Translations under genes and position numbers: made by a program
Assembly (NCBI RefSeq): GCF_029626225.1
Contig: NZ_JARUBP010000001.1
Span: 2,542,001 to 2,606,000 of the forward strand
Source: Asanoa sp. WMMD1127
Lineage (GTDB): Bacteria > Actinomycetota > Actinomycetes > Mycobacteriales > Micromonosporaceae
Reading direction: 5' to 3'
DNA: 64,000 nucleotides
Notes under the pieces: generated by a model
Databases searched by the model: none
What the model was told of the DNA's origin: nothing
The model's input: only the letters and a program-made list of their open reading frames with translations
Shown: positions 1 to 64,000 of the stretch, in pieces
How the letters are laid out: every line of letters begins with the position of its first letter
How positions within the stretch are numbered: position 1 is the first letter of the stretch

Positions 1-2
1 AC

Positions 3-188
3 GTCATCCTCGACCCACTGCCGGGCGAATGGTGGGCCGACATATACGGATTGGCGAGGCCGCCAGAGACTTTCTACCGCGACCGAGCCCGTCGCGACCG
101 TCAGCGTCGGCGCAGTCAGTGGGAAGTCCGCGTCAAGAAATACAGGTTCGTGCCGCCGCCGCCGACGGCACGCGGTTTCTACGCCTGA
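3..188 (+). CDS. C-terminal end of an unidentified protein (5' partial)
   Basis: An open frame enters from the left edge and stops at TGA 186-188, giving 61 residues with no start in the window. The peptide is aromatic and basic (EWWADIYGL, then FYRDRARRDRQRRR) and ends PTARGFYA. Third codon positions are mostly G or C, as in the neighbouring genes, and the frame beats the competing frame starting at 29, which has poorer codon use. I do not recognise the family. The call rests on codon bias only, so it could still be non-coding. Confidence 0.4.
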   Translation, partial: VILDPLPGEWWADIYGLARPPETFYRDRARRDRQRRRSQWEVRVKKYRFVPPPPTARGFYA

Positions 189-284
189 CCTGCCCGTCCG
201 ATGGCCAGGACGGCGGCGCTGCGGCGATTCGTCTATGGATGCAGAGCAAATGCGGGTGAAGAGACACCCCGAGCCCGACGTGGT

Positions 285-312
285 GGAGCGGCCGGCTCAG
301 GCCGGCCGCTCC
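285..312 (-). terminator. Terminator hairpin after the nuclease gene
   Basis: A perfect 12-bp G+C-rich stem (GGAGCGGCCGGC with its complement) closes a TCAG loop. It lies 14 bases past the stop codon of the minus-strand nuclease gene. There is no U-tract, which is usual for actinobacterial terminators. It could also serve the plus-strand gene ending at 188. Confidence 0.7.
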
Positions 313-326
313 AACTGCCGTCAGGC

Positions 327-3300
327 TCAGTCGTCGTTGCGGATGGTGCCGATGGCGACCGGGTCCGCCAGGACCAGGCCCGGGATGCCGGCCACGATCA
401 GGGTCAGGGTTTCGTTCTGTTCGCGTTGGCGGTCGCCCTTGACCGTCACGTCGACCGTGGTCGACGTGGCGCCGGCGGGCAGGGTGCGGCAGCCGATCAC
501 CGGGTCGTAGTCGCTGCCCGCCCGGGCCGTCAGGCCCAGGGTGGTGCCGCAGAGGAGGACCGCCTGGGACAGCGGGCGGCTGACCGAGACCGTGAAGCTG
601 AGCGTCGTCGTGCCCGTGTCGCCCTCGGTCAACGCTGCGTCCGCGACCGTCAGAGACGCCCGCGAGCTGAAGCGGGCCACCTGCGGGTCGTGGTCGCTGG
701 AGCCGCGGGAGCCGTCGCCGGCGTGGTTGGCCGGCCAGTCCGCGTTGATGTGGGCCGCCCGCATCTGGACCAGGTCGCCGTACAGCGGCGCGTTGACGAA
801 CAGGTGGTCCAAGGTCTGGGACTGGCCCTCGAACGAGTACGAGTACGCGCTCGACGGCACCTCGCGGACCAGGTCCTCCCACAGGTTGTGCAGGCCCGCG
901 TCGTACAGCGGCGCCAGCTGGTCGCCGGGGTTCGCCTGCACCGGGTCGTCGGGGCGCGGGAAGACGTTGAGGTCACCGCCGTAGACGACGCGGGCGTTCG
1001 GGTCCGCGCCTTCGATCGCCGTGACGATGGCGGCGCCGTAGCGGGCCTGTTCGCGGCGCTGGCCCACCCGGCCGTCCGGTGTCGACGAGTAGTGGTTGCT
1101 CACCGCCCACAGCACCGACTTCTCGTTGCTGCCCGGCGCGGCGGCGACCAGGAACTTCGCCACCTGCGGGGCTCGGGTGAAGACGTCCGAACCGTCCACG
1201 CCGGTCGACGTGTCCACGTCGGACGGCAGGTCGGCGTTGAGCGACTTCGGGTTCTGCACGTCGGTGTTGTAGCCCAGCCCGGCCGCCCGGTAGGAGACCG
1301 TCGGGTTCGCGCCGAGGACCGCGTCCGTCGCGGACGCCGGGGCCAGCGTGACCCGGTCCGTGCGGTAGAGGAACGCCGCGGTGATGCCACGGTCGTCGGC
1401 GCCGTCACGGTCATAGGCAGCGGCGTACGCCGGACCGCCCGTGGCCTTGATGGTCAGCGCCAGCTCCTGGATCGTGTCGGGAGCGCCGTCGGCGTTGTCG
1501 GTGGTGCCACAGGCCAGCGTGGCGCCCGAGACCGTGCAGATGTCCTGGTCCTCGGCCTCCTGCACCAGAATCACGTCGGGGCTGTGCAGGTCCCTGGTGA
1601 TCTGCGAGGCCAGCGCGGCCAACTGGTTGTCGTAGTCGGCCTGGTCCACCGGCACGTAGTCGAACGGCGGGCTCACACCCGGGCAGCCGGTGTTGCCGAG
1701 GAAGTCGCAGCCGTCGAACGGGTCGTCGCGGAAGTCGTACAGGTTCTCGACGTTGTAGGTCGCGACCGCGAACTCGTCGTTGCGGTCGGCGGGCCGCGGC
1801 GGGTTGTTCCGGGACGGGTCGGCGCCGGCCGCGAACGAGACCTGGCCGGGCTGGATGCCGTACTTCTCGAAGGAGTAGTAGAGCCCACCGACCGCGTCGC
1901 TGGTCAGCGTGTCGAACGTGTGCGCCGGCGGCAGCAGCGTCGTGCTGTCGCCGGAGCTGTCCTTCACGCCCATCGAGCCGAACATGATCCGGTTGCCGTT
2001 CTCGTCGTCGAACCGCGCCGGGTTGTTGTCGAGCGGGTGCGAGTCACGGAAGACGCGCCGGGCGTACGGGTCGGCCCGGTCCAGCAGCGGGTCGTCCTTG
2101 TCGACCACCCACACCTCGGAGTCGGCCGTGCTGGCGAACACGTCGCGGCCACTGACCGCCTGCGCGCCGGCGCGTACCCGCAGCTGCATGCCCTCGTGCC
2201 GCTCCCAGAACCGGTCGGCCTCGGCCAGGTCGACCGGCGGCACCGCGTCGGTCACCGCCACGTCGACACCACTGGCCAGCTTGGACACCAGCGAGGCGCT
2301 GGCGAGCTGGGTCAGGTTGAAGTACTCCGTGACCCGGGCCCGGATGACGATCTCGTCGCCCACGACCGGCTGGTAGCCGCCGATCAGCGTGGGGAACGTG
2401 CTCGTGTAGACGAAGATGCCGTCCGAGGTGAGCGGGTCACCGTCCGCGAAGCCGGACGAGCTCTGCAGGAAGAAGCCGTACTGCACGGCGCCCGCGCTGG
2501 TGCGGGACAGCGTCCGCTGGGCGACCACGCCGCGCACGTCGTAGAGCTGCTGGCTGTTGCCGCTGGCCGGGGCGAGCGGCGACCGGTCGGCCTTGCCCTG
2601 CTCGGCGTCGGTCGTCTGGCCCTGCACGGCGCCGACCGTCAGCACGCCGTTGACCTGCACGGTGAGCGTGCAGGAGGCGGTCGTGCCGGCGTCGTCGGTC
2701 GACGTGAGCGCGACGGCGTAGGTGCCCGCCGGCACGTCGCCGGTCACCGAGACCGTCGCGGTGGCGGTGCCGCCGACGCCGGTCGCCGGGGTGAACCCGG
2801 TGCGGCTGATCTCCCCGGCCGCGGGCGTCGGCGTCACGCCGGTGACCACCAGCGAGGTGATCGTGTCGTCGGCGTCGGTCGCGGTGACGTCGCGGGTCGC
2901 GGCGGTGCCGGCCGAGGTGACCAGCGCGCTGCCACAGGTGAGCACCGCGGGCGCGTCGACGGGGCCGCCGCCGGTCGAGTGGCTGCCGAGCCCGTCGAAC
3001 GTGTCGACGGCGAAGCCGTCCCACTGCGCGGCCGGGTCGAACGCGTCGCTCGGGTCGGTGTCGCCGGCGTCGACCGTCGACTTGCGACGCAGGGTGTTGT
3101 CGGCCGTGCTCGTGAGCCCCGTGCCCCACTCGGCGCCCGGGTCGACACCGACCTGGCCGAACGAGTCGACGACCGCGTCGCCCTTGCGGAGCACGATCGC
3201 GTCGTCGCCGTTCCACAGACCGGAGCCCGTGGTCGCGTCGGCCTGGTCGAGGATCGCCTGGGCCGACGAGGAGTGCGCGAACACGAACACGCCGCCGGCC

Positions 3301-3563
3301 GCGACCGTGCCGGTGAGGTTCGAGGATAGGCCAGGAGTGGCCGAGCCGTTGAAGTAGACGGACAGCGTGTAGCCGGCGAGGTCGACCGGGGCGCCGGTGC
3401 CGTTGTGGAGCTCGACCGCCTTGTTGTTGGACGAGCCCTCGACGTATTCGGAGATGAGCAGATCAGTCGGTGCCGCGAAAGCTCCACTCGAGACGCCGAC
3501 GAGCGCGGCGGTCGTGGTGAGGGTCGCGGCCGCCAACAGGGCAGGCGCGCGCAACGAGCGCAA
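327..3563 (-). CDS. Secreted ExeM/NucH-type endonuclease, multidomain
   Basis: Predicted extracellular DNase of 1078 residues. A Sec signal peptide ends near residue 30 (SSGAFA). A lamin-tail domain follows (about 31-150, starting DLLISEYVEG), then an Ig-like segment and an OB-like region (about 310-560), an endonuclease/exonuclease/phosphatase domain (about 595-960) and a C-terminal Calx-beta domain (about 965-1078). Visible catalytic motifs are ATYNVEN near 601, VQEAED near 667, GGDLNVF near 862 and SSDHDP near 957, the usual EEP residues. The TTG start is supported by GGAGG six bases upstream. The gene is monocistronic, between two hairpins. Role is inferred as nutrient or extracellular-DNA degradation; the cell-surface anchor, if any, is not evident. 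Confidence 0.9.
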   Translation of the reverse strand: MRSLRAPALLAAATLTTTAALVGVSSGAFAAPTDLLISEYVEGSSNNKAVELHNGTGAPVDLAGYTLSVYFNGSATPGLSSNLTGTVAAGGVFVFAHSSSAQAILDQADATTGSGLWNGDDAIVLRKGDAVVDSFGQVGVDPGAEWGTGLTSTADNTLRRKSTVDAGDTDPSDAFDPAAQWDGFAVDTFDGLGSHSTGGGPVDAPAVLTCGSALVTSAGTAATRDVTATDADDTITSLVVTGVTPTPAAGEISRTGFTPATGVGGTATATVSVTGDVPAGTYAVALTSTDDAGTTASCTLTVQVNGVLTVGAVQGQTTDAEQGKADRSPLAPASGNSQQLYDVRGVVAQRTLSRTSAGAVQYGFFLQSSSGFADGDPLTSDGIFVYTSTFPTLIGGYQPVVGDEIVIRARVTEYFNLTQLASASLVSKLASGVDVAVTDAVPPVDLAEADRFWERHEGMQLRVRAGAQAVSGRDVFASTADSEVWVVDKDDPLLDRADPYARRVFRDSHPLDNNPARFDDENGNRIMFGSMGVKDSSGDSTTLLPPAHTFDTLTSDAVGGLYYSFEKYGIQPGQVSFAAGADPSRNNPPRPADRNDEFAVATYNVENLYDFRDDPFDGCDFLGNTGCPGVSPPFDYVPVDQADYDNQLAALASQITRDLHSPDVILVQEAEDQDICTVSGATLACGTTDNADGAPDTIQELALTIKATGGPAYAAAYDRDGADDRGITAAFLYRTDRVTLAPASATDAVLGANPTVSYRAAGLGYNTDVQNPKSLNADLPSDVDTSTGVDGSDVFTRAPQVAKFLVAAAPGSNEKSVLWAVSNHYSSTPDGRVGQRREQARYGAAIVTAIEGADPNARVVYGGDLNVFPRPDDPVQANPGDQLAPLYDAGLHNLWEDLVREVPSSAYSYSFEGQSQTLDHLFVNAPLYGDLVQMRAAHINADWPANHAGDGSRGSSDHDPQVARFSSRASLTVADAALTEGDTGTTTLSFTVSVSRPLSQAVLLCGTTLGLTARAGSDYDPVIGCRTLPAGATSTTVDVTVKGDRQREQNETLTLIVAGIPGLVLADPVAIGTIRNDD

Positions 3564-3601
3564 TGCAGCCTCCAGGGGTGGTGGGGGCAGGGAATACGCA
3601 A

Positions 3602-3624
3602 CCAGGGCTGTCTAGCAGCCCTGG
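3602..3624 (-). terminator. Terminator hairpin after the double-GNAT gene
   Basis: Perfect 9-bp stem CCAGGGCTG/CAGCCCTGG with loop TCTAG. It lies between the stop of the GNAT gene (3647) and the TTG start of the nuclease gene (3563), so it separates two genes read in the same direction. Confidence 0.65.
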
Positions 3625-3646
3625 GTGGCGATCTAGTGTCGCGTTG

Positions 3647-4669
3647 CTAAACGCCGCGCTCAAGATGGCGCAGGACGTCGGCCACGTCGGCGCCGTATTC
3701 GTACCATTCGCGGTCGGGTTGAAAACCGAGCTCCGCGTTGACCTTGAGCATCGACTCGTTGGCCTGGGCGTTCCAGGTCTGCACCTCGGCCAGCTTGGGT
3801 TCCGCCGACCGCAACTCGAAGAGCATGCGGGCCTTGATGGCCCGGTCGATCCCGTAGCCACGGTGGTCCTGGACGACGATCGTGTCGTACTGGTCGGCGC
3901 GGGTGGGGTGTTGGGCCGGGACGACGACCTCGGTCAACCCCGCCACGTCGCCGGTCTTCTCGTGGATGGCGAGCACGATGTAGGGCTTCATGCCCCGGCG
4001 GTGCAGGCAGTCGAGGCTCGCGCGTAGTCGTTGCGGGTCGTAGGAGCTGGGTCGTAGGTCGAGGTCGCCCTCGTCGATGTCGCGCAGCTCGGCCTTGGCC
4101 TTGGCGTAGGCGTCGAGCAGGTCGTCAGGTGGCCCGCCCGGGCAGAACTCCAGGCGGTAGCCGGCCGAGATGCCCCGCGCCATCTCGCCGAGGGTCAGCC
4201 AGTCGACCGCGTTGAGGCGGAGCACGCTGCGGGTCTCGGTGTATTCGCGGACGAATCCCATCGACTCGAAGAACGTGACGGCCGGGGTGCCGCCGACCAC
4301 CTCGGCGCCGATGACGGAGAAGCCTTCGTGGTAGGTCTTGCGGGCGGCCTGGGCCAGCATTTCCCGAGCCAGCCCGGCCCGCCGCGCCTTGGGATGGATC
4401 AGCAGCTCGACCACGCCGATGTCGCCGAGGAGGAGCACGTTGGCGTGCCCGGCGACCTTGGGCTGCTTGCCGTTTTCGCTGGGCTCTTCGGCGAGCCAGG
4501 AAATGCGTCGCTCGCCCGGCATCGTCTCGGCCAGGTATTCGCGGAGATAACTTTCCTGCCACAGCGGGTCATCCGGGAGGTCCGCCATCAGCACCGCGTT
4601 CAAGCTGTCGAGCATTGCCCTGAGCTCGTCGGTGGAGGCGGTTTTCGGATCCCACTCGCGCACCATCAC
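3647..4669 (-). CDS. GNAT acetyltransferase with two GNAT domains
   Basis: 340 residues with tandem GNAT folds. The first (about 10-165) has the acetyl-CoA loop KARRAGLAREML near residue 95. The second (about 190-335) has DHRGYGIDRAIK near 267. The substrate is unknown; mycothiol synthase also has two GNAT domains, but the specific family hallmarks are not clear to me here. The start is either GTG 4669 or the next codon ATG 4666; both lie behind a weak AGACAGG. A hairpin follows the gene. It stands alone, between the lytic transglycosylase and nuclease genes on the same strand. Confidence 0.8.
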   Translation of the reverse strand: MMVREWDPKTASTDELRAMLDSLNAVLMADLPDDPLWQESYLREYLAETMPGERRISWLAEEPSENGKQPKVAGHANVLLLGDIGVVELLIHPKARRAGLAREMLAQAARKTYHEGFSVIGAEVVGGTPAVTFFESMGFVREYTETRSVLRLNAVDWLTLGEMARGISAGYRLEFCPGGPPDDLLDAYAKAKAELRDIDEGDLDLRPSSYDPQRLRASLDCLHRRGMKPYIVLAIHEKTGDVAGLTEVVVPAQHPTRADQYDTIVVQDHRGYGIDRAIKARMLFELRSAEPKLAEVQTWNAQANESMLKVNAELGFQPDREWYEYGADVADVLRHLERGV

Positions 4670-4738
4670 CTGTCTAGCTTGCCGCTAACGGGTCCGACGC
4701 GAAAGGCCTTAGTTCTCCAAAGTGCCGATCCAGTCACG

Positions 4739-5830
4739 CTACGTGCGGCTCCTGGTGCCGTAGTCATTGGCCGCAGTGAACACGTCGTCGGCGTATCGCC
4801 GCACGTCGTTGTAGCTGAGGATGGCGCCCCACCAGTCCTGGGGGTTGGTCAGGTCCCGTCCGTTACGACACAGATAGTTAGCTGCTGCGAGAGCTGCGTC
4901 GTCGATGTCGTGTGGGTCCTTGACGCCGTCGTTGTCCGCATCGACGCCGGAGCTGGTCCAGGTGGTGGGGATGAACTGCATAGGACCAACCGCCCGGTCG
5001 TACGTCGGGTCGCCGTCCATCTGCCCGTTGTCGGTGTCGGTGATCCGCTGGCGCCCGCCCTGCCCGTCGAGCGGCAGCCCGACGATGTGCGGGTAGGCCT
5101 GGCCGGCCGCGGTCAGCGTGGCCCCGCCGGCCGTGCCGTGCGCCGACTCCACCTTGCCGATCGCGGCCAGCGTGGTCCACGACAGCCGGCAGGCCGGGGT
5201 GGACTGCCCGACGACGAGCTCGGCGTAGCCGTAGGCGCGGACGGCGGTGGCGCTGATGCCGACCTTCATGGCGACCTGCTGCGCCCAGCTGTTGAGCACG
5301 TCCGCGGGCTGCGCGCCGCCGACGACCGGCGGCGGGACGCCCGGACCCTGGGTGGTCGGCGTGGTGGTCGGGAACGTGGGGAACCCGGTCGGGAAGCCGC
5401 CGTCGGTCGGCGCGACGCCGGTCGGCAGCGCGTTGCCCGGCAAGGTCGCGTCGGACGGGAGGTCGCTGGGCGTGCCGGCCGGGGCGGGGTGCGCGGCCGG
5501 CGGCGCGTTGGCCGGCAGCACCACGGCGCCGGCGACCGCGGTCATCCCGACGAGCGCGAACAGCAGCACGCCGGGCAGCACCAGCCGGCCGCTCGGGCGG
5601 CGGGACCAACTGCCGAACGCCGCCGCGCCGGACCGGACCCGTTCGCTGCCGGGGAAGCCTCGGCGCACCGGCCGCTCGATGCCGGGTGGCGGGCGCCGGG
5701 CCGGATCCCAGTCGTCGGCCAGGTCGATGTCGACTTTGGTGGGTGGGTCGGGATCGGCCGGTGGCCGCTGGTCGGGCACGGAAGCGCGCAACTGCGACGC
5801 AGCGGTCGGTGTGTCCTCCCCGGCACCCAC
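4739..5830 (-). CDS. Membrane-anchored lytic transglycosylase
   Basis: 363 residues. A polar N-terminus of about 80 residues faces the cytoplasm, then one membrane helix (about 82-104), a Pro/Thr-rich linker (105-170) and an extracytoplasmic transglycosylase domain (about 180-345). The catalytic Glu is probably that of IGKVESAHG near 227, and VGPMQFIPTTW follows, a signature of the MltB/SLT_2-like group. A short DADNDGVKDPHD stretch could bind Ca2+. The expected role is cleavage of peptidoglycan glycan strands. The GTG start has no clear ribosome site but follows a TAGGCT hexamer by seven bases, suggesting a leaderless message. It is divergent from the FmdB gene. Confidence 0.85.
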   Translation of the reverse strand: MGAGEDTPTAASQLRASVPDQRPPADPDPPTKVDIDLADDWDPARRPPPGIERPVRRGFPGSERVRSGAAAFGSWSRRPSGRLVLPGVLLFALVGMTAVAGAVVLPANAPPAAHPAPAGTPSDLPSDATLPGNALPTGVAPTDGGFPTGFPTFPTTTPTTQGPGVPPPVVGGAQPADVLNSWAQQVAMKVGISATAVRAYGYAELVVGQSTPACRLSWTTLAAIGKVESAHGTAGGATLTAAGQAYPHIVGLPLDGQGGRQRITDTDNGQMDGDPTYDRAVGPMQFIPTTWTSSGVDADNDGVKDPHDIDDAALAAANYLCRNGRDLTNPQDWWGAILSYNDVRRYADDVFTAANDYGTRSRT

Positions 5831-5837
5831 GTGAAAG

Positions 5838-5885
5838 AGCCTACCGATCCAGGTGCGGGATCCGGTACGGCGGAGGTCGTACCCT
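5838..5885. promoter_or_regulatory. Divergent leaderless promoters (-10 hexamers)
   Basis: On the minus strand TAGGCT (5843-5838) is followed by seven bases and the GTG of the transglycosylase. On the plus strand TACCCT (5880-5885) is followed by seven bases and the ATG of the FmdB gene. Both fit a TANNNT -10 element placing the RNA start at the start codon. No convincing -35 is visible. Confidence 0.5.
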
Positions 5886-5892
5886 GTCTGGC

Positions 5893-6108
5893 ATGCCCCG
5901 GTATGAGTTCCGTTGCCGCGCCTGCGGCAGCACCTTCGAAGTCAACCGTCCGATGGCCGAAGCGTCGGCGCCCGCCCAGTGCCCCGACGGCCACGCCGAC
6001 ACGGTCAAGCTGCTCTCCACGGTCGCCGTCGGCGGTCGCGGTGGCGCCGCGCCCGCGCCCGCGGGTGGTGGTGGCGGAGGCTGCTGCGGCGGCGCCTGCG
6101 GCTGCTGA
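5893..6108 (+). CDS. FmdB-family zinc ribbon protein
   Basis: Small protein of 71 residues. It begins MPRYEFRCRACG, the FmdB/CxxC_CXXC_SSSS start. Ligands are Cys8 and Cys11, then Cys30; the second knuckle reads CPDGH, so His34 may replace the usual fourth Cys. The tail is Gly-rich and ends with paired cysteines (GGCCGGACGC), common in this family. FmdB was named as a possible regulator of formamidase, but the function of these short proteins is not established. Transcription is probably leaderless (TACCCT seven bases before ATG). A hairpin at 6208-6232 ends the unit. Confidence 0.85.
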   Translation: MPRYEFRCRACGSTFEVNRPMAEASAPAQCPDGHADTVKLLSTVAVGGRGGAAPAPAGGGGGGCCGGACGC

Positions 6109-6207
6109 CGCACACATCCTGACCCCCGGTCGATCATCCGTTGGTGCCGCCAAGGCTGGCCGACGGTGCCGCAACCACCTGACCGCCAACCGAGTTACTC
6201 AGCCGTG

Positions 6208-6232
6208 AACCGCGGGCCGGACACCCGCGGTT
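6208..6232 (+). terminator. Terminator hairpin after the FmdB gene
   Basis: Perfect 9-bp stem AACCGCGGG/CCCGCGGTT with a 7-base loop, 100 bases past the FmdB stop and ahead of the large signalling gene. Confidence 0.65.
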
Positions 6233-6338
6233 AACCCCGGCGTGGCACGTAGCTCCAGGTGGGAGCGGGTTTTTCGACCTTGGGCCCCCGCCGGGCCAGC
6301 CGAACCTACGATGCGCCGGCTGTCCGGAGTGCGGCAGC

Positions 6339-9300
6339 ATGGACCCGACTTCCAGGGGGGCGGAGGTTCTAGGCGTGCCGGGACGAGTTCACCTTCCCAG
6401 TGGGTTGGTGACTTTCTTGTTCACCGACATCGAGGGCTCGACGCGACTGGCCCAGATGCTCGGTGCGGGTTACCGGCCGGTGCTCACGGAGCACCGGCGA
6501 CTCCTGCGCGCCACGCTCGCGGCCAACCACGGCGTCGAGCTGTTCACCGAGGGCGACTCGTTCTTCATCGCGTTCGACGACGCGGCCGCCGCCCTCGACG
6601 CCTGCGTCACCGCCCAGCGCGCCCTGGCCAACCACGACTGGCCGACGCCGGAGTCCGCGCCCCGCGTGCGGATGGGCCTGCACACCGGCCACGCGGTCCC
6701 GCTAGCTGGGGAATACGCGAGCCCCGAGGTGCACCGCGCCGCCCGGATCGCCGCCGCCGCGCACGGTGGCCAGGTGCTGCTCTCCGCGGCGACCGCACAC
6801 CACGCCGCCCCGCTGCCCGCCGACGCCTCGCTGATCGACCTGGGCCTGCACCGGCTGCGCGGCTTCGACGACCGGGAACGCCTCTTCCAACTGGTCGCAC
6901 CCGGTCTGGCCCGCGACTTCCCGCGCCCCCGCACGGTCGACGAGGCCGTGCACAACCTGCCGACCCAGGTGACCTCGTTCGTCGGCCGGCAGACCGAGCG
7001 GGCCGAGCTGTCGACCCTGCTGCGCGACAACCGGCTCGTCACCGTCGTCGGCGCGGGCGGGGCCGGCAAGACCCGGGTCGCCGTGGAGGTGGCCGGGCCG
7101 CTCGTCGACGCGTACCCGGACGGGGTCTGGTTCGTCGACATCGCCACCGTCACCGACCCCGGCCTGGTCGCCTTCGCGATCGCCGCGGTCTTCGGCCTGC
7201 GCCCGGAGCCCGGCCGCCCGATGATCGACACGCTGGTCGACCACGCGGCCGGCAAGCGCATGCTGCTCATGCTCGACACCTGCGACGCGCAGCCCCGCGC
7301 GTCCGCCGAGGCCATCTCCCGGCTGCTGACCGGCGGCAGCGCGTTGCGCGTGCTGGCCACCAGCCGCGAGCCGTGCGGGCTGCCCGGTGAGGTCGTATGG
7401 CGCATCCCTCCGCTCTCGACGGAGCCCGGGCCCGGCGGCGGGCCCAGCGACGCGATGGCGCTGCTGCTCGACCGCACCGCGGCGGCCCGCGGCGGCCGGC
7501 GCGGCGGCCTGACGGAGTCGACCGAGCTGCACCGCGTGGTGGCGCGGCTCGACGGCCTGCCGCTGGCGATCGAGCTGGCCGCCGCCCGGCTGCGGGTGCT
7601 CTCGGCCAGCCAGCTCGCCGAGCGGCTCGACGACGTGCTCGGCACGCTCGACGCCGGCCGCGAGGACGCCGGCGACGGGCTCGCCGGCTATGCCGCCGTC
7701 GACCAGGACGCCGGCGGCCAGGAAGACACGATCGACCTCAACGCGGCGGCCCTCGGCGGCGCCCGCAGCCCGCAGACCCGGGCCGCCCTGCGTTCGGCGA
7801 CCCAGCGGCACGCGACGATGCAGGCGACCGTCACGTGGTCCTACCGCACACTCGGCCCACGGGCCGCCCGGCTGCTGCGCTGGCTGTCGGTGTTCGCCGG
7901 CCCGGTCGACCTGGCCACCGTGGAGTGGCTGCTCGACGACGACCCGCTCGACCCGCTCGCGGTGCTGGTCGACAAGTCGATGATCCAGGTCGAGCCGCAC
8001 GGCGCCGCGAGCACCTACCGGATCCTCGACCCCATCCGGGCGTACGCCGCCCGCCGCCTGGTCGACGCCGGCGAGGAGCAGGGCGCCCGGGACCGGCACG
8101 TCGCGTGGTGCGCGCACGCGCTGCAGCGGGTGTTCCACGGCGCCGACGGCCGGCCGGTGACGCTCTCGCTGGCCGCCCTCGACCCGCTCGCCGACGAGGT
8201 GCGGGCCGCGCTGCGCTGGACGGCCACCGGCGGCAGCGCCCGGATGGGCCTGCGCCTGGCCAGCGGGCTCGACCAGTGGTGGCGCGAGCGGGGGCTGGCC
8301 CGGGAAGGCCGGCTCTGGCTGTTCCGGCTCTACGGGCGGATCGCCGAGACCGGCGAGCCGATCCCCGACGCCGAGCTGGCCGCCGCCTACCACATGCACT
8401 CGCAGCACGCCGCGGCCGACGGCGAGTTCGCCGAGGAGCTGCGGTTCGCCCAGCGGGCCGAGGCCGCCGCGCTCCAGGCGGGCGACGCCGGCCTGCTGGC
8501 GCGGGTGATCGCGGGCCGGGCCGGGCCGCTGATCGACATGGGCCGGCTCACCGAGGCCGAGCGGGCCAGCCGCGACGTGATGGAGTGGGCCACCGAGAAC
8601 GGCGTCGCCAGCGAGGCCCTGGTCGCGGTGCTGAGCCTGGCCGAGCTGCTGTGGCAACGGGGCGCACTCGACGAGGCCGCCGAGCTGCTCGGCGCCGCCC
8701 GCCCGCTCGAGGCCGCCCGGCCCCCCGAGCGCGGCCGGCGCACCGTCGACATGCTGCTCGGCATGGTCGCCCTGGCCCGTGGCGACCTGGTCGCGGCCCA
8801 CGACCACCTGGTCGTCGCGTTGCGCTCACGGATGGCGTACGGCTTCCGGGGTCGGGCCTGCGACAGCCTCAACGCGATGGCCGTCCGGTGCGCGCACGGC
8901 GGCGACCCGAAGACGGCGGCCCGGCTGTTCGGTGCGGCCCAGGCGACGCGGACGACCCAGCGCGGCGCGGGCGGGCTGTTCGCGGCCTACTGGTCCAAGG
9001 AGCAGGCGGCGACTCGGGCGGTGCTCGGCGACGCGGCCTTCGACGCGGCCTACGCCGCCGGCGCCGAGCTCACGCTCGAGCAGGCGGCCGCGATGGCCCT
9101 CGCGGTCGAGCACCCCGACCTGGCGGCCGGCTCGAGCCGGTTCGCGGCCGACCCCATGACGGCCCAGCCGATGGGCGACGAGCCGACGACCGCCAACCTG
9201 ACCGAGGCCGAGCCGCCCCGGCCACGGGAGGCCCGGCACCGCGCCGACCACCGCCAGGCCGCCGCCGAGCCCGCCCGTGAGGTGGAGATCGACACGACCG

Positions 9301-9422
9301 TGGTCCTGCGGGAGCAGCGCCGCACCCGCGACGCCAAGGGCGATCCGCAGCCGCCGCATCCCCGCCGGTCCCGCACCTACCGGGGCGCCCTGATCGGCGA
9401 CAGCGAGGCCGAAAACACCTAG
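6339..9422 (+). CDS. Class III cyclase - ATPase - TPR signalling protein
   Basis: 1027 residues. An adenylate/guanylate cyclase domain covers about 20-185 (VTFLFTDIEGST with the first metal Asp; FTEGDSFFIAF with the second). An NB-ARC/AAA-like ATPase follows, with P-loop VGAGGAGKTR near 238, then a TPR-rich region (about 560-890) and a disordered charged tail. In the cyclase domain the Asn expected before the catalytic Arg is His (VHRAARI), a form common in this actinobacterial family. No LuxR or other DNA-binding domain is seen, unlike the LAL regulators it resembles. It may make cAMP or act as a nucleotide sensor; activity is not provable from sequence. ATG 6339 follows GGAG nine bases upstream; an in-frame GTG at 6375 is possible. 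Confidence 0.85.
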   Translation: MDPTSRGAEVLGVPGRVHLPSGLVTFLFTDIEGSTRLAQMLGAGYRPVLTEHRRLLRATLAANHGVELFTEGDSFFIAFDDAAAALDACVTAQRALANHDWPTPESAPRVRMGLHTGHAVPLAGEYASPEVHRAARIAAAAHGGQVLLSAATAHHAAPLPADASLIDLGLHRLRGFDDRERLFQLVAPGLARDFPRPRTVDEAVHNLPTQVTSFVGRQTERAELSTLLRDNRLVTVVGAGGAGKTRVAVEVAGPLVDAYPDGVWFVDIATVTDPGLVAFAIAAVFGLRPEPGRPMIDTLVDHAAGKRMLLMLDTCDAQPRASAEAISRLLTGGSALRVLATSREPCGLPGEVVWRIPPLSTEPGPGGGPSDAMALLLDRTAAARGGRRGGLTESTELHRVVARLDGLPLAIELAAARLRVLSASQLAERLDDVLGTLDAGREDAGDGLAGYAAVDQDAGGQEDTIDLNAAALGGARSPQTRAALRSATQRHATMQATVTWSYRTLGPRAARLLRWLSVFAGPVDLATVEWLLDDDPLDPLAVLVDKSMIQVEPHGAASTYRILDPIRAYAARRLVDAGEEQGARDRHVAWCAHALQRVFHGADGRPVTLSLAALDPLADEVRAALRWTATGGSARMGLRLASGLDQWWRERGLAREGRLWLFRLYGRIAETGEPIPDAELAAAYHMHSQHAAADGEFAEELRFAQRAEAAALQAGDAGLLARVIAGRAGPLIDMGRLTEAERASRDVMEWATENGVASEALVAVLSLAELLWQRGALDEAAELLGAARPLEAARPPERGRRTVDMLLGMVALARGDLVAAHDHLVVALRSRMAYGFRGRACDSLNAMAVRCAHGGDPKTAARLFGAAQATRTTQRGAGGLFAAYWSKEQAATRAVLGDAAFDAAYAAGAELTLEQAAAMALAVEHPDLAAGSSRFAADPMTAQPMGDEPTTANLTEAEPPRPREARHRADHRQAAAEPAREVEIDTTVVLREQRRTRDAKGDPQPPHPRRSRTYRGALIGDSEAENT

Positions 9423-9474
9423 GGCCCCGAATCCGCGCTGGCTTGCCTTAAGGTGTGGGCGTGCGGGAGACGGC

Positions 9475-10497
9475 GTGATCCATTTTCCCCGGGTGCGCCA
9501 GAGTCCACTGCGGGCGCTCGGCGTGCGGCTGTTGGCGGCCGTGGCGCTCGTCGCGCTGATCGTCCTGATCGTCTACATCGACCGGGACGGCTACCGCGAC
9601 GTGACCGACACGCCGTTGTCGCTGCTCGACTGCGCCTACTACGCCGTGGTGACGCTCTCCACCACCGGCTACGGCGACATCACCCCGGTCACCGAGTCGG
9701 CTCGCTTGATCAACGTCTTCGTCGTCACCCCGGCCCGCGTGCTCTTCCTGATCATCCTGGTCGGCACGACCCTCGAGGTGCTGACCGAGCAGTACCGCAC
9801 CAACCTGCGGCTGACCCGGTGGAGGAAGAAAGTGAAGGACCACGTGATCATCTGCGGGTACGGCACGAAGGGCCGGGCCGCCGTCAACGTGCTCCTGGAG
9901 AACGGCTTCGACAAGAGCAAGATCGTGGTGGTCGAGCGGGACCGGACGTCCCTGCGGTCGGCCGTCGCCAACGGCCTGGTCGGCATCGAAGGCTCGGCGA
10001 CCCGGTCCGCCACCTTGCTGGAGGCGCACGTCAAGGACGCCAAGGCGGTCATCATCGCGACCCACGCCGACGACGCCGCGGTGCTGGTGACGCTGACCGT
10101 CCGCCAGCTCACCGCCGGCAAGGTGCGGATCATCGCGGCGGCCCGGGAGTCGGAGAACGCGCCCCTGTTGCGGCAGAGCGGCGCGCACCACGTGGTCGTG
10201 TCGGCCTCGACCGCCGGCCGGCTGCTCGGCCTGTCGACCTCGGCGCCGCCGCTGATCGAGGTCGTCGAGGACCTCCTGACCCCCGGGCAGGGCATGGCGC
10301 TGGCGATGCGCTCGGCCGAGCGCCGCGAGGTCGGCCAGGCGCCCCGCGAGCTCGAACCGCTGGTGATCGCGCTGGTCCGCCGGGGCAAGGTCGTCTCGGT
10401 GGCGGAACCGGCCGGTCTCACGATCGAGACCGGTGACATGTTGGTCTACGTACGCGACGACCGGCCCTCCGCGGTGGCGGAAGGCCGGTCGACGTAA
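9475..10497 (+). CDS. Two-helix K+ channel with RCK (TrkA) domains
   Basis: 340 residues, MthK/Kch-like. Membrane helix 1 is about 14-35, the pore loop carries the K+ filter TTGYGD near 62-67, and helix 2 is about 78-102. A cytoplasmic RCK domain follows with HVIICGYGTKG near 123, the NAD(H)-binding GxGxxG. An RCK-C domain covers about 255-335. The protein should form a gated K+ channel opened by a ligand on the RCK ring. The GTG start lies behind GGGAGACGGC; other upstream GTGs are out of frame. It is convergent with korB, with only six bases between stop codons. Confidence 0.92.
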   Translation: MIHFPRVRQSPLRALGVRLLAAVALVALIVLIVYIDRDGYRDVTDTPLSLLDCAYYAVVTLSTTGYGDITPVTESARLINVFVVTPARVLFLIILVGTTLEVLTEQYRTNLRLTRWRKKVKDHVIICGYGTKGRAAVNVLLENGFDKSKIVVVERDRTSLRSAVANGLVGIEGSATRSATLLEAHVKDAKAVIIATHADDAAVLVTLTVRQLTAGKVRIIAAARESENAPLLRQSGAHHVVVSASTAGRLLGLSTSAPPLIEVVEDLLTPGQGMALAMRSAERREVGQAPRELEPLVIALVRRGKVVSVAEPAGLTIETGDMLVYVRDDRPSAVAEGRST

Positions 10498-10503
10498 ACC
10501 CTG

Positions 10504-11538
10504 TTACAGGATCGTCCAGGTGTCGCCGCTGGTCAGCAGGCCGGCGAGCTGCTCTTCGGGCGTGCCGGTGGCCTTCGCCTTGGCGGACTCGGTCTGCTCG
10601 CGGACCCGCTCGTCGTAGGACGAGCGATCCACCTTGCGGAACACCCCGATCGGCGTGTTGCGCAGGTCGAGCCCGGGCAGGCGGGACAGCGCGAACGCGT
10701 ACGCTGGCTCGGCGACCGTGGCGTCGTGCACCACGATGTCGGCCGGGTCGACGGTCGCCGTCTCGCGCACCTCGAGCCCGAAGCCGCCCGGCGGGTGCAC
10801 CACGCACCGCTGTCCCTCGGCCCCGAACGTGATCGGCTGGCCGTGCTCGAGCCGGATCAGGTAGTCGTCGCGGGTGGCCGGGTCCTTCAGCGTCTCGAAG
10901 GCGCCGTCGTTGAAGATGTTGCAGTTCTGGTAGATCTCGACGAACGCGGAGCCCTGGTGCTCGGCCGCGGCCCGCAGCACCGACTGCAGGTGCTTGCGGT
11001 CGGAGTCGAGGGTGCGGGCGACGAAGGTGGCCTCCGCGCCCAGCGCCAGGGAGAGCGGGTTGAACGGCGCGTCCGCCGACCCGACCGGCGTCGACTTGGT
11101 GATCTTGCCCAGCTCGGACGTCGGCGAGTATTGCCCCTTGGTCAGGCCGTAGATCCGGTTGTTGAACAGCAGGATCTTCAGGTTGACGTTGCGGCGCAGC
11201 GCGTGGATCAGGTGGTTGCCGCCGATCGACAGCGCGTCGCCGTCGCCGGTGACCACCCAGACCGACAGGTCGGGCCGGCTCACCGACAGGCCGGTGGCGA
11301 TCGCCGGGGCCCGGCCGTGGATCGAGTGCATCCCGTAGGTGTTCATGTAGTACGGGAAGCGCGACGAACAGCCGATGCCCGACACGAACACGGTGCGCTC
11401 GCGCGGGATCTGCAGCTCCGGCATGAACGACTGCACGGCCGCGAGGATCGCGTAGTCACCGCAGCCGGGGCACCAGCGCACCTCCTGGTCGGACTTGAAG
11501 TCCTTCTGGGTGAGCTTCACAGCGACGGGGTTAGCCAT
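10504..11538 (-). CDS. korB: 2-oxoacid:ferredoxin oxidoreductase, beta subunit
   Basis: 344 residues. It carries the thiamine-diphosphate site: RWCPGCGDY at 22-30 and the GDGD...NN motif (GDGDALSIGG near 98, LLFNNRIYGLTKGQ near 122). With KorA it oxidises 2-oxoglutarate (or another 2-oxoacid) to the acyl-CoA with reduction of ferredoxin, as in mycobacterial KorAB. Its start overlaps the end of korA by 8 bases, so translation is coupled. Substrate preference cannot be read from sequence alone; 2-oxoglutarate is inferred from the actinobacterial family. Confidence 0.92.
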   Translation of the reverse strand: MANPVAVKLTQKDFKSDQEVRWCPGCGDYAILAAVQSFMPELQIPRERTVFVSGIGCSSRFPYYMNTYGMHSIHGRAPAIATGLSVSRPDLSVWVVTGDGDALSIGGNHLIHALRRNVNLKILLFNNRIYGLTKGQYSPTSELGKITKSTPVGSADAPFNPLSLALGAEATFVARTLDSDRKHLQSVLRAAAEHQGSAFVEIYQNCNIFNDGAFETLKDPATRDDYLIRLEHGQPITFGAEGQRCVVHPPGGFGLEVRETATVDPADIVVHDATVAEPAYAFALSRLPGLDLRNTPIGVFRKVDRSSYDERVREQTESAKAKATGTPEEQLAGLLTSGDTWTIL

Positions 11539-13378
11539 TCTTTACAACTTCCTCGAGCATCGACTCAAGCTTCGCGGCCGTGAACGGCAGGCCGCTGACC
11601 TGGTTGTAAGGGATGGCGTCGATCAGGTAGCGACCACGGATCACGTGGGCCAGCTGGCCGAGGTTCATCTCCGGGATCACCACGCGGTCGTACGCCTTGA
11701 GCACCTCACCGAGGTTCGCGGGCATCGGCGACAGGTGCCGCAGGTGCGCCTGGGCGACCGGCAGGCCGCGCTGGCGCAGGGCCCGGCAGGCGGCGCCGAT
11801 CGGGCCGTAGGTCGAGCCCCAGCCCAGCACCAGCGTGCGCGCGTCGCCGTCGGGGTCCTCGACCTCGACGTCGGGCACGGGGATCGCCTCGATCCGGGCG
11901 GCCCGGGTGCGCACCATGAAGTCGTGGTTGGCCGGGTCGTACGAGATGTCGCCGGTCTTGTCGGCCTTTTCCAGGCCGCCGATGCGGTGCTCCAGCCCAG
12001 GCGTGCCCGGGATCGCCCACGGGCGGGCCATCGTCACCGGGTCGCGCAGGTAGGGCAGGAACGTCTTGCCGTCCTCGCCGTTGGGCTGGGTCGCGAACTC
12101 GACCCGCAGGTCGGGCAGCGCGTCGACCTCGGGCAGCAGCCACGGTTCGGAGCCGTTGGCGACGTAGTTGTCGGACAGCAGGATCACCGGCGTGCGGTAG
12201 GTCAGCGCGATCCGGGCGGCCTCGAGCGCGGCGAAGAAGCAGTCGGACGGCGACCGGGGCGCGACCACCGCGACCGGCGCCTCGCCGTGCCGGCCGAACA
12301 GCGCCATGTTGAGGTCGGCCTGCTCGGTCTTGGTCGGCATGCCGGTCGACGGGCCGGCCCGCTGCACGTCGATGATGACGAGCGGCAGCTCCAGCGCCAC
12401 GGCCAGCGAGATGGTCTCGCCCTTGAGCGCGACGCCCGGCCCCGAAGTGGTGGTGATGCCCAGGCTGCCGCCGTACGACGCACCGAGCGCGGCGCCGATG
12501 GCGGCGATCTCGTCCTCGGCCTGCATCGTCGTCACGCCGAAGCGCTTGTGCTTGCTCAGCTCGTGCAGGATGTCGGACGCCGGAGTGATCGGGTAGGCGC
12601 CGAGGAACACGGGCAGGCCCGAGCGCACGCCGGCGGCGACGAGACCCAGCGACAGGGCCTGGTTGCCGGTGATGTTGCGGTAGGTGCCGGGGTTCATCCG
12701 GGCCGGCTTGACCTCGTAGCGGACACCGAAGTCCTCGGTGGTCTCGCCGAAGTTCCAGCCGGCCTTGAACGCCGCGATGTTGGCCGCGACCAGCTCCGGC
12801 CGGGCGGCGAACTTGCGCTCGAGGAACCGGATCGTCGACTCGTAGGGCCGCGAGTACATCCAGGACAGCAGGCCGAGGGCGAACATGTTCTTCGCGCGCT
12901 CGGCGTCCTTCTTCGACACCTCGTGCTCGGCCAGCGCGCCGATCGTCATCGACGTCAGCGCGACCGGATGCAGCGCGTAGCCGTCGAGCGAGCCGTCCTC
13001 GAGCGGGTTCGCCGCGTAGCCGACCTTGGTCAGGTTGCGCTTGGTGAACTCGTCGGTGTTGACGATGATGTCGGCGCCGCGCGGCAGGTCACCCACGTTG
13101 GCCTTGAGCGCGGCGGGGTTCATCGCGACCAGCACGTTGGGGGAGTCACCCGGGGTGAGGATGTCGTAGTCGGCGAAGTGCACCTGGAAGCTCGAGACAC
13201 CGGGCAGAGTGCCGGCGGGCGCCCGGATCTCGGCGGGGAAGTTCGGGAGAGTCGAGATGTCGTTGCCGAGCTGCGCGGTCTCCGAGGTGAACCGATCGCC
13301 GGTGAGCTGCATGCCGTCGCCGGAGTCGCCAGCGAAGCGGATGACCACGCGATCCAGTTGACGGACCTGTTTGGCCAC
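11531..13378 (-). CDS. korA: 2-oxoacid:ferredoxin oxidoreductase, alpha subunit
   Basis: 615 residues. The gamma-type domain comes first (VVIRFAGDSGDGMQLTGD) and the pyrimidine-binding alpha domain begins near 230, the fused order of actinobacterial KorA. I place the start at GTG 13378, not at the longer frame's 13444, because AAGGAGGT (13395-13388) lies nine bases before it and the protein then begins VAKQVRQLDRVVIRFAG as the family does. It forms an operon with korB. The 190-base upstream region has one run resembling part of an iron box, too weak to call. Confidence 0.93.
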   Translation of the reverse strand: MAKQVRQLDRVVIRFAGDSGDGMQLTGDRFTSETAQLGNDISTLPNFPAEIRAPAGTLPGVSSFQVHFADYDILTPGDSPNVLVAMNPAALKANVGDLPRGADIIVNTDEFTKRNLTKVGYAANPLEDGSLDGYALHPVALTSMTIGALAEHEVSKKDAERAKNMFALGLLSWMYSRPYESTIRFLERKFAARPELVAANIAAFKAGWNFGETTEDFGVRYEVKPARMNPGTYRNITGNQALSLGLVAAGVRSGLPVFLGAYPITPASDILHELSKHKRFGVTTMQAEDEIAAIGAALGASYGGSLGITTTSGPGVALKGETISLAVALELPLVIIDVQRAGPSTGMPTKTEQADLNMALFGRHGEAPVAVVAPRSPSDCFFAALEAARIALTYRTPVILLSDNYVANGSEPWLLPEVDALPDLRVEFATQPNGEDGKTFLPYLRDPVTMARPWAIPGTPGLEHRIGGLEKADKTGDISYDPANHDFMVRTRAARIEAIPVPDVEVEDPDGDARTLVLGWGSTYGPIGAACRALRQRGLPVAQAHLRHLSPMPANLGEVLKAYDRVVIPEMNLGQLAHVIRGRYLIDAIPYNQVSGLPFTAAKLESMLEEVVKNG

Positions 13379-13387
13379 GAGAAGCTG

Positions 13388-13395
13388 ACCTCCTT
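13388..13395 (-). promoter_or_regulatory. Strong ribosome binding site that fixes the korA start
   Basis: AAGGAGGT on the minus strand, nine bases ahead of GTG 13378. It is the best Shine-Dalgarno match I saw in the window and rules out the upstream start at 13444. Confidence 0.85.
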
Positions 13396-13572
13396 GCCGG
13401 ACGGCGGCGGCGGGGTCGCGCGTCGTTGGGCCGTCCCGCTCCATGTTGTGTCTTGGAAAAGCGTACGTCCCGAGAACAGCCTTTCCACGTACCGGGTCCC
13501 GCCCGGTGAGACGACCTTCTCACGTCCGGGTCAGGCTTACCTTACTTGTGAGCGAAAGCACTGGTCGTCGGC

Positions 13573-14970
13573 CTAGTCCGCGGCCGGCACCTCGAGGCGC
13601 GTGGTGCTGTCGTCTTCCATACCGCGGCGCAGCGACGTGGTCGCCAGCGTGATCGCCAGGATCACCAGGAGGATGGACACCACCACGAGGGCGAGCGCGG
13701 TCTTCTGGACTCCCGACAGACCCTGGTCACCGGAGACCGGCGCGAAGCCACCGATCACGCCCTGTGACGCGGTCGCCCCGACAGCACCGGAGGGGGTCGC
13801 CGACGGCGTGGCGGTGGCGGCGTCGGCGGTGATCCGGAAGCTCATCTGCACCCGCTTGGTGTCGCCACCGGCGGTCAGCATGCCGAACGCCGCGCCCGAG
13901 AGCGGGGCGAGCCGCTGCGCCTCGATCGTGGCCCGCAGCGGCAGCGTGGTCGTGATCGCCTGGTCGGGCGCCAGCCGGCCCAGCTCGCAGCGCGTGCGGT
14001 CGCCCTTCGCGGCGCACCCACCCGGATGCTGGGCGACCGTCACGCCGGCCGGCAGCAGCACTTCCACCGCGCCGGTCGACATCGCGTCACCGGTGTTGGT
14101 CAGCCGGATCTCGAGGTTGGCCGGCGCGTCGGGCCGGCCGAAGTTGACCTCGCCGGCGGCCAGGTTGATGCCGGGCACCGGCGGGCCGGGCGGGAACAGC
14201 ACCGCGAAGCCTTGGTTGTCGCCGATGGTGCCCAGGTCGGCCCGGCCGGGCGCGTCGGCCGTGACGTCGACCGAACCGCTCAGTGGCATCCTCCGCCACG
14301 CGTCGCCGGCCACCTTCACCTTGATCGAGGTGGAGAACCGCAGGCCGGGGCCGACGGTCCAGGAGCCGCAGACGTACGTGCGTCCGGCTGACCGCGCGCA
14401 GCCCGGTGTGCCGGCGTCGGTGATGCCGACGGGCAACGTGTAGCGCATGGTCATCCGCTCGAGGATCGAGCCGGTGTTGGCCACCACGACGCGCAGGTCG
14501 GTGTAGGTGGCGCGGCGCGACCAGTAGCCGTTGCCGAGCGTGATGTCGCTGGTCCAGACCAGGGCGCCGAGCCGCGGCTGTTGCCCCGGGTTGACCGGAC
14601 CGGGCCGCTGCGGAGGCACGACGGTGGGCACCGGGACGCCGGTCGGCTCGCTGGTCGGTGGGTCGGACGGCGGATCCGTCGGCGGGTCGGTCTCCGGGTT
14701 GGTGGGCGGCGGCACGCTCGGTGACTCCGACTCGGTCGGCGACTCGGTGGGCGTCGGCGACTCGGGTTCGGGGCTGGGGGGATCCTCTTCCGGGTCGGGA
14801 TCGGGGTCGACCTGGTCGTCGCTCGGATCGAGGGCCCTGGTGACCCCGCTCGGGCCGGTCGCGGTGGCGCCCACCGACGGGATGGTCACCACGGCGGCCA
14901 TCACGCCGGCCGCCATGAGGCCGGCGACCAGCGCGCGCAGCAGCGCGTACGCGCGGCGTTCGCTCGGCAT
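13573..14970 (-). CDS. Secreted surface protein with DUF11-like domains and C-terminal anchor helix
   Basis: 465 residues. A signal peptide or membrane helix is at about 10-35. A long Pro/Asp/Glu/Ser/Thr-rich linker follows (about 48-120), then two beta-rich repeat-type domains of DUF11 or Ig-like character (about 130-390; VVVANTGSILERMTM and IRLTNTGDAMSTGAVEV are typical). A C-terminal membrane helix (about 420-443) precedes a short basic and acidic tail. This is a type I membrane protein with an extracellular stalk; an adhesive or structural role is only a guess. No sortase motif is seen. It stands alone, divergent from nuoA. Confidence 0.75.
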   Translation of the reverse strand: MPSERRAYALLRALVAGLMAAGVMAAVVTIPSVGATATGPSGVTRALDPSDDQVDPDPDPEEDPPSPEPESPTPTESPTESESPSVPPPTNPETDPPTDPPSDPPTSEPTGVPVPTVVPPQRPGPVNPGQQPRLGALVWTSDITLGNGYWSRRATYTDLRVVVANTGSILERMTMRYTLPVGITDAGTPGCARSAGRTYVCGSWTVGPGLRFSTSIKVKVAGDAWRRMPLSGSVDVTADAPGRADLGTIGDNQGFAVLFPPGPPVPGINLAAGEVNFGRPDAPANLEIRLTNTGDAMSTGAVEVLLPAGVTVAQHPGGCAAKGDRTRCELGRLAPDQAITTTLPLRATIEAQRLAPLSGAAFGMLTAGGDTKRVQMSFRITADAATATPSATPSGAVGATASQGVIGGFAPVSGDQGLSGVQKTALALVVVSILLVILAITLATTSLRRGMEDDSTTRLEVPAAD

Positions 14971-15086
14971 TGCTCCTCCGGCCTTCTGTTCGGGTCCTTC
15001 ATTATTCGGCGATAGTTGCTACTCAGCACCCGTCGGTCGGAAACAAAACCGTAACTCCCGTCGCCGCGGCGGTAGAGTCCCCGGAC

Positions 15087-15464
15087 ATGACGGGATACCT
15101 CGGGTCGTACGCGACGTTGGGGCTCCTGTTGGTCGCCAGCGTCCTGATCTTCGTCGGGGCGTTCACCGCCAACCGCCTGCTCAGCCCGGCGGAGCCGGCC
15201 GAGCCCGCCGGGAAGCGCGCGACCTACGAGAGCGGCATCGACCCGGTCGGCGGCGACTGGGCGCAGATGCAGATCCGCTATTACGTCTACGCGTACCTTT
15301 ATGTGCTTTTCGCGGTCGAGGCCGTTTTTCTCTTTCCATGGGCGGTCGTCTTCGACCGGCCGGGCTTCGGCGCGACCACGGTCGTCGAGATGGCCATCTT
15401 CGTCGCCGTGCTGGCGCTCGGCATCCTCTACGCCTGGCGCAAGAAGATCCTGAGCTGGACCTAG
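15087..15464 (+). CDS. nuoA: NADH-quinone oxidoreductase subunit A, orphan copy
   Basis: 125 residues with three membrane helices (about 6-28, 66-88, 95-115). The conserved loop YESGIDPVGGDWAQMQIRYY and the helix-2 Glu (FAVEAVFLFPW) are intact, so the protein looks functional. NuoA belongs to the membrane arm of complex I, yet no nuoB or other nuo gene follows: the next gene is folP-like on the opposite strand. It may serve as a second NuoA for a distant complex. A TAGAGT hexamer ends eight bases before ATG, suggesting leaderless transcription. It is divergent from the surface-protein gene and meets the folP-like gene tail to tail (4-base overlap). Confidence 0.88.
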   Translation: MTGYLGSYATLGLLLVASVLIFVGAFTANRLLSPAEPAEPAGKRATYESGIDPVGGDWAQMQIRYYVYAYLYVLFAVEAVFLFPWAVVFDRPGFGATTVVEMAIFVAVLALGILYAWRKKILSWT

Positions 15465-16330
15465 GCCAGGCCGCGGCGGGAGACGGCCGGGGGTCGGTCG
15501 CCGCGGATCGAGGCCACCGTGTCGAGCACGCGGCGGGTCTCCTTCACCTGGTGCGCGCGGAAGAGGCGGGCCCCGAGCCAGGCGGAGACCGCGGTCGCCG
15601 CGAGCGTGCCCTCCAGCCGCTGGTCGACGGGCACGTCGAGGGTCTCGCCGATGAAGTCCTTGTTGGACAGCGCGACCAGCACCGGCCAGCCGGTTGCCAC
15701 CAGGTCGCCCAGCCTTCGGGTGAGCTCGAGCGAGTGCCGGGTGTTCTTGCCGAAGTCGTGCGCGGGGTCGACCACGATGCCGTCCGGTCGCACGCCCAGC
15801 GCCTCGGCCCGGCGGGCCAGCGCGGTGACCGTGCCGACGGCGTCCGCCACCACGTCGGCGAAGGCCGCCCGGTGCGGCCGGGTGCGCGGTCGCAGGCCGC
15901 CGGCGTGGGTGCAGACCAGCCCGGCCCCGGTGGCGGCGGCGACCTCGGCCAGTCGCGGGTCGGCGCCGGCCCACGTGTCGTTGATCAGGTCCGCGCCGGC
16001 CGCGACCGCCTCGGTGGCGACCTCGGCCCGCCAGGTGTCGATCGAGATCACCACGTCCGGGAAGGCGGCGCGGACGGCGGCCACGGTGGCGACCGTACGG
16101 GTGATCTCCTCGGTCGGGTCGACGTCGTCGCCGGGACCGGCCTTGACGCCCCCGATGTCGATGATGTCGGCGCCGTCGCCGATCGCCGCCTCGACCGCGC
16201 GCAGGGCGGCGTCGGCGGCATAGGTGGCGCCCCGGTCGAAGAACGAGTCCGGTGTCCGGTTGACGATCGCCATCACCACGAGGTCGGTCGGGCCGAACGT
16301 ACGCGGACCGAGCCGCAAGTCGCCCGACAT
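15461..16330 (-). CDS. FolP2-type dihydropteroate synthase homologue
   Basis: 289 residues with the pterin-binding barrel of dihydropteroate synthase. Three active-site stretches differ from true DHPS. VMAIVNRTPDSFFDRG is close to normal. The STRPG loop reads GGVKAGPG. The DPGIGFGKT loop reads DPAHDFGKN, and the SRK motif near the C-terminus reads LSNKDF. These are the changes seen in actinobacterial FolP2, which in mycobacteria does not replace FolP1. The neighbourhood (DivIVA-like gene, tag) also matches the Rv1207 region, although gpgS, usual beside it, is absent. A folate-unrelated role is inferred. Confidence 0.8.
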   Translation of the reverse strand: MSGDLRLGPRTFGPTDLVVMAIVNRTPDSFFDRGATYAADAALRAVEAAIGDGADIIDIGGVKAGPGDDVDPTEEITRTVATVAAVRAAFPDVVISIDTWRAEVATEAVAAGADLINDTWAGADPRLAEVAAATGAGLVCTHAGGLRPRTRPHRAAFADVVADAVGTVTALARRAEALGVRPDGIVVDPAHDFGKNTRHSLELTRRLGDLVATGWPVLVALSNKDFIGETLDVPVDQRLEGTLAATAVSAWLGARLFRAHQVKETRRVLDTVASIRGDRPPAVSRRGLA

Positions 16331-16445
16331 GTGCGCTCCTCCTCATCCGGCCGCCGTAGGACGTCCGGCTTGATCCTTGCCCGCGAAGGTGGACGACGGG
16401 GTGGCGGGGTCGACCCTCCCGGCGTGACATGCCACGATCGGGCGT

Positions 16446-17750
16446 ATGGGTCAGCTACTCCTTATTGTGGTCGTCGCGGTCACCGTCGCGGCGGTCGTGT
16501 TCGGCGTGACCGTGCTGGTCAGCGGGCGCGACCCGGGCCTCTCGCCCGCCGAGCCCGACGGGCGCGCGTTACCGCTGCCCACGACCCGGCCACTGCGGGA
16601 GTCCGACCTCGGCGACGTGCGCTTCGACCTGGCGACGCGGGGCTACCGGATGGCGCAGGTCGACCAGGCGCTGCGCCGAGCGGCCTACGACATCGGCTAC
16701 AAGGACGAGCTGATCGGCGTGCTCGAGGCCGAGGTCAACGCGCTGCGCGAGGGCCGGGTGCTCGACGCCGACGCGCTCCGGCGGGCCCGCGAGGCGGCCC
16801 AGGCGCCGACGCCGGCGCCGGCCCCGACCGGCGAACCGGGCAAGCCCGGGTGGACCGAGTTCACCCGCCCGGCTGAAGCTGACGAAGTCGCCGACGAGCC
16901 CGCGGCAGCCGCGGTGACCTCGGCATCGGTGGCCGCTGATCTCGACGCCGACAAGTCGGGCGGCCGGACGTCCGCGACGTCGACCGACGCTCAGGCGGAC
17001 GAAGTGTCGACCGGCAGCGCGGCCACGGCGGCCGATGCGAAGCAGGCTGGTGCCGGAGGCGCCGTGGCGGCGGACGCGGATCAGGCTGGTGCTGAGACCA
17101 CCCTGCCGGCGGATGCGGATCGGGCTGGTGCCGGGACCACCCTGCCGGCGGATGCGGACCAGGCTGGCGCTGGGTCTGCCCTGGCGGCGGACGCTGACCG
17201 CGTGAGTGCCGGGACCGCAGCTGCGGACCAGGCGGGTGCCCAGCCCGCGGTGCCGGCGGTGGCGGCCGCGGAGGTCGACGCCGATCCGGCGGAGGCCTCG
17301 GCCAAGGACGCGGTGGCGGCCTGGGAGGAGACCCCCGGTTCGACCGCGCCGGAGTGGCCGCTCGCCGAGCCCGCGGCCACCGCCGAGCCGACGATCACGT
17401 CCGGGTCGGCAGTCGCCGCCGAGCCGGCTCCTTCCGGCGCTGAGCAGGCCGCCGACCCTGATCGCAGCCCGGAGGCGGCCACGGCGCCGGAGCAGGCTTC
17501 CGGCCGCCGGCGCGCGGCCCGCGCGGACGACGAGGCCGGCCTCGATTCGAACGGCGAGCCGACGGCGACGAAGCCGCGCGCGCCCCGGAAGGCCGCGACC
17601 CGGGCCGCCCGCCCGGCCAAGCGCGCCGCGGCGGCGCTCGCCGAGCCCGACGACGCCGGCTCGCTGACCGTTTCACCGGAAAGCGCGCCCATCGCGAAAT
17701 CGGCCATCGGGTCTGATTCCGTGACACCGGCGGAAGACGCGCGCCGATGA
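16446..17750 (+). CDS. DivIVA-domain membrane protein with Ala-rich repeats
   Basis: 434 residues. One membrane helix at 4-24 precedes a short DivIVA-like motif (DVRFDLATRGYRMAQVDQALRRAAYDIGYKD is the region, about 55-85) and a coiled segment to about 115. The rest, some 300 residues, is low-complexity Ala/Glu/Asp/Pro, with five imperfect 13-residue repeats of the DADQAGAGTTLPA type, and a basic tail. It matches the position of Rv1209 next to tagA. A role at the membrane in polar growth or scaffolding is inferred. The ATG of the next gene overlaps its stop by four bases. Confidence 0.8.
   Translation: MGQLLLIVVVAVTVAAVVFGVTVLVSGRDPGLSPAEPDGRALPLPTTRPLRESDLGDVRFDLATRGYRMAQVDQALRRAAYDIGYKDELIGVLEAEVNALREGRVLDADALRRAREAAQAPTPAPAPTGEPGKPGWTEFTRPAEADEVADEPAAAAVTSASVAADLDADKSGGRTSATSTDAQADEVSTGSAATAADAKQAGAGGAVAADADQAGAETTLPADADRAGAGTTLPADADQAGAGSALAADADRVSAGTAAADQAGAQPAVPAVAAAEVDADPAEASAKDAVAAWEETPGSTAPEWPLAEPAATAEPTITSGSAVAAEPAPSGAEQAADPDRSPEAATAPEQASGRRRAARADDEAGLDSNGEPTATKPRAPRKAATRAARPAKRAAAALAEPDDAGSLTVSPESAPIAKSAIGSDSVTPAEDARR
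17034..17228 (+). repeat. Five imperfect 39-bp coding repeats
   Basis: In-frame tandem units of 13 codons start at 17034, 17073, 17112, 17151 and 17190. Each encodes a variant of DADQAGAGTTLPA; the last is shorter. The units lie in the disordered part of the DivIVA-like protein, so unit number is likely to vary between strains. Confidence 0.75.
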
Positions 17751-18232
17751 GAGAGGAAGACCTTCGCGAGGCCGCCCAGCCGGGCGCCGGTGAGGTGACC
17801 GCGACGGTGATCGTCAACGCGCCCGCGAAGCAGGTCTACGAGGCGTTCATCTCGTGGCGGCGCCAGGGCGAGTGGATCCCGTTCACCACGGTCCGGGTGG
17901 TCTCCGGCGACGGCGGCGAGGGCAGCGTCATCGAGGCGGTCACGGCGATCGGCCCGGCCGTGCTCCGCGACGAGATGCGGGTGGCCCACCTGGACCCGCC
18001 GTACGAGGTGCGGGTCATCCACCAGGGCAAGCTCCTGCGCGGCCCGGGCGTGCTGCGCTGCACCCCGATGGGCCAGGACCGCACACAGGTGGTCTGGCAC
18101 GAGTGGTTCCACCTGCCCGGCGGCGCCGCGGGCCGGGTCGCCTGGCCGGTGCTGTGGCCGGGTTCGAAGCTGAGCCTCACCCAGGCCCTGAAGCGTTTCG
18201 CCCGCCTGGTCGAGGCGGGCCGGTTGCCGTGA
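17747..18232 (+). CDS. SRPBCC (START-like) family protein
   Basis: 161 residues with a polyketide-cyclase/dehydrase-like START fold: TVIVNAPAKQVYEAFISWRRQGEW near 18-42, then alternating strands and a C-terminal helix (SLTQALKRFARLVEAG). Such proteins bind hydrophobic ligands; the ligand here is unknown. It overlaps the DivIVA-like gene by four bases (ATGA), so the two are co-translated. Confidence 0.85.
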   Translation: MREEDLREAAQPGAGEVTATVIVNAPAKQVYEAFISWRRQGEWIPFTTVRVVSGDGGEGSVIEAVTAIGPAVLRDEMRVAHLDPPYEVRVIHQGKLLRGPGVLRCTPMGQDRTQVVWHEWFHLPGGAAGRVAWPVLWPGSKLSLTQALKRFARLVEAGRLP

Positions 18233-18252
18233 GGACTGTCGTACCCCGCTCA

Positions 18253-18258
18253 TAGGCT
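18253..18258 (+). promoter_or_regulatory. Leaderless -10 hexamer of tag
   Basis: TAGGCT lies exactly seven bases before GTG 18266. The same hexamer with the same spacing precedes the transglycosylase and phzF genes. Confidence 0.45.
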
Positions 18259-18265
18259 CGTTCCT

Positions 18266-18835
18266 GTGACGGACCTCGTGATCGGCGCCGACGGCCAGGC
18301 GCGCTGCCGGTGGGGCAGTGGCCCCGACTACCTCGCCTACCACGACACCGAGTGGGGCAAGCCGCTGCACGGCGACGACCACCTGTTCGAGCGCATGACC
18401 CTGGAGGCGTTCCAGTCGGGCCTGTCCTGGCTGACCATCCTCCGCAAACGCGAAAACTTCCGCGCGGCCTTCGACCACTTCAAGATCAAAAAAGTCGCGG
18501 CGTACGACGATCGCGACGTCACCCGCCTCATGGCCGACACGGGCATCGTGCGCAACAGGCAGAAGGTCGACGCCGCGATCAACAACGCCCGGGCGGCCCT
18601 GGAGGTCGACGGCGGCCTGAGCAAGCTGCTGTGGAGCTACGCGCCACCGCCGCGGCCGCACCGCCCGCGCTCGTTCGCCGAGGTGCCGGCCATCACCCCG
18701 CAGTCGACCGCGATGGCCAAGGACCTGAAGAAGCGCGGGTTCCGCTTCGTGGGCCCGACCACCGCCTACGCCCTGATGCAGGCCACCGGCATGGTCGACG
18801 ACCACCTCGAAGGCTGCCACGTGCCGCCGCACTGA
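18266..18835 (+). CDS. tag: DNA-3-methyladenine glycosylase I
   Basis: 189 residues. It removes 3-methyladenine from alkylated DNA. The family's zinc-snap residues are present (Cys14, His26, His180, Cys184), as are the base-pocket residues Tyr25, Glu47 and Trp55 (LEAFQSGLSW), which match Tyr16, Glu38 and Trp46 of the E. coli enzyme by spacing. The GTG start follows TAGGCT by seven bases, so the message is probably leaderless and independent of the upstream pair. Position beside the FolP2/DivIVA genes matches tagA of mycobacteria. Confidence 0.95.
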   Translation: MTDLVIGADGQARCRWGSGPDYLAYHDTEWGKPLHGDDHLFERMTLEAFQSGLSWLTILRKRENFRAAFDHFKIKKVAAYDDRDVTRLMADTGIVRNRQKVDAAINNARAALEVDGGLSKLLWSYAPPPRPHRPRSFAEVPAITPQSTAMAKDLKKRGFRFVGPTTAYALMQATGMVDDHLEGCHVPPH

Positions 18836-18938
18836 GTCGGCCGGCCCGGGCCTGGGTTGCAGCCGGCCGGCCCCCTACCTGGCCCGCGCCTCGTGCCGCC
18901 GCGGTGCGTTGGTTGGTGCCTGTGATGGGATGGTTGGC

Positions 18939-19514
18939 ATGGCACAGTGGGCGGTCGTCATCCCCGAGGCTCGGTTGTCGGCCGAGCGTCTGTTCCACCA
19001 CGAGACGCTCGAGCTGAGCGACGGCGGCGAGCCGGCCGGCCCGGTCGAGGGCGACCAGGTGTTGGTCGTCGCCGAGACGCCGGCGCCGCGCATCGTGGCC
19101 CTGGGCCGCATCACCGCCGCCGCCGGCCGGGCCGACGACGACCCCGACAACGCCGACGTCGCGGCCCGCGGCCCGGTGGTCGTCACCTACACCCGCCGCG
19201 TCTTCGACGAACCGGCCGAGGCCGCCGAGCTCACCCTGGCCGGCCCGCTCACCCCGGTCGACGACCAGACCTTCGCGGCGCTCGCCGCCCGCGTCACCCC
19301 GGCCGTCGACAACCGCACGTGGCTGGTCAGCCTCGACCTCCCGATCGAGGCCCCGACGCCGGCCGAGGCGGTCCGCCTGTTCTGGTCCTACGTGATGGAG
19401 CTGGGCCCGCGCGAGCTACCCACCTACGTGGCCCCGTCCGACGACGAGCTGGCCATGCAGGCCTTCGTCCTCGGCGAGGAAGCCAACCAGGACCCCGAGG
19501 AAGACGACGACTGA
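18939..19514 (+). CDS. Conserved hypothetical protein, possible PUA-like fold
   Basis: 191 residues starting MAQWAVVIPEARLS. The segment EGDQVLVVAETPAPRIVALGRI followed by VVVTYTRRVFDEPAE resembles the strand order of EVE/PUA-like domains, which is only a hint. The C-terminus is acidic (EEDDD). ATG 18939 is preferred over ATG 18909 and 18930 because the upstream residues are atypical. It meets the enoyl-CoA hydratase-like gene tail to tail. Confidence 0.7.
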   Translation: MAQWAVVIPEARLSAERLFHHETLELSDGGEPAGPVEGDQVLVVAETPAPRIVALGRITAAAGRADDDPDNADVAARGPVVVTYTRRVFDEPAEAAELTLAGPLTPVDDQTFAALAARVTPAVDNRTWLVSLDLPIEAPTPAEAVRLFWSYVMELGPRELPTYVAPSDDELAMQAFVLGEEANQDPEEDDD

Positions 19515-19531
19515 CCCACGCTCGCTCGGGC

Positions 19532-20323
19532 CTAGCGGCCTTCGAAGACCGGCTTCTGCTTGTTGACGAAGGCGGTCGTGGCGTTGCGGTGGTCGGCGGT
19601 CGCTCCGCTGATCGACTGGGCCTGGGCCTCGGCGGACAGGGCGTCGTTGAGTGTCCCGGCGTCGCCGATGGAGAGCTCGCGTTTGATGGCGCCGTAGGCC
19701 ACCGTCGGGCCGGCCGCCAGGCGGGCCGCCAGCTCCTGGGCGGCCGGCAGGACGTCCGCGTCCGACTCGACCAGCCGGGTCAACAGGCCCAGCGACCGCG
19801 CCTCCTCGGCCTTGACCTGTTCGGCGAGCATCAACATCTCGATCGCCTTGGCGTGGCCGACCAGGCGGGGCAGTGACCACGACAGGCCGGTGTCCGCGGC
19901 CAGGCCGACGTTGGCGAACGCCATCAGGAACGACGTGCTCGGGCCGCCGACCCGGAAGTCCGCGAGCAGCGCGAGGCCGGCGCCGGCGCCGGCGGCCATG
20001 CCGCCGACCGCGGCCACGACGGGCTTGGGCAGGCTGCCCAGGCGCGAGGCGATCGGGTTGTAGTGGCGGCGGACCGTGTCGAGCGCATCCGTGCTGCCGG
20101 ACTCCAGCACGCCGACGTGTTCCCGCAGGTCCTGGCCCGTGCAGAACGCCCGCCCCGCGCCGGCCAGCACCACCGCGCGGCAGGAGCGGTCGGTCTCGAG
20201 CGCCGCGAGCGCGTCCCGGAGTGCCTCCTTGAGCGGCACGTCGAGGGCGTTCATCGCCTCCGGCCGGTTGAGCGTCAGCGTCACCACCGCGTCGGTGCGG
20301 TCGACGAGCAGCACGTCAGTCAC
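19532..20323 (-). CDS. Enoyl-CoA hydratase/isomerase, PaaG-like
   Basis: 263 residues of the crotonase fold. The oxyanion-hole segments are VVLAGAGRAFCTGQDL (about 49-64) and GGMAAGAGAGLALLADFRVG (about 107-126). The active-site loop reads ADTGLSWSLPRLVG near 143, with an Asp where PaaG (2-(1,2-epoxy-1,2-dihydrophenyl)acetyl-CoA isomerase) has its catalytic Asp. The paaX-type regulator ends three bases upstream, so they form one operon. No other phenylacetate genes are present, so the real substrate is uncertain. Confidence 0.85.
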   Translation of the reverse strand: MTDVLLVDRTDAVVTLTLNRPEAMNALDVPLKEALRDALAALETDRSCRAVVLAGAGRAFCTGQDLREHVGVLESGSTDALDTVRRHYNPIASRLGSLPKPVVAAVGGMAAGAGAGLALLADFRVGGPSTSFLMAFANVGLAADTGLSWSLPRLVGHAKAIEMLMLAEQVKAEEARSLGLLTRLVESDADVLPAAQELAARLAAGPTVAYGAIKRELSIGDAGTLNDALSAEAQAQSISGATADHRNATTAFVNKQKPVFEGR

Positions 20324-20326
20324 GTG

Positions 20327-21145
20327 TCAGGAACCTTTCGATCGGGCGGCCCGCAGGCCCGCTTCGAGACAGCTTTCCACGTAGCGGTCGGCGGCCGGGC
20401 GCAACCGGCTCGCGTGCCGGTCGAAGAACGCGGCCGCGTTGGTGCCGGCCCAGCGCTCCGGCAGCAGAGCCGGCGGGAGCTGCGGGTCACGGAACAAGAA
20501 GGTGCGCCAGGCGTGTACGAGCCGGAACCGCGCGGCGTACGCGTGCTCGTCTTCGCTACGCGGCGTCACCTGGGTCAGCAGAGGGCGCTGTTCGGCCACG
20601 AACGCCTCGTACGCGTTGCCGATCTCCTCGAGGTCCCAGGCCCGCCGGACGACCGCCATGGCGCCGGACGTGCCGGCGGCGTGGGTCGCGGTGAACCGTT
20701 CGTAGCCGATGCCGGCCTCGACCAGGAGCGCGTCGACGTCGACGCCGGGCCGGGTCGCGACCCAGGTGCGCTCGTCGAGCATCCCGTAGCCGAGGTAGCT
20801 GAGGTTGGCGCCGAGCCGCTGCCGCTCGCGGCGCACCGCCGGCGCGTCCAGGACGATGAGATCGAAACGCCCGTCCCAGCCCGGCCGGTTGGTGCGGTAG
20901 ATGCGGGCGGCGGCCTCGTCGAGCCGGCGGGCGGCCTTCGTGGTGATCAGATAGCCCGGGCCGGTGGCCAGTCGCAGGGGGTGCAGCCAGCCCTGTCGCA
21001 CCATGCGGGACACGGCGGTCCGGACCGCGGGCGGGGCGATGCCGAGGGGCGCGAGCAGGCGGACGAGCGCGGCGACCGGTGCCCTGCCGCCGCGTGGGCG
21101 CAGGTAGTCGCCGTAGAGGTCGAAGAGTGCCGACCGTGCCTGCAT
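20327..21145 (-). CDS. PaaX-family transcriptional repressor
   Basis: 272 residues. A winged helix is at about 20-85 (APPAVRTAVSRMVRQGWLHP), a central PaaX domain at about 90-180 and a C-terminal domain (SEDEHAYAARFRLVHAWRTFLFRDPQLPP), a typical PaaX order. PaaX proteins sense aromatic acyl-CoA esters such as phenylacetyl-CoA and repress catabolic genes. It leads an operon with the PaaG-like gene. An inverted repeat 11 bases upstream of its start suggests autoregulation. Confidence 0.9.
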   Translation of the reverse strand: MQARSALFDLYGDYLRPRGGRAPVAALVRLLAPLGIAPPAVRTAVSRMVRQGWLHPLRLATGPGYLITTKAARRLDEAAARIYRTNRPGWDGRFDLIVLDAPAVRRERQRLGANLSYLGYGMLDERTWVATRPGVDVDALLVEAGIGYERFTATHAAGTSGAMAVVRRAWDLEEIGNAYEAFVAEQRPLLTQVTPRSEDEHAYAARFRLVHAWRTFLFRDPQLPPALLPERWAGTNAAAFFDRHASRLRPAADRYVESCLEAGLRAARSKGS

Positions 21146-21155
21146 GACCGCACAT

Positions 21156-21194
21156 TGTGACAGCCACTTTCAAGATAAGCTAGATGCTGTCACA
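21156..21194 (-). promoter_or_regulatory. Candidate PaaX operator
   Basis: Perfect inverted repeat TGTGACAG (21156-21163) and CTGTCACA (21187-21194), separated by 23 bases of A+T-richer DNA. It lies 11-49 bases upstream of the paaX-type start, where a repressor would block transcription. Function is inferred. Confidence 0.5.
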
Positions 21195-21363
21195 TCAATA
21201 CCGGCTCGGTTTGGGCCCAGCGGTGGTTATCAGGGAAAATCATTGGTCGGCGCCCTGCGAGGCGCCCTCGGGTAACACGGTGTCACGGGCCGTAGCGTGA
21301 CGCCGCCGGAACGAAGTGGCTGTGGGACAACCCACCACCCTGGCGAGTCTGAGGGGAGACAAC

Positions 21364-21531
21364 ATGGCGGCGATGAAGCCGCGGACGGGCGATGGTCCGC
21401 TGGAGGTCACCAAGGAGGGCCGGGGCATCGTGATGCGGGTTCCGCTGGAAGGCGGAGGGCGGCTCGTCGTTGAGATGACCCCTGACGAGGCCAACGCGCT
21501 CGGTGACGCACTGAAGACCGCCGCCGGCTGA
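21364..21531 (+). CDS. DUF3117 small protein
   Basis: 55 residues, MAAMKPRTGDGPLEV then EMTPDEANALGDALK, a very conserved actinobacterial family equal to Rv1211 in position and sequence. Function is unknown. The start is ATG 21364, with GGGGAGAC just upstream; the longer frame from 21316 lacks support. A strong hairpin follows. Confidence 0.92.
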   Translation: MAAMKPRTGDGPLEVTKEGRGIVMRVPLEGGGRLVVEMTPDEANALGDALKTAAG

Positions 21532-21541
21532 CGTCCGACGC

Positions 21542-21575
21542 GCCCGCCGGCACGCCCACAGGGCTGCCGGCGGGC
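21542..21575 (+). terminator. Terminator hairpin after the DUF3117 gene
   Basis: Perfect 11-bp stem GCCCGCCGGCA/TGCCGGCGGGC with a 12-base loop, followed by CTCCTT, 10 bases after the stop codon. Confidence 0.8.
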
Positions 21576-21622
21576 CTCCTTGTGTCAGCAGCGCGAGCAC
21601 CAGCACAACCCGGGAGGCCGGC

Positions 21623-23035
21623 GTGCCCACATTCCGTTTCATCGACCCCGCCGACGTGGACGCCGAGACCCTAGTCGTGCCGACCGGGGCCGGTGCGCCG
21701 GCCGTCGACGGGCTGCCCGACGACGTCGTCGCGTTCGCGGCCGGCCACAGTGGCAAGGGCAGCGTGGTCGAGGTGCTGCCCCGGCCGACCCAACGGCCCT
21801 CGACGGTGCTGCTGGTCGGCATCGGCGCGGGCGACGCGAGCGGCTGGCGGGCGGCCGGCGCCGGCCTGGCCCGGTCGCGTTCACACACCGGCGCCGTCAC
21901 CGTGCGGCTGCCGGACGACGCCGACGTGCGGGCGTTCGCCGAGGGCGTGCTGCTCGGCTCCTACCGGTTCCGGCTGGCGCCACCCAAGGCCGACGGCCCA
22001 CCGGAGCTGACCGAGGTGCTGCTGGCCGGCGCGCCCGACGAGGCCGCGCTCGCCACCGCCCGCGCCACCGCCGAGGCCACCACGCTGGCCCGCGACCTGA
22101 CCAACATGCCCTCCGACGAGAAGACCCCGGCCTGGTTCGCCGAGCGGGTCAGCACGACCGCGGCGGCGTACGACGGCCTGACCGTCTCTGTTCGTGAGCC
22201 CGACCGACTGGAAGCGGAGGGCTTCGGCGGCATCCTGGCCGTCGGCGGCGGCTCGTCGCGCGGGCCGCGCCTGGTCGAGCTGTCCTGGGCGCCCGCCGAG
22301 GCCACCCAACACGTCGTGCTGGTCGGCAAGGGCATCACGTTCGACACCGGCGGCATCTCGATCAAGCCCCGCGACGCGATGAAGCTGATGCGCAAGGACA
22401 TGGGCGGCGCGGCGGCCGTCGTGGCGGCGACCATCGCCGCGGCCGCGCTGCGCCTGCCGGTCCGGGTCACCGCGCTCGCCCCGCTCGCCGAGAACCTGGT
22501 CAGCGGCTCGGCCTTCCGGCCGGGCGACATCATCCGGCACTACGGCGGGCGCACGAGCGAGAGCAACAACAGCGACGCCGAGGGCCGCCTGGTGCTGGCG
22601 GACGCGATGGCGTACGCCGTGGACCAGCTCGCCCCCGACCTGCTGGTCGACCTGGCGACGCTGACCGGGGCCAACGCCGTCGCGCTGGGCAAGCGCACGG
22701 CCGCCCTCTACAGCGAGAACGACGGGCTGGCCAAGGCGCTCGAGGACGCGGCCGCCGACGCCGGCGAGCAGGTCTGGCGGATGCCGCTGCCGGCGGACTA
22801 CCGCGACTACCTCAGCAGCGACCTGGCCGACCTCAACAGCACGAGCCCCGAGGCGAGCGCCGGCTCGGTGATGGCCGCGCTCTATCTGGCCGAGTTCACC
22901 GGCCCGCTGCGCGACCGCTGGGCGCACATCGACATGTCGGCGCCGTCGTGGGCCGACTCCGACAGCGCCGAGCTGACCAAGGGCGCGACCGGCTGGGGCG
23001 TACGCACGCTGCTGAGTTGGCTCGCGAGTCTCTAG
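21623..23035 (+). CDS. pepA: Leucyl aminopeptidase (M17)
   Basis: 470 residues. The N-terminal macro-like domain (1-150) is followed by the catalytic domain with VGKGITFDTGGISIKP (metal Lys and Asp, about 234-249) and the signature NSDAEGRLVLADAM (about 312-325). It is a two-metal cytosolic exopeptidase. The GTG start is supported by GGGAGG five bases upstream. It overlaps the methyltransferase gene tail to tail by four bases. Confidence 0.95.
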   Translation: MPTFRFIDPADVDAETLVVPTGAGAPAVDGLPDDVVAFAAGHSGKGSVVEVLPRPTQRPSTVLLVGIGAGDASGWRAAGAGLARSRSHTGAVTVRLPDDADVRAFAEGVLLGSYRFRLAPPKADGPPELTEVLLAGAPDEAALATARATAEATTLARDLTNMPSDEKTPAWFAERVSTTAAAYDGLTVSVREPDRLEAEGFGGILAVGGGSSRGPRLVELSWAPAEATQHVVLVGKGITFDTGGISIKPRDAMKLMRKDMGGAAAVVAATIAAAALRLPVRVTALAPLAENLVSGSAFRPGDIIRHYGGRTSESNNSDAEGRLVLADAMAYAVDQLAPDLLVDLATLTGANAVALGKRTAALYSENDGLAKALEDAAADAGEQVWRMPLPADYRDYLSSDLADLNSTSPEASAGSVMAALYLAEFTGPLRDRWAHIDMSAPSWADSDSAELTKGATGWGVRTLLSWLASL

Positions 23036-23673
23036 CGGCGGACCGCGGTGAGCAGGCCGGCGCCGGTGGGCAGCAGCGCCGGGATCCAGTCGTCGGAGTC
23101 GCGCAGCTCCTTGACCACCTCGCGGATCAGCACGGTCTGGGCGTCGCGGGCGGCCGGGTCGCCGATCCGGCCGCCGGCCAGCGCGTTGTTGACCGCGAGC
23201 ACACCGCCGGCCCGCAGCAGCCGGCCGGCGGCGGCGACGCAGGCGGCGTATTCGGTCGGGTCGGCATCGACGAACACGAGGTCGTATCCGCCGTCGGTGA
23301 GGCGCGGCAGCACGTCGAGCGCGCGCCCGGTGATGATCCGCGTGCGCGACGGCGCGAAGCCGGCCTCCTGGAAGATGCGCCGGGCCACCCGTTGGTGTTC
23401 GTTCTCCACGTCGATCGTGGTGAGCACCCCGTCGCGACGCATGCCGCGCAGCAGCCAGACCCCGCTGACGCCGGTGCCCGTGCCGATCTCGACCAGCGAG
23501 CGCGCGTTGCCGGCGGCGGCCAGCAGGCGCAGCGCCGCGCCCGACCCCGGGCTCACGCAGGGCAGACCCACCTCGTCGGCGAGCCGGCGCGCGGTCTGCA
23601 GCACCAGGTCCTCCGGCGGGTACGCGTCGGCGAACAGCAGCGCCTGCGTCGTGGCCGGGCCGGCGGCGCCCAT
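23032..23673 (-). CDS. SAM-dependent O-methyltransferase
   Basis: 213 residues of the catechol/caffeoyl-CoA O-methyltransferase type. SAM motif I is LVEIGTGTGVSG (about 68-79), and DLVFVDADPTEY (about 133-144) supplies metal or substrate contacts. GGAGGTTCACCC precedes the ATG. It occupies the place of Rv1220c, but the sigE-rseA pair normally next to it is absent. Substrate unknown. Confidence 0.88.
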   Translation of the reverse strand: MGAAGPATTQALLFADAYPPEDLVLQTARRLADEVGLPCVSPGSGAALRLLAAAGNARSLVEIGTGTGVSGVWLLRGMRRDGVLTTIDVENEHQRVARRIFQEAGFAPSRTRIITGRALDVLPRLTDGGYDLVFVDADPTEYAACVAAAGRLLRAGGVLAVNNALAGGRIGDPAARDAQTVLIREVVKELRDSDDWIPALLPTGAGLLTAVRR

Positions 23674-23843
23674 GGGTGAACCTCCGTGCGAGGGGGAAGC
23701 GGGGGACCGGGTATGAGCGTAGAGCGCACCGTCGGTGTTGGATGGACGGGCGGTGCGGTGAAGGCGTTCGGCAACTCCTGAATGCTCTTCGGGTATCCAT
23801 GTAATCCTTGAGTCGGGGTAGTGGGCGGCGACCGGGAGGCGAC

Positions 23844-25199
23844 GTGACCGACGGCTGGAACTGGCAGCAGCCTGGCGGCGGCCGGCCCTCGGGCCAGCAG
23901 GTCCCGGGCGCGATGCCGGTCAGCCCCGTGCCGTCCTACAACCCGCCGCCCTCGTCGAGCCGGCCGCCGCACCCGGCCGACCCGGCTGGCCCGGGCAGTC
24001 CGTGGTGGTCCGACGCGCTCGGTGACCCCTGGCGCGACCCGCACGCCCCGGCCGCCGTGGTTGTCCAGCCCGGCGTGGCCGGCGGCGCCGAGCCTGAGCC
24101 CGTCGCCGACCCGGACGCTCCACGCCCGCCCGGCAACCGCTCGGTGCTGTTGGTCGCGGTGGTCTCGGCGTTGCTGGCCGGCCTGCTCGGCGGTTCGCTC
24201 GGCTACGCGTTCGCGGCCCGCAGCGGCGTCGGCGGGGCGCGCACGACGCTCGGCGGCAACGGCGCCAGCCCGCCGGCCGCCGCCAACCGCCCGCCGGACT
24301 CGCTGGCCGGGGTCGCCGCGCGGCTGCTGCCGAGCGTCGTCACCGTCCGGGTGGCGTCCAGCGACGGTTCCAGCCTCGGCTCGGGCTTCGTGGTGTCGGC
24401 CGACGGCTATGTGATCACCAACGACCACGTCGTCGAGGGTGGCGGCACGCAGACCTTCACCGCCGTGTTCAGCGACGGCAGCACCGCGTCGGCCAAGCTG
24501 GTCGGCCAGGACCCGGAGTCCGACATCGCGGTGATCAAGCTGGCCCGCGCCGGCCTGACACCGGTCGAGTTCGGCGACTCCGACGCGATCGCGGTCGGCG
24601 ACCCGGTGCTGGCCATCGGCTCGCCGCTGGCGCTGGCCAACACGGTGACGGCCGGCATCGTCAGCGCGGTCGACCGGACGATCCAGGCGGGCGACCCGGG
24701 CGGGCCGATCCGCTACTACGCGGCGATCCAGACCGACGCGGCGGTCAACCAGGGCAACTCGGGCGGCCCGCTGGTCGACGCGGGCGGCCGCGTGGTCGGC
24801 GTCAACGCGGTGATCAAGTCGGTGTCGGCCGACGAGCAGTCGGCGGGCAACATCGGCCTGGCCTTCGCGATCCCGATCAACCAGGCGAAGCGGGTCGCGC
24901 AGGACATCATCGACACCGGCAAGGCCCGCCGCACGGTGATCGGCGCGAAGGTGACCAACGGCCGCACCACCGGCGCCGGGGTGCGGCTCGACACCGTCGA
25001 GCCCGGCGGTCCGGCCGAGTCCGCCGGCCTGCGCGCCGGCGACGTGGTGACCCGGATCGACCGGCACCCGCTGGAGGAGGCGACCGATCTGATCGCCCTC
25101 GTCCGTAAATATGCGCCGGGCGCGGTGGTCACCGTGGAGTACCGGCGGGGCAGCGAGACCCAGACCGCCTCAGTGACGTTAGCCGCAGACGCCCAGTAG
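23844..25199 (+). CDS. HtrA/DegP-type membrane serine protease
   Basis: 451 residues. A Pro-rich cytoplasmic N-terminus of about 100 residues, a membrane helix (about 103-124), a trypsin-like domain with the triad His near 195 (TNDHVVE), Asp near 227 (ESDIAVIK) and Ser near 305 (QGNSGGPL), and a C-terminal PDZ domain (about 355-445). It degrades or refolds damaged exported proteins. GTG 23844 is chosen because GGGAGG lies eight bases upstream. tatB follows in the same direction. In mycobacteria this is the gene after sigE-rseA. Confidence 0.93.
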   Translation: MTDGWNWQQPGGGRPSGQQVPGAMPVSPVPSYNPPPSSSRPPHPADPAGPGSPWWSDALGDPWRDPHAPAAVVVQPGVAGGAEPEPVADPDAPRPPGNRSVLLVAVVSALLAGLLGGSLGYAFAARSGVGGARTTLGGNGASPPAAANRPPDSLAGVAARLLPSVVTVRVASSDGSSLGSGFVVSADGYVITNDHVVEGGGTQTFTAVFSDGSTASAKLVGQDPESDIAVIKLARAGLTPVEFGDSDAIAVGDPVLAIGSPLALANTVTAGIVSAVDRTIQAGDPGGPIRYYAAIQTDAAVNQGNSGGPLVDAGGRVVGVNAVIKSVSADEQSAGNIGLAFAIPINQAKRVAQDIIDTGKARRTVIGAKVTNGRTTGAGVRLDTVEPGGPAESAGLRAGDVVTRIDRHPLEEATDLIALVRKYAPGAVVTVEYRRGSETQTASVTLAADAQ

Positions 25200-25268
25200 C
25201 AACGGCCGTTCCCATCGCGAGCGCCCCGCGCGTAGTGTTGCGCCGGGGATCGCACGAGGGAGGCCCGG

Positions 25269-25685
25269 TTGTTCGAGAACCTGAACTGGTGGGAGATCGG
25301 TCTCCTTCTGCTGGTCGCCCTGCTGATCTTCGGCGACAAGCTGCCCAACGTGATCAGCGACGGCCTGCGCATGGTCCGCAACCTGCGCCGCATGGCCAGC
25401 AACGCGACCGGTGACCTGAGCCGCGAGCTCGGCACCGACATCCAGCTCGAGGACCTGCACCCCAAGGCGTTCATCCGCAAGCACCTGATGAGCGAGGAAG
25501 AGCAGGAGTCGCTGCGCAAGCCGCTGCAGAAGATGTTCGACGACGCCAAGACCGACCTGACGGGCGTGCACAACGACCTCAAGGACGTCGCGCAGGCGGC
25601 CGACATCAAGAACGGCGCTCGCCGGCCGGCGACCGAGACGACCAGCGCCCCGGCCCCGCGCCGGTCGTTCGACGACTTTACGTAA
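25269..25685 (+). CDS. tatB: Twin-arginine translocase subunit TatB
   Basis: 138 residues, MFENLNWWEIGLLLLVALL, one N-terminal membrane helix (8-22), the hinge FGDKLP and an amphipathic helix (LRMVRNLRRMASN), then a charged tail. TatB receives folded precursors with TatC. The start is TTG behind GAGGGAGG. It is downstream of htrA, as in most actinobacteria. A long palindrome follows and separates it from mrp. Confidence 0.93.
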   Translation: MFENLNWWEIGLLLLVALLIFGDKLPNVISDGLRMVRNLRRMASNATGDLSRELGTDIQLEDLHPKAFIRKHLMSEEEQESLRKPLQKMFDDAKTDLTGVHNDLKDVAQAADIKNGARRPATETTSAPAPRRSFDDFT

Positions 25686-25690
25686 GCGAA

Positions 25691-25767
25691 AGGAACGGCC
25701 CGTTACTAACGCCGGCGTTAGTAACGGGCCGTTCCTCTGCGAAAAGCGTTAGTAACGGGCCGTTCCT
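25691..25767. terminator. 46-bp perfect palindrome plus a third half-copy (bidirectional terminator)
   Basis: AGGAACGGCCCGTTACTAAC begins a 23-bp arm (25691-25713) followed at once by its exact complement (25714-25736). Ten bases later 22 bp of the second arm recur as a direct repeat (25746-25767). It lies between the convergent tatB and mrp genes, so the stem can end both transcripts. Confidence 0.8.
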
Positions 25768-25774
25768 TCGGGGG

Positions 25775-26920
25775 TCAGCGGCCGGCTGGCCGCAGGCCCA
25801 GCGGCTTCCCGATCAGCGACTCGCGGCGCACCGCGAGCCGGTCGGCGACGGCGGAGATCGCCTGGGCGGCCGGCGCGGTCGGCTCGGCGAGCACGATCGG
25901 CAGACCGGCGTCGCCGGCCTCGCGTACCCGGGTGTCGAGCGGGATCTGACCCAGCAGCGGCACCTCCGCGCCGAGGGTCCGGCCCAGCTTCTCGGCCACG
26001 ATCTGACCGCCGCCCGCGCCGAAGATCTCCATGCGCTCGCCGGTCGGCAGCTCCAGCCACGACATGTTCTCGACGACGCCGACCAGGCGCTGGTGGGTCT
26101 GCAGCGAGATCGCGCCGGCCCGCTCGGCGACCTCGGCCGCGGCGACCTGCGGGGTGGTGACCACCAGGATCTCCGCGTTCGGCAGCAGCTGGGCCAGGGA
26201 GATCGCCACGTCGCCGGTGCCCGGGGGCAGGTCGAGCAGGAGCACGTCGAGGTCGCCCCAGTAGACGTCGGCGAGGAACTGCTGGAGGGCGCGGTGCAAC
26301 ATCGGGCCGCGCCAGACTACCGCCGCGTTCTCGGCGGTGAACATGCCGATCGAGATCACCTTCACGCCGTGCGCGGCCGGCGGCATGATCATGTCTTCGA
26401 CCCGGGTGGGCCGGCCGGCGGCACCGAGCATCCGCGGCACCGAGTGGCCGTAGATGTCGGCGTCGACAACACCGACCGACAGGCCCCGGGCGGCCAGCGC
26501 GGCGGCCAGGTTGACGGTGACGCTCGACTTGCCGACGCCGCCCTTTCCGCTGGCGATCGCGTACACCCGGGTCCGGGAACCAGGCTGGGCGAACGGGATC
26601 ACCGGCTCGGCGCCGCCACCGCCGCGGAGCCGGGTCTGCAGGTCCTGGCGCTGTTCGGTGCTCATCACGCCGAAGTCGATCTCGACGGCCCGCACGCCCG
26701 GCACCGCGCTCACGGCGCTGGTGATGTCGCTGTTGAGCTTGTCGCGCAAGGGGCAGCCGGCGACGGTCAGCAGGAGCTCGACCCGCACCAGCCCGTCTTC
26801 GTCGATCGTGAACGACTTGACCATGCCCAGATCGGTGATCGGGCGGCGGATCTCGGGGTCGTCGACCGTGGCGAGGGCGGCCTGGATGGCTTCCTCACGA
26901 GACGTTGCAGGCGCGGACAT
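25775..26920 (-). CDS. mrp: Mrp/ApbC-type Fe-S cluster carrier ATPase
   Basis: 381 residues. An N-terminal MIP18/DUF59 domain (about 8-85) precedes a P-loop NTPase with the deviant Walker A GKGGVGKSS near 129 and the switch DVLLLDLPPGTGD near 228. The C-terminal CxxC of classical Mrp is missing (ENMSWLELPTGERM), as I recall for mycobacterial Mrp. A role in Fe-S cluster transfer is inferred from the family. It is the last gene of the operon MgtE-N/CBS - DUF1003 - mrp. Confidence 0.92.
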   Translation of the reverse strand: MSAPATSREEAIQAALATVDDPEIRRPITDLGMVKSFTIDEDGLVRVELLLTVAGCPLRDKLNSDITSAVSAVPGVRAVEIDFGVMSTEQRQDLQTRLRGGGGAEPVIPFAQPGSRTRVYAIASGKGGVGKSSVTVNLAAALAARGLSVGVVDADIYGHSVPRMLGAAGRPTRVEDMIMPPAAHGVKVISIGMFTAENAAVVWRGPMLHRALQQFLADVYWGDLDVLLLDLPPGTGDVAISLAQLLPNAEILVVTTPQVAAAEVAERAGAISLQTHQRLVGVVENMSWLELPTGERMEIFGAGGGQIVAEKLGRTLGAEVPLLGQIPLDTRVREAGDAGLPIVLAEPTAPAAQAISAVADRLAVRRESLIGKPLGLRPAGR

Positions 26921-26941
26921 GCGACAACTGTATGTCGCGAC

Positions 26942-27490
26942 TCAGGCGTCCGTGTCGGCGTGGTCGTCCGGTTCGGCCTCGGGTTGCTTCGACTTGCGCT
27001 TCTTGCGCCGCTGCGCGAGCTCGTCGAGGTCTTCGGTGAGCCGGCCCAGCTCCGAACGCAGGAAGTCGCGGGTCGCGACCTCGCCGACCGCGAGCCGCAG
27101 CGCGGCGATCTCCCTGGTCAGGTATTCGGTGTCGGCCTTCTGCGCCGACGCCCGCCGGCGGTCCTCCTCGAGCGCCAGCCGGTCGCGGTCGGCCTGCCGG
27201 TTCTGCGCGAGCAGGATCAGCGGCGCCGCATAGGAGGCCTGCAACGACAGGATCAACGTCAGGAACGTGAAGGTGTACGGGTCGAAGCGCCAGCCTTCCG
27301 GCGCCAGTGTGTTCCAGCCCACCCAGAGCAGGATCACGATGGTCATGTAGACCAGGAACTTGGCCGTGCCCAGGGCCCGGGCGATCGCCTCGGACCACCG
27401 GCCGAAGGACTCCGGGTCGAATCGGGGCAGCTTGAGCCGGCGCGGCTCCTGCGGCTGGTCGAGCCGCGGGGCCCGGCGCGGCTCAGCCAT
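26942..27490 (-). CDS. DUF1003 membrane protein
   Basis: 182 residues. Two membrane helices (about 45-67 and 75-97) in the DUF1003 core (ALGTAKFLVYMTIVILLWVGWNT), then a coiled segment and a Lys-rich tail. Function unknown. Its start overlaps the stop of the MgtE-N/CBS gene by eight bases, and mrp follows after 21 bases. The conserved link to an MgtE-like regulator hints at cation homeostasis. Confidence 0.88.
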   Translation of the reverse strand: MAEPRRAPRLDQPQEPRRLKLPRFDPESFGRWSEAIARALGTAKFLVYMTIVILLWVGWNTLAPEGWRFDPYTFTFLTLILSLQASYAAPLILLAQNRQADRDRLALEEDRRRASAQKADTEYLTREIAALRLAVGEVATRDFLRSELGRLTEDLDELAQRRKKRKSKQPEAEPDDHADTDA

Positions 27491-28799
27491 CGGCGCCGCC
27501 GTTCGGGCCGGTCGCCGGGATGGCGCGGGGCGGGACGGCCACCGGGGAGCCCGGGACCATGTCGGGCACGTCGCGGTCGCGCCAGTCCGGCGGCAGCGAG
27601 TGGTCGAGCACGTCGTCGACGGTGACTGCGCCGACCAGCCGGTTGTTGGCGTCGACGACCGGCATCGCGACCAGGTCGTACATGGCCATGCGGCGAGTGA
27701 TCTCGATCAGCGGCGTCTCGGGACGCAGCGGGTTGATGCCGGCGTCGACCACGCCGCCGAGGATCTGTGACGGCGGCTCCCGGAGCAGCCGCTGGAAGTG
27801 GACCATGCCCAGGTATTTACCCGTCGGCGTGGCCATCGGCGCCCGCGCGACGAAGACCTGTGCGGCCACCGCCGGCGGCAGCTGGGGCTCGCGGATCCGG
27901 GCCAGCGCGTCGGCGACGGTCGTGTCGGGCGTCAGGATCACCGGTTCGGAGGTCATCACGCTGCCCGCCGTGCCGGCCGCGTATTTCAGGAGCTGGCGCA
28001 CCGGCTCGGCCTCGTCGGGCTCCATCAGGTCGAGCAGCGCCTGCCGCTCCGGACCCGACAGCTCGCCGAGGAGGTCGGCCGCGTCGTCGGCGTCCATCTC
28101 CTCCAGGATGTCGGCGGCCCGCTCCTGGTCAACGGTGGCGAGGATCTCGACCTGGTCGTGCTCGGGCAGCTCGCTGAGCACGTCGGCCAGGCGCTCGTCG
28201 TCGAGCGCGGCGGCGACCTCGTTGCGCCGGCCGTCGGGCATCTCCTGCAGCGCGTTGGCCAGGTCGGCGGGGCGCATCTGCTCGAGCACGGCGAGCAGCC
28301 CCGCGGTGCCCTGGGTGTCGGTGAGGCCGATCAGCCCGCGTACGCGGTCCCATTCGAGCTCGACCAGCTGCCCGCGGCGGGTCAGCCGGCGGCTGGGCTG
28401 GCGGACGGCGACCTTGGCCAGCGACCACTCGCCGGTGCGGTTGGTCTCCATGGCGAGGTCGACCACCATCGCCGGGGTCTCCTCGGGAAGGATCGTCACC
28501 CGGCGGTCGAGCAGGTCTTCGAGGACCAGCAGCTCGTTGGGGCGCTTCTCGAAGCGCCGCAGGTTGAGCGTGCCGGTGTTGAGCACGACCGACTCGGGGT
28601 CGATCGAGGTGAACCGGCCCATCGGCAGGAAGATCCGCCGGCGGACGGTCATCTCGACCACCAGACCGACCACCTGGGGCGGGCGGTTGGTGGTGCGCAG
28701 GCGCGCGACGGCATCACGAACCCGGCCGACCTGGTCACCGTTGGGGTCGTAGACCGGGAGGCCGGCGAGTCTGGCGATGTAGACCCGCGCTGTCGTCAC
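27483..28799 (-). CDS. MgtE N-domain and CBS protein without a channel domain
   Basis: 438 residues. A PRC-barrel-like N-terminal half (about 1-145) is followed by an MgtE N-terminal superhelical domain (about 165-275, ALQEMPDGRRNEVAAALDD) and a CBS pair (about 280-420). The membrane part of the MgtE Mg2+ channel is absent and no hydrophobic helix is seen, so this is probably a cytosolic sensor or regulator. It matches Rv1232c in position. It is divergent from phzF, the two starts being 33 bases apart. Confidence 0.88.
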   Translation of the reverse strand: MTTARVYIARLAGLPVYDPNGDQVGRVRDAVARLRTTNRPPQVVGLVVEMTVRRRIFLPMGRFTSIDPESVVLNTGTLNLRRFEKRPNELLVLEDLLDRRVTILPEETPAMVVDLAMETNRTGEWSLAKVAVRQPSRRLTRRGQLVELEWDRVRGLIGLTDTQGTAGLLAVLEQMRPADLANALQEMPDGRRNEVAAALDDERLADVLSELPEHDQVEILATVDQERAADILEEMDADDAADLLGELSGPERQALLDLMEPDEAEPVRQLLKYAAGTAGSVMTSEPVILTPDTTVADALARIREPQLPPAVAAQVFVARAPMATPTGKYLGMVHFQRLLREPPSQILGGVVDAGINPLRPETPLIEITRRMAMYDLVAMPVVDANNRLVGAVTVDDVLDHSLPPDWRDRDVPDMVPGSPVAVPPRAIPATGPNGGADG

Positions 28800-28818
28800 A
28801 CCGTCAAGACTAATTCCC

Positions 28819-28824
28819 TAGGCT
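28819..28824 (+). promoter_or_regulatory. Leaderless -10 hexamer of the phzF-like gene
   Basis: TAGGCT, then CTTTCGC, then ATG 28832. The same arrangement (TAGGCT, CTTTCAC, GTG) is found before the transglycosylase gene. Confidence 0.45.
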
Positions 28825-28831
28825 CTTTCGC

Positions 28832-29707
28832 ATGTCTACCGTCCCGTACGAGATCGTCGACGTCTTCACCGACCGGCCGTTCACCGGCAACCCGCTGGCC
28901 GTGGTGTTCGGCGGCGAGGACCTGGGCGCCAGCCAGATGCAGGCGCTGGCCCGCGAGTTCAACCTGTCCGAGACGGTGTTCGTGCTGCCGCCGTCGCCCG
29001 GGGCCGAGGCGACCTACCGGGCACGGATCTTCACGCCCAACAGCGAGCTGCCGTTCGCCGGCCACCCGAGCGTCGGCGCGGCGGTGACGGCCAGCGCCCG
29101 CGGGATGTTCGAGGCCGGCCCGGTGGTCCAGGAGTGCGGCGCCGGCCTGCTTCCGGTCGTCGTGTCGGGTTCGACCGCGACGCTGACCGGCGGCGTCGCG
29201 ACCGTCGGCGAGCCGCTCGACCCCGGGCCGCTGTTGGCCGCCGTGGGGCTGACCGCCGACGACCTCGACCCGGCCGCGCCGCCCCGGGTCGCCGGGTGCG
29301 GGCTCGAGTTCCCCTTCCTGCCCGTACGCGCGGACGCGGTGACCCGGGCCCGGCTCGACACCGGGGCCGCGGAGGGCGTCGCGGCGCACAGCATCGACGT
29401 CTTCGCCTGGGACGCGCAGAGCCGGACGGCCCACGTACGCGTCTTCGTGCCGGGCCTGTCCGTGCCGGAGGACCCGGCGACCGGCTCGGCCGCCCTCGGG
29501 CTCGGGGTCTGGCTGGTCACCAGCGGGCTGCTGCCGGCCGACGGCGAGAGCGGCTATGTCGTGCACCAGGGGCTCGAGCTGCACCGCCCGTCGGTGCTGG
29601 AGTGCGTGGTGACCGCCGCGGCCGGCGCGGTGACCGGCGCGCGTGTCACCGGCAGCGTGGTGCCGATCGCCCGCGGCGAGATGGCGGTGCCACCGTTCGT
29701 CGGATAA
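28832..29707 (+). CDS. PhzF-family isomerase/epimerase-like protein
   Basis: 291 residues. The two-domain PhzF/diaminopimelate-epimerase fold is shown by FTGNPLAVVF (about 16-25), the catalytic Glu of FNLSETVFVLP (about 45-55), SELPFAGHPSVGAA and the phosphate-binding-like EDPATGSAALG (about 212-222). The substrate is unknown; no phenazine genes are nearby. Confidence 0.92.
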   Translation: MSTVPYEIVDVFTDRPFTGNPLAVVFGGEDLGASQMQALAREFNLSETVFVLPPSPGAEATYRARIFTPNSELPFAGHPSVGAAVTASARGMFEAGPVVQECGAGLLPVVVSGSTATLTGGVATVGEPLDPGPLLAAVGLTADDLDPAAPPRVAGCGLEFPFLPVRADAVTRARLDTGAAEGVAAHSIDVFAWDAQSRTAHVRVFVPGLSVPEDPATGSAALGLGVWLVTSGLLPADGESGYVVHQGLELHRPSVLECVVTAAAGAVTGARVTGSVVPIARGEMAVPPFVG

Positions 29708-29717
29708 TTAGACTGGC

Positions 29718-29738
29718 GGTATATACCGATCGTCGGTA
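29718..29738 (+). promoter_or_regulatory. Candidate PadR operator overlapping the promoter
   Basis: Two overlapping palindromes: CGGTATATACCG (29717-29728, perfect) and TACCGA-TCG-TCGGTA (29724-29738, perfect arms). TATATA within the first can act as a -10 element, putting the RNA start inside the second. Both lie 11-32 bases ahead of the PadR start. Confidence 0.5.
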
Positions 29739-29748
29739 GCATCCATGC

Positions 29749-30084
29749 ATGGCCATGCAGGAGCCGACCTTCTTCATCCTGACCGCGCTCGCCGAGCAGC
29801 CGTTGCACGGCTACGGCGTGATCCGCGCCGTCTCCGACCTGTCCGGCGGGCGGATCACGCTGCGCGCCGGCACGCTCTACGCCGCCCTCGACCGGTTGAC
29901 CGAGGAAGGGCTGCTCGTCGTCGACCGCGAGGAGGCCGTCGACGGGCGGCTCCGGCGCTACTACCGGCTGACCGACGACGGCGCGACCGCGCTGTCGGCC
30001 GAGGTCGAGCGGCTACGCGCCAATGCCGCGATGGCGGCCGCCCGGCTCCGGGGCATCCGGCTCGCGTTCGGCGGCGTGGCGTGA
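29749..30084 (+). CDS. PadR-family transcriptional regulator
   Basis: 111 residues. A compact winged helix: FFILTALAEQPLHGYGVI, then GRITLRAGTLYAALDRLTEEGLL and RRYYRLTDDG. Short PadR proteins repress adjacent membrane-protein or efflux genes. Its stop overlaps the GTG of the next gene (GTGA), so both are co-translated. ATGs at 29749 and 29755 are both possible. Confidence 0.92.
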   Translation: MAMQEPTFFILTALAEQPLHGYGVIRAVSDLSGGRITLRAGTLYAALDRLTEEGLLVVDREEAVDGRLRRYYRLTDDGATALSAEVERLRANAAMAAARLRGIRLAFGGVA

Positions 30085-31388
30085 AGCCGCTCGAGCGCCG
30101 CTACCGGCGGCTGCTGCTGGCCTACCCACGGGCCTACCGCCGCGATCGGGGCGACGAGATGGTGACGACGCTGCTGGAGGGCGCGCCGCCCGGCCGGGTC
30201 CGACCGCCGGCCGGCGACGTCTGGGACCTGCTCCGCGGCGGCCTGCGCCAGCGGTTCGCCCCGCCCCACGGCCGCGGCTACGCCCTGGTCGCGGTCGCCT
30301 GCGCGGCCGCCGTGGCGTTCCTCGCCCTCAGCGCGGCGGTCCGGCTCACCACGGCGTCCGAGGCCAGCAAGGACACTCTCTTCCTCACGTCCGCCCGGCT
30401 GCTGCCGCGCAACGCGCCCATCGTCGGCGACCAGGAGCGGATGGTGACGACGTTCGGCGGTCCGACCCGGGTCGATCTCACCTTCGCGACGCCACCGGCC
30501 GAGCTCGACGACCTGGCGGTCGAGGTGCGGGACCTCGCCCTCGCCGAGGGATGGGTGGCCGGCCCGATCGAAGGGCGCCGGTTCACCGCCGAGCGCGACG
30601 GGCAGACGCTGGTCGTCAGCGTCGCCGACGGCGTGCCGGCGGAACCCGACCTTTTCGCGTCCTTCCACACGCGCTATCCGTTGCCGGCCTCGCTGCTGCC
30701 GCTGGGCCTCGCCGCCGTCGTGCTGGGCGGGCTGGCCGGCTGGCTGGTCGCCGCCTGGACGCTGCGGCGGTTCCGGACCCGCACTCCGGCCGGCCGGCTG
30801 CTCATCGCGCTCGCCGGCGCGCCGAGCCTGCTGCTCGTCGGCGCCGTGGCGGCCAGCACCGCCGGAGCCACCCTGGACGCGACCGGCCAGAGCTTCTTCA
30901 CCGACACGTTCGCTGAAGGGCTGGCCCTGGCCTGCCTGGCGGCGACACCACTGCTCGCGGCGGTCCTGCCCGCCGCGGCCTCGGCGCCGGTGCCGCGGGG
31001 GCGCACCGACCTGGTCGCGGTGGGCATCCGGCTGGCGACGGCGGCGCACCTCGCGTTCGGCGCCGCGCTGGCGACCGTGCTGGTCACCTTCACGGTGCGC
31101 ATGCTGGCCACCGGCAGCGACCGCGTCGCCATGCTGAGCGGCGCCCATGATCCCAAGGGCGTGCTGCCGCTACCGGTCTACGTGCCGGTAGCGCTGCTCT
31201 ACTACGGCGGCGTCGTGCTCTCCCCGCTGCTCCTGCTGGTCTCGGTGCCCCTGCTGGGCGTCGGCCGGGGCCGCGTCCGCCCGGTCGCCTGGTGGACCCT
31301 GGCGGCAGCCGCCTGCTCCGCAGCCATCCTGCCGGCCCTCCTACTCACCCCCTACGGCGGCGACGCCGCCCTGTGGTGGCTCGACTAA
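30081..31388 (+). CDS. PadR-linked polytopic membrane protein
   Basis: 435 residues. The N-terminus (LERRYRRLLLAYPRAYRRDRG) is a cytosolic segment commonly found on membrane proteins encoded with PadR regulators. One helix follows near 72-92, a soluble extracytoplasmic region (about 95-190), and at least five more helices to the C-terminus. No transporter motif is visible. It is probably the target of the preceding PadR. Confidence 0.8.
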   Translation: MKPLERRYRRLLLAYPRAYRRDRGDEMVTTLLEGAPPGRVRPPAGDVWDLLRGGLRQRFAPPHGRGYALVAVACAAAVAFLALSAAVRLTTASEASKDTLFLTSARLLPRNAPIVGDQERMVTTFGGPTRVDLTFATPPAELDDLAVEVRDLALAEGWVAGPIEGRRFTAERDGQTLVVSVADGVPAEPDLFASFHTRYPLPASLLPLGLAAVVLGGLAGWLVAAWTLRRFRTRTPAGRLLIALAGAPSLLLVGAVAASTAGATLDATGQSFFTDTFAEGLALACLAATPLLAAVLPAAASAPVPRGRTDLVAVGIRLATAAHLAFGAALATVLVTFTVRMLATGSDRVAMLSGAHDPKGVLPLPVYVPVALLYYGGVVLSPLLLLVSVPLLGVGRGRVRPVAWWTLAAAACSAAILPALLLTPYGGDAALWWLD

Positions 31389-31540
31389 CGCTTGCGCGCA
31401 CCCTGCTGTGCCGTCCTGCTCACCGGTTGCGGCGCTGGGGTGGCTCGACTCATGCCTTGTCGCGGACTTTGCCGGACGTCCTGCTCGCCCGGCGCGGCGG
31501 TGGCGCGCCCGGGGTGGCTCGGCTAACGCTTGCCGCGCAC
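31375..31540 (+). repeat. Three imperfect tandem copies spanning two gene ends
   Basis: GGTGGCTCG[A/G]CT recurs at 31375, 31439 and 31513. Copies 1 and 3 also share TAACGCTTG and CGCGCACC. Copy 1 holds the stop codon of the plus-strand membrane protein and copy 3 holds the stop of the minus-strand 163-residue protein, so the spacer between the convergent genes is built from a duplicated gene end. Confidence 0.6.
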
Positions 31541-32014
31541 CTTGTGCAGGCGGAAGGGCTTGCGGGTGACCCGCGCCGCCGGGGTCTCCCGGGGCGCCTC
31601 GGCCAGGCTGTCGTCGGGCAGGTCGGGGCGGGTCACCGCTGGGCCGACCGGGCTGAGGCAGCACAGCGTGCAGTCCATCGCCCAGCGTTCGAGCAGCTTC
31701 TCGGTCGGCCCGGGGGCGTTCAGGCGCTTGCCGCCGACCTGCGGCGCGACCGTGTTCCACTCGTCGTCGCCCGGCTGCACGCGGCGCACGTCGGCTGTGA
31801 AGGTGACGATCCGGCCGCCGTGGTCGCCGCGGAGTGTCACCTCGGCCGTGGCGCCGTCGACCAGGCCGGGCAGCCGCTGCTCGCCGATGCCGGTGACGAC
31901 ATAGAGCGCGCCGTCGATCGGTACGCACCACAGCCCGCGCGGCGGCCCGTCGTCGACGGACACCCAGGCCACGGCCGCCTTCTTGATCGCCTCTTCCACC
32001 ACCGGGTCGGTCAC
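31523..32014 (-). CDS. Hypothetical protein, possible split-barrel flavin fold
   Basis: 163 residues. The strand-rich segment AAVAWVSVDDGPPRGLWCVP - DGALYVVTG - ATAEVTLRGDHGGRIVTF resembles the pyridoxamine-phosphate-oxidase-like split barrel, a weak match. A later part has a Cys pair (MDCTLCCLSP). GTG 32014 overlaps the stop of the HAD gene (GTGA), so the two are co-translated. Confidence 0.7.
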   Translation of the reverse strand: MTDPVVEEAIKKAAVAWVSVDDGPPRGLWCVPIDGALYVVTGIGEQRLPGLVDGATAEVTLRGDHGGRIVTFTADVRRVQPGDDEWNTVAPQVGGKRLNAPGPTEKLLERWAMDCTLCCLSPVGPAVTRPDLPDDSLAEAPRETPAARVTRKPFRLHKVRGKR

Positions 32015-32742
32015 CCCCTCATCCTGCCCGGCACGGGGGTGGGCTGGCCATGGTCGACCTCGTCCAGCACGCCGACGAGCTCCTTGATCGCCGGGCCGTC
32101 CCAGTCGAGGTCGGCCGCGAAGACCAGGTGGTCGGCCAGGTCGGGCGCGGCGAGCCGGACGGCGGTCATGCCGACCTCGGCCGCGCCCGTGAGCTCGTGG
32201 CTGCCGCCGTCGCCGACGTAGAGGCACTCGGCCGGCGCGACACCGAGGCGCTGGCACGCCGCCAGATAGATGCTCGGGTCGGGCTTGCAGACACCCTCCT
32301 CGACGGAGAACACGGCGGTGTCGAGCAGCGGCGCGACCGGCAGCCGCGGCAGCAGGGCCGGCAGCTCGTGGGTGCAGTCGCTGACCACGGCGGTACGCAG
32401 CCCCCGAAGCCGCAGCTCCCACAGCACCGGAACCGCCTCGTCGCGCAGCTCCGTGTCGTGCTCGACGGCGCGCAGCCGGCAGGCCAGCGCGGCCCGCACT
32501 GCCTCGTCGGAGGGGTCGGCGCCGGCCCGGGCGGCGATCCACCGCAGGTTGTCCTCCGCGGAGCCGAGGTCGCCGCTGGCCCGGCGGTAGTACGAGGCGT
32601 CCAGCAGGGCGATCATCGCCGCGGGATCGCATCCCAGGATGCGGGCGGTCTCGAGGTGCTCGGGGCCGCGGCGGACCGGTCGGGTGAGAGTGCCGAAGAA
32701 GTCGAAGACGACCGCGCGTATCGCTGGCAAAGCAGCCTCCAT
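32011..32742 (-). CDS. HAD-superfamily hydrolase
   Basis: 243 residues. Motif I is VVFDFFGTLTR (nucleophile Asp near 11), motif II TAVVSDCTHE near 116-125, the conserved Lys in VCKPDPSIYLAA near 153, and motif III YVGDGGSHEL near 175. The position two residues after the nucleophile is Phe instead of Asp, as in many dehalogenase-type HAD enzymes. Substrate unknown. First gene of a two-gene operon. Confidence 0.9.
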   Translation of the reverse strand: MEAALPAIRAVVFDFFGTLTRPVRRGPEHLETARILGCDPAAMIALLDASYYRRASGDLGSAEDNLRWIAARAGADPSDEAVRAALACRLRAVEHDTELRDEAVPVLWELRLRGLRTAVVSDCTHELPALLPRLPVAPLLDTAVFSVEEGVCKPDPSIYLAACQRLGVAPAECLYVGDGGSHELTGAAEVGMTAVRLAAPDLADHLVFAADLDWDGPAIKELVGVLDEVDHGQPTPVPGRMRG

Positions 32743-32871
32743 GGCAGGACCTGGGGGCAGTAGCTAGGCAAGACCGGGCGAGCCTATCGATGGGGACCGC
32801 CGTACCCTATCGGCCGATCGACTGACCGTAGTCGGATAGCCGCAGTATGTGATTTGTGAGGATGGTTCACT

Positions 32872-33810
32872 GTGCACCGCCCCGCCATCGACCCGGCCGC
32901 CACCATGGCACTGGTCGTCGCCGTCCTCGCCGTCTCCACCTCCGGCCCGCTGATCGCGTTCGCCGCCGCCGCGCCCGCGCTGGCCATCGCGTTCTGGCGC
33001 AACGCCCTCGCGGTCGGCGTCCTGGGCCCCATCTCGCTGATCGCCCGCCGCCGCGAGTACGCCAACCTGGCCCGCCGCGAGGCCGTCTTCTGCGTGCTGG
33101 CCGGCGTGGCCCTGGCGGCGCACTTCGCGGCCTGGATGCCGAGCATCCGGTTCACCACGGTGGCGGCGTCCACGGCGCTGGTCGCGACCCAGCCCGTCTG
33201 GCAGGGCCTGATCTCGGTCGCCCAGGGCCGCAAGCTGCGCACCGTCACCTGGGCCGGCATCGGCGTCGCGGTGCTCGGCGCGGTGCTGGCCACCGGGGCC
33301 GACTTCGGCGTCTCGACCCGCGCGGTGATGGGCGACCTGCTGGCGGTGGTCGGCGCGATCATGGCAGCCGCGTACACCGCGCTCGGCGAACGGGCCCGGG
33401 TCACGCTGAGCACGACGACGTACACCACGATCTGTTATGGGGTCTGCGCGGTCCTGCTGCTGGTCATCTGCCTGGCGTCGGGGCAGCGGTTGGGCGGCTA
33501 CCCGGGCACGACCTGGCTGGCGATCCTCGGGCTGGTGGCCGGCGCGCAGCTGCTCGGGCACACGATGTTCAACTACGCGCTGCGCCGGGTGTCGGCCACG
33601 ACGATCAGCGTGCTGATCCTGCTGGAGGTGCCCGGCGCCGGCCTGATCGCCTGGCTCTGGCTCGGCCAGGTGCCGCCGGCCGCCTCGCTGCCGGGCCTCG
33701 CCCTGCTGCTCGTCGGCGTGCTCATCGTCGTGCTCGGCGGCGCACAGGCCGGCCGCCGCGAACGCGCCGCCCGCCGCCTCGAAGTCGAAACGGCCGGCAC
33801 GATTCCCTAG
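32872..33810 (+). CDS. EamA/DMT-family transporter
   Basis: 312 residues with about ten membrane helices in two EamA halves (about 5-140 and 150-295). The second half has the typical TTISVLILLEVPGAGLIAWLWLG. Probably an exporter of small metabolites; the substrate is not inferable. The GTG start follows GAGGA. It overlaps the SDR gene tail to tail by four bases. Confidence 0.9.
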   Translation: MHRPAIDPAATMALVVAVLAVSTSGPLIAFAAAAPALAIAFWRNALAVGVLGPISLIARRREYANLARREAVFCVLAGVALAAHFAAWMPSIRFTTVAASTALVATQPVWQGLISVAQGRKLRTVTWAGIGVAVLGAVLATGADFGVSTRAVMGDLLAVVGAIMAAAYTALGERARVTLSTTTYTTICYGVCAVLLLVICLASGQRLGGYPGTTWLAILGLVAGAQLLGHTMFNYALRRVSATTISVLILLEVPGAGLIAWLWLGQVPPAASLPGLALLLVGVLIVVLGGAQAGRRERAARRLEVETAGTIP

Positions 33811-34622
33811 CTGATGGCCTGCTCGCTGGCCTTCCAGAGCGCGCCGGCCAACGCGGGGTCGGTGGCCTTGGCGGCGGCGCGGCGGGGCTTCTTGTCGTAG
33901 TAGTAGGCGCCGTTGACCAGGCGCGCCGGGTCGGCGGTGGCGAGCCAGACGAGCGTCTCGGCGCCGCGCTCCGGGCTGCGCAGCAGCGGCGCCCGCTTCA
34001 TGCCCCAGGCGATCAGCCGGTTGTCGTTGTAGAACCGCGTGCGCACCACACCGGGATGGAACGCGAAGGAGAGCATGCCGGGCCACTGCCGGGCCGCCTC
34101 GCCGGCGAACAGGATGTTGGCCTGCTTGCTGGTGCCGTAGGCGCGGAGCGGGAAGTAGCGCTCGAGCGGCCGGTTGAGGTCGCGCGGGTCGAGGTCGCCC
34201 CACCGGTAGGCGCCCGAGGCGGTCACCACCATGCGCTCGATCCGGTCGTGCAGCAGCACGGTGAGCAGGAAGCTGGCCAGGTGGTTGGCCTGGATGGTCA
34301 GCTCGTAGCCGTCCACGGTGGTCGCCGGGTGCAGCACGATCGCGCCCGCGTTGTTGGCCAGCACGTGGATCGTGTCGTACGCCGAGCGCAGTTGCTCCGC
34401 CAGCGTGCGCACGTCGTCGAGCGCGGCGAAGTCGGCGCGGAACGACGCCGGCAGGGTGCCGGTCGCGTCGCGCACCTCGGCGGCGGCGGCGGACAGCCGG
34501 GCCGGGTCACGGCCGACCAGAACGACCTGGTCACCCCGGCTGGCCAGGGCGACGGCGGCGGACAGCCCGATGCCCGAGCTGGCCCCGGTGATCACTACGA
34601 CGCGCCCGGTGACTTCTTCCAC
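33807..34622 (-). CDS. Short-chain dehydrogenase, retinol-dehydrogenase-like
   Basis: 271 residues. Cofactor motif VVITGASSGIG (about 9-19), LANNAGAI (about 91-98) and the catalytic pair in YGTSK (about 159-163). The long C-terminal part and the WAN-like region fit the extended group acting on retinol-like or other lipophilic alcohols. NADP(H) or NAD(H) preference is unclear. It stands alone; the next gene (CitE-like) is divergent. Confidence 0.9.
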   Translation of the reverse strand: MEEVTGRVVVITGASSGIGLSAAVALASRGDQVVLVGRDPARLSAAAAEVRDATGTLPASFRADFAALDDVRTLAEQLRSAYDTIHVLANNAGAIVLHPATTVDGYELTIQANHLASFLLTVLLHDRIERMVVTASGAYRWGDLDPRDLNRPLERYFPLRAYGTSKQANILFAGEAARQWPGMLSFAFHPGVVRTRFYNDNRLIAWGMKRAPLLRSPERGAETLVWLATADPARLVNGAYYYDKKPRRAAAKATDPALAGALWKASEQAIS

Positions 34623-34699
34623 TGCTTGGTTCTCCTCGGTCGTCGCGCGAGGTTACCGTTTGGTCAAGGCCTAACTGTAACGATCGTGAGGAGCCGTCG

Positions 34700-35656
34700 A
34701 TGGCCGCTGCGGGACGCCCACGCCGGTCCTGTTTGGCCGTACCCGGCTCCAGCCTGAAGATGCTCGACAAGGCCCTGGGTCTCCCGGCGGACCAGGTCTT
34801 CCTCGACCTGGAGGACGCGGTCGCCCCACTGGCCAAGCCGGAGGCCCGCAAGAACGTCGTGGCCGCGCTCAACGAGGGCGACTGGGGTGGAAAGACCCGG
34901 GTCGTGCGGGTCAACGACCTGACCACCGAGTGGACCTACCGCGACGTCGTCGAGGTGGTCGAGGGGGCCGGCGACAACCTGGACTGCGTGATGCTGCCCA
35001 AGGTGCAGTCCGCGGCCCACGTCGAGTGGCTCGACCTCACGCTCACCCAGATCGAGAAGGCGGTCGGCCTGCCGGTCGGCGGCATCGGCATCGAGGCGCA
35101 GATCGAGAACGCGGCCGGACTGGTCAACGTGGACGCGATCGCCGCCGCCTCGCCCCGGATCGAGACGATCATCTTCGGGCCGGCGGACTTCATGGCGTCG
35201 ATCAACATGCGGTCGCTGGTGGTCGGCGGGCTCATCCCCGACTACCCGGGCGATCCCTACCACTACATCCTGATGCGCCTGCTGATGGCCGCCCGCATGC
35301 ACGACAAGCAGGCCATCGACGGCCCGTTCCTGCAGATCCGCGACGTCGACGGTTTCCGCGCCGTGGCGAAGCGGTCGGCCGCGCTCGGCTTCGACGGCAA
35401 GTGGGTGCTGCACCCGGGCCAGATCGAGGCGGCCAACGAGATCTACGCGCCCACGCAGGACGACTACGACCGGGCCGAGCTCATCCTCGACGCGTACGAG
35501 CACGCCACCTCGGAGGCCGGCGGCAAGCTCGGCGCGGTGATGCTCGGCGACGAGATGATCGACGAGGCGTCGCGCAAGATGGCCCTGGTGATCGCCGCGA
35601 AGGGACGCGCCGCCGGGTTGGCCCGCACCTCCCGCTTCACGCCCCCCGAAGGCTGA
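34700..35656 (+). CDS. CitE-like HpcH/HpaI lyase (CoA ester lyase)
   Basis: 318 residues. The TIM-barrel opens RSCLAVPGSSLKML, with VFLDLEDAV (Mg2+-binding Glu/Asp) near 35 and GIGIEAQIENAAGLVN near 129. The family includes malyl-CoA and beta-methylmalyl-CoA lyases and malyl-CoA thioesterase. The acyl-CoA dehydrogenase (37736) and MaoC hydratase (54506) in this window could act on the same kind of CoA esters, though they are not in one operon. The 3' end overlaps the DUF4190 gene by 20 bases. Confidence 0.9.
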   Translation: MAAAGRPRRSCLAVPGSSLKMLDKALGLPADQVFLDLEDAVAPLAKPEARKNVVAALNEGDWGGKTRVVRVNDLTTEWTYRDVVEVVEGAGDNLDCVMLPKVQSAAHVEWLDLTLTQIEKAVGLPVGGIGIEAQIENAAGLVNVDAIAAASPRIETIIFGPADFMASINMRSLVVGGLIPDYPGDPYHYILMRLLMAARMHDKQAIDGPFLQIRDVDGFRAVAKRSAALGFDGKWVLHPGQIEAANEIYAPTQDDYDRAELILDAYEHATSEAGGKLGAVMLGDEMIDEASRKMALVIAAKGRAAGLARTSRFTPPEG

Positions 35657-36194
35657 CGAGCATCGCGTACGGGTCGTCGAACATGCCCTCGCGGGCGCCG
35701 ATCACGATCATGATGACCACGAACGCCAGGTAGCCCAGGATCAGCGCGGTGAGGATCCAGCCGACGATGATGCCGGCCAGCGCCATGCCGTCGCCGCTCT
35801 CGCCGCGCTCGCGGATCTGCTTGCGCGCGACGTGGCCCAGGATCGCCCCGACCGGCGCGGAGATGCAGGTGGCGAGGCCGGCCAGGGCGCAGACCAGCGC
35901 GGCGATCGCCAGGCCGTTGGTCTTCGCCACGGGCGGGTAGCCGTAGCCCGGGTAGGCGCCGGCCGGGGCAACGTAACCGGCCGGCGGGTAGGCCGGGTAG
36001 CCCGGCGCCGCGGGATAGCCGGGCCCGGCCGCATAGCCGGCGGGCGGGTAACCCTCGGGCGTCGTGGCCGGGTAGGCCTCCGCCGGCGGGTAGCCCGGCT
36101 GGGCCGGCACGGGGTAGGTCGGCTGCTCCGGCGCCGGGGAGCTCGGCGGAGGCGCGGTCGGGTCCCAGGACGCGTTGGGGTTCGGGTTGGTCAT
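35637..36194 (-). CDS. DUF4190 membrane protein with Pro/Tyr-rich N-terminus
   Basis: 185 residues. About 88 residues of Pro/Gly/Tyr/Ala repeats ([14 protein letters not shown] type) precede two membrane helices in a DUF4190 core ([15 protein letters not shown]... [12 protein letters not shown], then [19 protein letters not shown]). Function unknown; such proteins are abundant in actinobacteria. ATG 36194 is chosen because the protein then begins [13 protein letters not shown] second DUF4190 gene lies at 37115. Confidence 0.85.
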
Positions 36195-36316
36195 CGCGCT
36201 CTCCGAGGTCGGGCCGGTGTGCGACCCGTAGGGTATCGGTACGCGGCACTGTCCGGATGCCCCCAGGAGAGGGGGTGTCGTTGCCGGGGTTGACCGGACC
36301 GGGCAGGATCTCACGC

Positions 36317-37111
36317 ATGGCAATCGACACGCAGGCCGACGACGGGCTGACCACCGTTCGCCTCGACGGGCGGGTCGCCCTGGTCACCGGCGCCGGCAGC
36401 CCCGACGGGATCGGCTACGCGACCGCGCGCCGGCTGCGCCAGCTGGGCGCCCGGGTGGCCATCGTGTCGACCACCCGCCGCATCCACGAGCGCGCGACCG
36501 AGCTCGGCGCCACCGGGTTCGTCGCCGACCTGACCGACGAGGCCGAGGTGGGCGCGCTGGCCGACGCGATCGCCGAGCAGCTCGGCGACGTCGAGGTCCT
36601 CGTCAACAACGCCGGTCTGGCGAGCCGGGCGAGCCCGGAGGTGCTCCGCCCGGTCGGGCAGCTCACCTTCGACGAGTGGAAGTCCGAGATCGACCGCAAC
36701 CTGAGCACCGCGTTCCTGTGCAGCCGGGCGTTCATCGGCGGCATGGCCGAGCGGGGCTGGGGCCGCATCGTCAACCTGTCGGCCACCGCCGGCCCGGTCA
36801 ACGCGCTGCCGACCGAGGCCGCCTACGCGGCGGCCAAGGCGGGCGTGATCGGCCTGACGCGGGCGCTGGCCATGGAGATGGTGGCCGACGGGGTGACCGT
36901 CAACGCGGTCGCGCCGGGCACCATCTACACCGCCGCCTCCACGGTCGCCGAGCTCAAGCAGGGCCTGGGCACGCCGATCGGGCGGCCGGGCACCCCGGAC
37001 GAGGTGGCCGCCGCGATCGCGTTCCTCTGCTCGCCGGCCGCGTCCTACATCACCGGCCAGATGCTGGTGGTCGACGGCGGCAACAGCGTGCGCGAGGCCC
37101 AGTTCCGCTAG
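36317..37111 (+). CDS. FabG-like short-chain dehydrogenase
   Basis: 264 residues. [18 protein letters not shown] (about 22-39), VLVNNAG (about 95-101), catalytic Ser in NLSATAG, and YAAAKAG, with the C-terminal [12 protein letters not shown] 3-oxoacyl reductase-type enzyme. The start is ATG 36317. It is flanked on both sides by minus-strand DUF4190 genes and meets the second tail to tail. Confidence 0.92.
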
Positions 37112-37114
37112 GAG

Positions 37115-37642
37115 CTAGTAGGTGTTGCCGACGTTGTCGGCGGTCGCGCCGAACCAGCCGAGCGCCAGGCCACCGCAGCAGAGCACCACGGCGAGCCCGG
37201 TGAACACGTAGCTCAGCACCAGGCCGGCCGTGGCGAGGCCGCCGCCCTCCTCACCGGAGGTGCGCAGCTGCTTCTTGGCGATGTGGCCGAGCACGATGCC
37301 GGCCGGCGCGAAGACGAACGCGAAGACCAGCGACAGGATCGCCATGAGGTTGGTGCCGCGCGGCTGCGCGTAGCCGCCGCCGTAAGGCTGCTGCTGGTAG
37401 CCCGGGTAGCCACCCTGGCCGTACTGCGGTTGGGCCGGCGCCGGGTACTGGCCGTAGGGGTCCGGCTGGCCGGAGGTGGGCGGCGGACCGTAGGGGTCCG
37501 GCTGACCCGAGGTCGGCTGCCCGTAGGCGGGCTGGCCGTAGGTCGGCGGAGGGCCGTAGGACGGCGGCCCCGACTGCTGCGGGTCGTACGGTTGGCCGGG
37601 CTGGTACGGGTCGGGCTGGTTGCCCGGTGGCGGGTAGCTCAT
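37115..37642 (-). CDS. DUF4190 membrane protein, second copy
   Basis: 175 residues. The N-terminal 95 residues are Pro/Gln/Tyr-rich with near repeats (TSGQPDPYGPPP occurs twice). Two membrane helices follow in the DUF4190 core (MAILSLVFAFVFAPAGIVLGHIAKKQL, shown in part, and a Cys-containing second helix). ATG 37642 has AGGAGAG just upstream. Paralogous to the gene at 35637. Confidence 0.85.
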   Translation of the reverse strand: MSYPPPGNQPDPYQPGQPYDPQQSGPPSYGPPPTYGQPAYGQPTSGQPDPYGPPPTSGQPDPYGQYPAPAQPQYGQGGYPGYQQQPYGGGYAQPRGTNLMAILSLVFAFVFAPAGIVLGHIAKKQLRTSGEEGGGLATAGLVLSYVFTGLAVVLCCGGLALGWFGATADNVGNTY

Positions 37643-37735
37643 CGAATCTCTCCTGGGGGTCGTCCCCGGCACGCTACCGAACGCAAGGAAGTCATTCGCG
37701 CCCGTGCCCGCCTCGGACGAGGAAAGATGTGTGCC

Positions 37736-38932
37736 ATGGCGCGCCTGGCCCAGACTCCTGGCCTCACCGACGTGCAGGGCTCGATCCTCGAAACGGTCCG
37801 GGAGTTCGTCGACAAGGAGATAATTCCGCACGCGCAGCGGCTGGAGCGCGCCGACGAGTACCCGGTCGACATCGTCGACGGCATGCGGGAAATGGGCCTT
37901 TTCGGACTGACGATCGACGAGGAGCACGGCGGCCTCGGCGAGTCGCTCCTCACGTACGCGCTGGTGGTCGAAGAGCTCTCCCGCGGCTGGATGTCGATCT
38001 CGGGGATCGTCAACACCCACTTCATCGTCGCCTACCTGATCGCGCGGCACGGTTCGGCCGAGCAGCGCGCGGCGTTGCTGCCCCGGATGGCGACCGGCGA
38101 GGTACGCGGCGCCTTCTCCATGTCGGAGCCCGGCTGCGGGTCCGACGTCGCGGCGATCCGCTCGACCGCCCGGCGCGACGGCGACGCTTATGTCCTCGAC
38201 GGACAGAAGATGTGGCTGACCAACGGCGCCTACTCGTCGGTGGTGGCGACGCTGGTCAAGACCGAGATCGGCGCGGACTCCGTCTACGGCAACATGACCT
38301 GCTTCCTGCTCGAGAAGGAGCCTGGGTTCGGCGAGACCGCGCCCGGCCTGACCATCCCGGGCAAGATCAGCAAGATGGGCTACAAGGGCGTCGAGACGAC
38401 CGAGATGGTGCTCGACGGCGTCGCGGTGCCCGAGACGGCGGTGCTCGGCGGCCCCGACCAGCTCGGGCAGGGTTTCCGCCAGATGATGGACGGCATCGAG
38501 GTCGGCCGGGTCAACGTCGCCGCCCGGGCCTGCGGCATCTCGATCCGGGCGTTCGAGCTCGCCATCGCGTACGCCCAGCAGCGTCACACGTTCGGCGAGC
38601 CGCTCGCCGGCCACCAGGCGATCGCGTTCAAGCTCGCCGAGATGGCCACGAAGATCGAGGCGGCGCACCAGCTGATGGTCAGCGCCGCGCGGCTCAAGGA
38701 CGCCGGCGCCCGCAACGACGTCGAGGCCGGTATGGCCAAGCTGCTGGCCTCCGAATACTGCGCCGAGGTGGTCCAGGAGTCCTTCCGGATCCACGGCGGC
38801 TACGGCTACTCCACCGAATACGAGATCGAGCGGCTGATGCGCGAGGCCCCGTTCCTGCTGATCGGCGAGGGCACCTCCGAGATCCAGAAAACGATCATCT
38901 CGCGGGGCCTGCTGAAGGAGTACCGCCTCTAA
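37736..38932 (+). CDS. Acyl-CoA dehydrogenase
   Basis: 398 residues. The FAD-binding signature AFSMSEPGCGSDVA (about 126-139), the substrate-side KMWLTNG, and near the C-terminus RIHGGYGYSTEYEIERLMR, with the catalytic base region, followed by IGEGTSEIQ. It oxidises an acyl-CoA to the enoyl-CoA with electrons passed to ETF. ATG 37736 or the in-frame ATG 37727 can be the start; GAGGA at 37719 fits 37736 better. The MFS gene follows after nine bases. Confidence 0.93.
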   Translation: MARLAQTPGLTDVQGSILETVREFVDKEIIPHAQRLERADEYPVDIVDGMREMGLFGLTIDEEHGGLGESLLTYALVVEELSRGWMSISGIVNTHFIVAYLIARHGSAEQRAALLPRMATGEVRGAFSMSEPGCGSDVAAIRSTARRDGDAYVLDGQKMWLTNGAYSSVVATLVKTEIGADSVYGNMTCFLLEKEPGFGETAPGLTIPGKISKMGYKGVETTEMVLDGVAVPETAVLGGPDQLGQGFRQMMDGIEVGRVNVAARACGISIRAFELAIAYAQQRHTFGEPLAGHQAIAFKLAEMATKIEAAHQLMVSAARLKDAGARNDVEAGMAKLLASEYCAEVVQESFRIHGGYGYSTEYEIERLMREAPFLLIGEGTSEIQKTIISRGLLKEYRL

Positions 38933-38941
38933 TGTGAGTGC

Positions 38942-40180
38942 GTGTCATCGCCCCTGAGGGATCGGAACTTCGTCCTCTTCTGGATCCTGCAGGCGGTCTC
39001 GGTCGCCGGCGACTCGCTGACCACCCTCGCGGTGCCGTTGCTGGTGCTGCAGCTCACCGACTCGGTCTTCCAGATGGGCCTGGTCACGGCCGCGATCGGC
39101 GGGGCCTGGCTCGTCTCGGGCGTGCTGGCCGGGTCGATCGTGGACCGCTTCGACCGCCGTACGGTCATGATCGCGTGTGACGTCGCCCGGGCCGGGCTCT
39201 ACGGCCTGGTCCCGCTGGTCTGGCTGGTCGAGCCACACATCTGGGTGCTCTACGCCGCGATGCCGCTGGGTGCCGCGGCGGGCATGCTCTATCAGGTCGG
39301 CTACATCACCGCCGTGCCCGCGCTGGTCGGCAAGGAGCAGATCACCCGGGCCAACGGGCTGCTCTCGGCCTCCTTCGCGGTCGCCGGCATCACCGGCCCG
39401 GCGATCGGCGCCGCGCTGTTCCTGGCGGTCGACCCGGCCTGGGTGATCGGGATCGACGCCGTCACGTTCGGGCTGTCGGCGGTCGCCATGTCCTTCGTCC
39501 GGCTGCGGCAGCGGGAGTCGGCGGGCGCGGCCGAGTCGCCGATCCGCGGCTTCGTCACGGGCCTGCGGTTCCTCTGGGGCCACCCGGTGCTGCGCACGAT
39601 CACGCTGCTGCTGTGCGGGGTCCTGTTCCTCACGTACGCCATGGACGATCTGCTCATCTATCGGCTGAGGGGCGACCTCGGGCAGGGCGGCGAGGCGGTC
39701 GGCGTGGTGTTCGCGATCGGCGCGGCGGGCTCCGTGCTGGCCGGTGCGGTGGTCGCCGCGCTGCGTCGCCGGCTGGGCTTCGGCGCCTGCTGGATCGGGG
39801 CGTACGTGCTGACCGCGATCGCCCTGGCCGGCGCCGGCAGCGCCACGGTGGTGCCCGTGCTGGCCGGCTGCCTCGCGGTGATCCTGTTCTGCCAGGGCAT
39901 CGCCGGCACCTGCTCGATGTCGCTGCGGCAGGAGATCACCCCGGACCACCTGCTCGGCCGGGTCACCTCGGCGTTCTGGACCATCCACTACCTGCCGGGG
40001 CCGCTCGGCGCCCCGCTGGTGACGTTCGCGGCCTCCCGGGCGGGCGTGCCGGCGGTGACCCTGGCGCTCGGCCTGGGCCTCGTCGTGATCGCCGTGGTCG
40101 CCGCCTTCTCCCCGCTGCGCACCCGCGCTCCGGAGCGCCTAGCTTTCGGCGACCGGCCGGCGCATGGTGAAGCTCTGTAG
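38942..40180 (+). CDS. MFS transporter
   Basis: 412 residues with about 12 membrane helices. The loop between helices 2 and 3 reads GSIVDRFDRRTVM, the MFS signature. It belongs to the enterobactin-exporter/macrolide-efflux-like group by its start (LRDRNFVLFWILQAVS). Substrate unknown. It starts nine bases after the acyl-CoA dehydrogenase and overlaps the GNAT gene tail to tail by 42 bases. Confidence 0.9.
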   Translation: MSSPLRDRNFVLFWILQAVSVAGDSLTTLAVPLLVLQLTDSVFQMGLVTAAIGGAWLVSGVLAGSIVDRFDRRTVMIACDVARAGLYGLVPLVWLVEPHIWVLYAAMPLGAAAGMLYQVGYITAVPALVGKEQITRANGLLSASFAVAGITGPAIGAALFLAVDPAWVIGIDAVTFGLSAVAMSFVRLRQRESAGAAESPIRGFVTGLRFLWGHPVLRTITLLLCGVLFLTYAMDDLLIYRLRGDLGQGGEAVGVVFAIGAAGSVLAGAVVAALRRRLGFGACWIGAYVLTAIALAGAGSATVVPVLAGCLAVILFCQGIAGTCSMSLRQEITPDHLLGRVTSAFWTIHYLPGPLGAPLVTFAASRAGVPAVTLALGLGLVVIAVVAAFSPLRTRAPERLAFGDRPAHGEAL

Positions 40181-41026
40181 TCGGGTCGCGTAGCCCAGGT
40201 GCTCGTTGAGCCGGCGCATGTCGGCGTTGCCGCGCTGGGTCCAGGTGTAGACCTCGGTGAGCCCGGTCGCGGCCGCGTGCGCCAGCGTCAGGCGCTTGAG
40301 GTGCGCGGCGACACCGCGGCCGCGCCAGTCGCGCCGCACCACGGTCAGCGCGTTCTCGGCCCGGTGCGGGTTGTCGTAGTCGGCGATGAGGCCGGCCATG
40401 CCGACGGGTTCGCCGTCGGCGAGCGCCACGAACATCGCCGCCGGGTCGCCGATCCAGCTCGTGCGCCACTCGGCGATGGTCGCCTGCATCGGGGCGATCA
40501 GCGCCATGTCCTGGAACGCCTGCACCGCCAGCCCTTCGTAGATCACGTCCCAGAGGTCCGGCCGCTGCGCGATGGTGACCACCTCGACGTCGGTGCGCGG
40601 CGGCGGGCTCGGCTCGGCGCCGATGGCCCGCACCTGCTCGACCTGGCGATCGACCTCGGTGAAGCCGTGCCGCTCCGCGAACGCGCGGGAGCCCTCGTCG
40701 TCGGTGTGCGCGATGACGTGCGCGACGCCGAGCGTGGCGGCGTGCGCCCAGAGGTGGGCCAGCAGCCGGGTGCCGACGCCCTGGCGACGGAACTCGGGCA
40801 GCACCCGCGGCGTCACGGTGGCGGCGCCGGAGATGCTCGACCGGTCGGCCGCGCCGCTGCCGACGAGCTTGCCGTCCTCCTCGACGAGCAGCACCAGCGA
40901 GTCGCGGGTCCACGCGGCCCGCATCTCGGCGACCGACGGCGCCCGCTCATAGGGCATGATGGCCATCCGCACCTGCCGCACCAGGTCGAAATCCTCGTCG
41001 GTCGCGGCTTTCCGCATGGTCAGCAT
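40139..41026 (-). CDS. GNAT acetyltransferase with two domains
   Basis: 295 residues. Two GNAT folds: the first with LPEFRRQGVGTRLLAHL (about 76-92), the second with VRRDWRGRGVAAHLKRLTL (about 234-252). TEVYTWTQRGNADMRRLNEHLGY is the usual C-terminal substrate segment. Mycothiol-synthase-like architecture, but the true substrate is unknown. TAACGT six bases before the ATG suggests a leaderless message. Confidence 0.88.
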   Translation of the reverse strand: MLTMRKAATDEDFDLVRQVRMAIMPYERAPSVAEMRAAWTRDSLVLLVEEDGKLVGSGAADRSSISGAATVTPRVLPEFRRQGVGTRLLAHLWAHAATLGVAHVIAHTDDEGSRAFAERHGFTEVDRQVEQVRAIGAEPSPPPRTDVEVVTIAQRPDLWDVIYEGLAVQAFQDMALIAPMQATIAEWRTSWIGDPAAMFVALADGEPVGMAGLIADYDNPHRAENALTVVRRDWRGRGVAAHLKRLTLAHAAATGLTEVYTWTQRGNADMRRLNEHLGYATRLQSFTMRRPVAES

Positions 41027-41078
41027 GTGCGGACGTTAACCCGCCGTCGATGCGACCGCGAGCGGATTAGGGCCCGTC

Positions 41079-41483
41079 CTACAGCCGGCTCAGGTTGGCC
41101 ACGGCGCGTTCCACCGCGATGCAGCGGTCTTCGACGTAGTCGATGCCGGCCGCGGTGGCGAGCTCGCGGGCCTCGGGCGAGACGATGTCGAGCTGGAGCC
41201 AGACGGCCGGCGCGCCGGCGGCGATCGCGTCGCGCACCACGTCGGGAGCGTCCGCGGCCGGCCGGAACACGTTGACCAGGTCGACCGGGAACGGGATCTC
41301 CGCGACCGAGCGGTAGACCGGCTCGCCGAACAGCTCGTCGACGAACGGGTTGACGGGGATGATCCGCCAGCCGTGGCGCTGCATCTGGAGGGGCACGGTG
41401 TGCGCGGCCTTGCGGGGGTCGCGCGACGCGCCGACGACCGCGATCACTTTGGCGTCGGCGAGGAGTTGCTGAGCATCACGCAC
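41079..41483 (-). CDS. CoA-binding protein, YccU type
   Basis: 134 residues, a single Rossmann CoA_binding domain: IAVVGASRDPRKAA (about 14-27), RIIPVNPFVDELFGEPVYRS (about 40-59), LVNVFRPA. Such proteins bind CoA or acyl-CoA; function unknown. The PH-like gene ends ten bases upstream. Confidence 0.92.
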   Translation of the reverse strand: MRDAQQLLADAKVIAVVGASRDPRKAAHTVPLQMQRHGWRIIPVNPFVDELFGEPVYRSVAEIPFPVDLVNVFRPAADAPDVVRDAIAAGAPAVWLQLDIVSPEARELATAAGIDYVEDRCIAVERAVANLSRL

Positions 41484-41493
41484 GCGACCGACT

Positions 41494-42297
41494 CTATCTC
41501 CGGTGGGCGGCCGTCGACCGCTCGCTGGCCGGCGCCTCGGCCTGCCGCACCACGGTGACCGTCGGGCCGGCCGGCAGCGCCGGCGGGGCCCCGCCGTCCC
41601 GCAGGCGCCGGGACAGCCGCTCGAGCTCGGCCGGGCGACCGATCGCCGCCCGGTGCTCCGGGTGCGCGACGTAGTAGCGAATCGCGTCGGCCAGGAACCA
41701 CGGATGGATGTCGAGCACGTCGATCGGCACGTCGAGCCGGGGCCGGCGCTCGCTGGGCGGGCGGACCAGATAGCTGGTGCCGACGACCAGTTCGAGCCGC
41801 TGCGTACGCAGCCGCGGCGCCCACGGCGTGCCGGGCTGGACCGCCGCCCACGGCACCTCGATCCGGTGCAGCCGGCCTGGGATGCGCAGACCTTCCGCGG
41901 TCAGCTCCACGGTGGTCGGCACGAGCAGCGAGCGGGCCAGCAGGGCGGCCGCGAACAGGCCGAACAGCACCGAGAGGACACCGTCGAAGGCCCCGCCGTC
42001 GCCGCCGAGCCGGTCGACCGCGAGGGCGGCCTGCGAGATCGAGACCAGCACCAGGGCGGCGACCTCGATCGTGCGGCGACGGTTGGTCGGCGCCACGAAC
42101 GTGTCGCCGCGCACCGTGAAGCTCGCCGGCCCGGCGGGCCGCCAGCCGATCAGGGCCACCAGCGCGACCACCCCGGCCAGCGTCGGCCCGAGGTGCAGCA
42201 GGAAGTCGAGCACCAGCACCGGGATGTCGAACGCGATCGCGGCGCCACCCCAGACCACTCCCAGGGTCGCGGCGCCGAGCAGCCATCGCTGGTGCAT
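41494..42297 (-). CDS. PH-like domain membrane protein
   Basis: 267 residues. Two hydrophobic hairpins (about 5-50 and 78-120) are followed by a bacterial PH-like strand region (TTVELTAEGLRIPGRLHRIEVPWAAV) and a charged tail. Unrecognised beyond this fold. Probably co-transcribed with the CoA-binding gene. Confidence 0.7.
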   Translation of the reverse strand: MHQRWLLGAATLGVVWGGAAIAFDIPVLVLDFLLHLGPTLAGVVALVALIGWRPAGPASFTVRGDTFVAPTNRRRTIEVAALVLVSISQAALAVDRLGGDGGAFDGVLSVLFGLFAAALLARSLLVPTTVELTAEGLRIPGRLHRIEVPWAAVQPGTPWAPRLRTQRLELVVGTSYLVRPPSERRPRLDVPIDVLDIHPWFLADAIRYYVAHPEHRAAIGRPAELERLSRRLRDGGAPPALPAGPTVTVVRQAEAPASERSTAAHRR

Positions 42298-42327
42298 GGG
42301 CGGAGCCTACCGGGGGATCGGCCGCCG

Positions 42328-42774
42328 TCAGTCGTCGTGCCCGGCCTCGACCGGCGTACCCCCGCGACACTCGATTTTGATCTCGAAGCGGCCGCCTGCC
42401 CCCTCGAACTTGACCTCGGCGTCGTCGTCGGGGCCCTCGTCGAGGTCACGGACGCTGTAACCCTGCGCCGGCGACCAGGTGTCGATCGTCGCGAGCCGGC
42501 CGCGGCAGCTGGCCACCACACTGCCGCCGGGATTCGAGAAGCTCCGGCTGCGGGTGTCACCCGACGGTGGTGTCGTGGCCGGGCGGCTCGGCGAGGGCGT
42601 CGCGGCGGGAGTGGCGGCGGCCGCGAGGTCGCGCGCCACCTCTGCCTCGCTGCGCACCCCGCCGGGCGTGCCGGTGAAGCTGTTGCCGACCAGGCGGATC
42701 GCGCCCACGCCGGCCAGCGTGGCGACGACGACGGCCGCGAGCCAGCCGAGCACGGCGAGGGTCCAGCGGGACAT
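42328..42774 (-). CDS. Hypothetical single-pass membrane protein
   Basis: 148 residues: one membrane helix (about 8-30), a Pro/Thr/Ser-rich linker and a small extracytoplasmic domain with two Cys residues (ASCRGRL, IECRGGTP) that may form a disulfide. ATG 42774 follows CAGGTC; GTG 42789 is an alternative. It is divergent from the response regulator and shares its regulatory spacer, so it may be a further target. Confidence 0.72.
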   Translation of the reverse strand: MSRWTLAVLGWLAAVVVATLAGVGAIRLVGNSFTGTPGGVRSEAEVARDLAAAATPAATPSPSRPATTPPSGDTRSRSFSNPGGSVVASCRGRLATIDTWSPAQGYSVRDLDEGPDDDAEVKFEGAGGRFEIKIECRGGTPVEAGHDD

Positions 42775-42797
42775 GACCTGACTATGCACCCTGCCGC

Positions 42798-42839
42798 GCT
42801 AACGGCGGCGCTGGCCGACGCTAAGAGCGGGTTAAGGGC
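42798..42839 (+). promoter_or_regulatory. 11-bp-spaced direct repeats upstream of the response regulator
   Basis: GCTAACGGC (42798), GCTAAGAGC (42820) and GTTAAGGGC (42831) are spaced 22 and 11 bases apart, the helical phase used by OmpR/PhoB-type regulators. The last unit ends 24 bases before a TACGGT -10 element (42864-42869). The same paired motif recurs before the PepSY gene. Confidence 0.6.
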
Positions 42840-42876
42840 GTCGGCGGTCGAGCACTGGCGGGATACGGTGCGAGCT

Positions 42877-43569
42877 GTGCCGCGCCTGCTGCTCATCGAG
42901 GACGATCCGGCGATCCGTGCGCCACTGTTGCGGGCGCTGCGCGATCGGGGCCACGCCGTGGCGGCCGCGACGACCGCCATGGACGGGCTGCGAGCCGCGC
43001 TCGACGAGCGGCCCGACCTGGTAGTGCTCGACCTCGGCCTGCCCGACGTCGACGGCGCGGAGCTCCTGCGCATGCTCCGGGCGGTGAGCACGGTGCCGGT
43101 GATCGTGGCGACCGCCCGCGACGCCGAGACGGAGATCGTGCGGGTCCTCGACGCGGGCGCCGACGACTACGTGGTCAAGCCGTTCACCGCTGCCCAGCTG
43201 GACGCTCGCGTGCGGGCGGTGCTGCGCCGCGGTGGTCCGGCGGCCGGTGCCGACGAGGTGGTCGTCGTCGCCGGGCTGGAGATCGACTTCCGGTCACGCG
43301 CGGTGCGCCTGGACGGAGCGCCGCTCGACCTCACGCCTCGCGAATTCGACCTGCTGCATTATCTGGCCACCCGCCCTGACGAGGTGGTCACCAAGCGGGA
43401 GCTGCTGACCGAGGTGTGGCGGATCCCCTACGGCGGTGCTGACAAGACCGTCGACGTGCACCTGTCCTGGCTGCGCCGGAAGCTGGGGGAGACCGCCGCC
43501 GCGCCGCGTTACCTGCACACCGTCCGCGGCGTCGGCGTGCGGCTGTCCGCACCGGGCGGTCCGGCGTGA
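42877..43569 (+). CDS. OmpR-family response regulator
   Basis: 230 residues. Receiver domain with acidic pocket Glu8-Asp9-Asp10, phosphoacceptor Asp52 (LVVLDLGLPD) and the Lys of YVVKPF, then a winged-helix output domain (LDLTPREFDLLHYLATRPDEVVTKRELL). GTG 42877 is chosen because TACGGT lies seven bases upstream (leaderless). GTG 42868 is in frame as well. The histidine kinase start overlaps its stop (GTGA). Confidence 0.95.
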   Translation: MPRLLLIEDDPAIRAPLLRALRDRGHAVAAATTAMDGLRAALDERPDLVVLDLGLPDVDGAELLRMLRAVSTVPVIVATARDAETEIVRVLDAGADDYVVKPFTAAQLDARVRAVLRRGGPAAGADEVVVVAGLEIDFRSRAVRLDGAPLDLTPREFDLLHYLATRPDEVVTKRELLTEVWRIPYGGADKTVDVHLSWLRRKLGETAAAPRYLHTVRGVGVRLSAPGGPA

Positions 43570-44822
43570 GGTGGCGGCTGACCCTGCTGGTCGCGGCCAC
43601 CACGACCCTGACGCTCGTCGCCTTTCTCGTGCCCTTGGCGCTGCTGCTGCGGGACGTTGCGGAGGACCGCGCGACCGACCGGGCGACCGCCGACGTGCAA
43701 GGTATCGTGCCGGTGGTCGGCACGGCCGACCGCGCGGACATCGAAATCGTCGTCGAACAGCTCAACGCCGCGGGTCGGCGGGTCACGGTGTTCCTGCCGG
43801 AGGGTGGCGCACCGGTCGGCGCCCAGGCCGCGCGTACCCCCGCCGTGGAGCTGGCCGCCACCGGCACCAGCCTGACCGCGGCCCGGGACGGCGGGCGGGA
43901 GATCGTGATCGGCGTCGGGCGCTCCGGCGGCACCGCGGTGATCCGGACCGTCGTACCGGAGGCTGATCTGCATGCCGGCGTGACCCGGGCCTGGCTCGTG
44001 CTCGCGGCGCTCGGTCTGGTGCTGGTCGTGGTCGGGCTGCTCGTCGCGGACCGGTTGGCGCGTAGCCTCGTGCGGCCGATCGACGACCTCTCCGCGGTCT
44101 CCCACCGGTTGGCGCGTGCCGAACTGGGCGCCCGAGCCGTCCCGACCGGCCCGCCGGAGGTGCGCGAGGTGGCGGGGGCGCTCAACCACCTGGCCGAGCG
44201 GATCCAGGTGCTGCTGCGTGAGGAACGCGAGCAGGTGGCCGACCTGTCGCATCGGCTCCGGACGCCGCTGACCGCGCTGCGGCTGGAGGCCGAGTCGGTG
44301 CGCGATCCGGACGAGCGGGCGCGGGTGACCGCCGGCGTGGATGCGCTCGAACGGGCGGTGACCGGGTTGATCCGCCAAGCGCGGTGGCGCAGCGCGCCGT
44401 CGGCCTCGGCGACGTGCGATGCGGTCGAGGTGGTGCGGGACCGGGTCGAGTTCTGGTCGGTGTTGGCGGAGGACACCGGGCGCGCGGTGCGACTGTCGTC
44501 GGTGGATGGTCCGTTGCCCGTCGGCGTGGCGGCGGACGAGCTCGCGGCCGCCGTGGACGCGGTGCTCGGCAACGTGTTCGCCCACACTCCGGACGGGACG
44601 CCGTTCGCGGTGACGCTCTCCGCCGACCGGGTGCTGGTGGTCTCGGACGCCGGTCCGGGGCTCTCCGCGGCCGTGGTGTCGCGGGGGGTGAGCCAGGGTG
44701 GCGGGACCGGCCTGGGCCTCGACATCGCCCGGCGGGCAGCGGCCGGCGGCCTAGACATCTCCGACAATCCAGGCGGAGGTGCGGTGGTCACGCTGCGGCT
44801 CGCCGCGCCGCCGAGTTCTTAA
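43566..44822 (+). CDS. Sensor histidine kinase
   Basis: 418 residues. Membrane helix 1 (about 7-27), an extracytoplasmic region of about 110 residues, helix 2 (about 140-162), HAMP, the phosphorylated His of LSHRLRTPLTAL near 228, and an HATPase domain with the N-box AVDAVLGNVFAHT and glycine boxes SDAGPGL and GGGTGLGL. The signal is unknown. Its stop codon lies inside the regulator-type repeat in front of the PepSY gene. Confidence 0.94.
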   Translation: MRWRLTLLVAATTTLTLVAFLVPLALLLRDVAEDRATDRATADVQGIVPVVGTADRADIEIVVEQLNAAGRRVTVFLPEGGAPVGAQAARTPAVELAATGTSLTAARDGGREIVIGVGRSGGTAVIRTVVPEADLHAGVTRAWLVLAALGLVLVVVGLLVADRLARSLVRPIDDLSAVSHRLARAELGARAVPTGPPEVREVAGALNHLAERIQVLLREEREQVADLSHRLRTPLTALRLEAESVRDPDERARVTAGVDALERAVTGLIRQARWRSAPSASATCDAVEVVRDRVEFWSVLAEDTGRAVRLSSVDGPLPVGVAADELAAAVDAVLGNVFAHTPDGTPFAVTLSADRVLVVSDAGPGLSAAVVSRGVSQGGGTGLGLDIARRAAAGGLDISDNPGGGAVVTLRLAAPPSS

Positions 44823-44834
44823 CGTGCCTTTAGC
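44815..44834 (-). promoter_or_regulatory. Regulator-type direct repeat upstream of the PepSY gene
   Basis: On the minus strand GCTAAAGGC (44834-44826) and GTTAAGAAC (44823-44815) are 11 bases apart, matching the pair at 42820/42831 in 13 of 17 positions across the core. A TATCCA hexamer (44853-44858) lies 18 bases downstream on the plus strand, so the site covers the -35 region. Confidence 0.55.
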
Positions 44835-44906
44835 GGTCGCACAGCGCGCCGCTATCCACAGTTCCGCGAACCTCGTCGGTATCAGCCCGATACGGAGGTC
44901 ACGAAC

Positions 44907-45401
44907 ATGAAGCGCACACCGGTGATCATCACGCTGGCCGGGATGGCGGCCCTCGCCGTCACGGGTACGGCGCTGGCCGTCGGCGCCGCCGCCGAGGACG
45001 ACGCGCCCGTCGCCCTCACCGGTCTGGGCAGCGCGATCGCCACTGCCGATCCCAGCGCGTCGCCGACGGACGAGCCCAGCGGTACCCCGTCCGCCTCCCC
45101 GAGCGGATCCGCGACGGCGACGACGCCGCCGGTCTCGGGTGGGATCGACACCGCCGCCGCTGCGCGCATCGCGCTCGACCGGGTCGGCGGCGGCACGGTC
45201 ACCGAGGTCGAGTCGGAACAGGAGCACGGCGTCTCGACCTGGCAGGTCGAGGTCGAGCGGGACGGCGTCGAGCACGACGTCTACGTCGACCGGGCCAACG
45301 GCGGCATCGTCAAGGCCGACAGCGAAGCGGACGACGATGACGACGACGACGATGACGACCGGGACGATGACGACGACGACCGGGACGGTGACGACGACTG
45401 A
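44907..45401 (+). CDS. Secreted PepSY protein with poly-Asp tail
   Basis: 164 residues. A signal peptide (1-28, GTALAVGAAA) precedes a Ser/Pro/Thr linker (about 45-78), one PepSY domain (about 80-138, AARIALDRVGGGTVTEVESEQEHG then VYVDRANGGIV) and a C-terminal run of about 23 residues that are almost all Asp. The tail could bind cations such as Ca2+. Shared regulatory repeats and gene order make it the likely target of the two-component system. CGGAGGT precedes ATG. Confidence 0.9.
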   Translation: MKRTPVIITLAGMAALAVTGTALAVGAAAEDDAPVALTGLGSAIATADPSASPTDEPSGTPSASPSGSATATTPPVSGGIDTAAAARIALDRVGGGTVTEVESEQEHGVSTWQVEVERDGVEHDVYVDRANGGIVKADSEADDDDDDDDDDRDDDDDDRDGDDD

Positions 45402-45417
45402 CCGGGCCGCGTCCCTT

Positions 45418-45448
45418 CGCCACCCCTGGCCGCCGGCCGGGGGTGGCG
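45418..45448 (+). terminator. Terminator hairpin after the PepSY gene
   Basis: Perfect outer 9-bp stem CGCCACCCC/GGGGTGGCG with a G+C-rich inner part. It ends the two-component/PepSY unit before the next gene. Confidence 0.75.
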
Positions 45449-45471
45449 CTGGCTTACGAGAGACTGGCCGG

Positions 45472-46383
45472 GTGACCTTGCTCCTTGGCCGCCGCGACAT
45501 CGCCGCGGCCGTCGACGTCGGCGCCGCGCTGGACCTGCTGGCCGCCGGTTTCCGCGCCGGCGCCGCCGGCCCACCGCCGCTGCGGATCCGCACCGACCTG
45601 CCCGGCCCCGGCACTGCGACCTGCCTGATGCCGGGGCTGCTGCCGGACGTGCCGGCCTACACGGTGAAAGTCAACGCCAAGTTCCCCGCCGCGTCGCCGG
45701 CCCTGCGGGGCGTCGTCTGCCTGCACTCGCTGGCCGACGGCGAGCTGCTCGCCCTGCTCGACTCGGCCAGCGTCACCGCGTGGCGCACGGGCCTCGCGGC
45801 CGCCCTGGCCACCCACACGCTGGCGCCGCCGGAGGCGACCACGCTCGGCTTCGTCGGCGCCGGGGCTCAGGCCGCCACCACCCTGGCCGGGCTGCGCCAC
45901 CTGCGCCCGTGGACCCGGATCGTCGCGACCGACCTCGACCCGGCCCGGGCCGCCGCCCTGCCGGCCGAGGTGCTCCCGTCGGCGACCGCCGTGACCACCG
46001 CGGCCGACGTGGTCGTGCTGGCCACCTGGTCCCGTGCGCCGCTGCTCGGGCTCGCCGACGTGCGGCCCGGCCAGCACCTGACGTCGCTGGGCGCGGACGA
46101 GCCCGGCAAGCGGGAGCTCGCCGCCGACCTGCTGGCCGCGAGCCGGCTCGTCGTCGACGACGTCGACCTGGCCCTGACCGGCGGTGCCCTGGGCAGCGCG
46201 GGCCTGACCGCCGACGCCTCCGCCGGCACGCTCGGCGACGTGCTGCGCGGCGACCTGCCCGCGGTCGCCCCGGCGGACGCGCCCAGCGTCTACAGCCCGG
46301 TCGGGCTGCCGTGGCAGGACCTGGCGCTGAGCTGGTCCGTCTACCGCCAGGGCGGCGGCACCACCGTGGACCTGCTGTCATGA
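45472..46383 (+). CDS. Ornithine cyclodeaminase/mu-crystallin family protein
   Basis: 303 residues. The catalytic-site Lys is in YTVKVNAKFP (about 61-70), the Rossmann motif is LGFVGAGAQAATTL (about 123-136) and VVVLATWSRAP follows. The family includes ornithine cyclodeaminase, alanine dehydrogenase and ketimine reductases. Specificity is not decided by what I can see. GTG 45472 is the start. The nucleotidyltransferase gene overlaps its stop by four bases. Confidence 0.9.
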   Translation: MTLLLGRRDIAAAVDVGAALDLLAAGFRAGAAGPPPLRIRTDLPGPGTATCLMPGLLPDVPAYTVKVNAKFPAASPALRGVVCLHSLADGELLALLDSASVTAWRTGLAAALATHTLAPPEATTLGFVGAGAQAATTLAGLRHLRPWTRIVATDLDPARAAALPAEVLPSATAVTTAADVVVLATWSRAPLLGLADVRPGQHLTSLGADEPGKRELAADLLAASRLVVDDVDLALTGGALGSAGLTADASAGTLGDVLRGDLPAVAPADAPSVYSPVGLPWQDLALSWSVYRQGGGTTVDLLS

Positions 46384-46958
46384 CACCCTCCACCGAGCTG
46401 GTCGCGCACGTGCGGGCCAGTGCGTGGCTGATGGCGGTGCTGGCCGCGGTGCGGTCGGCGGACCTGCCGGACGCCTGGGTCGGCGCCGGCGTGCTGCGCG
46501 ACCTGGTGTGGGGCGAGCGCTACGGGACGGGCTTCGACCCGGATGGCGTACGCGATGTCGACGTCGCCTTCTTCGACCCGGCCGACCTGTCGCGGGACCG
46601 CGACCGCGCGGCCACGGCCCGCCTCGCCGCCCAGCTGCCGGCCGTGCCGTGGGAGGCGACGAACCAGGCCGCCGTGCACACCTGGTATCCGGCCCACTTC
46701 GCCGGCGACCCCATCGCGCCGTTGCGCAGCACCCGCGACGGCATCGCCACCTGGCCGGAGACGGCGACCTCGGTCGCGGTGCGTCTCGAGCCCGACGACA
46801 CGGTGGCCGTCTGCGCCCCGCACGGCCTGACCGACCTGCTCGGCGGAGTCTGGCGCCGCAACCCGACCCAGGTCTCGCTGGCCCGCTCCCGCGAGCGCTT
46901 GGCCCGCCACGCTCCCGCCACCCGCTGGCCCGGCGTCCGGGTCATCGAGCCGACCTGA
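46380..46958 (+). CDS. Nucleotidyltransferase-family protein (COG3575-like)
   Basis: 192 residues. VGAGVLRDLVWG (about 34-45) and VRDVDVAFFDP (about 56-66) form the Gly motif and paired Asp of a nucleotidyltransferase fold. The remainder matches the short uncharacterised COG3575 type. No partner antitoxin is seen. It overlaps the cyclodeaminase-family gene (ATGA). Its last codons lie in the tandem repeat that follows. Confidence 0.82.
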   Translation: MTPSTELVAHVRASAWLMAVLAAVRSADLPDAWVGAGVLRDLVWGERYGTGFDPDGVRDVDVAFFDPADLSRDRDRAATARLAAQLPAVPWEATNQAAVHTWYPAHFAGDPIAPLRSTRDGIATWPETATSVAVRLEPDDTVAVCAPHGLTDLLGGVWRRNPTQVSLARSRERLARHAPATRWPGVRVIEPT

Positions 46959-47075
46959 CCGCCGCCGGGTCAGGCCTGGGGCGAGCCGAGCTGACCGCCG
47001 CCGGGTCCGGCCTGGGGTGCGGTCAGGCCGAGCCGACCTGACCGCCGCCGGGTCCGGCCTGAGGGGCGGTCAGGC
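46947..47075 (+). repeat. Three tandem copies of a G+C-rich unit at a convergent gene end
   Basis: Copies begin GAGCCGA at 46947, 46983 and 47030. Copies 2 and 3 share a 47-base unit; copy 1 lacks 11 bases of it. Copy 1 contains the stop of the plus-strand nucleotidyltransferase gene, and copy 3 encodes the last residues of the minus-strand nuclease. Confidence 0.75.
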
Positions 47076-47943
47076 CGCGGTCGAGGCCGGCCCACTGCTC
47101 CTTGTCGGGGACCCCGACGCCGGCCGGGCACGAGCGCTTGAAGTCGCACCAGCCGCACATCGGGCCGGGTGTCGTCGGGAAGGCCTCGTCGGGGTCGGCG
47201 CCGGCCGCGACCGCCTTTTCCGCGGCGATGATGTCGCGGGCCGTGTCTTCCGCACGGGACACCTGGCGGGCCAGCGACGCCTCGGTGTGGTCGTGGGCCG
47301 CGACGGTGCCGCTCGGCAGGTGGTGGAGCTCCACTCGCTTGCAGGGCCGCCGGAAGACCCGCTCCGCGGCGTAGGCGTAGAGCGCCAGCGCCTGCGACCC
47401 CCGCGCGTCGTCGGCGTCGAGGCCCGTGCGGCCTGTCTTGTAGTCGACGATGGCCAGCTCGGGGCCGCGGGCGTCGATCCGGTCGGCCCGTCCGTTGAAC
47501 GCCAGCACCGCCGTCTTCACCGCCACCACCCGCTCGACGCCGACCGGCTCGGCGGCCGGGTCGAGGCTGGCCACATAGCCGTCGAGCCAGTCGAGGGCCC
47601 GCCGGTAGACGGCGCGCTCCTGGTCGGTGTCGCGGTAGCCCTCGCGGACCCAGGTGCCCTTGAGCAGGCCCGGCAGGGCGCCGCGGTCACGCCGCTCCGG
47701 CGGCAGGGCGAACCACGAGCGCAGCGCCGTGTGGACGCTCGCGCCCAGCGAGTTGTGCGCCCACGGCGGGCCCTTGGGCGGTGCCGGGCGGTCGACATAG
47801 GAGAACCGGTAGCGCCGGGGGCAGTCGGTGTAGGCGCCGAGCTTGCTCGGCGTGCACACGAACAGCCGCTCGGGCATGCCGGCGAAGCCGAGCTGCTCGG
47901 ACCGGGGCGCCGGGGCGGCCCGGCCAGTCTGGGAGCTGCGCAC
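47023..47943 (-). CDS. RecB-like PD-(D/E)XK nuclease with Fe-S motif
   Basis: 306 residues. A first Cys in YTDCPRRYRFSY (about 40), the nuclease core GRADRI...LAIVDYKTGRTG (about 155-173) and a C-terminal Cys cluster CGWCDFKRSC fit the AddB/Cas4-type Fe-S nuclease. It acts alone here; helicase domains are absent. The GTG start follows GGGAGGA. The tail GLTAPQAGPGGGQ comes from the adjacent tandem repeat and is probably not conserved. Confidence 0.88.
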   Translation of the reverse strand: MRSSQTGRAAPAPRSEQLGFAGMPERLFVCTPSKLGAYTDCPRRYRFSYVDRPAPPKGPPWAHNSLGASVHTALRSWFALPPERRDRGALPGLLKGTWVREGYRDTDQERAVYRRALDWLDGYVASLDPAAEPVGVERVVAVKTAVLAFNGRADRIDARGPELAIVDYKTGRTGLDADDARGSQALALYAYAAERVFRRPCKRVELHHLPSGTVAAHDHTEASLARQVSRAEDTARDIIAAEKAVAAGADPDEAFPTTPGPMCGWCDFKRSCPAGVGVPDKEQWAGLDRGLTAPQAGPGGGQVGSA

Positions 47944-47982
47944 GGGAGAATCCTCCCATCCGGGTACGACAACCCCGGATGG

Positions 47983-48594
47983 TCACCCGGCCTGGTAGGA
48001 GTCGACGAAGGCGAACACCGCGTCCGCGATCAGCTGCACCGCGATCGCGGCCAGCAGCAGGCCGGCGATGCGGGTCAGCACCTCGATGCCGCCCTGCCGG
48101 AGCACCTTGACCACGACACCGCAGTAGCGCAGGACCAGCCAGACGACGAGCATCGCGGCGAGGATGCCGAGGCCGACCGCCACGTAGTCGGCCGGCCCGG
48201 ACGAGCGCTGCACGAACAGCATCGTCGCCACGATCGCGCCGGGCCCGGCCAGCAGTGGGGTGCCCAGCGGCACGAGCGCGATGTTCGACGTGGAGTGCCC
48301 CGACGGGTCGTCGGTCTTCCCGGTCAGCAGCTCCAGCGCGATCATGATCAGCAGGAGGCCGCCGGCGCCCTGGAGGGCGGGCAGGTCGACGTGCAGGTAT
48401 TCGAGCAGGTTCTGGCCCGCCACCGCGAACAGCACGATGACGCCCAGTGCCAGGCAGACCGCTTGCCAGGCGGCACGGTGCCGGTCACGCGGTGTCATCG
48501 CGCCGGTCATGGCGACGAAGATCGGCACCATGCCCGGTGGGTCCATGATCACCAACAGCGTGACGATGACCTCGCCGAATACCTTCAGATCCAC
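47983..48594 (-). CDS. MarC-family membrane protein
   Basis: 203 residues, six membrane helices. The N-terminal half has TLLVIMDPPGMVPIFVAMT and the second half PLLAGPGAIVATML, the paired MarC motifs. Function unknown despite the historical drug-resistance name. GTG 48594 is the start. The PHP gene is upstream in the same direction, 27 bases away. Confidence 0.9.
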   Translation of the reverse strand: MDLKVFGEVIVTLLVIMDPPGMVPIFVAMTGAMTPRDRHRAAWQAVCLALGVIVLFAVAGQNLLEYLHVDLPALQGAGGLLLIMIALELLTGKTDDPSGHSTSNIALVPLGTPLLAGPGAIVATMLFVQRSSGPADYVAVGLGILAAMLVVWLVLRYCGVVVKVLRQGGIEVLTRIAGLLLAAIAVQLIADAVFAFVDSYQAG

Positions 48595-48620
48595 GCGGAC
48601 ACGGTAGGCGAGAGATCCTC

Positions 48621-49460
48621 TCAACCGAGCACGGGTGTCACCCCAGAGGACTTCGCCACAAGCCGTTCGTACGCCGCCGGCGCAGTCGTCTCGGCACCCA
48701 GCCGCACCACCTTGTGCGTACCGTGGAAATCGGACGATCCGGTCACCACCAGCCCGAGCGAGTCCGCCAGGTCGCGCACGTGCGCCCGCTCGGCCGGCGA
48801 ATGGTCGGTGTGGTCGGCCTCCAGCCCCGACAGCCCGGCCTCGGCCAGCGAGACGATCAGCGAGTCCGGCACGATCCGCCCGCGCCGCGTCGCCCGCGGA
48901 TGGGCGAACACGGTCACCCCGCCGGCGTCCGCGATCAGCCGCACCGCGGTGAACACGTCGATCTCGGCCTTCGGCACCCGGTAGCGGCTGCCCAGCCACT
49001 CCGGCGCGAACGCGGCCGACGTCGAGGGGACCAGCCCGGCCCGGATCAGCGCCTGCGCGATGTGGGGCCGCCCGACCGTGCCGCCGGCCGCGTACCCGCG
49101 CACCTCGTCCCAGCTCACGTCGTAGCCGTCGGCCCGCAGCAGCGCCACCATCCGCTCCGCCCGGACCTCGCGGGCCGCCCGCACCCGGGCCAGCTCCGCG
49201 ACCAGACCGGGATGATCCGGATCGAAGAGGTACGCCAGCAGGTGCAGCGAAATCGTCTCCCAGCGACAGGACAGCTCGGCTCCGCGCACCAAGCGGAGCT
49301 CCGGCGGGCGGGCGGCGGCCGCGGGTGCCCAGCCGGCCGTCGTGTCGTGGTCGGTGAGGGCCACCACGTCGAGCCCGGCGTCGGCAGCCGCGGCCATCAG
49401 CGAGGCGGGGCTCAGCGTGCCGTCACTCGCGGTCGAGTGGGCGTGCAGGTCGATGCGCAT
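48621..49460 (-). CDS. PHP-domain phosphoesterase
   Basis: 279 residues. IDLHAHSTASDG (HxH metal site, about 3-14), VVALTDHDTTAGW (about 37-49), an internal His and FAHPRA near 188, and SDFHG near 255. The family is tri-metal phosphoesterases such as 3',5'-nucleoside bisphosphate phosphatase (RNase AM type). ATG 49460 is used; a TTG at 49484 would add eight residues. Confidence 0.92.
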   Translation of the reverse strand: MRIDLHAHSTASDGTLSPASLMAAAADAGLDVVALTDHDTTAGWAPAAAARPPELRLVRGAELSCRWETISLHLLAYLFDPDHPGLVAELARVRAAREVRAERMVALLRADGYDVSWDEVRGYAAGGTVGRPHIAQALIRAGLVPSTSAAFAPEWLGSRYRVPKAEIDVFTAVRLIADAGGVTVFAHPRATRRGRIVPDSLIVSLAEAGLSGLEADHTDHSPAERAHVRDLADSLGLVVTGSSDFHGTHKVVRLGAETTAPAAYERLVAKSSGVTPVLG

Positions 49461-49480
49461 CCCCGCCGACGCTACCGGGA

Positions 49481-50656
49481 TCAACCCGTCGTGGAGCCCA
49501 ACCGGGGCACGAGGTCCCAGCCGACGCCGGCCGCCGCCGGTGCCTCAAGCACCTTGCGGACGCCGTCGGTCTGGCAGCGGACGACGCCACCGTCGTACGG
49601 CGCGACCACGGTGCGGCTGTCGATCCAGACCGGCGAGCGCACGCCGGCGGCCGCGCAGCTCTTCGCCGATCGGATGCCGACCAGCGCGTGGTCGACGCTG
49701 ACCAGCGCGAGATCGTCACCGGCCGGCTCGGCCAGCCAGCCACCATCGGGGGAGAGGCTGTGTGTCAGGTCCTCGCTGGACGGGACGAAGCCGCAGACGC
49801 GGGTGAGCGCGACCGACATGGACGGCCCGTCGTTGGGGCGCAGCGCCGCGAGGCAGAGCTGTTCCTCGCCGGCCGTCCAGGCCAGCCCCACCGCGGCGTC
49901 GCTGCGGATGCCGAACACGCCGGAGACCGCCGGGTTCCACGCCGGTTCGACCTTGTCGGAGTCGTCCGTGACCTTCACGAACTCGTAGCCCCGCCCGCCC
50001 GGCACCTCGCCCGCGACCAGCACCCGGTCGCCCAGCAGCGCGGTCGGCGCGGCATCGCCGGTCACGTTGGCGACGCCCAGCGGCTTGGCGCCCTGCGGAC
50101 CGAGCTCGGCCACGGTCAGCAGCTCGTCGGCCACGACCGCGATCCGCGAACCGTCTTCGCTGACCGACCAGCGGCTGTCCTCGGGGGCGACCTGCACCGC
50201 GGGCCCGCTCTCCGGCTGGAGATAGACGCCGCCGCTCGTGCCGTAGAGCCAGCCCGCCGGGACCCGGTAGGCCTGGTCGACGTCGCCGTGCGCGCCGAGG
50301 TCGAACCGGCGGCCGTCGGTGGTCCAGAGCAGGTCGCCGATCCGCAGGTCGAGGCCGAGACTGGCGACGTCGTGCGGGTCGATCTTGGCAGTCACCAGTG
50401 GCCGCGGCAGCGCGGTCGGGTCGGCCGCGAGCACCGAGCTGTCGTAGCCCACGCGGGGCGAGCGGAGCAGCTGCCAGCCGGTGATCCCGCCGATCAGCAC
50501 CACGAACGCCAGCACGGCGGCCAGCGAGGTGCCGGCCCGCCGCCATCGTCGGGTGCGGTGGGTGCGCTGGATGATCCGGTCGGCCCGGTTGACGCCCGCC
50601 GGCGTCAGTTGCACCTGGTCCCGGAAGGCGTCCCGCAGCTTTTCCTCGACTCTCAC
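49481..50656 (-). CDS. Membrane protein encoded with the sigma factor, possible anti-sigma
   Basis: 391 residues. A basic N-terminal cytosolic part (1-42) begins MRVEEKLRDAFRDQVQ, one membrane helix (about 43-65) follows, and then a large extracytoplasmic beta-propeller-like region (WSVSEDGSRIAVVADELLTV). Its start overlaps the sigma-factor stop by four bases. This is the usual layout for a SigE-family sigma gene and its transmembrane partner, so a sensing or anti-sigma role is inferred. No zinc-binding anti-sigma motif is present. Confidence 0.8.
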   Translation of the reverse strand: MRVEEKLRDAFRDQVQLTPAGVNRADRIIQRTHRTRRWRRAGTSLAAVLAFVVLIGGITGWQLLRSPRVGYDSSVLAADPTALPRPLVTAKIDPHDVASLGLDLRIGDLLWTTDGRRFDLGAHGDVDQAYRVPAGWLYGTSGGVYLQPESGPAVQVAPEDSRWSVSEDGSRIAVVADELLTVAELGPQGAKPLGVANVTGDAAPTALLGDRVLVAGEVPGGRGYEFVKVTDDSDKVEPAWNPAVSGVFGIRSDAAVGLAWTAGEEQLCLAALRPNDGPSMSVALTRVCGFVPSSEDLTHSLSPDGGWLAEPAGDDLALVSVDHALVGIRSAKSCAAAGVRSPVWIDSRTVVAPYDGGVVRCQTDGVRKVLEAPAAAGVGWDLVPRLGSTTG

Positions 50657-51294
50657 CGCCCCTCCAGTCCTCCCGCCGGCGCGGGAATGCGGGGGGCGGG
50701 GGCGGGCGCGCGCACCGGCGCGGACGGCGGTGGCGCCTGGCGCGGGATCTTGGGCGGCTCGGCCTGCGCGGCCAGCGCGTCGACCCGGGCCTGCTCGGCC
50801 GCCCGCTCGGCGCCGAGCCGGCCCCGCAACGTGCTCAGTGCGCGGGAGGTCTGGCTCTTCACGGTGCCGGTGGAGATGTCGAGGATCGCGGCGGTCTGCG
50901 CCTCGGAGAGGTCCTCATAGAAGCGGAGCACCAGCACGGCGCGCTGCCGGGCCGGCAGCGACTGCACGTGCCGCCACAGTGCGTCGCGTTCGAGCTGCTC
51001 GTCGACCCGGTCGGCGACGGCCCGCTCGGGCAGCACCTCGGTCGGGCGCTCACCGTGCCAGCGGCGGCGCCACCAGCTGATCGAGGTGTTGACCAGGACC
51101 CGGCGGGCGTACGGCTCGACGGCCTCGATCTCACCCAGGCGCCGCCAGGCCAGGTAGATCTTGGTGAGCGCGGTCTGCAGCAGGTCTTCGGCCGTGGCCC
51201 AGTCGCCGGTGAGCAGGTACGCGGTGCGCAACAAAGCGGGCGAACGGGCGGCGACGAACTCCCGGAAGTCGTCTTCGACCGACCTGTCCGTCAC
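50653..51294 (-). CDS. SigE-family ECF RNA polymerase sigma factor
   Basis: 213 residues. Region 2 (VEDDFREFVAARSPALLRTAYLL, about 5-60) and region 4 (LPARQRAVLVLRFYEDLSEAQTAAIL, about 115-165) are followed by a Pro/Ala-rich tail of about 40 residues. The start is GTG 51294, with GGGAGG seven bases before it; the longer frame from 51348 has no support. It is co-transcribed with the membrane protein that overlaps its end. Confidence 0.93.
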   Translation of the reverse strand: MTDRSVEDDFREFVAARSPALLRTAYLLTGDWATAEDLLQTALTKIYLAWRRLGEIEAVEPYARRVLVNTSISWWRRRWHGERPTEVLPERAVADRVDEQLERDALWRHVQSLPARQRAVLVLRFYEDLSEAQTAAILDISTGTVKSQTSRALSTLRGRLGAERAAEQARVDALAAQAEPPKIPRQAPPPSAPVRAPAPAPRIPAPAGGLEGR

Positions 51295-51401
51295 CGGACG
51301 CCCTCCCTTGGGTGTCTGCGCGTGGGTGAAGACTGTCACACGCAGCACAGGGGGTCTACGGGGCGAACGGTTGCCCTATGACGAGCGATCGGTGGGCTTA
51401 A

Positions 51402-52247
51402 CTATGCACCATCGTCGGCGCGGGCCTCGTCGGCGTCCTTGCCGAGGCGGGCCTCGACGGCCTGCGGCTCGTACATCTCCTCGACGACGCGCAGATAGAG
51501 CTCGTTGGGGTTCGGCAGGTGCTTGATCTCGCGCAGCGCCTGCTCCTGGCCCGCGGACTCGAGCACGAACGTGCCGTAGTTGAGCGCGCGGCCCAATGGG
51601 GACTGTTCGTATTTCATGTCGGTGACCCGCAGCAGCGGCATCATCGCGACCCGGCGGGTGATGATGCCACTGACCACCATGACCCGCTTGTTGGTCAGGA
51701 TGAAGCGGTCGAAATACCAGTCGCCGACCTTCCAGGCGACCCAGCCGAAAATGGCCACCCACACCAGAATGGCCGCCGTTGTCATGCCGGCGGCCTCTTG
51801 GCGGAACAGGAAGCCCGACAGATAACCGAGCACGAACGTGGCCAGGATGATGACCAGGAGCGGCGTGCTCAGGTGGATCCAGTGCCGCTTCCACTCGCCG
51901 CGGTAACGCTCGGTCGGGAAGAGGTAGCGGGAGACCAGCGGGGTCGGCTCGTCTTCGAGCGGCAGCACCCGGCGTGGGCCGAGCGGCAGCCCGGACGCGT
52001 CGACCTGGAGCCCGGCCAGCTCCTCTTCGGAGATTTCGGTCGCGGTGTAGCCGCCGACCGTGCGCTGGCGGGCCGTCGTGTCGTGGGCGTAGTCGGCCGA
52101 GTCGCCGAACCCCGCGCCCTCGGCGTAGCCCGCGCTCGGCGAGTAGGCGGGGCCGGAACCGAAGCCCGGGCCGTCGTCCGGGGGCACGGTTTCGCGCCCC
52201 CAGGCGGAGTCGTCGGGGTCGGGCGGAGGCGTGGACGGTCGGTCCAT
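51402..52247 (-). CDS. PH-domain (bPH2) membrane protein
   Basis: 281 residues. A disordered acidic N-terminus (about 1-80) precedes two membrane helices (about 130-175) and a PH-like DUF304 domain (WYFDRFILTNKRVMVVSGIITRRVAMMPLLRVTD, in part, about 185-220). The small membrane protein gene lies 15 bases upstream in the same direction. Function unknown. Confidence 0.85.
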   Translation of the reverse strand: MDRPSTPPPDPDDSAWGRETVPPDDGPGFGSGPAYSPSAGYAEGAGFGDSADYAHDTTARQRTVGGYTATEISEEELAGLQVDASGLPLGPRRVLPLEDEPTPLVSRYLFPTERYRGEWKRHWIHLSTPLLVIILATFVLGYLSGFLFRQEAAGMTTAAILVWVAIFGWVAWKVGDWYFDRFILTNKRVMVVSGIITRRVAMMPLLRVTDMKYEQSPLGRALNYGTFVLESAGQEQALREIKHLPNPNELYLRVVEEMYEPQAVEARLGKDADEARADDGA

Positions 52248-52262
52248 AGGTGACAGAGGCGC

Positions 52263-52421
52263 CTAGGCGACCAGGCTCGTGAAGAAGTCGCCGAAGCCCT
52301 CGGCGACATCCATGATGCCGCCGCCGATGTTCTTGAAGACATCGGCAGACTCGTTAGGACGGAAGGCAATGAAGAAAATGAGGAAGGCGATTCCGCCCCA
52401 AGTGAGGATCTTCTTGAGCAT
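52263..52421 (-). CDS. Small membrane protein of 52 residues
   Basis: MLKKILTWGGIAFLIFFIAFRPN, then DVFKNIGGGIMDVAEGFGDF. One helix (about 8-22) and an amphipathic tail. ATG 52421 follows GGGGGATG; the longer start at 52454 is less likely. This short protein next to a PH-domain gene is familiar from other actinobacteria but has no assigned function. It is the first gene of a two-gene unit. Confidence 0.78.
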   Translation of the reverse strand: MLKKILTWGGIAFLIFFIAFRPNESADVFKNIGGGIMDVAEGFGDFFTSLVA

Positions 52422-52539
52422 TGCGGCCCATCCCCCTCTGCGCGGCGCCGGCAACTTGCCGCGGCAGGACTCAGCGTATCAGTCGTTGCTCTCAGGTTGA
52501 ACAAACTGCGCACAATCCGCACAAGCGGGAACGCCCCAC

Positions 52540-53223
52540 TCAGGCGAGCCCATGCAGGTACGGAGAAGGAGCACCGTACACGAGTTCCGGCGGCAACCAT
52601 TCGCAAAGGTCGTGCAACACGACGTCTTCCGCGAGAACGTAGCCCGCGTGCGCCGGCCAAGCTATGGCATAAAGCCACATTCCGCGCGCCTCGCCGACGT
52701 AGGCGCAGCGGTCCTCGGCGGCCGGCAGGGACCACAGTGGAGTCGGGTGACCGTCCACCTTGATCTTGGCGTGGGCGTTGGTCGGCTCGCCCGGCGCCGG
52801 CTCGGTCAGCTCGCGCACCAACTCCGGGCCGGGATCGGTGCCGGGCAGGCCGGCGAACCGGTTGCCCAGCCCGACGCCCGGCTCCTCGGCCACGATCACG
52901 AGGTCGGCCGGGCCGCCGGCCAGCGGGGCCGGGCCGCTGCAGGCCAGCACCGAGGCGCGTACGCCGGAATGGTCGTCGCCGGCCCAGGCCACCCCGGTCA
53001 CCGTCCAGTCGCGCAGCAGCGGCCAGGTGCACCAGAGCGGCACCGGCCGGCCCGCGGGCGAGCCGGCGGTCATCGTGTTGACCACGCTCTTGGCGACCTC
53101 GGCGTTGTTGTGGTGGGCGACGTGCAGCGGGGGGACGTCACCGCAGCCGTCGCACCGCCAGTCGGCGCGCATCAGGTCCGGCGGCCGCACCGGGCCGCCG
53201 CATCGGGGGCAACTCACCGTCAT
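52540..53223 (-). CDS. DUF6758 zinc-ribbon protein
   Basis: 227 residues. The N-terminal ribbon has CPRCG (Cys5, Cys8) and WRCDGCGD (Cys24, Cys27). The rest is one actinobacterial domain ending VVLHDLCEWLPPELV. Function unknown. ATG 53223 is preferred over 53265. It often occurs near PHP and MarC genes, as here. Confidence 0.83.
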   Translation of the reverse strand: MTVSCPRCGGPVRPPDLMRADWRCDGCGDVPPLHVAHHNNAEVAKSVVNTMTAGSPAGRPVPLWCTWPLLRDWTVTGVAWAGDDHSGVRASVLACSGPAPLAGGPADLVIVAEEPGVGLGNRFAGLPGTDPGPELVRELTEPAPGEPTNAHAKIKVDGHPTPLWSLPAAEDRCAYVGEARGMWLYAIAWPAHAGYVLAEDVVLHDLCEWLPPELVYGAPSPYLHGLA

Positions 53224-53283
53224 GCCCACACCGTTACGGTCCCCGCGAAGCTGGGTCGAGGTCAAGCAATCCGGCCGAATCGG

Positions 53284-53907
53284 TCAACCCTCGGGCGGTG
53301 GCTCCCCGTACGTCCGGATCCAGGCATGCATCGCGATGCCGCTGGCCACGCCCGCGTTGATGGACCGGGTCGAGCCGTACTGCGCGATCGAGAAGAGCTG
53401 ATCGCACGCGGCACGGGCGGTGTCGGACAGCCCCGGGCCCTCCTGCCCGAAGAGCAGGACGCAGCGCCGGGGCAGGACAACCGTCTCCAAGGGGCGCGAA
53501 CCGGGCAGGTTGTCGATGCCGATCACCGGCAGGTCCGCGCCGTGCGCCCAGGCGACGAACTCGTCGATCGTCGGGTGGTGGCGGACGTGCTGATACCGAT
53601 CGGTCACCATGGCGCCCCGCCGGTTCCACCGCCGCTTGCCGACCACGTGCACCTCGGCGGCCAGGAAGGCGTTGGCGTTGCGGATCACGGTGCCGATGTT
53701 GAAGTCGTGCTGCCAGTTCTCGATCGCCACATGGAAGTCGTGCCGCCGCCGGTCGAGGTCGGCCACCACCGCCTCGTGCCGCCAGTAGCGGTAGCGGTCC
53801 ACCACGTTGCGCCGGTCGCCCGCCGCGAGCAGGTCCGGGTCGTACTTCGGATCGGCCGGCCACGGACCGGGCCACGGCCCGACGCCGACCTCACCCTCCG
53901 TTTCCAC
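53284..53907 (-). CDS. SpoU/TrmH-family RNA 2'-O-methyltransferase
   Basis: 207 residues. The SPOUT knot is shown by NWQHDFNIGTVIRNANAFLA (motif 1 Asn/Arg, near 63-82), LLFGQEGPGLS (about 151-161) and QYGSTRSINAGVASGIAMH (about 176-194). It methylates a ribose in tRNA or rRNA; the target nucleotide cannot be told from sequence. Confidence 0.92.
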   Translation of the reverse strand: METEGEVGVGPWPGPWPADPKYDPDLLAAGDRRNVVDRYRYWRHEAVVADLDRRRHDFHVAIENWQHDFNIGTVIRNANAFLAAEVHVVGKRRWNRRGAMVTDRYQHVRHHPTIDEFVAWAHGADLPVIGIDNLPGSRPLETVVLPRRCVLLFGQEGPGLSDTARAACDQLFSIAQYGSTRSINAGVASGIAMHAWIRTYGEPPPEG

Positions 53908-53958
53908 ACCGGGAATCTAATGGTTGTACGCGCGGCGGGGTCGCACCCGGCCCGATGA

Positions 53959-54450
53959 TCAGACCATGCCGAGGGCGTGGCCGAGGTCGGCCAGGAACCT
54001 CCGGTCGCCGGGGCCGAGCTGACCGGCGGCCGGCCCGCGGCCACCGGTGCACACGCGGGCCGCGATCGACTGGACCCACTGCCGGTAGGCCGCCGAGTCG
54101 GCGGGGTCGGCGCGGTCGTTGAGCACCCGCACGGCGTCCCGGCACTCGTCGAGGAGGTCGCGGGCGGGCGGGCGTGGGCCGTTCGGCATCCGTTCGGCGT
54201 AGACGGCGGCGACCACCGCGCGCACCAGGTCGCTGTCGAAGGCCCGGCCGGCCGCCATCGCGTCGAGGCCGGCCAATCCTTCGCGGACGCTGCGCCGCGG
54301 CGCTCCGGTGTGAGTGGCCGCGACGATCACCCGCCCGGGCAGCCGCACGAGCAGCTCCCACTCGCGGGCGGTGAAGACGTCGATCGCGACGTTCGGGAAA
54401 CCGTGGAGTGGATGGGACAGCGGATCGCCGGGCGCGGGCTGGCTTGGCAT
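53959..54450 (-). CDS. Hypothetical protein
   Basis: 163 residues, mostly helical, with no domain I recognise. FTAREWELLVRLPGRVIVAATHT (about 26-48) and DRRFLADLGHALGM at the end stand out. No signal peptide or membrane helix. Codon use matches the neighbours, and the frame has no sensible competitor. It lies between the SpoU and MaoC genes, same strand. Confidence 0.65.
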   Translation of the reverse strand: MPSQPAPGDPLSHPLHGFPNVAIDVFTAREWELLVRLPGRVIVAATHTGAPRRSVREGLAGLDAMAAGRAFDSDLVRAVVAAVYAERMPNGPRPPARDLLDECRDAVRVLNDRADPADSAAYRQWVQSIAARVCTGGRGPAAGQLGPGDRRFLADLGHALGMV

Positions 54451-54505
54451 AACGACCTCCCAAGGTCAGCATATGCCGCATTTGGCCCGTTGCGACCAGC
54501 CAGTT

Positions 54506-55030
54506 CTAGCGGGGTACGGGCTCCACCGGTTCCGGGAAGCTGGGGCGCTCCGGGTCGCGACCGTCCGCCCCGGCCGCGTACTCCTGCTTGGGCACCATGA
54601 CCTTGCGGCGGAAGACGCAGACCAGCGTGCCGTCCTGGTTGTAGCCGCGGGTCTCGACCGACACCACGCCGCGGTCGGGCTTCGAGCCGGACTCCCGCTT
54701 GTCGAGCACCGTGGTCTCGCCGTAGACGGTGTCGCCGTGGAAGGTCGGCGCCACGTGGCGCAGCGACTCGACCTCGAGGTTGGCGATCGCCTTGCCGCTC
54801 ACATCGGCGACGGACATGCCGAGCAGCAGCGAGTAGATGTAGTTGCCGACCACCACGTTGCGCCGGAACTCGGTCGCGGTCCGCGCGTAATGGGCGTCCA
54901 GATGCAAGGGGTGATGGTTCATCGTCAGCAGGCAGAAGAGATGGTCGTCGGCCTCGGTGACGGTCTTGCCCGGCCAGTGCCGGTAGACGGCGCCGACCTC
55001 GAACTCTTCGTAATAGCGCCCGAACCGCAT
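54506..55030 (-). CDS. MaoC-like dehydratase (hot-dog fold)
   Basis: 174 residues. It begins GRYYEEFEVGAVYRHWPGKTVTEAD, with MNHHPLHLDAHYA (hydratase motif) near 37-49 and HGDTVYGETTVL. The group includes mesaconyl-CoA and enoyl-CoA hydratases. A CitE-like lyase and an acyl-CoA dehydrogenase occur elsewhere in the window. TATGGT lies six bases before the ATG, so the message is probably leaderless. Confidence 0.9.
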   Translation of the reverse strand: MRFGRYYEEFEVGAVYRHWPGKTVTEADDHLFCLLTMNHHPLHLDAHYARTATEFRRNVVVGNYIYSLLLGMSVADVSGKAIANLEVESLRHVAPTFHGDTVYGETTVLDKRESGSKPDRGVVSVETRGYNQDGTLVCVFRRKVMVPKQEYAAGADGRDPERPSFPEPVEPVPR

Positions 55031-55401
55031 TCCCGCACCATAACGGCTCGTGAACCGGGGGGAGACGCAATGAGCGGCGGGGCCCTCCCCGGCACCCGCC
55101 GCCCACGCTTGTCCCTACGATTTTGCCGGACCAACCGGTACCGGAAAACCCTTCGGGAAGTGACGGGGGTCACCCGTTATGGTTCTGCAACATTACGTAT
55201 CGTAAGAGTGATCGACTTTCGAACCGTTCGTCACCCGTGCCGTTTTCCCTTGCTGGACCGGGCCGCGGCCGATAACGGCAGGCAGATGGGCCAGGCGTTA
55301 TGGAAACGCTCCCGTCACCGTACGCAATGCGGATCTTGGTTGCTCCTGATGTGCTCGTGATGATCCGGGCCACCTCGTCCGGCGTCCTCGCGGGTTGGCC
55401 G
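55031..55401. other. Gene-free spacer with less G+C-rich part and a small palindrome
   Basis: Together with the thioredoxin promoter this is the longest gene-free stretch (55031-55482). The part 55130-55340 is visibly richer in A+T than the surroundings and holds TTACG-TAT-CGTAA (55193-55205). A 59-codon frame (55300-55479, starting MET and containing MRILVAPD) crosses it but has no ribosome site. I see no riboswitch or tRNA. It may hold a small RNA or a promoter. Confidence 0.35.
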
Positions 55402-55428
55402 GGGAATGAGCGGGGGTACTCAGTCGTT
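55402..55428 (+). promoter_or_regulatory. SigR-type promoter of the thioredoxin gene
   Basis: GGGAAT (55402-55407), exactly 18 bases, then GTT (55426-55428). This matches the actinobacterial SigR/SigH disulfide-stress consensus GGAAT-N18-GTT. The expected RNA start is about 45 bases before the trxA ATG. Confidence 0.7.
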
Positions 55429-55482
55429 ACACGGACGGATGCCTCGGGAGAGGCACGAACGAGCACCCGATCGGAGTGATCC

Positions 55483-55854
55483 ATGGCGACCGTTGAGCTG
55501 ACGACCGAGAACTTTGACAAGGTCACCGGCGGTGACGGCATCGTTCTCGTCGATTTCTGGGCCAGTTGGTGCGGTCCGTGTCTGCGCTTCGCGCCGGTCT
55601 ACGACCGGGTCAGCGACAAGCACGAGGACGTCGTCTTCGGCAAGGTCGACACTGAGGCGCAGGTCGAGTTGGCCGCCCGTTACGACATCCGGTCGATCCC
55701 GACCCTGATGGCGCTCCGCGACGGCGTGATCGTCTTCGCGCAGCCGGGCGCGCTGCCCGAGTCCGCGGTCGAGTCGCTGATCTCACAGGTCCGCGCGCTC
55801 GACATGGAGGACGTGCGCAAGCAGCTGGCCGAGCACGCCGCACACGAGCACTGA
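55483..55854 (+). CDS. trxA: Thioredoxin
   Basis: 123 residues with the active site WCGPC (Cys30, Cys33), DFWASW before it and the cis-Pro of SIPTLM near 74. The C-terminal extension ends in a His-rich AAHEH. It reduces protein disulfides in the cytosol. GGAGTGATCC precedes the ATG, and a SigR-type promoter lies upstream, giving control by disulfide stress. A strong hairpin follows. No thioredoxin reductase is nearby. Confidence 0.95.
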   Translation: MATVELTTENFDKVTGGDGIVLVDFWASWCGPCLRFAPVYDRVSDKHEDVVFGKVDTEAQVELAARYDIRSIPTLMALRDGVIVFAQPGALPESAVESLISQVRALDMEDVRKQLAEHAAHEH

Positions 55855-55865
55855 GCTGTTCGCCA

Positions 55866-55896
55866 GGGGCGTTCCGTGGTTCGCACGGGACGCCCC
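55866..55896 (+). terminator. Terminator hairpin after thioredoxin
   Basis: 13-bp stem GGGGCGTTCCGTG/CACGGGACGCCCC with one G-U pair, loop GTTCG and a short TTT run. It begins 12 bases past the stop. Confidence 0.85.
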
Positions 55897-55931
55897 TTTC
55901 GCGTCTGTGAGCAGGGCGCTTGCGTTCTTGC

Positions 55932-55947
55932 TCGTACACGTGTTCGA
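55932..55947 (+). promoter_or_regulatory. SOS (LexA) box before the radical SAM gene
   Basis: TCGTACACGTGTTCGA matches the actinobacterial SOS box TCGAAC-N4-GTTCGA with a single mismatch. It ends eight bases before ATG 55956, where LexA would block transcription. Rv2578c, the mycobacterial homologue of this gene, has been listed among LexA-controlled genes. Confidence 0.7.
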
Positions 55948-55955
55948 ATCGGGTA

Positions 55956-57890
55956 ATGCGTTGGGACAACCTGTCGGCTCTCCCCGCCTCGGTCGTCCCT
56001 GATCGGGCGGCGCCGGCGACACCACCCCTGCCGCTGGCGCTGCCCGGCGCAGTAGCGCGCACCTTCGACACGCCCGGCTTCGCCGGCATGACCTTCTACG
56101 AGGTGCGCGCAAAGTCGATCATCAACCGGGTGCCTGCCAGTTCCCGGATGGGCTTCGACTGGACGATCAACCCTTACCGGGGCTGCAGCCATGCCTGCAC
56201 CTACTGCCTCGAGGGCGACACCCGGATCCTGATGGCCGACGGTCGCACCCGGGCCCTGCGCGACGTGGCCGTCGGCGACCGGATCTACGGCACGGTCCGG
56301 TCGGGCACCTACCGGCGCTATGTCATCACCGAGGTCAAGGCGCACTGGCAAACCACCAAGCCGGCCTACCGGGTGACACTGGCCGACGGCACCGAGCTCG
56401 TCGCCAGCGGCGACCACCGCTTCCTCACCGAGCGCGGCTGGAAGCACGTCACGGGCGCGATGGGCGGCGCCGACCAGCGGCCCTACCTGACGAGCGGCAA
56501 CAAGCTGATGGGCGTGGGCCGGTTCGCGCCGCCGCCGGCTGATACGCCCGACTACCGGGCCGGCTACCTGTGCGGGATGAGCCGCGGCGATGCCAGCGTC
56601 ACGGACCGCGAGCCGCTCGACCGCACGCGGCGCTACCTGGCCGAGGCGTCGCCCGAGGTGGCCCGGCTGGCCGCGGCGGGCTGGATCGCCGCACCGCCGT
56701 CCGTGACCGACGACTGGCGCAAGGGGTTCCTGGCCGGCGTCTTCGACGCGCAGGGCACCCACGACGGCGTCGCCCTGCGGATCGGCAGCATCGACCGGGA
56801 GACCATCGACGAGGTCGCGGCGGCGCTGCGCACGCTGGGCTTCGAGTTCGCGGTGCGCCGCACGGGCGGCGCCCGCGGTTGGTATGTCCGCATCGTCGGC
56901 GGGCTGTCGGCCCGGCTGCGCTTCCTGCACACCACCGACCCGGCGGCGACCCGCAAGCGGTCGATCGAGGGCCTGGCACTCAAGTCCAACGTGCCGCTCG
57001 ACGTGGTCGCGGTCGAGTCGCTCGGCGTCGAGCTGCCGCTCTGCGACATCACCACGGGCACGGGCGACTTCATCGCCAACGGCGTGGTGAGCCACAACTG
57101 CTTCGCCCGCAACACCCACACCTACCTGGACCTCGACCCGGGCCACGACTTCGACAGCAAGATCATCGTCAAGGTCAACGCCGGCGACCTGGTCCGCAAG
57201 GAGCTATCCGCCCGCCGCTGGCGCGGCGAACACATCGCCATGGGCACCAACGTCGACGTCTACCAACGGGCCGAGGGCCGCTACCGGCTGATGCCCCAGA
57301 TCCTGTCGGCCCTGCGCGACTTCGCCAACCCGTTCTCGATCCTGACGAAAGGCACCCTCATCCTCCGCGACCTGCCTCTGCTACAGGAAGCGGCCTCGGT
57401 GACCTCGGTAGGCCTGTCGTTCTCGATCGGCTTCGTCGACGAAGAGCTGTGGCGCCGGGTCGAGCCGGGCACGCCGAGCCCCCGCCGCCGCCTGGACGCG
57501 GTCCGCCGCCTGACCGACGCGGGCTTCTCGGTCGGCGTCCTGGTCGCCCCGATCCTGCCGGGCCTGACGGACAACGAGGAGTCCATCGACCGCACGGTGG
57601 GGGCGGTCGCGGAAGCCGGCGCAGCGGGCGTCACGGGCATTGCCCTGCACCTGCGTCCCGGCACCCGCGACTGGTACGCGCGGTGGCTGGGCCGCGAGTT
57701 CCCGTCGTTGGTGCCGCGCTACCGGGAGCTCTACCGCGGCGGCTCCTACCTGCCGAAGGAATACCAGCGGGAGATCACGGCCCGCATCCGCCAAGCAGCC
57801 CGCCGGCACGGCCTGGACCGCAAGGAGAGCTTCGAGTCCCGCCAACTACCGGAGCAACCTCCGGAGCCGGAACAGCTCACACTGCTCTAA
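55956..57890 (+). CDS. Rv2578c-family radical SAM protein interrupted by an intein
   Basis: 644 residues, 346 after splicing. The N-extein ends INPYRGCSHACTY, with Cys77 and Cys81; the third Cys of the radical SAM motif CX3CX2C is supplied only by the first residue of the C-extein (CFARNTH). A 298-residue intein lies between (Cys84 to Asn381). The C-extein carries the rest of the radical SAM barrel (VDVYQRAEGRY, SFSIGFVDEELW) and the tail. The family is related to spore photoproduct lyase-like/Rv2578c proteins; the reaction is unknown, with DNA repair suggested by the SOS box. ATG 55956 fits the box and the family start MRWDNL. Confidence 0.93.
   Translation: MRWDNLSALPASVVPDRAAPATPPLPLALPGAVARTFDTPGFAGMTFYEVRAKSIINRVPASSRMGFDWTINPYRGCSHACTYCLEGDTRILMADGRTRALRDVAVGDRIYGTVRSGTYRRYVITEVKAHWQTTKPAYRVTLADGTELVASGDHRFLTERGWKHVTGAMGGADQRPYLTSGNKLMGVGRFAPPPADTPDYRAGYLCGMSRGDASVTDREPLDRTRRYLAEASPEVARLAAAGWIAAPPSVTDDWRKGFLAGVFDAQGTHDGVALRIGSIDRETIDEVAAALRTLGFEFAVRRTGGARGWYVRIVGGLSARLRFLHTTDPAATRKRSIEGLALKSNVPLDVVAVESLGVELPLCDITTGTGDFIANGVVSHNCFARNTHTYLDLDPGHDFDSKIIVKVNAGDLVRKELSARRWRGEHIAMGTNVDVYQRAEGRYRLMPQILSALRDFANPFSILTKGTLILRDLPLLQEAASVTSVGLSFSIGFVDEELWRRVEPGTPSPRRRLDAVRRLTDAGFSVGVLVAPILPGLTDNEESIDRTVGAVAEAGAAGVTGIALHLRPGTRDWYARWLGREFPSLVPRYRELYRGGSYLPKEYQREITARIRQAARRHGLDRKESFESRQLPEQPPEPEQLTLL
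56205..57098 (+). mobile_element. Intein with degenerate DOD homing endonuclease
   Basis: 298 residues, C84 to N381 of the host protein. Splicing block A is CLEGDTRILMADGRTR, block B has the conserved His in ASGDHRFLTE, block F is LPLCDITTGTGDF, and block G is GVVSHN followed by Cys+1. Two LAGLIDADG-type helices are visible, LCGMSRGDA and LAGVFDAQG. They are only about 55 residues apart, and the second has Gln where an acidic residue is expected, so the endonuclease is probably inactive while splicing residues are complete. Confidence 0.92.
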
Positions 57891-57894
57891 AAGC

Positions 57895-57930
57895 CTGTTC
57901 GGTGTTCGGTCATTACCGAACATCGAACAG
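57895..57930 (+). promoter_or_regulatory. 16-bp-arm inverted repeat (operator) of the AbiE-like pair
   Basis: CTGTTCGGTGTTCGGT, spacer CATT, ACCGAACATCGAACAG: 15 of 16 positions pair. Each arm contains two GTTCG units. It is followed directly by TACACT (57932-57937), a -10 element six bases before ATG 57944, so a bound protein would cover the promoter. Confidence 0.7.
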
Positions 57931-57943
57931 TTACACTCGAGCC

Positions 57944-58987
57944 ATGGGCGCGAGTGCCGGCGCAGCTGGCATCGAGGAGCTGCGCGACGCGGTGGCCGCC
58001 ATCGGGCTGGCCATCGAAACGTCCGGGGCCGACTCCACCGTCGACGGGCTGCTGGTCAACCCGGCCGGAGGTCCCGGAGTCCCGGTGCGCATCAAGCGGA
58101 TCTCGCTGGCCGCGGCGGAAGGCCTTGATCGCAAGCTGGCGCAATGGGCCGGGGCGGAGGCGGCCGGTCGGTCGCCTGCGGTGCAGGTGCTGGTGGCCGA
58201 CCGCGTGACCGAGCAGGCGAGGGAAGTCCTCCGGAGAGCAGGCTGGAGCTGGCTCGACCTCCGAGGCCACCTGCACCTGGCCGCCCAGGGCCTGTTCGTC
58301 GACGCCAGCGTGCCCCGGCTCAGCGCGCTGCCGGAACGCTCGTCCGCGTTGGCGGGGCGAGTCGCCACCGAGGTGGCGACCTGGCTGCTGCTCCATCCGG
58401 ACAAGCCGGCGGCAGTTCGTGAAATCGCCCGCAACCTGGAGCGTTCCGCGAGCTCAGTGTCGAGGGTGGTCGGGGACCTGCGGGCAGCCGGCCTGGTGAC
58501 CACCGATGGCAAGCCGGCCATCCCCGAGCTGTTCTGGCAGCTCGCCGATGCCTGGAAACCGGTGCATCTCGACGTGGCGCGCGCGCCGTCGACGTCCGAC
58601 GACGAGCCGGTGAGCGACGCCCTCAGGTTGGGTCTCGGCGGTGAGTTCGGTTGGGCCCTAACCGACACGATGGCGGCGGCGGCATACGGGGCCCCGGTGG
58701 GGACCAGATCCGACTATCCACCCGATTTTTACGTTCCTGACCAGACCGTTCTCCGCCGAGCCGGTCAGTTGCTCGGCGTGGCGCCGAGTCGTGAGACGCG
58801 AGCGGCCAGTCTCCGGGTAGCGCCGTTGCCGCTGGTCGTCGCTCGTCGCGTCCTCGTGCGCGGTGAGGTCTGGCCGCTGGCCCGACCACTGTTCGTCGCG
58901 CTCGATCTCGCCGCCGATCCGGGACGCGGGCGCGAGGTCCTGGAGGCCTGGACGCCGCCGTCCGAGGTCGGTCGCCGTGTCTGGTAA
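57944..58987 (+). CDS. AbiEi_2-like antitoxin/regulator
   Basis: 347 residues. The first part (about 45-125) has VQVLVADRVTEQAREVLRRAGWSWLDLRGHLHL in part, a pattern of AbiEi_2 proteins. A winged helix follows at about 138-188 (AAVREIARNLERSASSVSRVV). The C-terminal part (about 200-347) resembles the AbiEi C-terminal domain in length. Its gene overlaps the nucleotidyltransferase gene by 11 bases. It is expected to bind the palindrome upstream and to antagonise the toxin. The specific family is inferred from the pattern and the gene pair. Confidence 0.75.
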   Translation: MGASAGAAGIEELRDAVAAIGLAIETSGADSTVDGLLVNPAGGPGVPVRIKRISLAAAEGLDRKLAQWAGAEAAGRSPAVQVLVADRVTEQAREVLRRAGWSWLDLRGHLHLAAQGLFVDASVPRLSALPERSSALAGRVATEVATWLLLHPDKPAAVREIARNLERSASSVSRVVGDLRAAGLVTTDGKPAIPELFWQLADAWKPVHLDVARAPSTSDDEPVSDALRLGLGGEFGWALTDTMAAAAYGAPVGTRSDYPPDFYVPDQTVLRRAGQLLGVAPSRETRAASLRVAPLPLVVARRVLVRGEVWPLARPLFVALDLAADPGRGREVLEAWTPPSEVGRRVW

Positions 58988-59741
58988 CCCGATCGTCGAC
59001 CTGGCGGGCACGTCGATGTCGGCCCTGGCGCTGGCGATACCGGCGGTGGCGGCGCGCACGGGTCGAAAGGTCACCGTGGTAGGCGGTCTCGCCGTGGTCT
59101 GCCGCTTGAGCCGGGCCTATCGCGCCACCACCGACCTGGACACTGTGCACCGGCGGCGCGACGGCGAGCCAGCCCAGCTCGAGCTGCTGATCAGCAGTGG
59201 GGCGGCGCCCAGCGGTCCGTCGGGTGTCCTCGTGCCGACCGAGGCGGGGCAGGTCCAGGTCGACATTCTCGAAGTGACCGATGCCGACCTTGCCGTTCTG
59301 CCGACCGACCCGACGGACCGGCTCCATGTGCTCTCGCACGCGTGGGCCGCGAGCACCGCGACGCCGATCACCATTCGTGCGGCCGGTCTCACCGACCTCG
59401 TCGTCGATGTGGCCGAACCAGGACCGCTCGTCGCTATGAAGCTGCAATCGGTCATGAACCGCGGTCGCGCGAAGGAGGGCACCGATCTGCTCGACATCGT
59501 CCGGCTCTGCCTTGATCCGACGACCGGGCCGGCATTGAGGCGGCAGTTGACGGCCGCTGATCCGCAACTTAGGGATGACGCCGATCGGCATGCCCGCAGA
59601 TGGTTCCGCGATCAGGCCGAACGATCCTTGCGCATTGTTCGTGCGATTCCCGAAGGTCGGGGAATCGAACTCGATGACCTGCGCCTGGTCGGCGAATTGT
59701 TGCAAGGAGTAATGCGTAGTGGTGGAGCTGAGGGGATTTGA
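58977..59741 (+). CDS. AbiEii-like nucleotidyltransferase toxin
   Basis: 254 residues. VVGGLAVVCRLSRAYRATTDLD gives the nucleotidyltransferase motif with Gly36-Gly37 and Asp53/Asp55; MKLQSVMNRGRAKEGTDLLDI is the later conserved Lys/Arg/Asp segment of the AbiEii/DUF1814 fold. Type IV toxins of this kind transfer nucleotides to tRNA ends in known examples. The GTG start at 58977 overlaps the antitoxin stop. The last 18-21 bases run antisense into the tRNA-Ala gene, so its C-terminal residues are written by the tRNA. Confidence 0.78.
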   Translation: MSGNPIVDLAGTSMSALALAIPAVAARTGRKVTVVGGLAVVCRLSRAYRATTDLDTVHRRRDGEPAQLELLISSGAAPSGPSGVLVPTEAGQVQVDILEVTDADLAVLPTDPTDRLHVLSHAWAASTATPITIRAAGLTDLVVDVAEPGPLVAMKLQSVMNRGRAKEGTDLLDIVRLCLDPTTGPALRRQLTAADPQLRDDADRHARRWFRDQAERSLRIVRAIPEGRGIELDDLRLVGELLQGVMRSGGAEGI

Positions 59742-59797
59742 ACCCCTGACCCCCTCGATGCGAACGAGGTGCGCTACCGGTCTGCGCCACAGCCCCG
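59721..59797 (-). tRNA. tRNA-Ala (anticodon CGC), CCA encoded
   Basis: Read on the minus strand: acceptor GGGGCTG with CAGCTCC, including the Ala identity pair G3-U70; D stem GCGC/GCGC; anticodon stem CCTCG/CGAGG with loop TTCGCAT (anticodon CGC); T stem AGGGG/CCCCT with loop TTCAAAT; discriminator A and encoded CCA (59723-59721). All four arms pair. The 3' end overlaps the toxin gene on the other strand. Confidence 0.95.
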
Positions 59798-59866
59798 CCG
59801 CTGGACTTTCGGCCAGCGAACCGGCGATAAGGCTAACAGGTGCACCCGGCCGGCAGCGAACCGGGC

Positions 59867-60658
59867 CTACGCCGTGTTGCTGCGGCGTGCTTCGTACGGG
59901 CGGCCGCGCAGGCCGCCCGCCCGCCGGTAGGAGACCGAGCCCGTCGCGGCCGGTGGTAGGTCGGCCGGGCGGTCCAGGCCCATCGCGGCCCGGCGGACCG
60001 CCTCGCGTTGGGCGGCCAGGCGGCGCTGCTGCTCGCGTCGCGCCTCCGCCCGCCGGGCCTGCTCCGCCCTGACCTCCGCCTGCCGGGCCGCCAGCCACGC
60101 CGCGCGGCGGGCCTGCTGGCGCCGGCGCTTGCGCTCGGCCAGGGCCCGGCTGCGTAGGTGCGCCAGGTAGACCAGCAGCAGCGTGCCGGTCACCGCGACG
60201 CCGACCCAGAAGCCCGGGCCGACCAGGAACACGCCGACGAGCTCGACGAGGTTGAGCAGCACCAGGGCGGCCAGCACCCGGCGCCGCCGGTAGACGGCCA
60301 TCGGGTGGCGGCGCAGCGGCGGGCGCCGGCGGGCCGGGCGGGCCATCACGCCCGGCGGCACCGCGCGCAGGCGGGGCGCGCGACGGGAGAATGGGGGCGC
60401 CGAGACCGGGGGCGCCGAGACGGGTGGCGCGGAGACCGGGACTTCCGGGCGCAGCGGAGGGAGCACCGCGCGGGCGCCGCGGATCGGGCGGCGGCCGGGC
60501 ACGGTGCGGCGACGGCGGCTGCGAGACAGCACGCGCGCCGTCGAATGCGCCCTCTCCGCTACCAATCGCTCGGTGGCGTCGTACCGGCGGACCAGGGCCG
60601 GCGCCAGAGCGAGCAGCCCGGCCGCGGCGAGGACAGCGAGGAGCACCGAGGTCGGCAC
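59867..60658 (-). CDS. Divisome membrane protein, GLPR/SepX-like candidate
   Basis: 263 residues. Membrane helix near 4-22, a basic and Pro-rich stretch containing three VSAPP units (about 74-90), two further helices (about 128-168) and an Arg/Ala/Gln-rich coiled coil (about 170-230). It is the fourth gene after galU, moeA-like and rimJ, the place of Rv0996 and of the GLPR receptor of Corynebacterium and SepX of Streptomyces. GTG 60658 is chosen for GGGAGG seven bases upstream. Homology is inferred from order and topology, not from a strong motif. Confidence 0.72.
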   Translation of the reverse strand: MPTSVLLAVLAAAGLLALAPALVRRYDATERLVAERAHSTARVLSRSRRRRTVPGRRPIRGARAVLPPLRPEVPVSAPPVSAPPVSAPPFSRRAPRLRAVPPGVMARPARRRPPLRRHPMAVYRRRRVLAALVLLNLVELVGVFLVGPGFWVGVAVTGTLLLVYLAHLRSRALAERKRRRQQARRAAWLAARQAEVRAEQARRAEARREQQRRLAAQREAVRRAAMGLDRPADLPPAATGSVSYRRAGGLRGRPYEARRSNTA

Positions 60659-60785
60659 CCTCACCCCTCCCGTCTTACGGTTGACAACCCGATCATGCGG
60701 ATTGATGAGGTTGCCGTACGTTTCGTAATTCGAGGTTACGGGCGGCCACCGAACAATGTGGCGCAACGCGCCGACTCGCTCAAGA

Positions 60786-61418
60786 TCAGGATGCGGGTGT
60801 GCGGAGCCGGTGCCAGCGGGCCAGCAGGCCGCCTTCGGTCGACACTTCCTCGCTGGTCATCGCATATCCGATGTGGTCACGCCACGCGCCGTCGATGTGC
60901 ATGTAGCGCGGGTGGTAGGCCTCTTCGCGGAATCCGAGCTTCTCGACGACCCGCCGGGACGGCTTGTTCTCGGGTCGGATGTTGACTTCGATGCGGTGCA
61001 GGCCGCCATAGCGGAACGCGTGGTCGACCACGAGGGCCAGTGCGGTGGGTATCACACCGCGCCCCGCGACCCGGCCGTCGACCCAATAGCCCACATAGGC
61101 CGAACAGAACGCCCGGCGTACGACGTTGCCGAGGTTGATGTGGCCGACGAACCGATCCTCGAGGCACACGGCGAACGGCATGCTCTCGCCGCGCCGGGCC
61201 GACTTGCGCTGGTCACGGTGGACGAAGCGGTACGCCGCGACGGAGTTGAGCTCGTTCCAGTCGCCCGGCGCCGACGGCTCCCACGGCGCCAGCCACGCCC
61301 GGTTGGCCCGGCGCACCTCCGACCAGGCCGCCGCGTCGGAGCGGCGGTAGGGGCGCAGCAGGACGGGCCCGTCGCGGAGCACGGCGGGCCAACCCGGAGC
61401 GGCGCCGAACGTCATCAC
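60786..61418 (-). CDS. rimJ: RimJ-like GNAT acetyltransferase
   Basis: 210 residues. GPVLLRPYRRSDAAAWSEVRRANRAWLAPWEPS at the start (in part), and the acetyl-CoA site GRGVIPTALALVVDHA near 126-141, then NIRPENKPSRRVVEKLGF. RimJ acetylates the N-terminus of S5, but homologues have wider substrates. Start GTG 61418 or ATG 61415, overlapping the upstream gene by four or one base. Third gene of the galU operon. A 127-base gap before the next gene leaves room for a promoter of its own. Confidence 0.9.
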   Translation of the reverse strand: MMTFGAAPGWPAVLRDGPVLLRPYRRSDAAAWSEVRRANRAWLAPWEPSAPGDWNELNSVAAYRFVHRDQRKSARRGESMPFAVCLEDRFVGHINLGNVVRRAFCSAYVGYWVDGRVAGRGVIPTALALVVDHAFRYGGLHRIEVNIRPENKPSRRVVEKLGFREEAYHPRYMHIDGAWRDHIGYAMTSEEVSTEGGLLARWHRLRTPAS

Positions 61419-62689
61419 TTCCGTCTGTCCAGCAGCAGAACATCCACAGTGGAGCCGGCGGCGGCCGTGGTGACCCGCTCACCGAGCACCACGAGGCCGT
61501 TGGCCTCCATCAGACCGGACAGGGTGTAGGGGCCACCGTGCAGCGGCTGCACGGTGTAGCCGCCGCCGCGGCGTTCGGCGACGTGGGCCGGGCGGAACTC
61601 GCGCAGGCCGGCCGGCGAGGTCACCGTGTCGAGCAGGTGGGCCCGGACGCTCGGCCGGAACACCGGCTCGGCGCCGGACAGCAGCTGGATCGCCGGGCGC
61701 GCCAGCACCTCGAAACCGATCAGCGCCGCGCCGGGGTCACCGGGCAGGCAGACCACGGGCACCTCCTCCGCGCCGACCGTGCCGAAGCCAAGAGTGGTGC
61801 CAGGGTAGAGCGCGACCTCGGTGAACGCCACGGGTCCGGCGCGCCCGCCGTCGCGCCGGGACAGGATGCGGCGCACCATGTCACCAGGCCCGGTGCCGGT
61901 GCCGCCGGTGGTGAGGATCAGGTCGGCCCGCAGCGTCTGGTCCTCGAGCAGCGCCCGCAGGCCCTCGGGGTCGTCGTCGCAGATGCCGACGCGGTAGGCC
62001 AGCGCGCCCACCTCGGCCGCCGCCGCGGTCAGCGCGTGCGAGTTGGCGTCGACGACCTGCCCAGGCTGGCTGCCCCGCCCGACCTCGACCAGCTCGTCGC
62101 CGGTCGCGATGATGACGACCCGCGGGCTGGACCGCACCACCACGTGCCCGATGCCGGTGGCGGCGAACGCCGCGACCAGGGCCGGCGTGATGGTCGAGCC
62201 GGCCCGGGCCAGGACGGACCCGGCGGCCAGCTCGTCGCCGGCGCGGCGCAGGCCGGAGCCCCGCTTCGGCGGATGGAAGATCTCGACCGCGGCCATGCCC
62301 TGGTCGGTCCAGCTGATCGGGACGACGACGTCGGCACCGCCGGGCAGCGGGGCGCCGGCCGCGACCGAGAAGCAGGTCGACGGCGTCAGCCGCACGGGCC
62401 GCCAGCTCGACGCGGACAGGTCGCCGATCACGTTGAGCCGCACCGGCGTGCCGCGGCCCGCGGTGGACACGTCCTCCCAGCGCGCCGCGTAGCCGTCGAT
62501 CGCCGCCAGGTCGAACGCCGGGAAGGCGTGCGGCGCCACGACGTCCTGCGCGAGCACGTTGCCGTACGCCTGCGTCAGTTCGAGGTCGAGCGGGGGAAGC
62601 GCGCGCAGCCGCCGCAGCGCGCTGCCGAGATAGTCGGCCAGCGGCGTCAGCTCTCTGGCGGCCACCTCCGCGTCGGCTGTCTGGGTCAT
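61415..62689 (-). CDS. MoeA/gephyrin-like protein (Glp type)
   Basis: 424 residues of the MoeA fold: domain with AQDVVAPHAFPAFDLAAIDGYA (in part, about 49-70), PITPALVA-like ITPALVAAFAATGIG, SPRVVIIATGDELVEVG (about 184-200), ILTTGGTGTGPGD and PGDPGAALIGFEVLA. In E. coli MoeA inserts molybdate into molybdopterin. In Corynebacterium the copy in this operon, Glp, instead acts in cell division with the membrane protein GLPR. Gene order (galU - moeA - rimJ - membrane protein) favours the Glp type. No other molybdenum cofactor gene is present here. Confidence 0.88.
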   Translation of the reverse strand: MTQTADAEVAARELTPLADYLGSALRRLRALPPLDLELTQAYGNVLAQDVVAPHAFPAFDLAAIDGYAARWEDVSTAGRGTPVRLNVIGDLSASSWRPVRLTPSTCFSVAAGAPLPGGADVVVPISWTDQGMAAVEIFHPPKRGSGLRRAGDELAAGSVLARAGSTITPALVAAFAATGIGHVVVRSSPRVVIIATGDELVEVGRGSQPGQVVDANSHALTAAAAEVGALAYRVGICDDDPEGLRALLEDQTLRADLILTTGGTGTGPGDMVRRILSRRDGGRAGPVAFTEVALYPGTTLGFGTVGAEEVPVVCLPGDPGAALIGFEVLARPAIQLLSGAEPVFRPSVRAHLLDTVTSPAGLREFRPAHVAERRGGGYTVQPLHGGPYTLSGLMEANGLVVLGERVTTAAAGSTVDVLLLDRRK

Positions 62690-63636
62690 GAGCCCCCCGC
62701 TTGGACGAACTCCTCGAGCCAGGACCGGAACGCCGGCCCCAGGTCTTCACGCTGGCACGCGATCTGCACGACGGCCTGCAGGTAGCCCAACGGCATGCCC
62801 GTGTCGTAGCGGGTGCCGCGGTAGACGATGCCGTGCACCGGGGTGCCCTCGTCGAGCAGCGTCTGCATCGCGTCGGTCAGCTGGATCTCGCCGCCGCTGC
62901 CGGGCTTGGTGTTGCGAATGGTCTCGAAGATCTTCCCGGGCAGCACGTAGCGGCCCAGGACGGCGAGGTTGCTCGGGGCGTCCTCCGGCGACGGCTTCTC
63001 GACCAGGCCGGTGACCTTGACGATCTCGGCGCCGGGCACCAGGTCGGGATCCGCCGGCTCCACCGACGCGATGCCGTAGCGCTTGACCTCTTCCCGCGGC
63101 ACCTCCAGGAACGCCAGCACGATGCCGCCGGTCTGCGCCTGCAGGTCGAGCATCGCCGGCAGCAGCGGCTCGGACTCGTCGACGAACTCGTCACCGAGCA
63201 GCACCGCGAACGGCTCGTCGCCGACGTGCGAGTCGCCCATCCCGACCGCGTGCCCGAGCCCGAGCGGCTCGCCCTGGCGGCAGGTGTAGATCTCGGCGAG
63301 CTCGGCGGGCTTGCGCACCGCCGCGAGGCGCTCCGCGTCGCCCTTCTCCTCGAGCCGACTCTCCAGGTAGGGCTGGCGGTCGAAGTGGTCGACCATGGAC
63401 GTCTTGCCGCGGCCGGTCACGAGCAGGATGTCGCGGATGCCGGCGGCCGCCGCCTCTTCGACGATGTATTGCAGGACCGGCCGGTCGACGACGGGCAACA
63501 GCTCCTTGGGTACGGCCTTCGTCGCGGGCAGGAACCGGGTGGCGAGGCCGGCGGCCGGGATGACCGCCTTCACCGCGCGCCGGCGCTTTTCGGTCGACGG
63601 GGAGGGCGGTCGTGGGGTCGCGGGCTCGTCCGACAT
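62686..63636 (-). CDS. galU: UTP-glucose-1-phosphate uridylyltransferase
   Basis: 316 residues. The N-terminal AVIPAAGLATRFLPATKAVPKELL (in part) carries the nucleotide-binding signature, with MDKP-like VVDRPVLQYIVEEA and later FAVLLGDEFVDE and GLVEKPSPEDAPSN. It makes UDP-glucose for cell-wall polymers and trehalose. Stop overlaps the moeA-like start by four bases; first gene of the operon. Confidence 0.95.
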   Translation of the reverse strand: MSDEPATPRPPSPSTEKRRRAVKAVIPAAGLATRFLPATKAVPKELLPVVDRPVLQYIVEEAAAAGIRDILLVTGRGKTSMVDHFDRQPYLESRLEEKGDAERLAAVRKPAELAEIYTCRQGEPLGLGHAVGMGDSHVGDEPFAVLLGDEFVDESEPLLPAMLDLQAQTGGIVLAFLEVPREEVKRYGIASVEPADPDLVPGAEIVKVTGLVEKPSPEDAPSNLAVLGRYVLPGKIFETIRNTKPGSGGEIQLTDAMQTLLDEGTPVHGIVYRGTRYDTGMPLGYLQAVVQIACQREDLGPAFRSWLEEFVQAGGS

Positions 63637-63645
63637 TCCGCGAGA

Positions 63646-64000
63646 CTATCCGCCCCTCGTCTGTCGCGGTGGCTGCGTCCCGCTTGACGCGCCGCCAGCA
63701 GGTCGGATCGGTTCGCCACCCCCGGCCCGGGGCAGGTTGTCGTCGGGTGGAACGCCTCCCGCGGCCACCGGAATCTCGGCCACCAGGGTGCCGCCGCCGG
63801 GCGCCGTGCGGAAGCCGTCGCGGCCCGCCGCCTTGGCCGCGTAGAGCGCGTCGTCGGCCGCGTCGAGCACGGCCTGCGCGGTCGCGGCGTGCGACGGGAA
63901 CACCGCGACTCCAATGGAGACGGTCACGTCGATGCCGGCGGCGCCGTCGATGTCGAACGGCTCGTCGCGGACGGCGGCACCGAGCCGGCGGGCCACGATG
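63646..64000 (-). CDS. C-terminal part of a GGDEF (diguanylate cyclase) protein, truncated by the window
   Basis: The frame runs off the right edge; 117 residues are visible. DVTVSIGVAVFPSHAATAQAVLDAADDALYAAKAAGRDGF (in part) is the C-terminal third of a GGDEF domain. A Pro/Gly-rich tail of about 50 residues follows. The GGDEF motif itself lies outside the window, so activity cannot be judged. The stop is ten bases before the galU start region. Confidence 0.88.
   Translation of the reverse strand, partial: IVARRLGAAVRDEPFDIDGAAGIDVTVSIGVAVFPSHAATAQAVLDAADDALYAAKAAGRDGFRTAPGGGTLVAEIPVAAGGVPPDDNLPRAGGGEPIRPAGGASSGTQPPRQTRGG

Follow-up and report, generated by a model that had tools for sequence, protein, structure and literature searches.

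A probably mobile class 1 intein with an apparently decaying homing endonuclease precedes the third [4Fe-4S] cysteine of an Rv2578c-family radical SAM protein

MoaA is a radical SAM protein. In the passages of the reviews PMC10663303 and PMC3922620 that treat the intein of Pyrococcus abyssi MoaA (on Callahan et al. 2011), a disulfide between Cys-3 and Cys1 blocks splicing when oxidised, and one of the two reviews calls MoaA an oxygen-labile oxidoreductase. As far as those passages go, that intein shares with the one described here a Cys at −3 and Cys1 (here CTY/C, the slash marking a splice junction), and from its Cys-3 we infer that its site, too, is the third cluster Cys. It differs in being archaeal, in interrupting another host enzyme, and in having a redox block that is reported from experiment. 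NCBIfam holds a model named "intein-containing Rv2578c family radical SAM protein" (NF038136), and also one for the intein-containing tetraether lipid synthase Tes (NF045703), likewise a radical SAM protein, which gave weak matches alone here. In AmrS (AmmeMemoRadiSam, TIGR04337), an intein of 444–445 aa is likewise placed before the third Cys (CDLHCGY/C...SN/CQNW) and, unlike the present one, belongs to another intein group. The third-Cys site follows the known rule that inteins prefer conserved sites and sites near active sites, as set out in passages of PMC2814812 and PMC3359363 from which the wording "radical SAM" is absent. A literature search with most subscription journals outside its reach found no account of the Rv2578c intein, nor of recurrence of its site across radical SAM families.

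The locus lies in a stretch of 64,000 nucleotides from Asanoa sp. WMMD1127 (contig NZ_JARUBP010000001.1, positions 2,542,001 to 2,606,000), here called the window, to which unprefixed coordinates refer. Its relevant features are:

55483..55854, + strand: thioredoxin gene (WCGPC), ending ~100 bp upstream of the radical SAM gene
55956..57890, + strand: gene for an intein-containing Rv2578c-family radical SAM protein of 644 aa, ATG start; NF038136 profile positions 1–574 match residues 1–621
55956..56204, + strand: N-extein, with C-terminal end ...NPYRGCSHACTY and cluster Cys 1 and 2 at −7 and −3
56205..57098, + strand: intein of 298 aa, from Cys1 (C84) to Asn (N381), with splicing residues invariant in 40/40 inteins
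56205..56528, + strand: N-terminal splicing part, 108 aa, with block B SGDH, from the alignment; border set by hand
56529..56981, + strand: apparently decaying LAGLIDADG endonuclease part, motifs GYLCGMSRGD and FLAGVFDAQG; borders set by hand
56982..57098, + strand: C-terminal splicing part, with block F Asp and the end ...VVSHN, from the alignment
57099..57890, + strand: C-extein, starting CFARN, with Cys+1 as cluster Cys 3, and the remaining radical SAM domain

Downstream of the radical SAM gene, positions 57944-59741 contain overlapping frames for a winged-helix protein and a protein weakly matching AbiEii (E 9e-4), perhaps an AbiE-like pair.

The original prediction had placed the junctions at CSHACTY / Cys84...HN / CFARN, and coordinates, frame, and residues all proved exact. 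Specifically, counting from the ATG at 55956, the N-extein ends GCSHACTY, the Cys84 codon TGC is at 56205, the Asn381 codon AAC is at 57096-57098, the intein comprises 298 codons, and the first C-extein codon, TGC, is at 57099; the insert is in-frame, and the 55956-57890 frame is open until the stop codon at 57888-57890. The protein matches NF038136 over its whole length at 874 bits (cut-off 700), and it also matches the intein-free model NF038135 (513.5 bits, cut-off 430) and the intein N-terminal model TIGR01445 (34.5 bits, cut-off 24.5). Pfam reports Radical_SAM and LAGLIDADG_3; PF04055 scores 48.9 bits against a cut-off of 29.5, and CX3CX2C is restored once the insert is removed (CSHACTY/CFARN). 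The architecture is already catalogued by NCBIfam, in agreement with the earlier statement that intein-bearing Rv2578c-type proteins exist. The window protein resembles the NF038136 systems in host family and intein, with a match well above the curated cut-off; its intein is shorter (298 aa versus ~340–355 aa in most full-length relatives of the set described below) because the endonuclease part is reduced.

The window's genome contains one match above the NF038136 cut-off. Elsewhere in that genome, a second intein, at C1:4464498-4464752 (L003), interrupts a RuvB-like P-loop (GPPGLGK/...HN/TT) and has no Cys1 or Ser1; from these residues it looks like class 3. A Hint-like stretch lies near the end of a large RHS-like protein at C1:1896780-1897124 (L002).

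Comparison with intein-free homologues fixes the insertion point. L008, from the same bacterial family, closes the gap exactly, reading YRGCSHACTYCFARNTHTYLDLD, with 55 of 60 bases identical to the window's joined flanks round the site and the same residues. The wider family set comprises 97 proteins: the window's own copy (L001) and L004–L099, none of which was removed by a motif filter. Forty of its regions were hand-picked among the matches listed (25 with a suspected insert, 15 without), relatives below the NF038135 cut-off are included (e.g. L076–L079 and L096–L098), and the set is unsuited to frequency estimates, its loci coming from the best matches listed (in one listing, 5 of 35 rows lack a locus). 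An insert is present in 40 of the 97 proteins, in every one before the third Cys and ending HN/C; the other 57 have none, and the motif is uninterrupted in all 57 (by DNA comparison for one, L008). The predicted insertion exactly before the third cluster Cys thus holds for all 40 inserts of the set, and alignment with the intein-free Rv2578c homologues places it nowhere else. Residue −1 is Tyr in 39/40 intein-bearing proteins, and residue +1 is Cys in 40/40.

A claim that the CX3CX2C motif is complete only after splicing stood in part. The precursor already contains the literal string, with the intein Cys1 standing third; splicing adds the native ligand and the chain downstream of it. The accompanying claim that Cys+1 is at once splicing nucleophile and third ligand is supported, as what this residue would be.

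We consider it probable that the insert is a class 1, horizontally mobile intein before the third [4Fe-4S] Cys that still splices and whose homing endonuclease is decaying in the window's genus. Cys1, block B His, block F Asp, the penultimate His, Asn, and Cys+1 are each present in 40/40 inteins, and the block B Thr position holds Ser in 38 and Gly in 2. The residues that define class 1 (Cys/Ser1, block B His, C-terminal HN, and Cys/Ser/Thr+1) are found in the window intein as in all 40, and they appear to fit ordinary class 1 splicing. Given the invariance of the splicing residues, an acyl shift at Cys1 would be followed by transfer to Cys+1, Asn cyclisation, and chain ligation, giving CSHACTYCFARN. 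In the precursor the third ligand place is occupied by Cys1, so cluster loading would be expected to wait for, or compete with, splicing; the geometry is observed, and the consequence is what it would imply. Among solved structures, weak intein matches alone were returned (best 0.0013), and none at 0.01 for the intein-free host L008.

The intein would have entered through a LAGLIDADG homing endonuclease recognising the DNA of the strongly conserved motif. In the window's genus the endonuclease has since become shorter and has mostly lost one active-site acid, and the intein would be retained because imprecise loss would destroy the enzyme and because it would still splice. Across the 40 inteins, 8 are mini-inteins of 148–154 aa without an endonuclease part, and the remaining 32 span 288–355 aa; an acid is present in both LAGLIDADG motifs in 21 of these 32 and missing from one or both in 11. 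The window intein has D in motif 1 and Gln in place of the usual acid in motif 2 (FLAGVFDAQG), the second acid is missing, as in the window, in 4/5 of its congeners, and the stretch after the first motif is ~45–50 aa shorter in the genus than in full-length relatives. The combination of an acid in both motifs and a full-length domain that marks an active LAGLIDADG endonuclease is therefore absent from the window intein. Six sequences of the genus give a dN/dS of 0.11 in the extein, 0.20 in the splicing parts, and 0.27 in the endonuclease part. The last value, far from 1, means that the endonuclease part is still constrained, which weighs against decay; likewise, 8 mini-inteins with intact splicing residues would be expected of a useful intein too, which weighs against the reading favoured here.

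Mobility is indicated by the distribution and history of the intein. On the host tree of the 97 proteins, well-supported branches force at least 18 changes between presence and absence, and intein and host tree distances (n = 40) are uncorrelated (Mantel Spearman rho −0.06; 670 of 999 permutations as high). No single transfer was read from the intein tree, because 11 of its 37 inner branches are well supported and its bootstrap is unsettled. Plasmid NZ_CP129127.1 has a DUF5131 (Gp37/Gp68) gene whose intein is related to those of the family (E 4e-35 to one member) and precedes the matching Cys (GCDRVSKGCDN/C...THN/CYALTLA); this intein looks recent, since both close plasmid homologues compared (84% and 87% identical) are uninterrupted. 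With this gene as query, 1 of 382 matched records covers ≥80% of it in one place. The residues flanking the site offer a point against a purely mobile intein: T or S occupies −2 in 33/40 proteins with the intein versus 11/57 without, which may reflect host co-adaptation, and over 18 independent pairs (sign-test median p 0.039, range 0.004–0.45) the association is suggestive only.

A search for a phage source of the window intein found none among named phages, where 9 records were returned and the intein was covered by H1 alone; we read the H1 gene as helicase-like, despite its annotation "radical SAM protein-like". The idea that the intein lineage is confined to radical SAM proteins was rejected, since the intein of this helicase-like viral gene matches a third-Cys intein at E 3e-31 and is about as close to the inteins of the Rv2578c set, PA0069, and viral L107, L109, and L110 as some radical SAM inteins are.

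The third-Cys site recurs well outside the Rv2578c family. Viral and prokaryote scans used a DNA pattern for CX3CX[FY]/C[..]xGDTx[..]. Fifteen viral contigs were found, with an intein start at the third Cys in all 15 by reading and a C-side junction with Cys readable in 13 (L103 and L104 end inside the gene); Pfam Radical_SAM is over its cut-off in 6 of the 8 viral proteins scanned (L102, L105, L107, L111, L115, L116), under it in L109, and unreported in L110. With His excluded at one position, the pattern found 28 contigs of prokaryote genomes, comprising, by reading, 20 AmrS-type, 3 PA0069-type, 1 Rv2578c-type, and 2 peptide-maturase-like cases, and 2 non-inteins (L163, L176). The C-side junction was located in 15 of the 26 intein contigs, the rest ending at the stretch edge or being unresolved by the search string. 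NCBIfam scans of 5 of the 26 contigs placed AmrS (L157), PA0069 (L165, L167), and CXXX-repeat maturase (L171) over their cut-offs, and L162 not over one. Besides AmrS, PA0069, and the CXXX-repeat maturase, the third-Cys place is used in viral radical SAM proteins, B12-binding ones among them, and the DUF5131 protein has its intein at the matching Cys. It is this recurrence over several radical SAM families, in bacteria and viruses, of which the literature search found no description, that goes beyond the catalogued single case.

Pairwise comparison suggests that at least two groups of inteins use the site, and more are possible. The inteins of the Rv2578c set, PA0069, and viral L107, L109, and L110 are close to each other (best BLAST E between sets 1e-78 to 1e-136), a closeness unchanged without the four sub-cut-off relatives L076–L079. 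The nearest matches of the AmrS inteins lie in two B12-binding radical SAM proteins (E 2e-25); their best E is 0.03 against the 40 Rv-type inteins and 4e-4 against any other third-Cys intein outside the B12 proteins; the B12-protein inteins reach E 7e-4 to the Rv-type set and 4.5e-7 to viral L115. The count of two rests on these pairwise E-values, because single linkage gives no clean separation and joins all 59 third-Cys inteins in one cluster at E 1e-5. In a separate observation, the peptide maturase of a Clostridium MAG (L171, TIGR04115, 2167-5592) is interrupted twice, by an intein before its third radical SAM Cys and by another before the likely first SPASM Cys.

All three cluster Cys places appear to be used by viral inteins, with a modest lead of the third. 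The scans differ, with an N-side pattern for Cys3 and C-side patterns for Cys1 and Cys2, and their reach on 40 profile-found inteins was 25 for Cys3, 37 for the Cys1 core, and 24 for the Cys2 core. The Cys1 scan found 13 viral contigs, 7 judged real (L138, L139, L143, and L148, representing one gene; L140; L142; L150), and the Cys2 scan found 21, 3 judged real (L120; L122 and L136, representing one gene); the others hold phage head, terminase, or other proteins, or a short frame. C-extein BLAST clusters for Cys3, Cys1, and Cys2 number 7, 2, and 2 at E 1e-20, 5, 2, and 2 at 1e-10, and 4, 2, and 2 at 1e-5, where places share clusters; L103 and L104 were left out, and L106, L112, and L114 were treated as duplicates of L102 and L115. 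With few groups and unequal pattern reach, these counts are weak evidence of a site bias toward the third Cys.

Several of these viral genes have unusual layouts. At 2825-5670 of L138 and 660-3505 of L148 lies a radical SAM gene (its first frame is shared by L139 and L143) that is interrupted before Cys1 by an intein and before Cys3 by an apparent split intein. The halves of the latter are in two overlapping frames, with an endonuclease-like stretch ahead of the C-terminal half, and the layout resembles the published "fractured gene" arrangement. In a related radical SAM gene on viral contig L140 (3-2034), the Cys1 intein also looks split, its C-terminal half opening a new frame that overlaps an endonuclease-like one. 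The mini-inteins of L105 (before Cys3) and L138 (before Cys1), which interrupt the same kind of protein, are mutual best BLAST matches in the compared set (3e-23), as would be expected had an intein moved from one Cys of the motif to another.

The original prediction also proposed that splicing might be a switch that controls cluster loading, or might respond to iron or oxidation. In a switch kept by the host, oxidation would form the Cys-3/Cys1 disulfide and stop splicing, so that the oxygen-sensitive enzyme would be made only under reducing conditions; in a variant, Cys-7, Cys-3, and Cys1 of the precursor would hold a cluster or zinc. We regard such a switch, both forms taken jointly, as unlikely. 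It has a precedent in the disulfide block of the P. abyssi MoaA intein, as described in passages of PMC10663303 and PMC3922620. The third Cys, which alone among the cluster Cys is preceded by a Cys at −3, also leads in viral protein groups (5–7 versus 2 and 2), and Cys1 and Cys-3 occur with 40/40 inteins. However, the enzyme motif itself requires Cys-3, and inteins usually begin with a Cys, so their presence is no test of a switch. Against host regulation stand the presence/absence changes and the lack of tree correlation reported above, the patchiness of the intein inside one bacterial family, the endonuclease decay, and the use of the places before Cys1 and Cys2. Beyond Cys1 the intein has no Cys that is conserved in all 40, and an internal disulfide switch was dropped for that reason. 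The window intein contains three Cys: Cys1, an endonuclease-motif Cys (the best conserved of the rest, in 22/40), and a Cys preceding block F Asp (in 0/39 others, where Tyr, Phe, or Trp is usual). A link to the neighbouring thioredoxin gene was dropped as well, since such a gene also flanks intein-free copies: WxxWCxxC occurs within ~1.5 kb flanks of 2/7 intein-bearing and 3/8 intein-free loci of the same family outside the genus. The proposal of a host-regulated switch is thus unsupported. With a mobile, still-splicing intein, redox sensitivity via the Cys-3/Cys1 disulfide is plausible by precedent and would be a side effect of the site, not an established host control; we put the chance that the window intein is somewhat redox-sensitive in vitro at about even.

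That the intein is instead an inactive remnant, splicing poorly in a gene that is a pseudogene in the window's strain, would accord with the endonuclease decay and the window-unique Cys preceding block F Asp, but is highly improbable given the stop-free open frame, the extein dN/dS of 0.11 in the genus, and the intact catalytic splicing residues.

A broader possibility, to which we give little credence, is that inteins have a superfamily-wide niche at the third cluster Cys, independently occupied by two or more groups in bacteria, plasmids, and viruses and favoured since the host supplies Cys-3 at no other of the three places, with a redox or cluster checkpoint resulting in each such intein. 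If this were true, every third-Cys intein would hold its enzyme in the unspliced form until conditions favour Fe-S chemistry. The recurrence of the site provides a comparative series for asking whether inteins at Fe-S ligand Cys are merely selfish or are maturation gates; in particular, the redox-trap idea predicts differently for the Cys1, Cys2, and Cys3 places, because these differ in having a Cys at −3.
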